Source: Helianthus annuus
Lineage: Eukaryota; Streptophyta; Magnoliopsida; Asterales; Asteraceae
Length of the DNA stretch: 64,000 nt
Direction of reading: 5' to 3'
Assembly: GCF_002127325.2 (NCBI RefSeq)
Contig: NC_035436.2
Coordinates: forward strand, 123,042,771 to 123,106,770
In this document: piece after piece, positions 1 through 64,000 of the stretch
How positions within the stretch are numbered: position 1 is the stretch's first letter
How the letters are laid out: each line of letters opens with the position of its first letter
The notes under the pieces: generated by a model
Told to the model about the DNA's origin: nothing
Databases searched by the model: none
Seen by the model: the letters and a program-made list of their open reading frames with translations, nothing else
Position numbers and translations under genes: made by a program

Positions 1-102
1 AATCTAACTTGAATGATGAAAGATTCAAAGTGGCATATACTTTGAAAGATTGTCAAATTATATTCTGATGAAGTTTTTCCAATAAGAAGTGTCAGATTTG
101 AA

Positions 103-1075
103 ATGATTCAAAAGGTTTTCAAAATTACAGAAATTAATATTTCTGTAATAAAAGATTTAAATCTTACTGGAAAACCTAAACAATACACTTCAAGAGAGCA
201 ACAAAGAATTAACAAGAAAATGGGTTACAGTTGTGGGTATAGTTTCCAAAAGAAACCAAACCATAATCGTAATTTCAAAAAGAAAGGATTAGGTTTTAAT
301 CAACCGAAAAACTATAAAAATGAAAAAGTTTATAAACCAAAAACTGTGTTTGTTTCAGGAAAAACATCAGAAGCTGAGAAAGCAGACAAATCAAGAATTC
401 CTTGCCAAGAAGCAAGAAGAGTTGAAGAAGAATGATGTTCAGAAAAAGATTGAAAAGAGAACCTGTTTTCAGTGTAAAACTGTTGGTCATGTAGCTAGGG
501 ACTGTCCGAAGACATTCAAACCAAAACAAGAAGTCTCTGGTAAACTGAAAGAGAAAGTTGTTGAGAAAACTGAACTTTCAACCCGAAAGTTTACTGGCTT
601 TGAAAATTCAATCTTTGAAAAGGGAGAATGTTCAAAGAGTGCTTTGAAAAGAAAAGAAAATATAAAAAATCAAAAATGGGTTGTGAAAGGTTCAGGTAAC
701 AATTCTGGTGATGAATCTGATTCCACAAAATCAGAGGAGCCGCGTGTTGATAGAAAGGTTGAAAGATCAGTTCCAACTATGAACGATGAAAATTTTCCAC
801 CATTGCATGCTGAAAATTTTATGAAGAAAGTTGGAAAAACAGAAATTTCAAATCAATTTTATTCTGACAAGAAGAAATTTGATGTTGAAAAGACTTTCAA
901 CGGAAATGTGAAACGTATCTTTGGACAAATGGTCAATGGTAAGGCCAAAAGTGTCAAAGAATTTTATGCTTCTAAAAGACGTGTTCACAAGTCTGTTGAA
1001 AGAAAAGATGAAGAAGAAGTTGTTGTTACACCCAAGGAAGGTCAGGCTTGGGTGAATATATTTTTCAAAGAGTAA
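103..1075 (+). pseudogene. copia-type gag remnant with CCHC zinc knuckle
   Basis: Gag packages the element RNA in cytoplasmic particles. The reading frame from 103 is lysine/asparagine-rich and runs to 435. The downstream frame (320-1075) overlaps it and carries the conserved part, so a frameshift lies at about 350-430. The downstream frame has a C-X2-C-X4-H-X4-C knuckle with Cys49, Cys52, His57 and Cys62 (464-505), the classic nucleocapsid RNA-binding motif. It then has a charged linker and a conserved-looking tail ending at the stop at 1073-1075. The N-terminal part of gag is missing or outside the window. Composition is very rich in A, K and E. Confidence is good that this is gag and moderate for the copia clade. 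Confidence 0.7.
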
Positions 1076-3156
1076 ACACCTGAATTGCCGGAGCTCCCAA
1101 GTTGGTGATCGCGGAGCATGAATCAGCATCATTCTTTAAAATGCTTATAAAATTTGTTTTGAAAAGCAGGAATTGCCGGAACTCCTAGGTTTGTAAGCGT
1201 GGAGTAGGAATCGGCACCTTGAGAATTCAACCAACATATGGTAATTGGTTGACAAACATGTTTGAAATGTTTAATTGTTAATCCTACAAGTGGTCCAATC
1301 ATTGTTTGTACTTGTGGTTATTCAAGGTCTAATTTGAACTTGAATTAACTATCATTCATAAGATTGGTAAACAATGTGATGAAATGACCCCAAAACCTAC
1401 AAATGGTTGATAAACGAACTTATTTTCTGGAAAAACCATTCTGATTAAAACAAACTTAAGTGTTTTGAAATTTTAATGGGAAAATAGTTTGTTGTGAGGG
1501 GGAGTTCTGATTGTTTATGCCAAGCGGATGGAAATTTGAGGCAATTCAATATCAGTTGTCATATTCTGTACAGTTTGTTTTCATTTTTGTTAAATGTTTT
1601 TGAATTTTAGGGGGAGTAAGAAATTTTCAGAAAATCCAAAAACATTAGAAAATTCGAAAAACCAAGAACATGATAAAACTGAAAAATGAGTTTCTGTTAC
1701 ATAAAAGAGGAGATGATAGTACATCAGTGGACTATCACAACACGCTAAAGATATGTAAAGTCGAAATGTAATAAACAATCTCACTGTGGATGTGTCAGTA
1801 GGTTTTTACACATTTAGTAAACTGTAACGAGATATAAACCTAAATTCAAACTTGCTTATTCTGTGGGTAACAACTTCTTGGATATATAGGTAACCCCTGA
1901 AATCTTGTTTGAAAGGTCCCGTATTCTGAGATACTAGGTCTTTATACTCAGTGATATCTGGGGTATTATCCCGGGACTTCTGCTGTATGGAAGTACTGAC
2001 CTAGTCCCCGGATAATGCTTTCCGCAAAAGCTTGAAACATAGCTTCGCCCTCAGCAAGCTGATGAAACAATGAAATTGATAGTCGCTGCTGTTGTAATTA
2101 AAAGATCCTCTAAAGGGGACACACCGAAAAGTCGAAGCCGTCATCTCTTTGCGTATAGGAAGTATCGACCTGAGCTCTCACGGCCCTCGCATTTTAACCC
2201 CTTTACAGATATCATCTGTGGTATACTCACCTATAAGACTGAATATTGGGATCTGGATACGGGAGTATATTCAAGTGGTGGGACACACGAATAAGTTTAA
2301 GTAATTAAAATACTAATTGCGTATCTCGAAACAGTTAAACTTTGTGTGAAAATTTAAGAGGACAAACATACTGACAATCTAGGTGAATTGTTTAAAGCTT
2401 AAAATGAAATCTAGCTTAACGGTGTTGGTGATATGTCTCAAAACTGATATGATCCTCTTGCACGAACTCACAAAAATATTGTCTGTAAATATTTTGTTAC
2501 TGCATTTACTTTCTTTCATAAAATCCAAAAAGATTTTTTTGTGTGTTTTAGCATAAATTTTGAAAAATTCAAAAAGATTTTCGACAACTGGTGTTGAGAA
2601 GCTGATTTTTGAAATTCCAAGTGCTAAACATGAAGAACAGGTTTGGGAGAGAGTATGTGAAGATGTTAAGTTTACATGATAAAAGCTAGGAAAAGATCTT
2701 GAATGTAAAAAAATATTATTAAATGTTTCTTACAGAAGTTTCTAAAAGTTTAAAGGTTTAATCTTTAAAAGAAACTTATGTGTTGGGTAGAGATTGTGCA
2801 GGTAAACTTGAGCCTGGTGACTATCCTGAGCTGGAATAGAGCCAGGTAATGATCTTGGAATGAATCTTGAAGCTGAGAATTCCAGACTTCGATCCCAGCA
2901 GATTGAGAGGGGGAGTCTGAAGACAATGTTGATAAAGTAGGGAAAGCCAGTATTGATTATGGATTTGCTGATGCTGATGAAGTTTAAAGATTCAACATTC
3001 GAGAGAGAGAGAGAGGAGTTTGTTGATGATAAAGATAGAGAATGAGGATTCTTGTAATGACAAATACTTCAGAGGAAGAATGAAGACTGATAAAGACTGA
3101 AGGTTGACAACCGAAAACTCGACACTGAAGACTTCGTCAACATCCGAGGGGGAGTT
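1076..3156 (+). other. non-coding remainder of the copia interior
   Basis: I see no reading frame above about 75 codons and no pol motif. The segment holds a degenerate direct repeat of about 48 bp (1082-1130 and 1170-1218, both starting GAATTGCCGGA), several GGGGGAG purine tracts (about 1497, 1610, 2907 and 3146), and a short GA microsatellite near 3000. The last purine tract directly precedes the LTR and is the plus-strand primer; the earlier ones may be older or accessory tracts. Confidence 0.6.
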
Positions 3157-3252
3157 TGTTGGTGCATCCGTCTGTCGACTACGTCTTGTATCGAGTCTTG
3201 CGTTGTATAGAATAGAACTGGGCACGCAAATCAAGAATATGTCTTAGCATGT

Positions 3253-3293
3253 GATTTCGCCCCAAATGACATGTGGTCATTTGGAGCGAAATC
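3253..3293. repeat. 18-bp inverted repeat in the copia LTR
   Basis: The arms GATTTCGC...CCAAATGAC and GTCATTTGG...GCGAAATC pair at 17 of 18 positions around a 5-nt loop. The outer half of each arm is the decamer that is repeated singly elsewhere in the LTR. Confidence 0.75.
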
Positions 3294-3428
3294 CCAATCT
3301 TTCTGATTTCGCCCATAATGTCTAACAGCATGATTTCGCTCATAAGGTAAAGTCCTGATTTCGCTCATGTGGTAATTTTGTATTTTCGCACTTGTGTACA
3401 TGGTATTTAGGAGCGAAATCAGTGAACC

Positions 3429-3436
3429 TATATAAG
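3429..3436 (+). promoter_or_regulatory. TATA box in the copia LTR
   Basis: TATATAAG lies between two copies of GAGCGAAATC (3411-3420 and 3446-3455), in the usual position for the U3/R boundary of a short copia LTR. Confidence 0.55.
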
Positions 3437-3659
3437 GGTTTGTAGGAGCGAAATCAATAGCATAGTTCTAGGTGTTTTCTTCCGGTAAGCCACGAAGTGC
3501 TGCCGAAGTGTTGTCAGAGCTTGTAATCGTTACAGTGATCAATAATACAACAGTTAAAAGTGAATACGGCTAAGATCGCACCAAAGCATTAGTTTCCGCC
3601 TCTTGTTTTGGATAGGAATTCTTCTGATCGACTCATTCAGGGCCGAAAACGATCCTACA

Positions 3660-4452
3660 GTTTTCGTTGCATTTCTTTGGGAAACATGTAGGAAACATGT
3701 ATACGTATTTTTGTGTCTTTTTGTACTTGTTTCTTACTAATATTTCTTGGTATCATGGGTGTATTATTTTGATCACCTTAAATGTATCTAAGCACATACA
3801 CATGGCACAAAATACATATACTTGATGAGTTTCCAAAATATATAATTTTTGTCAAAAATTATTATTAGACATGGTTATTATTTTCACCCATTTATTTTTG
3901 TGAAAATATATATTCAAGTTCATAAGAACTCTTGAATATTTAGGACTTAACCATTTTCATCAAAGCTTCCATAATGACGTTTAAGACCACTATTCACGTT
4001 TAACTTTGTTAATCACCCTTTAACCCCATTTTTAATCGCGATTAGATATTTAGAAAACTTCGCCATAGTCTCCCCTAAAACTATGACGTTCCCACGTTAT
4101 AAAAACGTATTTAAACCATAATCAATTTTCCAAATCACCACTAATTCATCAAGTATCACCAAAATCATATTTACCACATGTAATCACATATTCCTTCAAA
4201 AAGATTTCTCATGAGCATTATTTAAGTTAACTTTCAAGACTTTAAAATTAACTACTTTTCAAGTTTATTAGCAATTTTTCAAGACTTTTAAACCACACTT
4301 TTTGTGGATGTTTTCATATAAACTTGTTTTTAAATAAAACCAAGTTATTAGTGTTTTTAACAAGTCTTGAATCATGATCATTTCAAGTCGTATCTTTCAA
4401 AAAGCACTAATCCAAGTTCATACACATAATACTCATGATCTTTGAAGTTGAC
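3660..4452 (-). repeat. Chr-1 left LTR, segment 1
   Basis: It is collinear with 35829-36618 of the right LTR. It ends in TTGAC (4448-4452), the mutated left copy of the TTGAT target duplication of Tat-A. The intact site is at 36614-36618 and the right copy at 26429-26433. It has no genes and is AT-rich. Confidence 0.9.
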
Positions 4453-5206
4453 TGTTATGGGCCATTTTCTGAGCATATATATATCCTGACTAATATCTTG
4501 CTTTTGACTATTTGCTTGTGATCAGGATACTGGATCGGGATATTGGTAACATCCTGGGCGATATCCTGGTGTTCACTAAATAATACACCTGCAGGTAGGA
4601 AGCTGTAAGTCACTAACGGTCAGATGGACTTCTTCTCCTAGAGACTCGGGCGAATTAGTTATTTGAGAGACGTTGGGCCCGAAAGACCAGGTCTACAACG
4701 TTCAAGTGGGGAATATCCGCCGGATCCCGGTTTAATAGGATAGTTTGTTATATTACTTTTACTATAAATAGATGGGGCGGATCAGATTAAGGCACATAAC
4801 TTTACACTTCACTCTTTCGCACACTTTAGCTCTCTAGCTTCTAGCAAACACTCTCCATAAACACTTGTACTCGAATTACATTGTAAAACCTAGTTGATCC
4901 GCACTACATCTTGCACTGTATCCTGACATTTGAAGTAATAGAAGAACAAGGCAGCTGCGATTGTCAGCTCCCGAGGTTTTGTGCCGGCGATCTAGATTGA
5001 TCAAGGGCTTTCCTCGTACATCACGTGTCAACCTTTATTTTTATGCACATTGTTTGATCGTAGATACAGCTCTATATCCTGAGCCGTATCCTGAAACTGT
5101 TTTTGCAATTAATCTGGTTAACATTTTTTCGACACTTATTTCTAGCACACTACCTCACTTAACTAATTTGATCACTTAATTGCTTTGGTAATTTTTGACC
5201 AAAACA
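4453..5206 (+). repeat. 5' LTR of Tat-A
   Basis: It begins TGTTATGGGCC and ends ACCAAAACA, directly followed by the primer site. A 13-bp stretch (within 5148-5166) is absent from the 3' LTR. A likely TATA box, TATAAATAG, lies near 4764. Confidence 0.93.
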
Positions 5207-5209
5207 ATT

Positions 5210-5227
5210 TGGCGCCCACCGTGGGGC
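5210..5227 (+). other. primer binding site of Tat-A
   Basis: TGGCGCCCACCGTGGGGC starts three bases after the LTR. It begins TGG, as expected for pairing with a tRNA 3'-CCA end, and is identical in Tat-B. I do not assign the tRNA species. Confidence 0.8.
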
Positions 5228-5310
5228 AAGTGGTGCTATTTTTACTAAAAGCCTTTGCAAAATCGCTATTTGGTTTTCTATTTTCAAAATTCTTTTCAAA
5301 ACTATTTTCA

Positions 5311-7418
5311 ATGGCCTCAAGATCAAACATGAGCTCTTCCACCATGTCTGCTACAAACTCTACAACAATTGGTTCGGTGCTTCCACCACCACCTCCGAGA
5401 TCTCAAGCTTCTTCTCAAGGAACTGAAATTCATGTGGCTCGGGATGTTATTCCCACCCACAATGTCCAGGGATCCGGTCCTGTTTTAGCTTCTAATGAGG
5501 AAATTCAAAGTTTGTTTGGTAGTGTACAGGAATAGATGAGACAGCAACAGGAAACTAATCAGATGCTGATGAGAGAGATACAACTCTTGAAGTCAAGCTC
5601 GAGCAGGCTTGCTGAAGATACTGTCACTCCCTTGCAGCCTAGGGCTTTGAACTTCAGTTCTGCAGTTTACAGTGAGGATAAACGGGGAAATATTATACCT
5701 AGCCATTCTCAGAATCATATTCCTGAGATACCCTCTTCAGTCAGAATGTCGACTGTGAGAAGCTCAGGATATGCTTCAGGATATGGCCAGAATCTCCAGA
5801 TCGGTAATGTATCTAATAATAATAATACTCTTGCCACTAACAGTGTTGGATCTTTGCAGGATACATGTGTGACGTCAGCATTATCTAGGGAGCTTCAGAA
5901 GTTAAAGGACATGATATCCAGTGTGCCTGGGGTTGTCCAGCCAATTCCAGAAGTATCCCGGGACAGTCACAGGACATGATATCCTTAAAATGGCTGTTAA
6001 ACGTTCCTCCTCACTCAATTACTTCTTTTGCTCTTTTAGTTAATCTATTTAATAGTCAATTTTCTTGCAGTCGGAGTTTTGAGAAATTAACCAGTGATCT
6101 TTACAGGATAACTCAAGGACCTCAGGAATCCTTGAGGGATTATGTGAATAAGTTTAGCCGGGAATCCTTGGATATCCCACATCTTGAGGTTGCAACAGCT
6201 GTGCAGGCTTTCAAGATGGGATTGCAGAAAGATTCTCAATTTTACCAGGATCTTATGATGAATCCCTGCAGGAATCTGGATGAAGCTCGTAACAGGGAAT
6301 TGAGATACATTCGGCTTGAGGATGACAAAAAGATGCAAGAGAAAATGAATTCGTCCACAACCTATGAGTCGACCAACAGGAAATCAGAATCTTCGTATAA
6401 ACCATATCGCTCAAAGCCATATGGTAGAAACGATAGCAAAAAAGTCAATGCTGTCGAAGACGAGGATCCTGAAGAGTATCCTGAGCTGTCTGAATATTGT
6501 TTTTCTGTTAATATACCTGAATTGATGTATGCTATGCAGGGTTTAGGAGACAAAGCCAGGTAGCCTCGGAAGAATCAACAAAAAGCTGATTGGAAGGATG
6601 AGTCCAAATGGTGTGCCTTCCATGAGGATTTTGGACATGTTACCGCGGATTGCATTGCCCCGAGGAAAGAAATAAGTTATCTCTTAAGCAAAGGATATCT
6701 GAAGGATCTTCTGGGAAGAAAGAAGAATAAGGGTCAGGATACTGAGAAGGATCCTGAACGAGCAGCATCACCTCCTGCCGATGCCAAGATAATTAACTTT
6801 ATTTCAGGAGGATCCGACATTTGTGGGACTTCATATTCTGCGGCAAAGAGACATGCAAAGGAAGCTAAAGCTGAAAGAGGGGAAAGACCAACCAGGATGA
6901 CGACCCTCACGACTGATAAAATGATCACTTTTGATAGTGATGACAGGCATACTGTCCAGGATCCTCACCATGATGCTCTGGTAATAACATTATATGTGGC
7001 TAACCATTTTGTACGCAAGATATTGGTGGACAATGGAAGCTCCGTCAACATAATCCAACTAGAGACATTGAAAAGAATGAATGTATCTCCAATGGATATC
7101 ACTTCAAAGTCCACTGTACTCGTCGGCTTTATTGGAGAAGCCAGGAATACCGTGGGAGAGATCAAATTACCAGTATATGTTGAAGCGGTTAATTCAATAC
7201 AACGTTTCTGTGTGATGGACTCCCTATCCTGCTATAACATCATACTAGGCAGGCCATGGATCCATGATATGAAGGCTGTACCATGGACTTATCATCAGTG
7301 CGTCAAGATCCCTACACCTTGGGGGGTTGTCAAGGTTGATAGTGATCAGCAGGAGGCGAAAGAATGCTACTCATCCTCAATGAAATCCTCAACTAAGCCA
7401 ATGCAGCATAGCAATTAA
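5311..7418 (+). pseudogene. Tat-A gag and protease, broken
   Basis: The start ATG (MASRSNMSS) follows the primer site by about 80 bases and matches the start of Tat-B gag. Order: a Ser/Pro-rich N-terminus, a charged coiled region, the capsid-like retrotransposon gag domain (from about 5980), a CHHC variant knuckle (C-X2-H-X4-H-X4-C, about 6613-6655), and an aspartic protease with Asp-Asn-Gly (DNGSS, about 7027-7042) where Tat-B has DGGSS. Damage: TAG at 5533-5535; about 200 bp of the gag domain lost at about 5966-5985, with a frame change; TAG at 6561-6563 where Tat-B has Trp; and a stop before pol at 7416-7418. It cannot make a functional Gag. Confidence 0.88.
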
Positions 7419-7420
7419 AG

Positions 7421-8967
7421 ATGCGGGCCCAGGATATCGTGGAGGCTTCGGAGCAGGATGTAAAGAAAATTATCCTGGATCAAGATCATCCGGATATCTC
7501 GGTGCTCGTAGGAACCAATATCCCTCAGGATATTGAAAACCAAATAACTAACTTTTTGAAATGCAGGATGTCGACATTCGCATGGAAACATGAGGATATG
7601 ACAGGTATTTCCAAGGATATTATAACACATAAGCTTGGTATTGACAGGTCGTTTAAGCCTGTCCAACAGAAAAGAAGGAAGTTTGCTCCAGAACGAAACA
7701 TAATTATTCAAGAAGAGGTTGAAAGATTATTAAAGTCCAAGATGATCAGGGAAGTCAAATTTCCCAAATGGCTGGCTAATGTGGTTGTGGTGCAAAAGAA
7801 AAACGGGAAGTGGAGAGTTTGTGTGGATTACACAGACTTAAACAAAGCATGTCCTAAAGACCCATTCTCTCTACCTCATATAGACTCAATGGTGGATGCA
7901 ACTGCCGGTCATGAAATATTAACCTTCATGGATGCATCCTCAGGATTCCAGCAGATCCAAATGGAACCTTCAGACCAGGAGGATACTGCTTTTATGACAC
8001 CAACAGGTATTTATTGTTATACTGCTATGCCTTTTGGTTTGAAAAATGCAGGTGCAACGTACCAAAGATTGGTGAACATGATGTTTAAAGACAAACTGGG
8101 GGACACCATGGAGGTGTACATTGATGACATGGTAGTGAAATCTAAGAAGGCCGAGGATCACCTCCAGGATATTAAAGGAGCATTTGATATCCTGGATCAG
8201 TATAATATGAAATTAAACCCTGCAAAGTGCCATTTCGGAGTGGGGGCAGGAAAGTTTCTAGGATATATGGTGACTAAAAGGGGTATAGAAGCAAGTCCGG
8301 AGCAGATAAAAGCTATCTTGGATATCAAGTCACCTTCGAACATGAAGGATGTTCAACGATTAACAGGCCGAGTAGCAGCGTTGAACAGGTTTATTTCAAG
8401 ATCCTCGGAAAAGTGCAAGGAATTTTATGATATCCTCAAGAAGAATAACAAGTTCGAATGGGGAGCAAAGCATGAAGCAGCCTTGCAGGATTTGAAGCAA
8501 TATCTTTCAACCGCACCCTTATTGATGAAGCCTGAGGAATGCAAACCATTATTCCTGTATCTTGCAGTATCAAGGAATGCAGTAAGTGCTGTCCTTGTAA
8601 AGGATCATGAAGGTCAGCAGTATCCTGTTTATTATGTTAGTAAAAGTTTATTAGATGCTGAAACTAGGTATTCTCACCTAGAAAAGTTAATATTAGCCCT
8701 AGTTATGGCATCGACAAAACTTAGACATTATTTTGAGACATATAGGATTCATGTTAAAACCAACTATCCTGTTAAAAGCGTGCTAAGAAAACCGGAGATG
8801 TTTGGTAGGATGGCTAAGTGGTCAGTGAAATTAAGTGCTTTTGATCTAGTATATGAGCCTAGAAATGCCATAAAGTCTTAGGCTTTAGCTGATTTTGTGG
8901 CTGATTTCCGTAGTGACATTCAAAATGAAGTAGACTTAGAAGTACAGCAGCTAGGAGAAAACTTAGA
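7421..8967 (+). pseudogene. Tat-A pol, first part: RT and RNase H
   Basis: A 486-codon open stretch (7421-8881) holds a complete-looking reverse transcriptase. It has the VCVDYTDLNKACPKD block, the FMDASSGFQQIQM block, the catalytic YIDDMV box (8116-8133) and the thumb. A gypsy-type RNase H follows, with the block YYVSKSLLDAETRYSHLEK. A TAG at 8879-8881 replaces the Gln codon seen in Tat-B. The frame then continues (ALADFVADF) until the solo LTR insertion at 8973. RT copies the element RNA to cDNA and RNase H removes the RNA; here the polyprotein is severed. Confidence 0.9.
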
Positions 8968-8972
8968 ATCCT

Positions 8973-9710
8973 TGTTGGATCTGAGTTTGATTTTGATTGT
9001 ATTTTATGTTTGTAAATAAGATGAAGATGGATGAGTGTGCAGCGGAAATTATAATGAACACAAACTTTGCATACAATCAAACGAGAGTAATACTTTTATC
9101 AAACATTTTTACACAATGAACTGAAAGATTGAATTTATTTCAAACACGATTACAATGATTGATGAATGAATGCAAACTCCCCCTCAGCCAGAGCTCAGTA
9201 GTTTGTTCGTGCAAAGAAGAAGAATGATGCAAAGAGCTAATAGAACAGTACAAAGTACTGAACTATTTATAGGCACTTGCAAACTACTGAGCATCTTAGC
9301 TGACGTCACCATGAAAGTGACATCTAACCTCCTAACAAACTCTAACCTCTGATCTATACAGACACTGCTTGTGTTAACTACTACTAATACATTCTATTAC
9401 AAAACAGACTTTAGAACAGCTGCTGCAACCTTCTACTGCTGGGAACCCAGCAGCACTTGTCCGGATCAGCAGTGCTTGACTCAAGGCAGTAGATTGAATC
9501 AGCAGGACTTTAGTCTTCCATCAGATCTTTAGTTGAGCAGCAGTTATGGGTCAGCAGTTTAGCAAGATCAGCAGATAGGAGGTCATCAGTAGTTGTAATC
9601 ACTTTCAAGGGGAGAGATTTGTATATCAACATCTGCTTATTCAGGATCCACTGCTCTGATCCAGTTTTGGCTTTAATTATCTGTTCCTCTGATAGGGTTC
9701 AATCCCAACA
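8973..9710 (+). mobile_element. solo LTR inserted in Tat-A pol
   Basis: This 738-bp block begins TGTTGGATC and ends ATCCCAACA, so its ends are inverted. It is flanked by a 5-bp duplication, ATCCT, at 8968-8972 and 9711-9715. Removing it and one ATCCT restores collinearity with Tat-B at about 15790. It has no internal coding region or second LTR, so it is a solo LTR left by LTR-LTR recombination, most likely copia-type judging by its termini and length. A TATTTATAG box lies near 9264 on the plus strand. Confidence 0.85.
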
Positions 9711-9715
9711 ATCCT

Positions 9716-10857
9716 GGATATTATATACTGATGGTGCATCTAATGTAAGAGGTGTAGGTCTAGGTATACTACTAAAATCGCCACAGGGGGACATATTAGC
9801 CCAGGCTATTAGGTGTGAATTTCCTGCCACCAATAATGAAGCAGAATATGAAGCTTTAATTGCAGGATTAGAATTGGCTAAGAATATGAATATCAAGAAT
9901 TTGCAAGTATATGTCGATTCCTTGTTAATCACTAATCAATTTAATGGATCCTATGCAGTTAAAGGTGAGAAGTTAGTCGAGTACCTCGATATTCTTAAAA
10001 AATTAGTAGGATATTTCTATATTTTTACACTTCAACAGGTACCAAGAGTGGAAAATGCTGAAGCTGACGCCTTGGCAAATCTTGGATCATCGGTCAGGAT
10101 ACCGGAAGGAACCCGAATACCAGTATTACATATCCTATATCCTGCGACGAATCCTCAGGATAAGGAAGTAATAAGAATTCAGGATCCTGATGATGAGTAT
10201 CCCGAGCAGGATCCTAAGTCCTGGACGACACCAATCATGAGATATCTCAAGGAAGGACACATCCCAAAGAACGAGAATCCTAAGGCCTTTAGAATGAAGG
10301 TATCATGATTCACTATTATGAATGACGTTTTGTATAAGAAATCTCTTGCAGGACCATATCTGAGGTGCTTGGAGGATCCCGAAACCAAAGAAGTGCTTCG
10401 GGATATACACGAAGGGGATTGTGGTAATCATACTGGGGGCAGGTCGTTATTCTCAAAAGTATTAAGGACATGATATTATTGGCCGACGATGAGAAAAGAT
10501 GCCATAGAATATGCTCGAAGATGTGACGCGTGTCAGAGACACAGTAACATATTACATCAGCCTGCTGAACCGCTGTATCCTATTGTTTCCCCTTGGCCAT
10601 TCATGAAATGGGGTATGGATATAGTGGGAAAGCTTCCGAAGGCTCCAGGAGGAAAGGTTTTCATGTTGGCAATGACGGATTATTTCTCTAAGTGGGTTGA
10701 AGCAGAAGCATTTGTTCAGGTCAGAGATCAAGAGGTGGTATCCTTCATAAAAAGAAACATCCTGACTAGGTTTGGAGTACCAGCTGAGATAATTTGTGAC
10801 AATGGATCTCAATTTATAAGTAAAAGGACTACTGACTTCTGCAAGAGTTGGGGAATC
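9716..10857 (+). pseudogene. Tat-A pol, second part: archaeal-type RNase H and integrase N-terminal half
   Basis: The first part is the extra RNase H typical of Tat elements, with acidic residues in YTDGAS, NEAEYEAL, VYVDS and ADALANL (9716-10090). A TGA at 10306-10308 and another at about 10471 (Gly in Tat-B) interrupt the linker and the zinc-binding HHCC domain. The integrase core then shows the first catalytic Asp (WGMDIVG, about 10612) and the second (ICDNGSQF, about 10795). It stops at 10857 where Tat-B is inserted. The third catalytic residue lies on the far side of Tat-B (21553 onward). Confidence 0.9.
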
Positions 10858-10862
10858 AAGAT

Positions 10863-11592
10863 TGTTAGGGCTGGATTTTTATTATACGTGATCCTTACAC
10901 GTGATCCTAACCAGTGATCCTTGTTTCTTTGGCAGACAGTGATCCTCAGCAGGACTTCAGGATCAGGATCATGGGACATTATAGGATCCTCATACTAACG
11001 GTCACCTTCGCTTAATGCAATGTTATTTTTGCAGGAACATCTAGCAGGATACGCTCTAAGCATCATAATCAAGGGACGCGTCTTCACAATTATGGCATGA
11101 GCTTAATCAAAGATAGACGTTGCCAAGGATATGGAAACTTAGCTTGATTTAAGGGCGGCAATTTAGGCTAGATTGTCTTTTATTTCTAAAGGGGTAATGA
11201 GTTGATTATTAGTCATTTTACCTAAAATAGGTCACCTACACTTGTATAAATACCACTCTTCCTCATTTGGAAGAACACACGACGACATACAACGCAACTC
11301 TCACACACTTAGACACTCGAAACAATAGTGATCCTTGTACTCAGCTCATTATCATCCGAAGTTGTAACCATTTTGTTCTTATATTGAAGTTTGGTGATCG
11401 GTAGTTGCCATCACCCGAGGTTTTTTATGCCGGAGATCATATATTGATCAAGGGCTTTTTCCTCGTATAAATCATTGTGTCTTTGCATCTCTATCACGAA
11501 AGTGATCCTTTACTTTTATAATTAACCAAGCATCATACCCCGTTTACATAAAGTTTGGTTACATTATCCTTGTGTGATTTTTGACCAAAACA
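10863..11592 (+). repeat. 5' LTR of Tat-B
   Basis: It begins TGTTAGGGCTGG and ends ACCAAAACA. It is rich in GATCC/GGATC words. A TATAAATA box lies near 11246. The primer site follows at 11596-11613. Confidence 0.95.
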
Positions 11593-11595
11593 GTT

Positions 11596-11613
11596 TGGCG
11601 CCCACCGTGGGGC
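11596..11613 (+). other. primer binding site of Tat-B
   Basis: It is identical in sequence and in distance from the LTR (three bases) to the primer site of Tat-A, TGGCGCCCACCGTGGGGC. Confidence 0.8.
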
Positions 11614-11669
11614 AATTGGTGCTTCATTCATAAGAAAACCTTTTGTTCGAAATCATTTCATAGAATTAC

Positions 11670-14238
11670 ATGGCTTCATCATTGAAAAACATGTCCACGG
11701 CAATGTCTGCAGTCACCTCGTCCCAGAACATTCTGCCTCCACCACCGGCAGGATCCCAGAAGAATGCTGAGAAGAGACAAACTCCTACTAATTCTAAAAC
11801 TCCATCTCCTTCTGCTATGAATTCTTATATTCCCAGTACTAGTGATGTATTTACTTTGATTTTGCAGATGAAGGATCGTATGCAGCGGCAGGATGAAACT
11901 AATGAAAGGATCCTCAGGGAAATTGGAGATCTCAAAAGACAAAAGAAAGCGGCAGAGGATCATTCTCCACTGATGCCCAAATCCTTGAGCTTTGATACTC
12001 CAATGATTACTTCTCAGCCATCAGGAATTCCAGACGTGCAAATCATGGGAGAATCAAGAGGATTGCACCACGGATCGACAGCAATGACTCAGGCATTAGG
12101 CTTACACTTCCAGCCGGCAGGATCCTACCCCCAGCATTTGGGATCCTTCATGAATCCGAGAGCCTATCCGGGGGCACAGCAGTTTCAAGGATCCTACTTT
12201 GTTCCATGATCATTCCAGGGCCAAGGATCCTCCTTTGTTCCAGGATCATCCCAGGTTCAAGGATCCTCCTTCGTTCCAGGATCATCCCAGACACCAGGAT
12301 CCTTCCAGATGCCAGGATCCCTAAAAAGTTTGCAAACAGGAAGTCTAGATGTCCATCAAGGGGACTTCATTCCAATGCAGACCATTGCTTCCACTGGTCC
12401 CTCCGTTGTTCCAGAATCCCAGCAATATGGATTCCCTAACCTGAACCCAATGGGAGGTAACACTTTAAATAATTATCCTGCCACTAACCATGGATTCATG
12501 CAGGATACAGGTACCAATCATGCTATGGCCAGGGAGTTGCAAAAGCTAAAAGATATGATCTCAAGTGTTCCAGGGGTAGTCAAGCCTATCCCAGAGATTG
12601 CAGATGGAAGGCATAAGGTATCTCGCTTTGCACCACCAATTTGTGATGCAGAGGTACCCAAAAGGTTCCATATCCCTACTATGAAGCTGTATGATGGTAC
12701 AACGGATCCAGAGGAGCACATAGCACAATACAGGGAAAGGATGGAGATCAATCCTATCCTAGAAAAGTTGAAGGAAGCATGCCTATGTAAAGGATTTGGA
12801 TCCACTCTTACTGGATCAGCTCTTAAGGGCTACTAAGTCTTCCCCCTACTCTATTACTTCATTTGCTAATTTAGTTAATTTATTCAATAACCAATTCTCT
12901 TGTAGTAGAAAATTTGAAAGATTAACTAGTGATTTGTACAGGATAACTCAAAATCATAATGAATCATTAAGGGATTATATAACTAAATTTAGTAAGGAAT
13001 CCTTGGACATTCCCAACTTGGATATGACTACGGCTGTTGAAGCCTTTAAAATGGGACTGCTTAAGGATTCATTATTCTATGATGATCTTGTTATGACACC
13101 ATGCAGGAATCTAGATGAAGTAAGAACTCGAGCACTCAGGTTCATCCGGCTAGAGGATGACAAGAGGATCCAGGAGAGACAAGTAGGATCCTCAAAACAG
13201 GAGAAGCATGGATCCTCCTTCAAGAGCAATAAGTTCAAATCCTACCATAGAAACGATAACCAGAATGTGCATGCTGTTGACCAAGAAGAGGATGATGAAG
13301 ATTATCCTCCAATTTCAGAATACTGTTTTTCCGTTGATAATCATGAACTGATCCTTGCAATGCAGAATCTAGGTGAAAAGGCTAGATGGCCCAGGAAGAA
13401 CGATAAACCATCCGGGACTAAAGACAAGTCAAAATGGTGTGCATACCATGAGGATTTCGGGCATCTAACTGAAGAATGCATGGCTTTAAGAAAAGAGATT
13501 GGATATCTGTTAAGCAAGGGGCACCTAAAAGAATTGTTGGGAAGAAAAAAGCAAAGGACTCAGGATCCTGAAAGGATCCCTGAAAAGGCTCCAGCACCTC
13601 CGGCAAATGCACAAGTGATCAACTTTATTTCCGGAGGATCAGACATCTGTGGTACATCCTTCTCGGCGGCCAAAAGACATGCAAAGGAGTCAAAAATGGA
13701 TAATGGAGAAAGGCCTATTAGAACATCAAGTGTCTCAGAAGGGAAGATGATAACGTTTGATGAGGATGATCGCATTAACATTCAGGACCCTCATCATGAT
13801 AGTTTAGTTATCACTCTCTTTATCTCTAACCATTTTGTCCGCAGGATCCTTATTGATGGAGGAAGCTCAGTGAACATTATCCAGCTTGATGTTCTGAAGA
13901 AGATGGGAATCCCAGAATCAGACATCACACCAAGATCCTCCGTGCTTGTAGGATTCAGTGGGGAAACGAAGAAAACTCTGGGGGACATCAAACTCCCAAT
14001 CTACGTGGAAGGATTACATAATTACCAGAAATTTTGCGTTATTGACTGTTTGTCTTGTTGCAATGTTATCCTTGGCAGGCCTTGGATACATGATATGAAA
14101 GCAGTCCCATCCACCTACCATCAATGTGTGAAGCTCCCTAGCCCATGGGGAATAATCAAGATCAACAGTGATCAGCAGGAGGTTAAGGATTGTTATACCT
14201 CATCCATGAAGCCAACCTCGAAGCCAAGGGAGCAATAG
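11670..14238 (+). pseudogene. Tat-B gag and protease, three lesions
   Basis: Gag starts at MASSLKNMS (11670). Order: Pro/Ser-rich N-terminus, a charged helix near 11860-11950, a Gly/Ser/Gln-rich repeat region (12120-12330), the capsid-like gag domain (about 12650-13170), a CHHC-variant knuckle (about 13438-13480) and a protease with IDGGSSVNII (about 13852). Lesions: TGA at 12207-12209, where the neighbouring repeat units read GGA; loss of one base near 12828, where Tat-A reads LKWLL, shifting the frame; and TAG at 14236-14238 between protease and pol. The last could be a natural gag-pro/pol boundary, since Tat-A also has a stop at the equivalent place. The part from 12838 to 14235 is open. 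Confidence 0.9.
12186..12293 (+). repeat. three 36-bp tandem repeats inside Tat-B gag
   Basis: The units are 12186-12221, 12222-12257 and 12258-12293, each starting CAAGGATCCTCCTT or a close variant. In frame they encode a Gly-Ser-Ser-Phe-Val-Pro type repeat. The first unit carries the GGA to TGA change that stops gag. Two shorter partial units follow to 12322. Confidence 0.85.
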
Positions 14239-17544
<3,306 letters not shown>

Positions 17545-18579
17545 CCATGATCCTTCAGGCATGTGACCCATATATTGAAGTATCCTTAAAGGATCCCGGT
17601 GATATCAGTGATCCTTACTCTGGTAACGTGCTTATCCTAAAACTATTACATTTTCTTACTTTTTACCTAAGGATAAGGATTACGTATCCTTCGTCCTCTA
17701 CTCACAAACCATTTGAGTTATGATAGTTCAGGTATGTTCAGCATATCGTCAAAGATCTTCAAAAGCACCGCAGATCCTTGGGTCCAACCCCAGTTATCCT
17801 TGGGATTATCCCCAGTTTCCGCCAGTAGCGCACGATGATCCTGATATAGTTCACGTCTTTGGGACCAGTACCCACTTCCGGGGCTGACAACCTCATCGTA
17901 CTGGCTATATCTAGGATCCTACGTATAATGGTAGATGTACCATACATCAGTTCCTAAGGTTTCTAACGTTTTCACGTTAGCTAAGGTTTTGACATTTTCA
18001 TGTCACTAAGTTTGGATAGTCGCCAGTAAGGGCCATACTCCAGTTTACATACGATCCTTTGGGCTTATCCCCAGTTATCCTTTGGGCTTGTCCCCAGTTA
18101 TCCTTTGGGCTTGTCCCCAGTGATCCTCCGGGATCATTCTCGTATATTCCTTTGGGCATGTCCCCAGTTACTAATTTATTTTTTACATTGGCTTAGTCCC
18201 AAGTTATGTTTCATTTTTCAGGATTGTCAAAGTTAAAACACATAAGGATCCTTAATCCTTATTGTCCATCAAAATCTTATCTACGATTGTCTCGATTGAA
18301 GGTTAGGATCCTAACTTGGATCCTCAGGTATGATCCTTGACTATTTTTGATTATACTCGTTATCCTAACCAACCCTTACACTTTGACAACCGAACCTATG
18401 ATCCTTGAACTAAAGTACTTTGAGAACCTTCAATATGAGGATATTTGATCTAGGATCATATCCTAAATTTATTAAGCATATTTTTAACTCTTGTCACTTT
18501 AACAAATATACTACAAAAACAATTGAGAAACAAGAAGATAATTAAAGGATAACAACACGAGATAAGCCAGAAAAATTAA
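17545..18579 (+). other. 3' non-coding region of Tat-B with short tandem repeats
   Basis: No gene is seen. Between about 17771 and 18180 a unit of about 23 bp recurs, with the core TTTGGGCTTGTCCCCAGTT. It is nearly perfect in three adjacent copies (18053-18120) and degenerate near 17778, 17801, 18150 and 18188. Each copy contains the inverted pair TGGG/CCCA around six variable bases. Confidence 0.7.
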
Positions 18580-18793
18580 GGTTATATTATTAACAAAAGG
18601 ATCTTTAACCCTTTCAAAAAAGTTGTCAAAATTGCCAACCCACATTTCTACCAGCAAAACGTGGCCCGTCCACATGGGTTGGCAAAGGGTGTCCATTGTT
18701 TATGCGGTCTTAGCATTGTGCAGGAAATTAAAAGCGGCAGGATCACAAAGGCTTCATCCCCCAAACAGAGGATCCCTCCACATTTTGCAATCC
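18580..18793 (-). other. conserved block and two hairpins, 3' side of the Tat-B antisense gene
   Basis: On the minus strand this follows the antisense gene stop (18898) by about 105 nt. Hairpin a spans 18740-18793: arms AGGATCACAAA/TTTGCAATCCT, where plus-strand C-A mismatches become G-U on the minus strand. Hairpin b spans 18632-18685, with an 11-bp perfect stem TTGCCAACCCA/TGGGTTGGCAA. The loops share CCCRTCCAC-like and TTCA-like strands with the three Tat-A hairpins. The 15-mer GTTAATAATATAACC (minus) at 18580-18594 is identical in Tat-A (23318-23332) and may include the polyadenylation signal of the antisense transcript. Confidence 0.55.
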
Positions 18794-18897
18794 TACCTAT
18801 TGTTCAAAGGATCCAGGATCCTTAACCCTAAAAACTATTGTTCGGAGATTACAGACCATAAATTGTTCACAAACCATCAACAACCCAATCCAGCAGC

Positions 18898-20500
18898 TCA
18901 CACCTCTGCTGCTCCATCACCACCAGCTTCTCCATCCTGATCCTTCTCAGCATCACCACCTTCCAGCATGGGGATCTCCTCAGCCTCATCCTCATCCTCC
19001 AGCTCCGCCAATCTTGCCTTCCAGCCTTCAACATCCCATGTGCTCTTATCGAAGGAAGGATCCTGAGCCTCCGTAGCCATCTGCAGTTGTATCTTGTACA
19101 TAGCTATCGCGGCAGAGACTTTAGCATCCTGAGTAATGTCATGCTTTTCATAATCAAAGTTGATCAATGCTTTGACAGCCTCGTCCTTAACAGCCCGGAT
19201 CTCCTTCTCAAGATCAGCAATCTTGAGATCCTTCTGCGCACCCATCTGTTGGAGGTCGGCAATTTGACGATCTTGATCTTCAACCTGGTTAACATAAGTC
19301 TCCATTTCGGTGAATTTCTACAAGAAAAACAGGAAAACAACATCAGACATAGGTGATCCCTAAACTTGTCAGGACAATCAACAGGGGCAGTGATCCTAAC
19401 TTCGTCAAAATAATCAAGGAATTGCTGACGAAGGAGGGGAAATCCTTGGAGATCTTCAGAAGTTTTCCTCTTCTTCCCCTTGCCTCGGATAGGTGCCTTA
19501 GGAGCTGAAGCTGAAGGACTAGCAGCAGGAGCCTTCTTCCTCGAAGACTTGACGTTGGCAAGATCACTTATCCCAAATTTGGAGGCAGATTTGACAGACT
19601 TGGCAGACTTCCCAGCGCCTACACAATCAAAATCAAGATAAGTTGCCTTATTAATCAAACAATCTTACATATAATTTATTTTCTATAAGGATACTTAGTT
19701 GACATAGTGGCAGATGCAGAGGATACTTCTTGTGAGTCTTGGACGGTGACTTGGAAACTTCTGACCTCAGGATCGAGCTTTTTAAAAGCTAAGACTCTTT
19801 CTCTTGCAGCAGGGGTCAATTTTAGGTGAGCAACGGAAATAGCTGCACAAAAGATAAAAGAAAAGAGACGTTAGTGATCCTCATCACATAAGGCAAGTCT
19901 GATAGTGATCCTTCCAGGATCCTCTATCCTACCATGAGTAGCCCATTCCTTGGGCAGATCCTCCCCATCTGGGATGGTATCCCTTCTAACAAAGAAAAAG
20001 CGACGCTTCCAGTTTGTATCGTTCTTAGTGACCTTGAAGACAGGGTGATCCTCCCCGGCTTTCCGCTTCAGCAAGTATCGATGAGAACCAAACGTGGTAA
20101 GGTCATAAAGCTCGGCCAACTCCGCCATCCCAAGATCAATCTTTTTCTGCTCGATGATCCTCTCGAAGGTATACAGAACCCTCCAAATCATCGGCATGGC
20201 TTGGATATAGGAGATGCCGATTAAGGAAAAGAAAGATTGAGTGAAGATTGGAAAAGGATACGAATATCCTATGGTAAATGGAGTAGCAGGAAAAGCCACC
20301 CAGGCGTCTGAAACAAAGTCGCTCAAAGCTGTAGGTACAAAGGATTTGAAAACTGCGTTCGCCGGAAAGCGATGACGAATTCTGTCTACGTGAGCATCAG
20401 TAAAGCAACACCTCTCCGTAGGAGAATCCTTGATGATCCCTTGGCTTTTTAGGGGACTACTCTTCTTGGAATCCTTGTGTGGAGAATTCCGGAGCAACAT
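18898..20500 (-). pseudogene. Tat-B antisense gene (putative gypsy-type transposon domain), splice donor lost
   Basis: The likely start is the ATG at 20500 (MLLRNSPHKD); an upstream in-frame ATG exists at 20545. Exons on the minus strand: 20500-19933, 19842-19699, 19618-19401 and 19317-18898. Phases match Tat-A, which would give about 449 residues. Exon 1 has exactly the same length as in Tat-A (568 nt) and the conserved block YPFP...PMIWRVL of the plant 'putative gypsy-type transposon' family. Exon 3 is Ser/Lys/Ala-rich and basic. Exon 4 looks coiled-coil with an acidic tail. The intron 2 donor reads CTAAGTAT at 19698-19691 instead of GTAAGTAT. The next GT, four bases on, shifts the frame, so this copy is probably dead. 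The protein's function is unknown. Confidence 0.75.
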
Positions 20501-20656
20501 GCTTGTGACGGAACAGAAACAGAATAAAAGCAGAAAACAGAGCAAGAGAAGAAAGAAAGAAAAGAGAGAAGAGGAGAATACCTGATCAATCTTCGGTGGA
20601 TATTATAAAGGGAGTATATCCTGAATTTAAATACAAATTGATCCTCACCCTATCTC

Positions 20657-20665
20657 CTATTTATA
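20657..20665 (-). promoter_or_regulatory. TATA box of the Tat-B antisense gene
   Basis: Read on the minus strand this is TATAAATAG, 112 bases before the first in-frame ATG (20545). A CT-rich leader (about 20510-20580) follows. This suggests the antisense gene has its own promoter inside the element, just before the 3' LTR. Confidence 0.6.
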
Positions 20666-20822
20666 ATCATGATCTGCAGGGATTGTCACATCTATGACGT
20701 AATGATCACAACGGCTAGTCCGGATGTAACGGCTAGTTATTCGGAGTCGCCCGTTGGAGATAAGATCGAAACAAAATACAACTCGTCAATTTACAATAAA
20801 CTCCTTATATTTTGGGGGCAAT

Positions 20823-21552
20823 TGTTAGGGCTGGATTTTTATTATACGTGATCCTTACACGTGATCCTAACCAGTGATCCTTGTTTCTTTGGCAGACAGT
20901 GATCCTCAGCTGGACTTCAGGATCAGGATCATGGGACATTATAGGATCCTCATACTAACGGTCACCTTCGCTTAATGCAATGTTATTTTTGCAGGAACAT
21001 CTAGCAGGATACGCTCTAAGCATCATAATCAAGGGACGCGTCTTCACAATTATGGCATGAGCTTAATCAAAGATAGACGTTGCCAAGGATATGGAAACTT
21101 AGCTTGATTTAAGGGCGACAATTTAGGCTAGATTGTCTTTTATTTCTAAAGGGGTAATGAGCTGATTATTAGTCATTTTACCTAAAATAGGTCACCTACA
21201 CTTGTATAAATACCACTCTTCCTCATTTGGAAGAACACACGACGACATACAACGCAACTCTCACACACTTAGACACTCGAAACAATAGTGATCCTTGTAC
21301 TCAGCTCATTATCATCCGAAGTTGTAACCATTTTGTTCTTATATTGAAGTTTGGTGATCGGTAGTTGCCATCACCTGAGGTTTTTTATGCCGGAGATCAT
21401 ATATTGATCAAGGGCTTTTTCCTTGTATAAATCATTGTGTCTTTGCATCTCTATCACGAAAGTGATCCTTTACTTTTATAATTAACCAAGCATCATACCC
21501 CGTTTACATAAAGTTTGGTTACATTATCCTTGTGTGATTTTTGACCAAAACA
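20823..21552 (+). repeat. 3' LTR of Tat-B
   Basis: It is preceded by the purine tract TTTTGGGGGCAAT (about 20810-20822), the plus-strand primer, and followed by the AAGAT duplication. It differs from the 5' LTR at five sites. Confidence 0.95.
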
Positions 21553-22149
21553 AAGATGACCACATCTACACCAGTACATCCTCAAGCAAATGGACAAGCA
21601 GAATCCTCGAACAAGATAATTGTCAACAACTTAAAAAAGAGACTAGGGGCTAAGAAAGGAAGATGGGCAGAAGAATTACCCTTTGTTTTGTGGGTTGATT
21701 GGACAACGGTGAAGAGTGCAACTGGCCAGACCCCGTTTTCCTTGGTATTTGGAGCAGAAGCGGTGATCCCGACAGAAATGGTGATACCTACAGCGAGATC
21801 CAACCTCAGGGATCCTGAGCAAAATCCTGAAGTCCTATGCCAGGAACTAGATACTATTGATGAGACAAGAGACGCTGCAAGGCTAAGGATGGCAACATAT
21901 CAACAGAGGATATCTAGAGAATATAACAAGAATATAAGGACTAGAAGATTTCAAGTTGGAGATTGGGTATTGAGAAAGGCTTTTCAGAATACTACTAATC
22001 ATGCTGATGGAAAGTTGGCTCCAAAATGGGAAGGACCCTATGAGGTTGAATCAAAATCAGGAAAAGGGGCATACCGGCTCAAGAATATGGAGGGGGATAT
22101 GCTACCAAGATCCTGGAATGCTATACATCTAAAACTCTATTTCAAGTGA
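21553..22149 (+). pseudogene. Tat-A pol, third part: integrase C-terminal half
   Basis: It continues the integrase cut at 10857. It starts TTSTPVHPQ, has the catalytic Glu in QANGQAESSNK (about 21590-21610), the end of the core, and a C-terminal domain (RRFQVGDWVLRKAF, PKWEGPYEV) ending at the stop at 22147-22149. It is open throughout, so nothing in this part is broken apart from its separation from the rest by Tat-B. Confidence 0.92.
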
Positions 22150-23317
22150 GTATGGAATTTAAATTCTAACTCGGGATGGTATGGATTCTATCTCTTTTAT
22201 TAAATTTTGATATTATTTATTGTTTTAAACCCATTACTAACTTAAGCATCAGAGGGGTGTTAGCCAGGCTAACACCCACCTTAGTTTACTGATGTTTTGC
22301 AGTATATGCTTCGGGATATAGCTCCAGGATATACATTCAGGATACTTCGAAAGATTAGAGGATTGGCCCCCTCTCTCACGTTTAAGGGATCCTGATCCCT
22401 TCATAGGTTTAAAGGTATTCACCTTTCTTCCGAATTGGGTTTAAACACCCCGCCTGGAGCGCAAGTTATTCGGGGATAGTTCAAGGTAGCGGGACCAGTT
22501 CATGTAAAAGTGGTTGACAATTTCGTTACTATTGGCTATATCCTGAATCCTAAAGGTATACGAGGATTGATCACCTTCTCTCGCGAAAGGGTATTTTCAT
22601 ACTCTCTAAGGTTTAAAGGTTTTCACCTTTCTAAGTCTTGAAGTTTATACACTCCCACCTGTAGCGCATGAAAATTTGGGATTTTCACCAGGATACTAAG
22701 GATTTATCTCCAGTGTATTTTTGGGTTTTACCCCTGTAACACAAGAATCGTCTATACAGTTGGAATTAACGTTCAAAATTTTTCTAAGTGTTTAAAGACT
22801 TCATGCACAGGGGACATTCCTTCTAAAGCAATTGTGTGAAGCTCAAAAGATCAAAATTGGGCTAAGACTGGGGACATCTTAGTAGGAGAAGTTGCAAAAG
22901 GGGTTGGAGTTTGATACTAGGGTTACATTCAATTCCTGGTATGATCTTTCCTCTGTGAATCTTACATGAATTATTTAACTCTGATTAACGACATATCTTT
23001 AGGATATGCCTTCAGAATGTGTTTTTGGATATGTTTGGGGATATCTGATTGAAATATTAGGGAAGTAATACTTGGTTGAAAACAAAACTCTGATCAAACA
23101 AGTGTTATCAAAAAAGGTTTTAGAAAGTGGACTATCTTTTATCTGAAATTGATTGGATTTTGAGAAATTCTATTTGATAAAAATCTTCATAAAATATCAC
23201 CGAGTATATTGATCAGGATATTTTCAAAAGATAGTTGCGCAAATTTTGCGAAAGTAAAACCTAAGCTAAAAAACGCGTGAAAGAAATTAAAAGGCAACAA
23301 CAAATAAGTCAAAAGAT
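22150..23317 (+). other. 3' non-coding region of Tat-A
   Basis: No gene is seen. Two degenerate copies of a unit of roughly 200 bp are visible (around 22410-22500 and 22610-22690), each with AAAGGTNTTCACCTTTCT followed by a CACCCCGCCTGGAGCGC- or CTCCCACCTGTAGCGC-like segment. The rest is AT-rich with many GGATA/TATCC words. Confidence 0.5.
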
Positions 23318-23542
23318 GGTTATATTATTAACATGCCAAAAGTTGTGCTTTTGGTTTCACCTCAAATCGAGGCCCATCCGCCAAAAGCACGGTTAGTTTT
23401 TACCATATTTACGCAATGATTGAAGGTTTCATCTCAAAACGAGACCCATCCGCCTCCAACCATTGCATCATTCAAAACAAGTTATACTAACTGATGACCA
23501 AGGGCTTCATCCTGAAACCCAGGACCCATCCACATTTGGTCA
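23318..23542 (-). other. three tandem hairpins with conserved loop strands, 3' side of the Tat-A antisense gene
   Basis: Hairpin 1 (23345-23390) has a perfect 10-bp outer stem GTGCTTTTGG/CCAAAAGCAC. Hairpin 2 (23413-23466) has a 14-position outer stem with two A-C oppositions on plus that are G-U on minus. Hairpin 3 (23495-23542) has a 7-8-bp outer stem, TGACCAA/TTGGTCA. Each has an inner stem: CCTC/GAGG, TCTC/GAGA and TCCTG/CAGGA. Each also has near-constant unpaired strands, TTCA on the left and CCCATCCRC on the right. The 15-mer at 23318-23332 is identical in Tat-B. The array lies 114-311 nt after the antisense stop codon. Confidence 0.65.
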
Positions 23543-23655
23543 CCATATTGTTCTAATGCAGGAAATGTAAATTGTCTAAACAAGCCACAACCATGAAATT
23601 TAAAAAAGTGGGCTCCGGCCTCGGCAACAATATCCATCATCGCCCACTTCGCCGC

Positions 23656-25414
23656 CTAAGAGGCAGCACCTTCTTGATCAGCAACCTCTTTCGCAGCATC
23701 TGGACCAGCATCACCCTCAGGATTCTTCTCGGTGTCATCACCAGCATTGGCCACTTCCTCTGCCGCCTTAGAAGGCTCTTCACCAGCATGCTTTGCGGGA
23801 TAAGCGACAGGATGGCCTCCAAGATCCTGTAATTTCGCTTCCCAAGCCTTGACATCCCAGGAGGGGCATTCGAAGCCCAATGCCTTGGCCTCATAAGCCA
23901 TCCTTAACCTGGCTTGGAGTAGGGAAATAACAACAGATGCTTTGAGGCTGTCCCGGTAGGAACTCATATCCTGCTGGTATTGAAGAAGGGCGGCATCTAG
24001 TTTGGCTTGAGCGTCCTCATTGGCTTTGTGAAGGGCAGCTTGGTGCTCCTGGGTCATGACCTTGAATTTATCTTCATAATGCTGGGACTTGGCAGCCTCA
24101 ATCGCTCCCTGATCAGCTATAGTGGCTTCAACTTTTTCGAGATTGATCTCCAGCATCTTATTAAGCCCGCATGCGTCTTCATACAAGTGCATGAGACGTT
24201 CCAAGCCCTGCAGTTAAAGACACAGGTATCAATACGAAATGAGCAGGATAATGGTTAACATGCATATTCAGGATATCGGAAGGGAATTTTTTACCTGCTT
24301 GAGGAATGAAGTGGCTTTACTGAATCCATGGTTCTCGAGAGAGAATGTCTCGGAGGCCGCTGGAGAATCCATTTCTTTTCCCTTCCGGGAACTAGAGGCT
24401 CGGGTCCTGGATGCAGGAGGAGCTTTAGGAGATGTAGTGATCTTGGAAGTGGTAGGTTTTGGCATGGCAGACAACTTCAGCTTAGGTTCTTGCTTGACAG
24501 GTACAAGGCTAGAGTAACTATCCAACTCGTCAAGTTGGAAGCCTTTGAGGTTGACAACTAGTACTGCACAAGGGGAAATATTTTTAAACTCATCATAAAT
24601 AAAGATAATTACTGAGAAAATGCTTACCAGACATCTCAGAACTTGACTTTTGGCTTGAATCGGTAAGAGACAGGGAGAAGGTTCTCTCACTAGCAGGAAG
24701 TCGGTAGATTTCTTTGATCCTGGACTCGGATTCCGCACTTGGGGGTGCTAAATCTCTAAAGTTTGCTGCACAAAAACATCAGGATATAAGTCTGAGATAT
24801 AGTTTAAGGATACATTTGGGGATATTCCTAAAACCCTAGATCCTACCCTTGGATAACCATCTAACTGGCAGATGGAAACCCTTGTCAATAGAGTCTCTTT
24901 TAACAAAAAAGAACTTTCGCTGCCATTGGTCTTCGTTCTTGGTAGCTTTGAGGACTAAAGGACTCTTGGAGGTGGAGAACAAAAGAAAACGGCTATCACC
25001 ATGGGACCTCAACCGGTATGCTATGGGGAGGTCTTCAATACACAGGTCAGGGCAATGGCGAGATTTGATTTGATCTTGCACCATCAAAACTCGCCAGACC
25101 ATTGGCATAGTTTGGGCATAACTAAGGCCGGTGAGGTCGAAGAAACGAGAAATGAAGGATGGAAATGGATACCGGAGTCCCAAAGTAAAGGGGTAGGCGA
25201 AAAAGCAGACCCACTCGTCTGATGACACGTCTGATCGCACCTCCCGGTCAAAAGGGCAAATGACTGTTCCAACGGGGAAGGCGTCGGAATCCTTCAGGGC
25301 AGCGATATCGGCATTATTGAAGCAGCAGATTTCTTTTTCCGGTTCTCGTATGAGGTTTTGACTCGTGAGGGTTGGGACTGGTTCATCTGAACGAGATCTT
25401 GTCCGTGATGCCAT
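23656..25414 (-). CDS. Tat-A antisense gene, four exons, intact (putative gypsy-type transposon domain)
   Basis: Exons on the minus strand: 25414-24847, 24765-24628, 24563-24295 and 24207-23656 (stop). The introns are 81, 64 and 87 bp, with donors GTAGGA, GTAAGC and GTAAAA and acceptors GTGCAG, GTGCAG and CTGCAG. The joined length is 1527 nt, i.e. 508 residues, with no internal stop. Another ATG four codons upstream (25426) is possible. Exon 1 has the conserved block YPFPSFISRF...PMVWRVL and a cysteine pair (ICCFN), typical of the plant protein family called 'putative gypsy type transposon'. Exon 3 is basic and Ser-rich. Exon 4 is predicted by eye to be a coiled coil and ends in an acidic Ala/Glu tail. 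Antisense extra ORFs are known in the Tat lineage (Grande, Retand); their function is not known. The long open frame in a dead element is notable. Confidence 0.78.
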
Positions 25415-25525
25415 GAGGGGTATCAAGCAAATTATAAGAAAATCAAAGAAAAACAGAGGATGAGAGAAAGGACGAGTACCTGGAAATTGCTTGAAGAATA
25501 ATGATAATAATGTGAGATATCTCAG

Positions 25526-25534
25526 CTAATTATA
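25526..25534 (-). promoter_or_regulatory. possible TATA box of the Tat-A antisense gene
   Basis: On the minus strand this reads TATAATTAG, about 100 bases upstream of the candidate ATGs, in the same place as the clearer TATAAATAG of Tat-B. It is weaker than the Tat-B box. Confidence 0.4.
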
Positions 25535-25688
25535 GGCTGGATATAGGGGGTGAAGAGTAAAAGCAGCGTGGGAAGTTGCACAATGTCATCTCAAACGTCG
25601 CTTCGTTTTAATTGCCTCAATCCAGGAGATAGAAATTTTAAAATATATCCGTTGGATTGGTATACCAACAGATATATTTGGGGACAAT

Positions 25689-26428
25689 TGTTATGGGCCA
25701 TTTTCTGAGCATATATATATCCTGACTAATATCTTGCTTTTGACTATTTGCTTGTGATCAGGATACTGGATCGGGATATTGGTAACATCCCGGGCGATAT
25801 CCTGGTGTTCACTAAATAATACACGTGCAGGTAGGAAGCTGTAAGTCACTAACGGTCAGATGGACTTCTTCTCCTAGAGACTCGGGCGAATTAGTTATTT
25901 GAGAGACGTTGCACCCGAAAGACCAGGTCTACAACGTTCAAGTGGGGAATATCCGCCGGATCCCGATTTAATAGGATAGTTTGTTATATTACTTTTACTA
26001 TAAATAGATGGGGCTGATCAGATTAAGGCACAGAACTTTACACATCACTCTTTCGCACACTTTAGCTCTCTAGCTTCTAGCAAACACTCTCCACAAACAC
26101 TTGTACTCGAATTACATTGTAACACCTAGTTGATCCGCACTACATCTTGCACTGTATCCTGACGTTTGAAGTAATAGAAGAACAAGGCAGCTTCAATTGT
26201 CAGCTCCTGAGTTTTGTGCCGGCGATTTAGATTGATCAAGGGCTTTCCTCGTATATCACGTGTCAACCTTTATTTTTATGCTCATTGTTTGATCGTAGAT
26301 ACAGCTCTATATCCTGAGCCGTATCCTGAAACTGTATTTGCAATTAATCTGGTTAACATTTTTTCGACACTTATTTCTAGCACACTAATTTGATCACTTA
26401 ATTGCTTCGGTAATTTTTGACCAAAACA
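25689..26428 (+). repeat. 3' LTR of Tat-A
   Basis: It is preceded by the purine tract TTTGGGGACAAT, starts TGTTATGGGCC, ends ACCAAAACA, and is followed by the duplication TTGAT (26429-26433). Confidence 0.93.
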
Positions 26429-28096
26429 TTGATGATCTTGTATGGTTTAAATATATAAATGTTTAAATTATATTTTTAAGTGTATCATGGCTAGATTAAC
26501 ACTAATCTAAAATACTAAATAAAACAAATCACAAGATCATCATAAATATAAACTTTAAACCACTAATCTTAACAAAATCAATAAAATGAACATGATTTCA
26601 TCAACTAGATACACTAATCCACTCAAATAACCACATAATAAGTTTAGATTAGTAGATTATTAGCTTTGAGATTAGGGTTTTTGATTTGATTTTTATTAAT
26701 TTTTAAGATGATCAACTTGTACTTTTGTAATCTACCAGTAACAAGAAGCTTAAATATGGTGTTTAGAAGACTTACAACTTTGCACAAGCCAAATAAGAAG
26801 AATAATAAGAGGGTTAAGCTCCAAGAAAGCTCCTAATAATGATTCATGCTTAAACCTTGCATTAATGACCTTAATGTGCCTTAAATGTGGGTAATTTATG
26901 GTGATTAATGAAGATTTATGGTGGGTTTAGTGTGGTTTCTTGGAGCCGTGAGTTAGGGGAACTTCAAAGGGGTTTTTGATGTTTGAAAGAAGTTGTGAAA
27001 ATGTTAGGATGGTAAAGTGGTAAAACATGTCATGATTTATAAACTTTCATCATCATATAATTCAATAATAATAAAGGAACCATGCTTCATTTCTTGAAAG
27101 TTTCAACATAGTTAAAGTGGGGTAGGACCCACTTTGACCGAATTATGTGAATGGGGGGGGGGTGAAGTGTAACTTTTTATAAAAGTGAAAAAAAAGTCTA
27201 GATATTTTGGTGACTAAATAAAGTATGGTGTTTAGGGTTTAATTGCGCCATTATGGGGCAATTAGGGATTCAGAATGTTAATCGTCCTTAACTAGTTCAC
27301 TAAACTAGTAGAAATTGCATTTTGATGCTTTAGATGCTTTCCATTTGGTCGTCCGCTAGTTTACGCCACTTTTGCAGTGTACCGACAAAGGTTTGTCGCA
27401 CGTTATTTTTACGTCATTAAGGAAGCATGAAGTGATTCCGAGTCCCAAAATAAGCTTAACTAGTTCGCTATGTCTTCCGTTTGGTTGTTTTGGCGTCAGA
27501 AATGTTATTTACTAGCTTGTCGGTTCGAAAACGGACAAGTTGTGGGGGTTGCAACGCAGCACCGAAAGCTTATGTTTCGTACACCCCATTAATATTCTCA
27601 TATTGTTTTCATGTATTTGTTATTATTTGTCATAATTCCGAAGTCTCGAAAATGCTAAATTACATATTTGGACAAGTTAAAATTGTCATATTTCTAACCG
27701 AACTGACGATTTTGTGATTAGGGCGTTGTACCGGAAAGTTATGTATTTTGCAAGATGTGTTTTCACATTAGTGTTTTCATATATTTATGGACTCAGTTAT
27801 ATTATTCGTGTGTCGTTTTTCGTTGTTTCATTCTGTTTTCACGGTTTTGCTTGCATGAATAGTGTAACCATGAATAGTGCACGCAACACTTTCTACCAAC
27901 ACTTTTAGGACATAGTTTAATTGGTTTCGCGACATAATGAAAACCAACATATGTTATATTATCGTTTCCTTGTCCTAACATTGTTACCTCATATATGACA
28001 CAGTTACGTAATTAAATTACGCTAATTGTATGCGATTATATACTAAAAATAGTGATTAGATTATACGGAATTTCCGGTTAATTGCCATTTGTCACA
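26429..28096 (-). repeat. Chr-1 left LTR, segment 2
   Basis: It is collinear with 36614-38286. It ends, read on plus, at GCCATTTGTCACA next to the purine tract of Chr-1. It has no genes; short open frames here (e.g. 27481-27717 and 27714-27908) are not conserved in the other LTR copy. It contains a G run near 27157. Confidence 0.9.
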
Positions 28097-31000
28097 TTCT
28101 CCCCTGTTAAAAGGAATTTCATCCTGAAATTCACATTGAGTTATACTTTAAAGGATTCTTCTGGACAGGTGGGGGTACTTTTTCTTGACCGGAACTTCAC
28201 GTTCTCATGTATACTCGAGTCCGTGACGTGAGTTCCAGCAGGCCTTTACTAGTTTAATGCGACTTCTCCTTGTCTTGTAGACTTTCCAGTCCATAACCTC
28301 AATAAGTTCTTTGGTAACTGGAGTTTGTCGACTACGTGAATTCCATTCGCTGGGATGATAACTGTTTCGTTGGTTGGACTTTTCTTAAGGTCCGACACAT
28401 GAAGTATGTCGTGTATGTTATTGAGTTCTTTTGGCAACTTTAGCTTGTAAGCAACAGTACCAACCTTTGCCAGAATTTCAAATGGCCCAATGTATCTCGG
28501 GTTTAGTTTTTTGTATTTCCCGAATCTAGCTACGCCTTTCCGAGGCGAGACTTTTAATGCTTGTGTGATAACTGTTATTATAGGAAAACTCTACCAGAGG
28601 TAAATGAGTATCCCAGTTTCTGCCTAGATCCATCACACAGGTACGAAGTATGTCTTCCAAAGTTTGGATGGTTCGTTTGATTTGGCCATTGGTTTGCGGA
28701 TGAAATGCTGTGCTTAGATCCAAACGAGATCCAAGAGATTCCTGAAATGATTGCCAAATCCTTAACACAAAGGGACCATCCCGATCCTAGATTATTGAAA
28801 TAGGCACTCCATGACATGCCACAATCTCGTTGAGGTAAATTTCAGCTAACTTCTCTGTACTGTCTTTCTCACGAATAGGTAAGAAGTGAGCCGACTTGGT
28901 TAATCAATCAACGATAACCCATATCATGTCATGACCTCGAGAGGTCCGTGGGAGTCTTGTAATGAAGTCCATTGATATTTGTTCCCATTTCCAAACGGGA
29001 ATCTTGGGTTGCTGTAATAAGCCAGATGGCTTTTGATATTCGCCCTTGACCTTTGCACAAGTTGGGTATTTCCCAACATAGGTCGCAATATCTCCCTTGA
29101 GATTAGGCCACCAATAGTATTCTTTTAGGTCTTGACATATTATATCGGATCCTGGATGTATTGAATATCTCGACTTGTGTGCTTCATCCAACACCAAGTC
29201 TCGTAGACCGCCAAAGTAAGGAATCCAGATCCTTCCCATGAAATATAAAGTGCCATCTTTTTGTTTATCTAATCCCCGCAAGGATTCTGCTAGTATGTTT
29301 TCCTGTTTTAGAGCTTCTTGTTGTGCGTCATGCACCCGAGTAGTGAAATTCGTTTGAGTTGTCAACTCCAAAGCTCGTACCCGAAATGTTTTGACTCGTT
29401 CCTTCCGGCTCAAAGCATCCGCTACAACGTTTGCTTTGCTCGGATGGTACTCGATTTCACAGTCATAGTCATTCAACAATTCCACCCGTCGGCGTTGGCG
29501 CATGTTTAATTCCTTCTGATCGAATATATGTTGAAGACTTTTGTGATCGGTGAATAAGGTACACTTAGTACCATGGAGATAATGGCGCCAAATCTTTAAA
29601 GCAAATACCAATGCGCCTCGTTCTAGGTCATGAGTGGTATAGTTTTTTCTCATGAACTCTTAACTGTCGCGATGCGTACTCGATGACTTTTTCACGTTGC
29701 ATTAACACGCAACCCAAGCCTTGATGCGATGCATCACAATACACCACAAAGTCATCGGCACCATCAGGGAGCGATAAGATTGGCGCTTGCCATAGTTTAT
29801 CTTTGAGTAGTTGAAATGCCATTTCTTGTTTTCACCCCAATCGAACTTTCTATCCTTCTGATTGAGCGAGGTTAGCGGTTGAGAAATTTTAGAAAAATTC
29901 TCAATGAATCTTCGATAGTATCCCGCTAAGCCTAGAAATTGTCTTATTTCTGTTGGGGTCTTTGGGGCATTCCAGTTCTTTATGGATTCTATCATAGATG
30001 GGTCAACATGTATTCTATTCTCGTTCACCACGTGAACAAGAAATTGTACTTCGCGAATCCAAATTCGCATTTTGAGAACTTGGCATACCATTGTTCTATC
30101 TTAAGCAGCTCCAGAATAGTTCTCAAGTGTTGTTCATATTCCACCTTGGTTCGTGAGTATATTAAGATGTCATCAATGAATACGATCACAAATTTGTCGA
30201 GGTATGGTTTACATACTCGATTCAATCAAATCCATGAATACGGCGGAAGCGTCTGTTAAGCCGAATGGCACAACAAGGAACTCGTAATGCCCATAACGAG
30301 TCCTAAACGCCAATTTAGGAATGCCTTCCTCTTGAATTCTCAGCTGATGATATTCGAATCTTAAATCAATCTTGGAATAAAACTGGAACCTTGTAACTGA
30401 TCGAACAAGTCATCGATCCTTGGTAAAGGATACCAAGTCTTGATAGTTGGCTTGTTTAGTTCTCTGTAATCAATGCACATCCGTAAGGTTCCATCCTTCT
30501 GTTTGACAAATAGCACCAGAGTTCCCCAAGGCGAGAAACTCGGTCTAATAAATCCTTTGTCAAGTAGTTCCTACAACTAAGTGGATAATTCTTGCATCTC
30601 CGAGGGCGCCAGTCTATATGGAGCTTTTGCCACCTACGCAGCTCCCGCCACTAGGTCGACATGGAATTCCACTTGTCGTTATGGAGGCAGTCCCGACAAG
30701 CCTTCTGGAAAGACTTCGGGATATTCCCTTACCACAGGTATGTCTTCCACCTTGTGCTCCCCGGCCTTCTTGTCAACCACATGGGCAAGAAAGGCGATGC
30801 ATCCTTTTCTCAGACTCTTCCGAGCCTTCATGCAATTAATAATTCGTAGTGGTGTGTCTTGATTCTCCCCATGCACTAAAAGATGTTCTCTCGTCAGACA
30901 TGGGGATGCGAGTGATCTTCTCGTGACCTATGATTTCGGCTCGATTATCGGATAACTAGTCTACGTCAAAAACTATGTCGTAACAACCTAATTGAATGAG

Positions 31001-31470
31001 TGAAAGGTCGATATTAAATTTTCGTGCTCGAAGTTTGAGTGTGCATCTGTTAATGTCTTCTCTAGACTCAAATAAATTATCGCCGACCAATCCTATGGAA
31101 TGTGGGGACGGCTAGTTTACTTGACTCTAGGCCAAGTATATTTCGAATTCTATGGGGATGCAACTATTACCGACACTGGTATCGAACAAAATGAATGCAA
31201 TGGGTCGGTTAATAGGAAATGTATCGGTGACCCTTAATGACTTCACATGACTCCGCTAATTCCCCATTAGCTAACTTGATAGAGTAAGACATGTCTAACC
31301 TACATGACTCTAATTTGTGTGTTGGTTTAATATCTAGAGACACTATGTTAAGCTGACGTTGGTATCCTAAGAATTGATACATGCTGGTTGTAGAGTAGAA
31401 TGTACCCATGGCAACATTGGGATTTTGGGGAGTATTCCTAGCTCTACTCATACACTCACTCATTCACTTG
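28097..31470 (-). pseudogene. Chr-1 pol remnant (protease, RT, RNase H, integrase)
   Basis: Read on the minus strand from high to low coordinates: a protease remnant with an altered active site (DTS instead of D-S/T-G, about 31170-31200), the PEVFPEGLSGLPP linker (about 30680-30710), RT with FIDDILIY (about 30150-30175), RNase H with [15 protein letters not shown] (about 29700-29760) and [16 protein letters not shown], integrase HHCC and core (28904-29300), and the GPY/F-chromodomain region (28249-28500). At least eight frame changes or stops separate these pieces. The third catalytic integrase residue reads Lys (NGQIKRT) where Chr-2 and Chr-3 have Glu. The hairpin GAATTTCA/TGAAATTC (28114-28132) and a purine tract precede the LTR. 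Confidence 0.88.
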
Positions 31471-32377
31471 GTTGATTCGTCCTCGGACATCCATCCTCGT
31501 AGTGATCTCTTTGCCACGGTTAAAGCCTCCTTGTTCTTTCTTGAATATAACTAACTCATTAGTTTTCGTTTTGTGCCCAGTCTCACCACACTATTACTCT
31601 TGGCACTTTTGCAAGTGCCCTCATGGTGAAAGTTTCACTTATCTCATTCAGAATTTTGACAAGTTATTAGCGTACTTCTTGATGTCAGCTTCGTATCTCA
31701 GGGCTAAACCCCAAATGTAGCGCTCAATGCGTTTGGATTCGGGTGTTATCTAGTATGCAACAATCCTTGGGAGATCGTAGAGGCGTCGGGGGTAACCAAT
31801 AACATTGCTTCTAATCATGATCGAGTCCTAGAGCCCTAGAGTTCGGTTTCCAACCTTGGAATTTTTCCGCTAGCGAGTAATACTCTTCTCGCGTAAGATC
31901 CTTGACTTCTTCCCACAACAACCATTTTTCTATGTTACTCTTTATAGTTTGTACTTGGAGATTCCACCAAATTAACATCTCATTATACAGAAGGCTATTC
32001 GTTTACCAAGTTGTTTACTTAGGAGTACATTTGCTAGCACAATTAACTTACTTCATTGTCTCTATCTAGTGGACAGAACTTACCGCGCCTCCCATACCAA
32101 TGAGGTCTCGTGGCTTATAATCCGAAAAAGCCTTAGAATTAACATATGTAGTAATTGCATGTCCAGGTATGGCATTGCTACTTGTTCTCGTCCCATAGGA
32201 ATTTGAACCACTTGAGCTGCCGGTACCATTAGTACCATCATTAGTGTCTACTCAACAACCCCATGTTGTGCAATCTCCACAACCTCATGTTGCTCCATAA
32301 AAACTCGAGTCCGACTTTAATAGTAGCGTGCTGATTCACTGACCCTTTTTGTGCGTAGATTTTCTTTTCGGTGCCAT
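31471..32377 (-). pseudogene. Chr-1 gag remnant
   Basis: A plausible gag start lies at 32377 on the minus strand (ATG, MAPKRKSTHKK), followed at once by a stop. Short gag-like fragments continue to the protease region. No intact zinc knuckle is visible. It is called gag mainly from position, between the primer site and protease. Confidence 0.5.
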
Positions 32378-34060
32378 GTTATTTTTGATACATCGTATCA
32401 AAGGGTCTAGACTTATATTCAGACAGATATAACATGCCATGCGCCTAAGAAGTAAGAATGTAATTGGTCATGGAAACCTCAAGATCTCATTGTTCATATA
32501 GGTTTGAAACCATGATAATATGAATAATCGCAATCCAAAATGCGTAGTACCACCTGCGTGTATTGGCCAAATGCCAAAGGGGGAAAAGAGGTAATTCATT
32601 GAGAAGGAGAAAGCAAACAGTCATCTACATCCTTACAGCATGTATTTCTTACCTCATGGACCTCGATCGTCCAAAGTAGAAAAATCCTTCGCCGTGCTAA
32701 TCCGTGTGACGAATACATTGATATCCCTTGAGCTCCAACAAAATTTGTTATAATCTCCATGGATGTCGAATAATGCAATGAAGGAGTTGCAGTATGGCTC
32801 ATGCCATATTATTCCTTGGAATAAGACAAATGTCAAATGAAGGAGTTTAATGTAATCATTTCCAAGAACTAAGATAGGGTAAGGTGTCAAAGGCACCAAA
32901 GAACCAACCCATGTACAAGAATTCCGAGAATGTTTAGGGAAATCCTCCATGAGTGGCCAACAAGTTTTGTTTGCTTTCAATGACTAGTCTCAAACGAGTC
33001 ATGTTATAGATCGAATGCTAGGTGCGAACAATACGTGTGGTCTTCCTGTATCGTAGAGTGTTATAGTAACCATTCCGGTTAGCGTTCTACTAGATAGAAA
33101 CTTAAACAACTTAGGAATTTCGTATGGATACTGATCGTTAGCTTAACCCGCAGAGCCCACCAGGATTTCCTAACACTTAAAGTTGCTATTACGTGGGCCC
33201 CCGTAATAATAAATTATCTTGCATGGTCACCCTAGCATTCTCTCGTTTAAGCAGCTGATTAGTCAAAGAGAGGACACTATTGTCTATATACCTTCAACAT
33301 AGGAGGGACCTTCGTGATGGTCCACGTGCTAACGCCCGTTGTCATTATTCGTGAAAGGGCGCAACGTTAGCTGAAATAGAAATAAAAATAAAAGAATTCG
33401 TAATAATATCAACTGGAAGGGGCAACTTTAAGATGAGTACTTCATCTTCCTTGTCTGGACAGGAATGTAAACGATCATAACTGATATGTATCTCAAGGAT
33501 CTCGTCCCACTAGTAGAGTTATTGTCCAAGGCCGCCACCTCCGGCTCTCGTCACTACCGACGTTAGGCATATACCACTCGAGGGTAAACAACCATCTTCC
33601 ACGGGATCAATGCTTTAGGGTCTTTCTTAGGGACGACATCTGCCATAAGCTTCGTAATAACGCGAGGTCGTTATTCTCATCGCGTGAGTCAAGGGTAATA
33701 ATAGAATTCGTTGTCGAAGGTATTTTCATCATGGCAAAATATTCCGTACAACACATATATAAATACATTATATATATAATCACTAAATCTCATGCTGTTT
33801 TGTTCTCGTGTTTCATATGTACTCCTTAATGTTCTCGAGTCTATTCCTTATAGACTAACCATGTATTGATTCTTATCTGTTACTTATGATTGAGCTCGCG
33901 TGATAGATCCTCGTGTCATCGTGACATAATGGAAACCTTTTGTCATTTTGTCATACTTTTGAAATAATTTTTGTAATGTTATCAAATTTGTTTTCATGTG
34001 AGAGCCCATAGTGATTGTAGACCAACTTTGTAAAAGTTTTTCCCCGGTTCACTACAATCG
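32378..34060 (-). other. Chr-1 leader and degraded sequence between primer site and gag
   Basis: No gene is supported; the open frames here are below 110 codons and unlike known families. A chromovirus leader is normally much shorter than 1.7 kb, so either gag began further out or foreign sequence has accumulated here. Confidence 0.4.
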
Positions 34061-34074
34061 GAGCACTGATACCA
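34061..34074 (-). other. primer binding site of Chr-1
   Basis: On the minus strand this reads TGGTATCAGTGCTC, two bases after the end of the LTR. It resembles the initiator-Met tRNA complement (TGGTATCAGAGC) used by chromoviruses, with a substitution also seen in Chr-2. Confidence 0.75.
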
Positions 34075-34076
34075 TC

Positions 34077-37000
34077 TGTCACACCTTGCTAGTAGTGGAA
34101 GCGTATTGTGTGTGACGTAAGAAAGGTAATCACTGCATTCAAATGTGTAAACATAATAAACAACAACGATGCCATAGATATATTGTTTTCTAAACAAAGT
34201 TTACAAGTTTCCAACGTAGTTTCAAGTTCACCAATGTTCACAACGTTAAACATGAAATAGTTTAAGTTATGTTACACAACTCGAAAGTTTGTTTTTAACA
34301 TAAACATAGTGAGGTTTTGTCCCCTGTATACCCATACGAAGTTGGGATATAAAAGAAAAACCCTCCAAAAGCGACAATCGTTGTCATTGACTTTCCCGTT
34401 TCCCGTAGTGTATCACCGGCTCAAGACTTGTTTCCTGAAATACATATAGTTTTAAAAAGTCAAAAAAAGTTGAGCGAGTTCATGTAGTTATTGTTATCAT
34501 ATGAAATCTTTGTATTCTTGTAGTGAAAACATGGTATGTTATTAGCATTCATGGAGTTTAAGGATCTATCAGTGGGTAGCGAGCCCCTGACATAATGTAC
34601 CATAAGTACGTAACCAACCCGAGACAACTTTGACATTTCTAGGATCACAAAAGCACTCCATGGTATACCAACCAGGAGTGGAGCGTGTCTCAAGCTCAAC
34701 ATATCTACACCTTTTGCACCTTGGTCACTAAGTGATTAATGGTTACTATATCATCATCCTCCTTACGTATATTGATCGTGTTATCATCTAAACCTAAAGC
34801 TAACATACCCATAGTTTTAACATGTATTCCCCTCGATTGTTTTAAAAACAAAACATTGAAATCATTGAAAGGAGGGACATGAACTCACAAGTTTGCGTTC
34901 CTTGTAATCGTACTATCGAAAGTGAGCGTCCGTGTGAGTAAACTACATGTGTACTAACTTAATTAGACACTAGGTCTTTCAGACCTCGTACAAGTTGTTC
35001 ATCTTGAATTCTTATTGTGTTTTCACTTGTCATTTTGGAACAACTTTGTATTTTAGAGTGTTGGTAGTTTGTTCGTTCACTTGTTATGTATATAGATTTC
35101 ATAGGTGCATACATATATTTTATATGTATTGAATTATATGTGAACGACTTCGCCCTGCACATATCCTCGTGCTTCGCACACGTCTCATTGGGCCGAACCT
35201 ATGTCATTGGGACTAAACCCTGTCTTTGGGTTTATCCCACGTTTCTATATCATTAGGCTTTAACTCACGTTTCTATAGTAATTTGGGTACTAGCCCATGT
35301 ACTTTATCATTGGGCCCTAGCCCATGCATGTTAGCAATTTGGGCCTAGCCCAAATATTTTATCATTGGGCCCCAACCCATGCATCTTAGCAATTTGGGCC
35401 TAGCCCAAATACTTTATCATTGGGCTCCAGCCCATGTATCTTAGCAATTTGGGCCTAGCCCAAATATTTTATTATTGGGTCCTAGCCCATGTATTTTAGT
35501 AATTTGGGCCTAGCCCAACTTGATTTTTAGGAGTCCATATATTTAACAATCTTGCATTTTGTAAAAAATTACTAAATATGTAATTTTTATAATTCTCATT
35601 CTTTTATTAAAGAATACTTTGAAATTTTGTATTTTTCTTTCAAGTTTCCGGAATTGTTATCGGTGATGTATATATTCGTACATTCGCCGGGTTGTCTAAA
35701 ATAAAGTGTTAGACATGTCGTTGTGATTGCTTAATATATATTTCTTGTGAGCTCGTCCGTTGTCAGTTTTATTAATTCGTCCGTTTATTCGCTTATGGAA
35801 ACAATATGTTTAGGATTTATTTATGTCCGTTTTCGTTGCATTTATTTGGGAAACATGTAGGCAACATGTATACGTATTTTTGTGTCTTTTTGTATTTGTT
35901 TCTTACAAATATTTCTTGGTATCATGGGTGTATTATTTTGATCACCCTAAATGTATCTAAGTACATACACATGGCACAAAGTACATATACTTGACGAGTT
36001 TCTAAAATATATATTTTTTGTCAAAAATTATTATTAGATATGGTTATTATTTTCACCCATTTATTTTTGTGAAAATATATATTCAAGTTCATAAGAACTC
36101 TTGAATATTTAGGACTTAACCATTTTCATCAAAGCTTCCATAATGACGTTTAAGACCACTAATCGCGTTTAATTTTGTTAATCACCCTTTAACCACATTT
36201 TTAATCGCGATTAGATTTTTAGAAAAATTCGCCATAGTTTCCCCTAAAACTATGGCGTTCCCACGTTATAAAAACGTATTTAAACCATAATCAATTTTCC
36301 AAATCACCACTAATTCATCAAGTATCACCAAAATCATATTTACCACATGTAATCACATATTCCTTCAAAGATTTCTCATATGCATTATTTAAGTTAACTT
36401 TCAAGACTTTAAAATTAACTACTTTTCAAGTTTATTAGCAATTATCAAGACTTTTAAACCACACTTTTTATGGATGTTTTCATATAAACTTGTTTTTAAA
36501 TAAAACCATGTTATTAGTGTTTTTAACAATTCTTGAATCATGATCATTTCATGTCTTATCTTTCAAAAAGCACTAATCCATGTTCATACACATAATACTC
36601 ATGATCTTTGAAGTTGATGATCTTGTATGGTTTAAACATATAAATGTTTAAATCACATTTTTAAGTGTATCATGGCTAGATTAACACTAATCTAAAATCT
36701 AAAATACTACATAAAACAAATCACAAGATCATCATAAACATAAACTTTAAACCACTAATCTTAACAAAATCAATATAATGAACATGATTTCATCAACTAG
36801 ATACACTAATCCACTCAAATAACCACATAATAAGTTTAGATTAGTAGATTATTAGCTTTGAGACTAGGGTTTTTGATTTGATTTTTATTAATTTTTAAGA
36901 TGATCAACTTGTACTTTTGTAAGCTACTAGTAACAAGAAGCTTAAATATGGTGTTTAGAAGAGTTACAACTTTGCACAAGCCAAATAAGAAGAATAATAC

Positions 37001-38286
37001 GAAGGTTAAGCTACAAGAAAGTTCCTAATGATGATCCATTCTTAAACCTTGCATTAATGACCTTAAAGTGCCTTAAATGTGGGTAATTTATGGTGATTAA
37101 TGAAGATTTATGGTGGGGTTAGTGTGGTTTCTTGGAGCCGTGAATTAGGGGAACTTAAAAGGGGTTTTTGATGTTTGAAAGAAGTTGTGAAAATGTTAGG
37201 ATGGTAAAGTGGTAAAACATGTCATGATTTATAAACTTTCACCACCATATAATTCAATAATAATCAATGAACCATGCTTCATTTCTTGCAAGTTTCAACA
37301 TAATTAAAGTGGGGTGGGACCCACTTTGACAAAATTATGTGAATATGGGGGGGGGGAGTGTAACTTTTTATAAAGTTATAAAAAAATCTAGATATTTTGG
37401 TGATTAAATAAAGTATGGTGTTTAGGGTTTAATTGCACCGTTAAGGGGCAATTAGGGATTTAGAATGTTAATCGACCTTAACTGGTTCACTAAACTAGTA
37501 GAAATTGCATTTTGATGCTTTAGATGCTTTCCGTTTGGTCATCGGCTAGTTTACGACACTTTTGCAGCGTACCGAGGAAGTTTTGTTGCACGTTATTTTT
37601 TCGTCATTAAGCGAAGCATGAAGTGATTCCGAGTCCCAAAATAAGCTTAACTAGTTCGCTATGTCTTCCATTTGGTTATTTTGGTGTCGGAAATGTTATT
37701 TACTAGCTTGTCAGTTCGAAAATAGACAAGTTGTGGGGGTTTCAACACAGCACCGAAAGCTTATGTTTCGGACACCCCATTAATATTCTCATATTGTTTT
37801 CATGTATTTGTTATCATTTGTCATAATTCCGAAGTCTCGAAAATGCTAAATTACAGATTCGGACGAGCTAAAATTGTCATATTTCTAACCGAGCGGACAA
37901 TTTTGTGATTAGGGCGTTGTACCGGAAAGTTATGTATTTTTCAAGATGTGTTTCCACATTAGTGTTTCATATATTTATAGACTCAGTTATATTATTCGTG
38001 TGTCGTTTTTCGTTGTTTCATTCTGTTTTCACGGTTTTGCTGGCATGAATAGTGTAACCGTGAATAGTGCGCGCAACACTTTCTACCAACACGTTTAGGA
38101 CATAGTTTAATTGGTTTCGCGACACAACGAGAACCAACATATGTTATATCATCGTTTCCTTGTCCTAACATTGTTACCTCATATACGACACAGTTACGTA
38201 ATTAAATTACGCTAATTGTATGAGATTATACACTAAAAATAGTGATTAGATTGTACGGAATTTCCGGTTAATTGCCATTTGTCACA
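34077..38286 (-). repeat. Chr-1 right LTR (5' LTR on minus), 4210 bp
   Basis: Read on plus it starts TGTCACACCTTGC and ends CATTTGTCACA. It contains a 55-bp tandem repeat array (35281-35520), G runs near 37350, and the empty sites GTTTT (35829-35833) and TTGAT (36614-36618) used by Cop-1 and Tat-A in the other LTR. It is unusually long and has no coding content. Confidence 0.9.
35281..35520. repeat. 55-bp tandem repeats, 4.3 copies, with palindromes
   Basis: Each unit contains AATTTGGGCCTAGCCCAAAT, a perfect inverted repeat (the first unit is a variant), and TTGGGCCCTAGCCCATG, a second one. More degenerate copies of TTGGGN...CCCA extend left to about 35190. Every unit carries several TGGGCY words, the plant 'site II' element bound by TCP factors. 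Confidence 0.85.
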
Positions 38287-38665
38287 TTGTTCGTCTTTCC
38301 TGATCACTCCTCGTATCAGCCGCAAACGGCATTTAGGGTTTTGTTATGTGTATTATAATCACACATATTGCACTTTACCCCTTGAAGTATATCTATAAAT
38401 CAACATGTTCGAAAAGTCATTAAGACCAAGTTTCTTTATTTACATAACACCCCCTTTGAGTTCTACTAAATTGAAACCGACACGTCTAAGAACATACTTC
38501 GCTTTGCGGCTTGCACGTCTTGTTTGTCACTTGCTAAATCAAACATGGTTAAAAAAATATCGGATGTTACAGTTTAGCATATCAAGATCTCGGTTCCACA
38601 ATAGTTCCATTACCGATAGAAAACGTGTCATTCATGTGTAGGATTCTAACCTAGCTAGTGCTTTT
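38287..38665. other. unassigned sequence between two chromovirus blocks
   Basis: I see no gene, repeat or match to other parts of the window. It includes a 78-codon open frame (38405-38641) without recognisable features. This may be the only non-LTR-element sequence in the window. Confidence 0.5.
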
Positions 38666-38713
38666 TGTCACACCCTGGCTAGTGCTTTTTGTCACACCCT
38701 GGCTTTGCGGAAG
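38666..38713. repeat. 24-bp tandem duplication at an LTR end
   Basis: TGTCACACCCTGGC followed by TAGTGCTTTT occurs as a first unit at 38666-38689, and TGTCACACCCTGGC restarts at 38690. The LTR terminus is therefore duplicated together with ten flanking bases. Confidence 0.75.
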
Positions 38714-41078
38714 CGTGGGTTTATTTGGTGTGACTTCTTAATGCCATAGCTTAATCACAACAAAGCTATATGAAAGTAAAACCATGATGATCATCCATTA
38801 CTTCAAGTTTTAAAAATAAAAATACGACAACATTGTTTTAAGAGTTGACACATGCAATGGGATTACAACACAACATAATAAAAACATTGTTCAAACAATA
38901 CAACCACAAAACATGAAATAACACAGTTTAAGTCTTGTGACTCGTCCAGGCAAAAGTCACAATCCCTAAACTTGGATGACATCACTTCCAACGCAGCATG
39001 AAGACATAGCATACCTTGCCAGATCCCTAATTCCCTGAAATACATGTAATTTGAAAAATCAACAAGAGTTGAGCGAGTTCATGTAAAAGTGAGTATGTAA
39101 AAACCTTTGTAATATGTTTGTATGTATGAAAATCCCTTGTATGTAGCAAATAAGGAAAAAAGAGATCACCATTGGGTTGCAAAGCCAATGATATGTGTGA
39201 AGTGCTGTAGGAAGACTCAAACCTAGCAGATTTTTGCGTCGGGCTCAAAGTCACCCCAAGGTCCGTACAGTGGGCCTGGAGTTGGGCTCGCTACACCCAG
39301 ATAGATCTACCGCTAATGACCCTCGGTCCTACAATGAGGATTAATGGCCTCTAGTTCCAGCCTACCCACTCACATGATCTAAGTAGTAACCCTTCTTAAG
39401 CTAATCATACCATGTATAAAAGTATCCGTAAATTTTCTGTAACATGTATTCCACCCCCGAAGTATAAAAACTGAAAACAGTTAAGAGAAAAAGGGGGACA
39501 TGAACTCACAGAAGTGCGTCTTGAAATAGTCAATCCCAATCAACCTGCTGCATGACGACCTACACGTACTAACTTCTATTAGACGTACGGCCATGTCTTG
39601 GCTTAAGGTTTAACGTTTTTGGGAAATAGTTAGTCAACTATTTCGTATTTGCACTTCTTAATTATTCTATAACTATATTCCTTCCCAAGGATGGGGGTAT
39701 TAATACATGTGTGTTTTTATAATTCTAAAAATATATTTTTAAGTCTCACTTGAAAATATATTTTAAATCACTTGTCTAAAATATTCTGATTCCAAAATAT
39801 ACATATTTTCCCAAAAATATTATATTTTACTTCATACAATTTCCAAAATAATACTTTATCAAAATACACATTTAAGAGTATTCTCCGAAAATACATAAGT
39901 TACATTTTAAAGTTCGCGTTGTATTACGATACTTATATAACTTAAATATTTATTTTGTGAGAGCGTAGATATTATTTTGGAAGTCGTATTTTCATGATAT
40001 TTCAAGTAATATTATTTTTACCCTAAAAATAATATATCTCTAGTTCACAAAATAATCACATAATCATACAAGCGTCTTGTTATAAAATATATATTCTAAA
40101 TATATATTTAACAAATTTTATATACGAAAATCCACCTCCGGTACTTGGCTATTTTGTAATAAAAATCATGGCGAAGTTTATTTGGAAAAACAAGTTAAAT
40201 TTATTTATAAACACTTGTCACAAAAATATATCTAAGTGTTATATTTCTAGAAAAATTCCACCAGAGTTTCCTCTGTAATTGGAGGTGGCCACGCTTACTA
40301 GCGTATCATTTTCTTTTTAAAAATTCAATCAAGCAATCTAACAATCATCAACATACAATATTTAAACATCAAACTTGGCAAAACAAGCCTAAATCACAAC
40401 TCATGAACTTGGAAGTTTTGTAAAAATATGTAGTAATTTTCTAACATATTTAGTAGATCTTGTTATCTTTAAAAATAACATTAGTTTCTTAAAAACTTTA
40501 CTTTTAAAGAACTTGGAGTTTTACAACTTCTTAGTCAAGATTTTCAAAATATTTCTTTGTTAAATCTTCTGGTTACACAAGTGTTTACACACTTGTTTAT
40601 TCACTAAAATGCTTTTAGTTTATGTAAGATCCGCGTTTTTAAAAAGACTTGCATCTTTCACTTGTTTCTTCCGAAAAACCACTTGTAGATCTTTAGATCT
40701 ACTAGTTTGGAACCTTATTTTACAAGAAAAATTACATTTACTCAAGTTCATGCTTCATGAATGGAAGGTTTCATCATCTTTCATAACTTAAACACTAACA
40801 TACTAGTAGTTCATGTTTTTGAACATGATCTAGTATGGTTAGATGATGATCCATCCCACTTTTAATAGCAAACAACATCAAATAATCACAATCATTCAAG
40901 ATTCACAAGATTTACACAACTAGCTTCTCTTTATCCAACTTGTTCATCTTATTTTCAAGACTTTATGTCATGTTCTTTAGTGTTTCTAATTTTCAACCAT
41001 TAAATCACTTATTAACAACCATAAACAAGATCAAGGTGATGTTTAGAGGCACTTACTACTAGCTCAAGGCTAGGGAAG
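38690..41078 (-). repeat. Chr-4: chromovirus LTR fragment, interrupted by Chr-2
   Basis: It starts, on plus, TGTCACACCCTGG and resembles the Chr-1 LTR in plan. It shares GTTGAGCGAGTTCATGT (39069 onward; Chr-1 at about 34470), GACATGAACTCACA, and a GTGTTTAGAGGCACTTAC-like segment near its right edge. It is cut at 41078 by Chr-2; the last five bases GGAAG (41074-41078) should be repeated after Chr-2, outside the window. It is very AT-rich at 39700-40300 and has no genes. Confidence 0.7.
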
Positions 41079-44000
41079 TGTAACACCTTGAAAATTTATG
41101 TCCAATAAAGTATAAACACGTGTCATAAGCTCTGAACGTGAGAAAGAATACTTTGGAGGGACTAAAGTTGACAAACAGGGAAACTATGTGAATATAAGGG
41201 TCCAAAGTGTCAACAATGGATAAATATATTCTAAAATAGCCCTACATAATGTTTATACCTTCCAACGAATAAATCATGGATCATACGAAGCGAAACATAA
41301 AGGAAAGTGAGGAATTACAAACTACAGGGGCTAAAAGTGTCAACATGTGCAAAGTATACCTCTGAGTGACCTTTTGGCAGACCCGAAGCTTTGTAACGGT
41401 AAAATATACTCACTAGAATATGTGGTTAAAATTTCATAAAGTTTCGTTATCGTATGAGAAAGTTATGACCAATTCGTGTTCGAGGGGTTAAAAGCGTCAA
41501 CATTGAATTCTATGGCCTTATCAGTGGTTACAAGGTTAGTCAAGGACTTAACCAAGTTAGTAAAAGTCCCAAGGCCCTTAAAAATCAAGTTAGAAGGCTG
41601 GAAATGTAATTTAAGGATTTAAAACCACGTTACAAAGGACCAGGGACTGAAATTGCAAAGTTTGAAAACTTGTTGACTGATCAGACAGGTTAGGCGGCCC
41701 GCATTAGAATCCCTGGTAACCCCAGGCGGGCCGCATCAGACTCCTAGCATCAGATTTCGTGGACAGCTGCCATTTCAGGCCTGTTAACCGACTTTGAGAG
41801 CTTGTTTTATATACCAGGGGCTGCCCCAATGGTATTTCATGCATAGGGGGCACCTGTAATGATCTTGTATCATGTGTAGACTTGTTTGTCACCATCCTAT
41901 GAGATCAAAATTAGTATATAAGGGACTTGAAGTTGTGAACAATTCATGCATTCATTTACAACTTTGCACAGGTTCACTTCTGGAGCTCTCTGGACTTCAA
42001 GCACTCTTCCTTAGGCTCTCTAATCTCAATTAGGACTCTTGTAAGTGTCCTTAACCCTTCCTAATTCGTTTTAGCTTAGTTAATTAGCTAAAACTCAAAA
42101 CCTTCATAATTAAGGTTTGACTTCGTGATTAATTAAAATGTGCTCTGTCAAATCACGAATTAAAAGTACCTTTATGTAGGTAATTATATGGGTAACAAAC
42201 CCTTAAAAGGGTATTTCCAGATTCCCACTCTAACTATGTTAATTGTCGAGTCAAAGCTTGTTATAAAAAGTCAACAGAAAGGTTATTTGCGAATTAATAC
42301 ATAATTAGCAATGTAGGATGCATGCAACCTGTTTAATCATTAAAGTAACTTGGTAATTAATATAAGAACATGTTCTAACATGTTCAACTCGACAATTTTC
42401 AGTTTAGGCTCGGTTTGGAACCGAAAGTCGCAAAGTTTGACTTCTGCTTTGACTTTCAGTTCTGACCCGTTTAAGCCGAGGTTAGGATTGCCTTAGATCT
42501 TCTTTTGAACCTATTTACATGTTAGTATAACTCTCTGAGATTATACAACTTGGTTCATTAGATATCCTATTCACATGTATGTTTCCGTTAATCGCTTATA
42601 TGTTGACCATTATGCCCATTTGACCTTAAAATGTGATTTTTGAAAATGTAAAAGGGTAGGCACCTTAGCTACTGATTTATAAACTTGCACCCAAAATTTG
42701 AAGTCAGTTTGAGGTCTAGATTAAGAGTTATGCTCAATAGCGTAATTAAGAGCTTCTTTACTAATTAAATGGCGTAAATTACATATAGCCTATCAAAACC
42801 CAAATTTTTATACAAAACTTTTTACCCACTGTTATAAAATGATATTTTGGGATTTTTGGAGATTTTTTTTTATTTTTAGGCTGCGCATAACTTAGTGATC
42901 TAAGATTAATTCGGTTTATGCCGGTTTTGCCCTTTTAGCCATAAAATGAGTTTTACAAAACCTTTTGACCTCAAACCAATTTCTACTGATTTGTTATGAT
43001 AAATAAATTATTTTGAGCCTTCTGGAATATTAAAAATATCAGTTTTTTACAGAAAACCCGGAAATGGCTCCAAATCGCCTTTTTAGTCATTTTTAACGCA
43101 TAAGTGTGCTCTAAAACCTTATTAAGCTTAAAGGATTGAACCTACTGATGTAATTAGTGAATTTTTATATTTTAAACAGTAGGAAAATGTTTTGAACTCA
43201 GAATTCCAGAATTGACCTTTTAGGCACATGTGAAATTACCAAAATGCCCCTACGGTGCATAGTAAGGTTAAAGATAATAAATTTCACATAAATTTGATAC
43301 CCTACTGTTATAACTTAGTAAATTAAATATATTTACTAATTTAATCAGACCTGTAACTCAGGTTATCATTTTAACCCTTTTACACCTTATAAAATGACCA
43401 AAACGCCCTTATGAGGCATAGTTTTGGTTTAAAATCATTTGGGGCATAATGGAAGGTATCATTCTGATATCACAACATATTTTAAGCATATTGACTTCAG
43501 AAACTTGTATTTGACTCTTATGGTTACTCGTTACGCATTATACGCGTTCGGATCGGCTTATGTGACTAGTTTGGCCATTTTAGCCGAAACGGGTCAAACC
43601 ATATCTTTTTGGTCTCAAAATCCAGAATGTGATTATGTTACCCATATAAAACTAGTGTGCAAGCTTGTTGGGACAAAACCACATTCTAAAATGGTCTTCG
43701 CCTTATCGTGCGTTTAAAACCGTAATCTTTATGTAATACTAACCGGTCTAAGCTTAAGACCCGTTAGGATTCTAATAGGTTATTAAAACCTTAATTTCCA
43801 GATCTAGGAGCCCAGTAAAAGCTACGTGCACTCGTTATATTTGGTTTATACTTTGCTCAGGTAAATACATTTAACTTATTTTCCCTATACGGGCTTGGGG
43901 TACGGTATATAAAATACCGCTTGGTCGGGGAATTGACCTTAACCGGTCTTGGTTATGTGCAGTCAAATTAACCCGTTTGAAAATGCTGTTTTGTTTGTTT

Positions 44001-44666
44001 AACGCCTTTGGGGGCTTAATGACCATGTCCCGGATATCCTTGGCATCATTCAAAGAATGGCCACGACCTTAGCACTCGGGTGTAGGCGTACACCCGTAGT
44101 GTTGTACAACATGTATAATCGTCGGTACGAGAGAAGTCTCGCGGCGGAATTATATTAAGTGGTGTGTCTATTAATCTTTAACCCGGCATGACCCGGGCTA
44201 CCGAACGCAGAACGAACATGTAATTCTTTTACAAGATTATTAAGCAAATAATTATCCGAAGTTATAAAAGTTTTATGCCATGAGCATTTAAATCAATTTT
44301 AAGAATTTTCAAAATGAGTCAGTTAAATTGTATTTACCAGTGTAAACTGACGTATTTTCCAAAAAGACTAAGTGCAGGTACTACGCGTAATAGGCTGGTC
44401 ACTCCTTAAGCATCCCTAGAAGTCTCGCAAGCTTAGGATGCATGAAGTCTGTTGAAATGAAGTTTCCTTTTTATTTGATTCTGCCTGTGGATTCTATTTC
44501 GACATTTTGTGATACTTGAATATTACAATAATTTAAGTTGAAATGAATCTATCTTTGCTTCCGCTGTGCATTATAATTTGTGTTGTTTGACTATGATGAT
44601 ATCAACTACGTCACGTTAATCCCCCACCGGGCCCACCGGTGACACGTGGAAATTAGGGGTGTGATA
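41079..44666 (+). repeat. 5' LTR of Chr-2 (3588 bp)
   Basis: It begins TGTAACACC and ends GGTGTGATA. The usual terminal CA is changed to TA, judging by its inverted start. The first 390 bp are identical to the 3' LTR. Short open frames inside (e.g. 43439-43717) are not supported as genes. Confidence 0.88.
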
Positions 44667-44669
44667 GGT

Positions 44670-44682
44670 TGGTATCAGTGCC
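44670..44682 (+). other. primer binding site of Chr-2
   Basis: TGGTATCAGTGCC starts three bases after the LTR. It is iMet-like, with the same GAG to GTG type change as Chr-1. Confidence 0.75.
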
Positions 44683-44856
44683 AACACTGAGTGAATTAAA
44701 CACTAGCCTTTTGTGTTTAGTCTCAGTACACGAATTGCACATTCTTCGAGTTCCGAGTCTAGACAAAGAACATAGGACAAACTCTGTTTTGTTTTATTTT
44801 TGGGTCTTATTATTATTATATTATTGTTGTTATCTAAAACATGTATGCAGGTCAAC

Positions 44857-46074
44857 ATGCCACCAAGATTTCTTCGCGGTCGAGGCAAAGGACCAGTCAC
44901 GGGTCACGATCACGAAGCCGGGCCTTCGCACCGGCGTACCCCATCCATTACCATGAGCACTAGTCCACAAGAGCCGTGGAGGCTCTATGTTGGACCCAGG
45001 AGACGGTCAGTTTCCCTCAGCTCTTCACCTTCTTACCAGCACTCCTTTGGGCCCCAATCGGAAAATGAGCCCAACGAGCAACCACCCTCTTTTATACCGT
45101 TGAAGAGATCCAACTCGCACCATTCCTTTGGTGACCCAACCCCAGTCTTCCAGAGCCGGTTCAACCCGGCCAACATCTTTCCAGAACCCGGGGGTTTTAA
45201 CCCACTCGAACCGGAAGACCACTTCTCTGGGGAAAATGACATGGACGAGGATACTGATCCAATGGAGCCTGCTACAGGAACGCCGAACCACCCCATCGAA
45301 ATCTCGGATGGGTCATCTTTCCACGGATCACCGTACCGCGGTCTGGATAGTTACCAAGAGAGGTTCAAGCAGTGGGACTGGTACTTCACGCCCTCTGAGC
45401 ACTCGTCCCCATATCAGCAACAGCAGCAGCAGGATCCTTCTGAGGATCAACGATTTGTGGCAGTCACTCCGCCACCACCACCACCAGTGGAACAGCAGCC
45501 GCCTCTGGAGCCACCGAGGCGGAGGAGGTCAAACGCATTGATGTCCGTGCGAGGGGGTGTCCGCATCAGCACACCCCAACCATCAAGTGGCAGCCATTAT
45601 CCGCCACTTCAGGAGGAAGAGGAAGAACCACAAATGGGGGGTCCATCAAACCCCATACCAGAGGTCAACTCAGTACCTGTGGCACCTCCGCCGGGTTTTG
45701 ACAACGCAATCCCTGCTTATGCCGGTTCCGCGGCATACAACCCATTTGAAATGCCGGGCCACAACAGCTTTAACTATGCCAACGTGGACCCATATCAGGA
45801 GGCTTGGGATTACAACGCTCGACACCCTAAAGGGCCCTATGGTGGTCCTTGGACTACCGGGTACCCTCCATATGTGTACCAGCAGCCACCACCTCCTCAA
45901 CCATTGTACCAACCGCCGCAACAGCAGCTTATCCCGCCAGAGCGCCAGCAGGAGGTCCTTAAGAGACTGGACCGTTGTGAACGGGAAATCCAAACTGAGC
46001 CCAGACACAACAGAGGTTTCTTCAAAGGACTATCAGATTTGATCAAAGGAAAGTCCAAAAGGAGGGATCATTGA
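44857..46074 (+). CDS. Chr-2 accessory ORF before gag, proline-rich, function unknown
   Basis: From the ATG at 44857 it encodes 405 residues and is fully open. I chose this ATG because it follows a pyrimidine/A-rich tract ending in ATGCAG, a likely 3' splice site (44850), and because the upstream extension is only T-rich translation. Order: an Arg/Gly-rich start (FLRGRGKG), a Ser-rich stretch with SSSPSYQHSFG, an acidic stretch (GENDMDEDTDPMEP), a Trp/Tyr patch (QWDWYFTP), Gln and Pro runs near residues 190-220, an Arg cluster (PPRRRRS), a Tyr/Pro-rich part, and a basic helical tail (KGLSDLIKGKSKRRDH). There is no membrane segment, zinc knuckle or protease. It looks disordered and possibly nucleic-acid binding. 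It is not a typical Gag or Env. Confidence 0.7.
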   Translation: MPPRFLRGRGKGPVTGHDHEAGPSHRRTPSITMSTSPQEPWRLYVGPRRRSVSLSSSPSYQHSFGPQSENEPNEQPPSFIPLKRSNSHHSFGDPTPVFQSRFNPANIFPEPGGFNPLEPEDHFSGENDMDEDTDPMEPATGTPNHPIEISDGSSFHGSPYRGLDSYQERFKQWDWYFTPSEHSSPYQQQQQQDPSEDQRFVAVTPPPPPPVEQQPPLEPPRRRRSNALMSVRGGVRISTPQPSSGSHYPPLQEEEEEPQMGGPSNPIPEVNSVPVAPPPGFDNAIPAYAGSAAYNPFEMPGHNSFNYANVDPYQEAWDYNARHPKGPYGGPWTTGYPPYVYQQPPPPQPLYQPPQQQLIPPERQQEVLKRLDRCEREIQTEPRHNRGFFKGLSDLIKGKSKRRDH

Positions 46075-46098
46075 AGATCTTAGTATTTTAGTTGTATC

Positions 46099-46260
46099 AG
46101 TCCCTGCGTGGACTTGTTGTTTCTGTATTCAGCTCCTGCGCGAGCTTGTCTTTTTGTATTCTGCCCCTGCGTGGGTATGTCTTTCAGTTGACCCCTGCGT
46201 GGGTTTGTTGTTTGTTTGTTGTTTTGTTTATTGTTTGTTGTATTTCGCCCCTGCGTGGGC
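46099..46260 (+). other. five mini-hairpins with constant CTGCGY loop and changing stems
   Basis: Positions and stems: 46099-46114 AGTCC/GGACT; 46131-46146 AGCTC/GAGCT; 46162-46177 TGCCC/GGGTA (one G-U on plus); 46191-46204 ACCC/GGGT; 46247-46260 GCCC/GGGC. The loop is CTGCGT four times and CTGCGC once. The array starts 25 bases after the stop of the accessory ORF. Confidence 0.7.
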
Positions 46261-47102
46261 ATGTTATTTGTAGAAGTCCCGTTTAGGGCAAGTATTGTAC
46301 TGTTGAATCTTTATTAGTGAAATGTTGCATTTAAATTTTCATGATTGTTGTTATAAATAAGTATATGAATAAACTTAGAATAAAAAGGTAAAAATGAAAA
46401 TAACATTTCCTAAATTAAAGAAGACCTACCATTAATATAAAATGGAAAAATCTAAAAAGGGACAAGACCTAGCCACATGTCATTTTAAGACAAGGCCAAG
46501 ATGGTATATCCATAATTAGATTCAGGTCCATAATTAACGTTTCAACTTAGGATTGATCAGCGTTATATTAAAAAGAGAATCTAAGGGGTAAAACCTAGCC
46601 ACGTGTCGTCGCAGACATGGCCAAGATGGTAGGACCTGTCTAAAAGATTCCCAAATTTTATTGACATACTGGGCAGATTGTGACACAGTAAAAGTCACAT
46701 AGGCCATCATTGAAAATGGGGTTAATTTAAAATTCCCTGTAAGTAAATATCCATTCCTTGGGAATGAAGTGCCTACGGGCAATAATTAGTGTCCTAGGGA
46801 CTAAGAGACAGTTTGAGTCTGCAACTCACTGTCTAGAATAGGGTAATGAACTGTGATTCAGACCCTAATACCTTGATTCTATAAGAATCCGGGTTATAAA
46901 CTAACACTGTCCTTGTGACTAAGTTATATGTTAATTCTTAACTATAATATAGGATTATAATATAGATCCTGAATTAATATTTGATTAATAAATTAACCTG
47001 CAATGGCTATTTAAAACCATGGTTAATAAAATACATAAAATGATGTATTAACTGTTAAATAAAACCTTGCCTATTATTGTTTATATGTAGCGGTGAAGCT
47101 AC
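46261..47102 (+). other. Chr-2 spacer between accessory ORF and gag
   Basis: No gene is seen. A degenerate direct repeat of about 45 bp (46467-46511 and 46591-46634) has the core ACCTAGCCACRTGTC...GGCCAAGATGGTA. The second copy contains the G-box CCACGTGTC. The segment ends in a T-rich tract and ATATGTAG at about 47081-47088, a plausible 3' splice site just before the gag ATG. Confidence 0.5.
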
Positions 47103-48896
47103 ATGGCTAGGTCGGACGAGGTAAATAGTCGTCCGGTGGAAAACCACGATAACGCAAAGATACAATTAACTGGCGCAGAGCTGAAAGCGCTTGTGGATGA
47201 TGTGGTTACTAAGGCATTAGAAAGACAGTACAGTGAGTACAGTGGGACCCATAGTAGGACCTTGTCTACACCGCATATCAGATCCAAGACTCATTCGGAG
47301 TCTCACAGCAAGCCACCATCTGTCCAACCCAAGTCTAAAAAGGAAGAATCTAAGAAGGATGAGACATTCTTCGAATGAAAATGGTGATCATTCCAAGAAG
47401 ATCTTGCTTTATGATGCCCCACGTGCCAAGGGTTGCACGTATAAGTACTTCGTGTCTTGTAAACCCCGGGATTTTACTGGGGAGAAGGGGGCAGTGGACT
47501 GTATGACTTGGCTTGATGAGATGGAGACAGTGGTGGATATAAGTGGCTGTGCTGAAAGAGATATTGTGAAGTTTGTGTCACAATCCTTCAAGGGTGATGC
47601 CCTATCATGGTGGAAGTCGTTGATTCAAGCCACCGGAAAGATACCTCTATACAACATGTCTTGGGAACAATTTGTTGCCCTGATCAAGGAGAATTACTGT
47701 CCCCAACATGAGGTTGAAAGGATAGAATCTGATTTTCTGTCCTTAGTCATGAAGAACCTGGACTGCCAGGCGTACCTCACAACCTTCAATACCTTGTCAA
47801 GGCTAGTTCCCTATCTTGTAACACCTGAACCGAAGAGGATAGCCCGTCTCATTGGGAGTCTGGCCCCAGAAATTAAAGCGAGCGTCAAGGCCTCTCGGCC
47901 CACTACGTTTCGATCAGTAGCTGACATATCTCTGTCCCTTACACTAGACGCAGTTAGACAGAGATCCCTGAGAGCTGCAGATGCCGAGAAACGAAAACGC
48001 GAAGATGACGGTTCGCGGCGGTCAGACAAGAAGCGCAAGGGCAATGAAGACCACAAGAAAGGGTCGGGATCCAAGAAGGGAGATCAACAGTCGGGTGAAA
48101 AACCCAGGTGCAAAGTTTGTAGGAAGCACCATTTCGGGAAATGCAGGCAGGAGTCTAGATCCCAATCTCAGCAGAAACTATGCGGGATTTGCAAGTCCCC
48201 GGATCATAAGGCATTAGATTGCAAGAAACTTAAGGATGCCACCTGCTACAATTGTAATGAGAAGGGACATATTAGACCCAACTGCCCGAAGCTTGCCAAG
48301 AAAACAGAAGAGGGAAAGCAGACTAATGCAAGGGTCTTCCGCATGGATGCGAAGGAAGCTATTCAGGATGATAATGTCATAACAGGTACTTTTCTCATTA
48401 ATGATGTCTACACAAGGGTATTGTTTGACTCTGGGGCGGATAGATCCTTTGTAGATAATAAGTTCTGTGAATTATTGAAATTACCTGTTAAAGTTTTAAG
48501 TATGAAATATGAAGTGGAATTAGCTGACGGAGCAATAGAAACAGTTTCGACTGTATTAGATGGATGTGTCCTATCCATTAGGAACCACTCTTTTCCTTTG
48601 TCCTTGTTACCCTTTAAGCTAGCAGGCTTTGATGTAGTAATAGGAATGGATTGGTTATCGCGTAACCAAGCCCAGATAGTGTGCAATAAGAAGCAGGTAG
48701 TAATCAAGACCCCATCTGTTGAGCCACTCACTATTCAGGGAGATACTCAACATGGATTGCCAGAGCAAGTGGCCATGCTTAAGGCATCCGGATGCATGAG
48801 TAAGGGTTGTGTCATTTATATGGCACAAGTAACCATTGACGAGAAGAAGCCCATGATCGAAGACATACCAGTCATTTCTGAATATCCCGAAGTTTT
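47103..48896 (+). pseudogene. Chr-2 gag and protease, frameshifted and cut by Chr-3
   Basis: It starts at MARSDEVNSR (47103). The frame changes near 47370. The downstream frame holds the retrotransposon gag domain (KPRDFTGEKGAVDCMTWLDEM, about 47460-47700), a basic linker, and two Cys/His clusters (CKVCRKHHFGKC, and CGICKSPDHKALDC followed by CYNCNEKGHIRPNC, about 48110-48290). An aspartic protease follows ([11 protein letters not shown], about 48418-48450; IGMDWLSRN, about 48640). The frame is lost at 48897 where Chr-3 enters, within the EYPEVF linker, and resumes at 59015. Confidence 0.9.
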
Positions 48897-49305
48897 TGTC
48901 AAACCCCCAAAATCCACCTGCGGAGTATCACCGCTTGGGAGCGTGACTGACCAGGATCAAGCCACCAATCATATCGAACATGTAATTAATACCAAATATA
49001 ATAAATGTAAACCAGTCATTCAATATGATAGGTGTTCAAACATAATCATAGTTTTAAAGTATAGCGGAAGCATAAGTACGAAAACCCAAATGTGTAACAT
49101 GAGTTTAATAAGTTTCAAAACATAATCCATGCTCCACAACGACCCGCTCCTCCCTGTGCAAGCTCCATAAATATCTAACGACCTGCAAGGCATGTAACAG
49201 AGGATCAACAACTAGTTGAGCGAGTTCACAGTTAACAGTTCAGTAATAGTACAGTGTGAGTAGTAGTATGTTCGTTCATTATGTCATGTATCGTATTAGT
49301 TCCCA

Positions 49306-49495
49306 TCGCGGCCTCCCAGGCAGGTATGCGAAGATATTAGGGGATGTTCATCCCAGTTATTCTAGACTAGGTTTACCTGTATCGCGGCCTTCCTGGCAGG
49401 TGTGCGAAGATTAGTAAATTACAGTTCGCGGCCTTCCAAAGGCAGGTGTGCGAAGTCAGTCATAATATCGCGGCCAACCCTTGGCAGGTGTGCGA
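49306..49495. repeat. four spaced repeats with variable self-complementary centre
   Basis: The units 49306-49331, 49382-49407, 49426-49453 and 49468-49495 share TCGCGGCC at the left and GGCAGGTGTGCGA at the right, so TCGC pairs with GCGA. The centres are CCCAGG, CCTGG, CCAAAGG and CCCTTGG. The same set is in the other LTR (about 56933-57122), where one centre is CCAGG instead of CCTGG. Confidence 0.8.
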
Positions 49496-50139
49496 AGATC
49501 AGTTCAATAAGTGTTACTAGTCTAGTCGTAGTTCTATCAGCGAAGTATATACAATAGATCATCAAATCCCATTCCCACCCGGGAACCCCATGCCTTGGCT
49601 GTGTGAACTCACCTTGGTTTGCTCGGTATGTTATTGCTTCTAGGGTTGTTAATCGTTTAAGTCCGTTACACACGACCTAGGATATATTGCACATGATTCG
49701 ATGTAAGTGCTTGAAATCAATTAGGGTTTACAAGTCTTGGTGTTCGATCGACTGTGTGTGATATTTGACTACATACTGATCTGACATGGTTTGCACATAA
49801 ATACAGTAATATACAGCAGTTGCAGCAACATATGGTATCATATCATGCAGAACAGAGCACAGTTAACACTTAACAGTTAACAGGGTTTTGAATTTCAGTA
49901 ATGTAGCCATTATAAATATCTCAAACTATAATATCATCAACAATAGTCACACCAAGTTTCATTGCGAAGAAATTCGGACTATCAGCATGCAATCAAAGTA
50001 ACACTATATTTAAATCATAAAAGTCAGGAACAACAACACAACTAAAGGTCGGGCAACAGTTCCAAGTCAAGAAATTCGGACCCAAGGTTATCAAGCAAGA
50101 GGGTTGAATTAGTATACAACAAACTTGGGTTATGCACAT

Positions 50140-50700
50140 GTGGCCAAAAAAACTCGGACATGCATCATTATCAAAGAAAGTCGGAGTTAACCCCCCACTT
50201 ACTGAAACTCGGACATGGAAGTCCTCTAAAAGTCGGACCATGTGTGTGTGTGGGGGGGGGGTTTCCTTGCTTGAAACTCGGACTAGGGGTGGGGTAAAAA
50301 GGTCGAGCAGCCCCCTTCATGAAACTCGGACCTCACTCAAGGTTTAAGGTTGGACAGAATTTGTACAACACAAACAAACTCGGACCCTTTATGTCACATG
50401 AAACTCGGACATATAGTCCCTCTAAACTTGGACCCCTTGTGCTGATGTTTAATGTCGGACATCAATTGATGGGGTTAAAACTTCGGACACAACACATCAA
50501 CAAACTCGGATAACAACCAACAAACAAAGTCGGACTAAGTTACACCTTATTAAACTCGGACATACTTGATTAATTTAAACTCAGACTAAGTGTTGTATGC
50601 ATATAAGTCGGACATGCTTGGTTCATTAAAAGCTCGGACAAGATCTCATGGATTAAACTCAGACAACTAACATCCAATAAACCTCTGACTAACAAATAAT
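50140..50700. repeat. about 20 irregularly spaced AAACTCGGAC-like decamers
   Basis: Words such as AAACTCGGAC, AAAGTCGGAC, TAAGTCGGAC and AAACTCAGAC recur every 20-60 bases. They are not a simple tandem repeat, as the spacers differ. The cluster is duplicated in the other LTR (about 57768-58320). Confidence 0.8.
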
Positions 50701-51409
50701 CATGCGTTCATTGCGATCAAAGCAGTTACGTTTCTATTGTTCAAGCGATCTCACAACCCTAACTTCATACATTTCTACAGTGCAATAATCAATCATCAAT
50801 CGATCATTCAACATATCTTGCATCTAAATCATCAAGCAGTGATAACAACCCTAATCATTTTTCATTAATCAGAATCAATCAAACACGCAGAGACTATCAT
50901 ATGAAAAACTAGGGTTTTAACATCAATCAATCAATCAACAACTAACATCACACAATGATTAAACAATTACCTTGATTCGATTCTAGATGGATTAGCAATC
51001 AAACTTGATGTGAAAGACTTGTGAATCCAAGAATGATAAGAAGGTGGTTGTAGAGAGGATTAGGGAATGTGGGTACGTGTTTTTGATTCTTGTGATGATT
51101 AGTGAATGATTAGTAAAAGAGATTAGGGTTAAGTGTGGTTTAATTTTCACTAATTACACTATACACCCTGAATTTCTATATTTTACACAAGTACACCATT
51201 CCCTAACAATTTCACAATTCCACCACCATGTTCATATATTTACCAGTTTCACAATTAACAAACAATCATGCACAATCACACAATTAAAGCATATATAATT
51301 CCATGGCAATCAATTGTGCAAGTAAACAACTAAATAATACAAGAACGTGCAATAAATGCGAAATAGAATCTTGGAAATTCGAGTTGTCACATTATCCCCA
51401 ACTTAAAAG

Positions 51410-51530
51410 GAATTTCGTCCCGAAATTTGGTACGCACTCACTGAGGAAGCTAGGTAAGTTATGTCGTTCACTGGTTTTCCTGGGGTGTCACATCATCCCC
51501 CCGTTGATTTGGAATTTCGTCCCGAAATTC
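51410..51530 (-). repeat. duplicated purine-tract region of Chr-3
   Basis: Two copies of the hairpin GAATTTCGGGACGAAATT (51410-51428 and 51512-51530) are each followed, on minus, by a G-rich tract and TGTGACA. The outer one is used as the present LTR boundary. The inner one reads GGGGGGATGATGTGACACCCC, like the end of another chromovirus LTR. Confidence 0.7.
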
Positions 51531-54500
51531 AGTAGTAGTAGCTTCAGCCTCAGTCGTGGTTGCATTGGTTCCGAATAACTGGGGATACTTCTCTTTCATT
51601 TGGTCTTCGCGTTCCCAGGTGTACTCTAGGCCACGTCGGGAGTTCCAACGAACTCGAACAAGAGGGATTCTCTTGTGTTTGAGGACCTTAACATCCCGGT
51701 CCGTGATTTCAACTGGTTCCTCGACGAACTGCAACCGCTCATCGATAGTGAGTTCCTTAAAAGGAACTATAAGGGTCTCATCTGACAGGCACTTCTTCAG
51801 ATTCGACACGTGAAAGACATTGTGAACTGCACCGAGTTCAGCTGGTAGATTCAGTCTGTAGGCTACTTTGCCTATTTTCTCAATGATGTCGAACGGTCCG
51901 ACATACCGCGGATTTAGTTTGCCCCGTTTGCCAAAACGAACCACACCCTTCCAGGGTGAGACTTTTAGTAAAACCCGATCCCCGACCTGAAATTCCAATG
52001 GTTTTCTACGCTTATCCGCGTAGGCTTTCTGACGGTCGCGTGCTGCCGCCATGCGTTGTCGTATCTGTGCAATCTTTTCTGTGGCGTCCACTACAATCTC
52101 TGGACCCGTAATCTGACTATCCCCCACCTCTGCCCAACAGAGAGGTGACCGGCATTTACGCCCGTACAATGCCTCAAATGGAGCGGCTTGTATGCTGGTG
52201 TGATAACTGTTATTGTATGAGAACTCCACCAAAGGGAGATGCTTTTCCCAGCCGTTGCCGAAATCGATAACACATGCCCGAAGCATGTCTTCAAGAGTCT
52301 GAATAGTGCGCTCAGACTGTCCATCCGTCTGAGGATGATATGCTGTGCTCATGTCTAATCGTGAGCCAAAGGATTTGTGCATCGCTTGCCATAGCTCTGA
52401 CGTGAATCGTGCATCCCGATCCGAAATGATGGAGGTGGGCACCCCGTGCCTCGAAACAACTTCTTTAAGGTAGATGTCTGCGAGAGTGGAGAACTTATCC
52501 GTTTCCTTTTTAGCCAGGAAGTGTGCAGACTTGGTGAGTCGATCCACGATCACCCATATAGTATCATTCCCACGCTGGGATCTAGGTAAGCCCGTTACGA
52601 AATCCATGGAAATTTCTTCCCATTTCCACTGTGGTATCCTGGGTTGTTGAAGTAGGCCTGCGGGTTTCTGATATTCAACCTTGACTCTCGCGCAGGTCAA
52701 ACACTTGCCAACATAGGTAGCGATGTGGGCCTTCATACTAGGCCACCAATAAGTAGTTCTGATGTCGTGGTACATTTTGTCCGACCCTGGATGTACCGAG
52801 TAGCGAGACTTGTGTGCTTCGTCCATCACAAGCTCTCGTAAACCGCCATAAAGTGGGACCCAAATACGCCCCGTTACATAGTAGGCGCCGTCTTCCTTTT
52901 GTTCCATTCGTTGCCTTGAACCGCGTAAGGCTTCAGCCATGACGTTTTCGGGTTTCAATGCTTCTATCTGAGCAGCTCGTATCTGTGCAGGAAGACTGGA
53001 CTGAATAGTAAGCTGTAGCGCTCGCACGCGCTTAGGTAGGGTGTCCTTTCGACTGAGGGCGTCGGCCACAACATTGGCCTTGCCTGGATGATACTTGATG
53101 GCGCATTCGTAGTCGTTTAGTAGTTCAACCCATCTTCGTTGTCGCATGTTCAAATCCTTTTGCTTAAGGATATGCTCGAGACTCCTGTGATCGGTGTAAA
53201 TCGTGCACCTGGTACCGTACAGGTAGTGCCGCCATATCTTAAGCGCGAAAACAACAGCTCCCAGTTCTAAATCGTGCGTCGTGTAGTTCCGTTCATGAAT
53301 CTTGAGTTGTCGCGAAGCGTAGGCAATAACTTTATCACGCTGCATCAATACACAACCAAGCCCCTGTATCGATGCGTCACAATAGACCACGTAATCGTCG
53401 GTGCCCTCTGGCAATGAGAGAATAGGTGCACTGCAAAGCCTATCCTTCAAGTACTGAAAAGCGGTTTCCTGGGAATCTCCCCAACGGTAGGTGACACCTT
53501 TCTGTGTCAGCATAGTAAGCGGCTGCGCGATCTTCGAAAAGTCTTTAATGAATCGTCTGTAATACCCCGCCAAACCCAAGAATTGGCGTATTTCTGTCGG
53601 TGTACGCGGTGCAGGCCAATTCTTGATCGAATCCACCTTGGATGGATCGACATGGATCCCATCCCTGTTCACCACATGGCCTAGAAAGTGGACTTCACGA
53701 AGCCAGAAGTCGCATTTAGAAAACTTTGCGTACAGTTGCTCCTTTCGAAGAAGTTCCAGGATAAGACGTAAGTGCTGCTCGTGCTCCTCCTGACTCTTGG
53801 ATTAGATCAGAATGTCGTCGATGAAGACAATGACGAACTTGTCAAGGTAAGGTTTGCACACCCTGTTCATAAGATCCATGAAGACTGCAGGCGCGTTCGT
53901 AAGCCCGAATGGCATGACTAGAAACTCGTAGTGACCGTAGCGAGTTCTGAATGCTGTCTTGGAGACGTCCTCATCCCGGACTCTCAGCTGATGGTAACCT
54001 GACCTCAAGTCTATCTTGGAGTAATAACACGACCCTTGCAACTGGTCGAATAAGTCATCTATACGTGGAAGAGGATAACGGTTCTTCACCGTCACCTTGT
54101 TGAGTTCACGGTAGTCGATGCACATTCTGAACGTGCCATCCTTCTTTTTCACAAAAAGTACTGGAGCTCCCCAAGGCGATGAGCTTGGACGAATAAAACC
54201 CTTTTCCAAGAGCTCTTGCAACTGCTTTGACAGTTCTTCCAGTTCGGTTGGAGCTAAACGATACGGTGCGCGGGCTATTGGTGCTGCTCCAGGAGCTAAC
54301 TCAATCTGGAATTCGACTTGACGATGAGGCGGTAAACCGGGTAAATCTTCAGGAAACACCTGAGGAAAGTCACGTACCACTGGAATATCCTCCAGCTTCT
54401 TTTCCTTTACTGATGCGTCAGTAACAAGAGCCAAAATGGCTGTGTGCCCCTTACGTAAACATTTCTGAGCCTTCAAGAAGGAGATGATTCTAACCACTGC

Positions 54501-56201
54501 ACCACTCTTGTCGCCTTGTACTTCGAGAGGTTCTTGACTAGAGTGAGGAATACGAATAATCTTTTCCTTGCATAAAATCTCTGCGTGATGTTGGGATAAC
54601 CAATCCATACCGATGACAACGTCGAAGCTTCCCAAAACTATGGGTATAAGATCAATCGAGAAGGTCTGACCCGCTAGAACGATGTTACAACCCTTGACTA
54701 CGTGTGCGGCTTCTACGCTCTTACCATTTGCTAACTCTACGACATGTTTGGTGTTTAGGGGTGTTGGGGTACGTTTTAACAATTTACTCATTTTTAAGGA
54801 CATATAACTTGTATCAGCACCCGAATCAAATAAGACAGTAACATACATATCGTCGAGAAGAAACTTACCCATAACCACATTGGGATCATTCACTGCATCT
54901 CCTCGACCCAACACAAAAGCACGACCCCGAGCTTCGTTGCCATTGTTGTTGTTGTTTCCCCCGTTGTTGTTGTTGTTGTTGTTGTTCTCGTTGCCCTGAT
55001 TGTTGTTGTTGTTGCGATTCTGGTTCTGGTTCAATTGAGGGCAATCACATTTGTAGTGGCCTTCAGCCCCACACTGGAAACATCCCCGGTTTCCACGCTG
55101 TGGCTGCTGGTGCTGGTTCTATGGAGCTGGCGGTGGGAGTTGCTGGTTCTGATTTGCTGGCCGAGAGCTTCTACAATCCTTTGCCTCATGACCCATCTTG
55201 AGGCATCTTTGACAACGTTCCCTGCGACATCTTCCGTTGTGGTGTCTGTTGCACTTATTACACAGTGGGTGAATTCCCCGATATCCACCCTGCCCCTGAC
55301 TGCCAGATGATTGCTGACTCGGATTCTGGTAGTCATTTGTCTTGCGCTGCTGAGACTGAACAGAAACTGATCCCTTGCTGGAATCCCCCTCCCATTTTCT
55401 CTTGTTGTCACTGGGGGTAGCAGAAGTAGTGACAGCAGTAGTGGTAGCCTTGACACGTTTTGGCAGCCTGTTCTGATCCACTGCCTGATCTGTAATACGA
55501 TGAGCAAGGCGCTGAATAGCCTGGATATTATCAAGATTAGCCGACGTCACATGGCTCTGGATCTCTTGCGCTAACCCCTTGAGATACAACTCAATGCGCT
55601 TGTATGGAGGGTCCACCATAGTTGGGCATAGCACAACCAACTCGTTCGACCTCTTGGTATAAGCCTCGATTTCTGACCCAGTCATTTTCAAGTGATACAG
55701 TTCATCTTCTAGCTTGTGAATGTCTTCACGAGTGCAGTACTCCCTTTTGATCAATTCCTTGAAATCATTCCAAGGGGTGGCGTTAGCAGCTGCCAACCCT
55801 AGGATCTGTACTTGCGCGTTCCACCATGTCAACGCGATTCCTTCCAAAGTGCCAGTGGCGTACTTGACCCTGCGAGCCTCAGGGCATTCACACATTTCGA
55901 ACACAGATTCTAGCTTCTCAAACCAATGGAGGAGTCCCACTGCCCCCTCGGTGCCACTGAATGAGCTTGGACGACAGTCCATTAAGTTCTTGAAAGTGCA
56001 GACAGGCTGCTGCGCGTGTTGACCTATTGTGTACGAATAGGACAAAGTTAAATACGAGAGTTAATGTAGGATCTAAAGATCCTAGTGTGTGTCTATACTG
56101 CAGGGTATACTACCTGCTTGAGCAGCTGCAAGTGCCGCAGCAACTTGAGCTTGAACGAGAGCCTCTAGCTGGGCTTGAGTCATGTTAATTCGTCCGGCCA
56201 T
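51468..56201 (-). pseudogene. Chr-3 gag-pol with a 90-bp intron near the start and two nonsense codons
   Basis: The start is an ATG at 56201 (MAGRINMTQ). Exon 1 runs to 56114. A 90-bp intron (56024-56113, GTAGTA...AATAG) leads to exon 2 from 56023, in frame with the rest. Order: gag domain (SSFSGTEGAVGLLHWFEKLE), two zinc knuckles (about 55140-55330 and [14 protein letters not shown], about 55050-55090), an Asn-rich tract, protease ([10 protein letters not shown]), RT with FIDDILI (about 53805-53825), RNase H, integrase with HHCC, Asp (MDFVTGLP), Asp (SDRDARF) and Glu (DGQSERT), GPF motif, and a chromodomain-like end ([17 protein letters not shown]). In-frame stops: TAG at 55119-55121 in gag, and TAA at 53802-53804, where relatives have Tyr after FIDDILI. 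Otherwise open. Confidence 0.9.
54925..55020 (-). repeat. AAC/GTT microsatellite coding for an Asn-rich tract in Chr-3 gag
   Basis: GTT repeats on plus translate on minus as long Asn runs between the last zinc knuckle and the protease. The tract stays in frame. Confidence 0.85.
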
Positions 56202-56506
56202 TGATCTTCACATCAAAGGCAACATAAGTGAGAAAGGTTCGCGAATAGCGCGATGACAGAAGAGTGTAAGCACGTAAGTGTTCTCAAGCAATAACAAGTA
56301 GTGAGCAAAGTAATGTAAGCATACTACGAGCAAAGTTCTATGCAGTTCTAGCAAGCAGGTAATAAACATAAACCTTATTACCTAGGATGTCGAGTCTTGC
56401 ACGTGGAGCGAAGCGTCGTTGTGGATCGTTGAGAGCACTGTTCTGGTTATAGTCTGGTTTTAATAAAAACGTTTTCCCATATTAAAACCAAGTTCTCTAT
56501 AACCAA

Positions 56507-56520
56507 TGGCTCTGATACCA
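56507..56520 (-). other. primer binding site of Chr-3
   Basis: On minus this reads TGGTATCAGAGCCA, complementary to the 3' end of initiator Met tRNA. It starts within four bases of the LTR end. Confidence 0.88.
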
Positions 56521-56523
56521 ATC

Positions 56524-59014
56524 TGTCACACCCCCAAAATCCACCTGCGGAGTATCACCGCTTGGGAGCGTGACTGACCAGGATCAAGCCACCAATCATA
56601 TCGAACATGTAATTAATACCAAATATAATAAATGTAAACCAGTCATTCAATATGATAGGTGTTCAAACATAATCATAGTTTTAAAGTATAGCGGAAGCAT
56701 AAGTACGAAAACCCAAATGTGTAACATGAGTTTAATAAGTTTCAAAACATAATCCATGCTCCACAACGACCCGCTCCTCCCTGTGCAAGCTCCATAAATA
56801 TCTAACGACCTGCAAGGCATGTAACAGAGGATCAACAACTAGTTGAGCGAGTTCACAGTTAACAGTTCAGTAATAGTACAGTGTGAGTAGTAGTATGTTC
56901 GTTCATTATGTCATGTATCGTATTAGTTCCCATCGCGGCCTCCCAGGCAGGTATGCGAAGATATTAGGGGATGTTCATCCCAGTTATTCTAGACTAGGTT
57001 TACCTGTATCGCGGCCTACCAGGCAGGTGTGCGAAGATTAGTAAATTACAGTTCGCGGCCTTCCAAAGGCAGGTGTGCGAAGTCAGTCATAATATCGCGG
57101 CCAACCCTTGGCAGGTGTGCGATGATCAGTTCAATAAGTGTTACTAGTCTAGTCGTAGTTCTATCAGCGAAGTATATACAATAGATCATCAAATCCCATT
57201 CCCACCCGGGAACCCCATGCCTTGGCTGTGTGAACTCACCTTGGTTTGCTCGGTATGTTATTGCTTCTAGGGTTGTTAATCGTCTAAGTCCGTTACACAC
57301 GACCTAGGATATATTGCACATGATTCGATGTAAGTGCTTGAAATCAATTAGGGTTTACAAGTCTTGGTGTTCGATCGACTGTGTGTGATATTTGACTACA
57401 TACTGATCTGACATGGTTTGCACATAAATACAATAATATACAGCAGTTGCAGCAACATATGGTATCATATCATGCAGAACAGAGCACAGTTAACACTTAA
57501 CAGTTAACAGGGTTTTGAATTTCAGTAATGTAGCCATTATAAATATCTCAAACTATAATAGCATCAACAATAGTCACACCAAGTTTCATTGCGAAGAAAT
57601 TCGGACTATCAGCATGCAATCAAAGTAACACTATATTTAAATCATAAAAGTCAGGAACAACAACACAACTAAAGGTCGGGCAACAGTTCCAAGTCAAGAA
57701 ATTCGGACCCAAGGTTATCAAGCAAGAGGGTTGAATTAGTATACAACAAACTTGGGTTATGCACATGTGGCCAAAAAAACTCGGACATGCATCATTATCA
57801 AAGAAAGTCGGAGTTAACCCCCCACTTACTGAAACTCGGACATGGAAGTCCTCTAAAAGTCGGACCATGTGTGTGGGGGGGGGGTTTCCTTGCTTGAAAC
57901 TCGGACTAGGGGTGGGGTAAAAAGGTCGGGCAGCCCCCTTCATGAAACTCGGACCTCACTCAAGGTTAAAGGTCGGACATAATTTGTACAACACAAACAA
58001 ACTCGGACCCTTTATGTCACATGAAACTCGGACATATAGTCCCTCTAAACTCGGACCCCTTGTGCTGATGTTTAATGTCGGACATCAATTGATGGGGTTA
58101 AAACTTCGGACACAACACATCAACAAACTCGGATAACAACCAACAAACAAAGTCGGACTAAGTTACACCTTATTAAACTCGGACATACTTGATTAATTTA
58201 AACTCAGACTAAGTGTTGTATGCATATAAGTCGGACATGCTTGGTTCATTAAAAGCTCGGACAAGATCTCATGGATTAAACTCAGACAACTAACATCCAA
58301 TAAACCTCTGACTAACAAATAATCATGCGTTCATTGCGATCAAAGCAGTTACGTTTCTATTGTTCAAGCGATCTCACAACCCTAACTTCATACATTTCTA
58401 CAGTGCAATAATCAATCATCAATCGATCATTCAACATATCTTGCATCTAAATCATCAAGCAGTGATAACAACCCTAATCATTTTTCATTAATCAGAATCA
58501 ATCAAACACGCAGAGATTATCATATGAAAAACTAGGGTTTTAACATCAATCAATCAATCAACAATTAACATCACACAATGATTAAACAATTACCTTGATT
58601 CGATTCTAGATGGATTAGCAATCAAACTTGATGTGAAAGACTTGTGAATCCAAGAATGATAAGAAGGTGGTTGTAGAGAGGATTAGGGAATGTGGGTACG
58701 TGTTTTTGATTCTTGTGATGATTAGTGAATTATTAGTAAAAGAGATTAGGGTTAAGTATGGTTTAATTTTCACTAATTACACTATACACCCTGAATTTCT
58801 ATATTTTACACAAGTACACCATTCCCTAACAATTTCACAATTCCACCACCATGTTCATATATTTACCAATTTCACAATTAACAAACAATCATGCACAATC
58901 ACACAATTAAAGCATATATAATTCCATGGCAATCAATTGTGCAAGTAAACAACTAAATAATACAAGAACGTGCAATAAATGCGAAATAGAATCTTGGAAA
59001 TTCGAGTTGTCACA
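56524..59014 (-). repeat. Chr-3 LTR at the right (5' LTR on minus)
   Basis: On plus it starts TGTCACACCCCC and ends GAGTTGTCACA, followed by the GTTTT duplication. It carries the same repeats as the left copy. Confidence 0.94.
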
Positions 59015-61809
59015 GTTTTTCCGGAAGAACTACCTAGTTTGCCACCAGATAGGCAGGTGGAATTCAAGATTGACATCATCCCCGGAGCTGCACCAGTAGC
59101 CAGAGCACCTTATAGATTAGCACCAACGGAGATGAAGGAATTAAGGCACAGCTAGATGATTTACTAGCTAAAGGCTTTATTAGACCTAGTTCATCTCCGT
59201 GGGGAGCACCAATTCTGTTTGTTAAAAAGAAGGATGGATCAATGCGTCTATGCATTGATTACCGTGAGCTAAACAAGGTTACTATCAAGAACATATATCC
59301 TTTGCCTAGAATCGATGATCTATTCGACCAGCTACAGGGAGCAAGTTACTTTTCCAAGATAGATCTCAGGTCAGGCTATCATCAACTGAAAGTCAAGGAG
59401 GAGGATGTACATAAGACCGCGTTTAGGACTCGTTATGGCCATTACGAGTTCCTAGTGATGCCTTTTGGGCTCACTAACGCACCTGCCGCATTCATGGATC
59501 TCATGAATCGCGTATGCAAGCCTTATCTGGATAAATTTGTCATCATCTTCATCGATGACATCCTCATTTACTCAAAGAACCAAGCTGACCATGAGAAGCA
59601 TCTTCGGTGCATTCTTAAGCTGCTCCATCAAGAGAAGCTTTATGCCAAATTTTCAAAGTGTGAATTTTGGCTTCGCGAGGTCCAGTTCCTTGGACATATT
59701 GTGAGTGAACGTGGAATTCAAGTGGATCCCGCAAAGATAGAAGCTATTATGAACTGGCAAGAGCCAAAGACACCTTCAGAGATTCGTAGCTTCCTAGGGT
59801 TGGCTGGATACTATAGGCGTTTTATTGAAAACTTCTCAAGGATCGTTGCACCCTTAACGTCGTTAACACGTAAGAACATTAAGTTTAATTGGGGGCCTAA
59901 GCAGCAAGAATCTTTTGATATCTTGAAGCAGAAGTTGAGTAACGCACCAGTGCTGACTCTACCTGAAGGCATTGAAGAATTTGTGGTGTATTGTGATGCA
60001 TCACACACCGGAATGGGTTGTGTGTTAATGCAAAAGGGCAAGGTCATAGCCTATGCTTCACGTCAATTAAAGGTGCACGAAAAGAATTACACCACCCATG
60101 ACTTGGAATTGGGTGCTGTTGTATTTGCACTTAAGCTTTGGAGGCATTATCTTTATAGGACGAAGTGTGTGATCTATTCCGACCACAAGAGCCTTCAACA
60201 CCTGTTCAATCAGAAGGATTTGAACATGAGGCAGCGACGATGGATGGAAACCTTGAACGATTATGATTGTGAAATAAGATACCATCCAGGAAAGGCCAAT
60301 GTAGTCGCAGATGCATTGAGCAGGAAGGAAAGAGTGAAGCCGATAAGGATCAATGCCAAGAGCATTGAAATTAAGAGCAGTTTGAATGAAAGGTTGTTAG
60401 CTGCACAAAAGGAAGCTGTGTTGGAAGCTAACTATCCTGAGGAGAAATTAGGAGTAACTGAAGAACAGTTGTCCTATGATAAAGACGGAATGTTGAGATT
60501 AAATGGACGAATATGGGTTCCTGTATATGGAGGACTTCGGGATGTTATCCTCAAGGAAGCCCACAGTTCCAAGTATTCCGTCCATCCTGGAGCTGATAAG
60601 ATGTACCAGGATTTAAAGGCAAATTATTGGTGGATAGGCTTGAAAAAGTCTATAGCTGCTTATGTAGCTAAATGCTTGACGTGTGCTAAAGTCAAAGCTG
60701 AACATCAGAAGCCATCAGGTTTGCTGCAACAACCTGAAATTCCCACTTGGAAATGGGAAATGGTGACGATGGATTTCATCACCAAATTGCCTAAGACGCC
60801 GAAGGGAAATGATACTATATGGGTCATAGTTGATAGACTGACTAAGTCAGCACATTTCCTACCCATTAAAGAAACCTTCAGCTCTGACATGTTAGCTCAA
60901 TTTTACGTAGATAAGATTGTGGCCTTGCATGGCGTACCAGTATCTATTATCTCAGATCGGGATACTAGATACACATCTCATTTCTGGAAGAGTTTCCAAC
61001 AGTCTCTGGGCACTCAATTGAATTTCAGTACGGCTTACCATCCTCAGACGGACGGGCAGAGTGAGCGTACCATTCAAACGTTGGAAGACATGCTGCGTGC
61101 ATGTGTAATTGATCTGGGAGGTAGTTGGGACAGGCATTTACCGTTGGTCGAGTTCTCCTACAATAATAGCTACCATACTAGCATCAAGGCTGCGCCTTTT
61201 GAGGCACTATATGGTAGAAAGTGCAGAACGCCCATTTGCTGGGCAGAAGTAGGAGATACGCAATTATCAGGTCCTGACTTAGTCTTCGAGACAACGGACA
61301 AGATTGTCCAAATTCGTGACCGCCTGAAAGCTGCTCGAGACAGGCAGAAAAGCTATGCGGATGAAAGGCGAAAACCTCTCAAGTTTGAGGTTGGCGATAA
61401 AGTTTTGCTCAAAGTATCATCTTGGAAAGGGGTGATGCTATTTGGCAAGAAAGGTAAGTTAAGCCTAAGGTATATAGGACCATTCGAAATCATCGAATGT
61501 GTAGGATCAGTGGCTTACAAGTTAAACTTACCTGAGGAGCTCGATGGTATTCATAATGTATTTCACGTCTGCAATCTGAAGAAATGCCTGGCCGATGAGT
61601 CGCTAGTCATTCCACACGCAGATGTGCATATAGACGAGAGCTTAAAATTTGTGGAAAAACCTGTGTCGATTGAGGATCGACAGGTAAAGAAGCTTCGATG
61701 AAAGCTTGTGCCCATTGTCAAGGTGAAATGGGACGCCCGCAGAGGTCCTGAATACACGTGGGAGCTAGAATCCTCAATGAAAGAGAAATACCCTCACATG
61801 TTTCCTTAA
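59015..61809 (+). pseudogene. Chr-2 pol, second part: RT, RNase H, integrase, chromodomain-like end
   Basis: It continues the EYPEVF linker. A one-base loss near 59140 (frame ends at 59151-59153) separates the linker from RT, which is then open from 59156, and visibly from 59242 to 61701. Motifs: [32 protein letters not shown] (about 59548-59577), RNase H ([15 protein letters not shown]), integrase Asp (MDFITKLP), Asp (SDRDTRY) and Glu (DGQSERT), GPF (RYIGPFEII). A TGA at 61699-61701, probably from CGA Arg, cuts off the chromodomain-like tail (VPIVKVKWDARRGPEYTWELE) that ends at 61809. Otherwise the catalytic residues are all present. Confidence 0.92.
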
Positions 61810-61845
61810 ATCTCGAGGAAGAGATTTCTTTTAAGGGGGTGAGGA
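61808..61845 (+). other. hairpin and polypurine tract before the 3' LTR of Chr-2
   Basis: AAATCTC/GAGATTT form a perfect 7-bp stem (61808-61827), followed by AAGGGGGTGAGGA directly before the LTR start at 61846. Chr-1 and Chr-3 have a different stem in the same place. Confidence 0.65.
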
Positions 61846-64000
61846 TGTAACACCTTGAAAATTTATGTCCAATAAAGTATAAACACGTGTCATAAGCTCT
61901 GAACGTGAGAAAGAATACTTTGGAGGGACTAAAGTTGACAAACAGGGAAACTATGTGAATATAAGGGTCCAAAGTGTCAACAATGGATAAATATATTCTA
62001 AAATAGCCCTACATAATGTTTATACCTTCCAACGAATAAATCATGGATCATACGAAGCGAAACATAAAGGAAAGTGAGGAATTACAAACTACAGGGGCTA
62101 AAAGTGTCAACATGTGCAAAGTATACCTCTGAGTGACCTTTTGGCAGACCCGAAGCTTTGTAACGGTAAAATATACTCACTAGAATATGTGGTTAAAATT
62201 TCATAAAGTTTCGTTATCGTATGAGAAAGTTATGATCAAATTCGTGTTCGAGGGGTTAAAAGCGTCAACATTGAATTCTATGGCCTTATGAGTGGTTACA
62301 AGGTTAGTCAAGGACTTAACCAAGTTAGTAAAAGTCCCAAGGCCCTTAAAAATCAAGTTAGAAGGCTGGAAATGCAATTTAAGGACTTAAAACCACGTTA
62401 CAAAGGACCAGGGACTGAAATTGCAAAGTTTGAAAACTTATTGACTGATCAGACAGGTCAGGCGGCCCGCATTAGAATCCCTGGTAACCCCAGGCGAGCC
62501 GCATCAGACTCCCAGCATCAGATTTCGTGGACAGCTGCCATTTCAGGACTGTTAACCGACTTTGAGAGCTTGTTTTATATACCAGGGGCTGCCCCAATGG
62601 TATTTCATGCATAGGGGGCACCTGTAATGATCTTGTATCATGTGTAGACTTGTGTGTCACCATCCTATGAGATCAAAATTAGTATATAAGGGACTTGAAG
62701 TTGTGAACAATTCATGCATTCATTTACAACTTTGCACAAGTTCATTTCTGGAGCTCTCTGGACTTCAAGCACTCTTCCTTAGGCTCTCTAATCTCAATTA
62801 GGACTCTTGTAAGTGTCCTTAACCCTTCCTAATTCGTTTTAGCTTAGTTAATTAGCTAAAAGTCAAAACCGTCGTAATAAAGGTTTGACTTCGTGATTAA
62901 TTAAAATGTGCTCTATCAAATCACGAATTAAAAGTACCTTTAAGTAGGTAATTATGTGGGTAACAAACCCTTAAAAGGGTATTTCCAGATTCCCACTCTA
63001 ACTATGTTAATTGTCGAGTCAAAGCTTGTTATAAAAAGTCAACAGAAAGGTTATTTGCGAATTAATACATAATTAGCAATGTAGGATGCATGCAACCTGT
63101 TTAATCATTAAAGTAACTTGGTAATTAATATAAGAACATGTTCCAACATGTTCAACACGACAATTTTCAGTTTAGGCTCGGTTTGGAATCGAAAGTCGCA
63201 AAGTTTGACTTCTGCTTTGCCTTTCAGTTCTGACCCGTTTAAGCCGAGGTTAGGATTGCCTTAGAGCTTCTTTTGAACCTATTTACATGTTAGTATAACT
63301 CTCTGAGATTATACAACTTGGTTCATTAGATATCCTATTCACATGCATGTTTCCGTTAATCGCTTATATGTTGACCATTATGCCCATTTGACCTTAAAAC
63401 GTGATTTTTGAAAATGTAAAAGGGTAGGCACCTTAGCTACTGATTTATAAACTTGCACCCAAAATTTGAAGTCAGTTTGAGGTCTAGATTAAGAGTTATG
63501 CTCAATAGCGTAATTAAGAGCTTCTTTACTAATTAAATGGCGTAAATTACGTATAGCCTATCAAAACCCAAATTTTTATACAAAACTTTTTACCCACTGT
63601 TATAAAATGATACTTTGGGATTTTTGGAGATTTTTATTTATTTTTAGGCTGAGCATAACTTAGTGATCTAAGATTAATTCGGTTTATGCCGGTTTTGCCC
63701 TTTTAGCCATAAAATGAGTTTTACAAAACCTTTTGACCTCAAACCAATTTCTACTGATTTGTTATGATAAATAAATTATTTTGAGCCTTCTGGAATATTA
63801 AAAATATCAGCTTTTTACAGAAAACCCGGAAATGGCTCCAAATCGCCTTTTTAGGCATTTTTAACGCATAAGTGTGCTCTAAAACCTTATTAAACTTAGA
63901 GGATTGAACCTACTGATGTAATTAGTGAATTTTTATATTTTAAACAGTAGGCAAATGTTTTGAACTCAGAATTCCAGAATTGACCTTTTAGGCACATGTG
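61846..64000 (+). repeat. 3' LTR of Chr-2, partial
   Basis: It matches 41079-43234 of the 5' LTR and continues past the window edge. About 1.4 kb of it, the target duplication and the rest of Chr-4 are outside. Confidence 0.93.

Follow-up and report, generated by a model that had tools for sequence, protein, structure and literature searches.

A hairpin element behind the antisense genes of Tat/Retand-like retrotransposons in sunflower

Nested elements and their antisense genes

The window, that is, the whole 64,000-nucleotide stretch of Helianthus annuus DNA that we analysed, contains two Tat/Retand-like LTR retrotransposons on the plus strand. Element A spans positions 4453-26428, with LTRs at 4453-5206 and 25689-26428 that are 95.6% identical and flanks of TTGAC and TTGAT. 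Nested inside its integrase region is element B (10863-21552), whose LTRs at 10861-11592 and 20821-21552 are 99.3% identical and whose flanks both read AAGAT. Element B is a young Tat-like element within an older one, and an antisense gene is present in both, as an open reading frame between pol and the 3' LTR. At 35829-38288 lies a paralogue that resembles an empty site of the element A insertion, with the two flanks of A aligning side by side and the insertion lacking; it is adjoined by a tandem array of a 55-bp unit (35276-35518, 4.4 copies). Pfam matches to Ty3/gypsy gag-pol (reverse transcriptase, RNase H and integrase) were found in pieces of the gag and pol of element B, and the piece of element A that was scanned matched only SH3_Tf2-1. 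A and B resemble, in element type and gene position, the Retand elements with antisense TRP28 ORFs, which are described as having a long region between pol and the 3' LTR, an antisense ORF and tandem repeats (Vicient 2025, PMC11963269). The spacer between pol and the antisense gene of B carries five copies of a 23-bp tandem repeat (18054-18170), the repeat finder lists none in the spacer of A, and a 36/18-bp tandem repeat (12180-12320) lies within the gag-side reading frames of B. A scan for tRNA genes returned none, and elsewhere in the window a 2.5-kb direct repeat (48897-51391 and 56524-59014, 99.2% identical) perhaps represents the LTRs of a recent, unrelated LTR element.

The antisense gene of element A (23656-25525, minus strand) consists of three open blocks (25525-24836, 24747-24268 and 24213-23656) and has Helianthus homologues, and that of element B (18898-20602, minus strand) also consists of three (20602-19871, 19664-19164 and 19317-18898). 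Each gene lies upstream of its own 3' LTR, and the first block of the A gene shows 39% identity to B. The splits between blocks fall at similar places in the two genes, and annotated Helianthus proteins, for example P0013 and P0017, join such blocks; this joining suggests introns on the antisense strand. A total of 241 homologues of the antisense gene were found, and among the 120 listed, every one named by organism came from Helianthus. Short 'ena' contigs that carry the gene may be transcript assemblies. Relatives of the antisense gene or of the integrase were not found in viral contigs, and prokaryote contigs yielded just one distant integrase, in a MAG. In the family of the B gene, most of the best 150 scored among 13640 candidates had no internal stop, a pattern that suggests recent amplification with the gene intact.

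In a scan for TRP28 (PF04195), the A and B antisense proteins had no Pfam match at E≤0.001, and one of the six homologues scanned, P0111, gave E=0.019, below the curated cut-off. A second protein search with P0111 returned two proteins, and its genome search returned largely the element A family. The TRP28 domain of Retand antisense proteins is predicted to bind DNA, and the role of the Retand antisense gene is called unknown (PMC11963269). An AlphaFold model of the antisense N-terminal domain (pLDDT 78.3), made from 56 aligned sequences of which 55 were hand-picked for spread from the 120 listed homologues, had no PDB match at E≤0.001, and the model therefore says nothing on RNA binding.

Five hairpins behind two antisense genes

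Five hairpins lie on the minus strand behind the two antisense genes, and a covariance model built from them (R1) finds only these five in the window. Behind the A gene, hairpin 3 is the first after the stop codon (23493-23544, 60.5 bits with R1), followed by hairpin 2, which has an outer stem of 14-16 bp (23413-23466; R1 match 23415-23464, 60.1 bits), and hairpin 1 (23345-23390, 45.4 bits). Behind the B gene, hairpin a is the first after the stop (18736-18797; R1 match 18741-18792, 48.0 bits), at the same place as hairpin 3 of A, and is followed by hairpin b (18632-18685; R1 match 18633-18684, 53.2 bits). The distance from the stop codon to the first hairpin is 111 nt in A and 100 nt in B. 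The first-pass annotation had described, in element A, three hairpins with near-constant unpaired strands and with outer and inner stems that differ from one to the next, and we found both stems and strands where it had placed them. Read along the minus strand, each A hairpin runs in the order outer arm, GGATGGG, inner stem, short loop, inner stem, TGAA and outer arm, and the core is better written on this strand, as 5'-GGAYGG(G) ... GAA-3'.

Several comparisons with shuffled sequence indicated that the arrangement is not a chance product. The pattern TTCA-N(8,20)-CCCATCC occurs three times in the window, always in the A array, compared with a mean of 0.51 in 100 shuffles, one of which reached three. 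When the flanks were shuffled 200000 times around each fixed core, the run of pairs legal on the minus strand was reached in 6 cases for hairpin 1, in none for hairpin 2 and in 31 for hairpin 3. A descriptor combining the loop with an outer and an inner stem, scanned over both strands of the window, returned the five known hairpins on the minus strand and two weak candidates elsewhere on the plus strand, and 20 shuffled windows gave between 0 and 2 returns. Across the five hairpins, 89.6% of 77 cells were paired, 14 of 16 pairs showed a double change, none of 500 shuffles reached this and slid registers gave 34-51%; the structure behind the 89.6% figure was drawn from the same five hairpins, which favours the result. 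The 243-nt A array folded with z = -4.98 as minus RNA and z = -4.17 as plus RNA.

The spacers of A and B between pol and the antisense gene are otherwise hardly alignable. Only two matches with E<0.01 were found between them, one covering the core of the hairpin nearest the stop, the other a block of 53-61 nt that holds the poly(A)-signal-like sequence TGTTAATAATATAACC (antisense strand). This sequence is located at 23318-23333 (minus strand) in A and is identical to B at 16 of 16 positions; the B block is at 18580-18595 (minus strand).

In hairpin 2, the A-C mismatches on the plus strand had been read as G-U pairs on the minus strand. The stem is corrected to an outer stem of 16 bp with three G-U pairs as minus RNA; hairpin 3 as minus RNA has a 10-bp outer stem with one G-U. 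Hairpin 1 of A favours neither strand, since the plus strand allows four extra pairs using three G-U and the hairpin folds about equally on both, with z = -3.33 on plus and -2.68 on minus.

Recurrence, covariation and strand

Related loci were sought in a single genome of 3.01 Gb, and R1 was applied to sequence lying behind antisense genes or surrounding copies of the array. All eight array loci examined (8 taken of 40 scored matches, one of them the window's own) carried hairpins, three each. In the family of P0045, a hairpin was found in 21 of 30 loci and in 21 of the 23 where the last exon and more than 200 nt beyond it were covered; seven of the nine misses had too little downstream sequence or lacked the last exon, and two (L109 and L115) were true misses. 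A set of further stretches, in which five places overlap the earlier set, gave a hairpin in 19 of 20, the one miss (L147) being without the last exon. Matches to P0091 gave a hairpin in 11 of 20 and in 11 of the 12 where the last exon and enough sequence were covered; R1 found none in the twelfth (L157), and the other places comprised seven without the last exon in the stretch and one (L175) with too little sequence. Hairpins were also found in 18 of 20 matches to the B family and in 11 of 20 matches to P0084, places that had been chosen before their sequence was seen. In all six sets, every R1 match at E≤0.001 lay on the strand of the antisense gene; one match on the other strand (L132) had E=1.1. 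As a control, R1 was run on viral contigs chosen because they contain the loop sequence (758022 bases, 89 pattern matches), where its best match had E=0.077. The eight places in the further-stretch and P0091 sets that had no detectable antisense last exon had no hairpin; the stretches of the B family and P0084 mostly begin past the last exon and cannot inform on such places.

Rather than being absent from most related elements, an outcome that the first-pass annotation had named as adverse to its reading, the hairpins recur in this one genome behind the antisense genes of families that have diverged; all the data come from this genome, and related copies in it are not independent. R1 derives from the hairpins of the window and may therefore overlook divergent forms. 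The number of hairpins per locus was one in 43, two in 27 and three in 8 (78 loci, with five places counted twice); an array is therefore not in itself a requirement. By family, one hairpin is seen in the P0045 type (for example L138 and L146), two in the B type and three in the A type, as if hairpins had been duplicated inside the 3' UTR.

The unpaired part of the element is its conserved part: in 23 representatives, drawn from 73 distinct hairpins at <92% identity, the columns of the internal loop were 0.82 identical and the outer arms 0.42. Covariation was assessed with our own script, which uses a phylogeny-based null in the manner of R-scape. For the 23 sequences, three column pairs were significant at E<0.05, all of them in stems, and the best five of 1540 pairs were stem pairs. 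When 30 representatives (of 91, <92% identity) were aligned by sequence alone, the single significant pair was a stem pair. Gap-free arms anchored on the loop (27 representatives at <87% arm identity, after three of the 91 hairpins that could not be anchored had been dropped) gave one significant pair in 435, again in the stem, and 78% of cells paired compared with 34-53% in slid registers. A set of 11 held-out sequences (<95% identity) gave no significant pair; its top-ranking pair, at E=0.27, was in the stem. The strength of column covariation depends on the alignment; several arms have slipped by one nucleotide, and a column test cannot follow slips. An alignment-free arm swap was also carried out on 22 hairpins of <80% identity, in which the hairpins' own arms paired at a mean of -17.8 kcal/mol, compared with -7.2 for swapped arms (0 of 10000 permutations), and the own partner was the best of 22 for 13 of the 22 hairpins. 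The stem covariation proposed from the window was recovered in three alignments (3, 1 and 1 stem pairs) and in the arm swap, but not in the set of 11.

Sequence motifs behind the hairpins point to the antisense strand. In plants, the near-upstream element of the poly(A) site usually consists of AATAAA-like hexamers. Of 23 distinct flanks, 16 had AATAAA or AATAAT in the 60 nt that follow the last hairpin, whereas dinucleotide shuffles gave a mean of 2.5 and a maximum of 9 in 1000 runs; in the controls, the count was 2 of 23 in the 60 nt before the first hairpin and 3 of 23 on the opposite strand. Strict AATAAA was present in five of the 23 flanks (a count reached by 5 of 1000 shuffles), and seven had neither form. 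The position of these hexamers indicates that the order of stop codon, hairpins and poly(A)-like signal recurs, and the presence of such a motif behind the last hairpin supports placement of the hairpins in a 3' UTR.

The folding comparisons also favoured the antisense strand. RNAalifold gave -23.94 for the antisense and -11.71 for the sense orientation of the 23 sequences, and the antisense value was also the lower in the 30-sequence and held-out sets (-18.31 vs -6.32 and -16.51 vs -7.82, respectively). Own-arm duplexes were more stable as antisense RNA in 17 of 22 hairpins. Wobble pairs flanked by Watson-Crick pairs, counted as G-U to A-C on the antisense strand, stood at 12:3 in outer and 11:0 in inner stems; in the anchored arms the ratio was 11:5, and a strand-symmetric count over the five window hairpins gave 9:3, with all three A-C pairs at the outer end of hairpin 1. 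Overall the antisense bias is clear, if not unanimous, and the sequences are related to one another. The first-pass suggestion that the hairpins are built for the antisense RNA accordingly holds for the sum of the strand tests but not for hairpin 1 of A.

These results bear on the alternative that the structure works in the sense genomic RNA, in packaging, dimerisation or full-length export, with the antisense gene a bystander. The stems do pair on the sense strand, where the arm swap was also passed (own arms -14.7 vs -6.2, 0 of 10000), and for hairpin 1 of A the plus-strand z is the better one. However, the antisense orientation folds better in the alignments and in most own-arm duplexes, the wobble bias and the AATAAA or AATAAT motifs are on the antisense strand, and hairpins were missing from the eight places where no antisense last exon was detected. 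We therefore consider a function in the sense RNA improbable.

Interpretation and related systems

The best overall explanation, which we hold to be probable, is that the hairpins act in cis, as an RNA element within the 3' UTR of the Tat/Retand antisense mRNA, a transcript that we infer. That the antisense 3' UTR contains a functional structure is very likely. The structure, its strand preference, its position and its spread across families are properties visible in the sequence of one genome, and the spread, the covariation, the strand tests and the poly(A)-like motif all support the first-pass proposal of a structured 3' UTR element belonging to the antisense transcript. The antisense RNA would thus be laid out as a stop codon, about 100 nt, one to three hairpins and an AATAAA or AATAAT poly(A)-like signal. 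In each hairpin, a fixed, asymmetric, purine-rich internal loop, with GGAYGG opposite GAA, would sit between two stems of varying sequence: an outer one that changes freely and measures 10-16 bp in the window, and a short inner one.

Near-identical loops on freely changing stems beside a poly(A)-like signal look like a protein-binding control element. In such an element, the stems would serve to position the loop, the loop would be the recognised part, a protein would bind each internal loop and further copies would raise the avidity. The array directly adjoins the poly(A)-like signal, and for this reason the favoured effect is on the antisense mRNA, most likely on the formation of its 3' end, its stability or its export. 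We place the chance that the hairpins form a protein-binding array at about even; the binder and its effect are what we infer from the arrangement. The candidate binder is a host protein or the antisense protein. The antisense protein itself is an unlikely binder, and slightly less likely again is the specific arrangement in which it recognises the internal loops in its own message and thereby tunes polyadenylation or export. If that arrangement were true, the element would encode a self-contained RNA-protein circuit similar to U1A/PIE or Rev/RRE that sets the dose of the antisense gene and, through that dose, how active a large class of plant retrotransposons is.

An ordinary structured 3' UTR, serving nuclease protection or spacing only, with a loop that binds nothing specific, would agree with the freedom seen in hairpin number and stem sequence. 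The asymmetric loop is nevertheless kept across diverged families and is unneeded for bulk structure, and we give this explanation little credence. Even less probable is that the hairpins act in the minus-strand single-stranded cDNA during reverse transcription, through pausing, strand transfer or priming. This cDNA has the same polarity as the antisense RNA, so the wobble asymmetry fits, as does the location between pol and the 3' LTR, but it needs neither a poly(A)-like signal nor a place directly behind the antisense gene.

The hairpins are very unlikely to be a new small self-cleaving ribozyme with a twister-sister-like lantern shape. At the gathering cut-off, Rfam had no match in the window or in 13 related loci, and at E≤10 the array gave only three chance-level matches to other families, none of them credible; the three-way junction of hammerheads is absent from these hairpins. 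Two stems around a conserved asymmetric internal loop do resemble those described in PMC11620745, and plant retrotransposons with hammerhead ribozymes exist (PMC4918200), but the types in the available text of PMC11620745 are cleaved at a conserved CA on the longer strand of the loop, and GGAYGG, the common form in the sunflower hairpins, contains no CA. Among candidate folds, a k-turn reading was rejected on an arrangement that did not fit by eye, and hammerhead and twister-sister-like readings found no Rfam support. Template switching or palindrome repair in reverse transcription yields double changes, and retroelements replicate by a switching enzyme, but the origin of perfect stems by this route, with no selection, is a very doubtful explanation for an element whose unpaired core is best conserved (0.82 vs 0.42) and whose wobble intermediates are strand-biased (10 G-U and 3 A-C among distinct outer-stem events).

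The hairpins were compared with known systems. The U1A polyadenylation inhibition element (PIE) is close to the poly(A) signal and its internal loops are recognised, and its loop sequence differs from the GGAYGG/GAA loop. U1A binds these duplicated structured sites in the 3' UTR of its own pre-mRNA and inhibits polyadenylation (PMC9977717). The likeness, as far as the available description of the PIE goes, lies in the repeated structured sites in a 3' UTR, whereas the sunflower hairpins are one to three separate hairpins in a plant retrotransposon, have no Rfam match and have a putative binder. In the constitutive transport element (CTE), repeated internal loops are the site for TAP/NXF1, and both the CTE and the RNA transport element (RTE) serve the sense RNA, whereas the hairpins described here belong, by strand and position, to the antisense mRNA. 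CTE and RTE are cis-acting retroviral RNA export elements (PMC1363727).

HTLV-1 HBZ and HIV-1 ASP are, like the sunflower genes, antisense genes of retroelements; they are driven from the 3' LTR and show inefficient polyadenylation and nuclear retention, but the available text of PMC10186651 mentions no array of covarying hairpins ahead of the antisense poly(A) signal. For the Retand elements themselves, the main text of PMC11963269 contains none of the terms hairpin, secondary structure, stem, conserved motif or inverted repeat. The first-pass annotation knew of no described RNA motif of this form, and this agrees with the lack of an Rfam match and with searches of the open-licence literature, which showed none among the titles and abstract beginnings listed. 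On this scope we regard the motif as new among cis-acting 3' UTR RNA elements, and its assignment to an antisense transcript of an LTR retrotransposon is unusual.

That the 3' end is conserved and structured is direct evidence, at the level of sequence, that the antisense RNA is under selection as RNA, and the hairpin element offers a probe for finding antisense genes and a concrete hypothesis for a binding site. Genome searches with antisense genes returned 12968 to 14763 unscored first-look candidates per query, which overlap and of which 150 were scored each; judging from these counts, the element may rank with the most highly repeated of the structured RNAs of sunflower.
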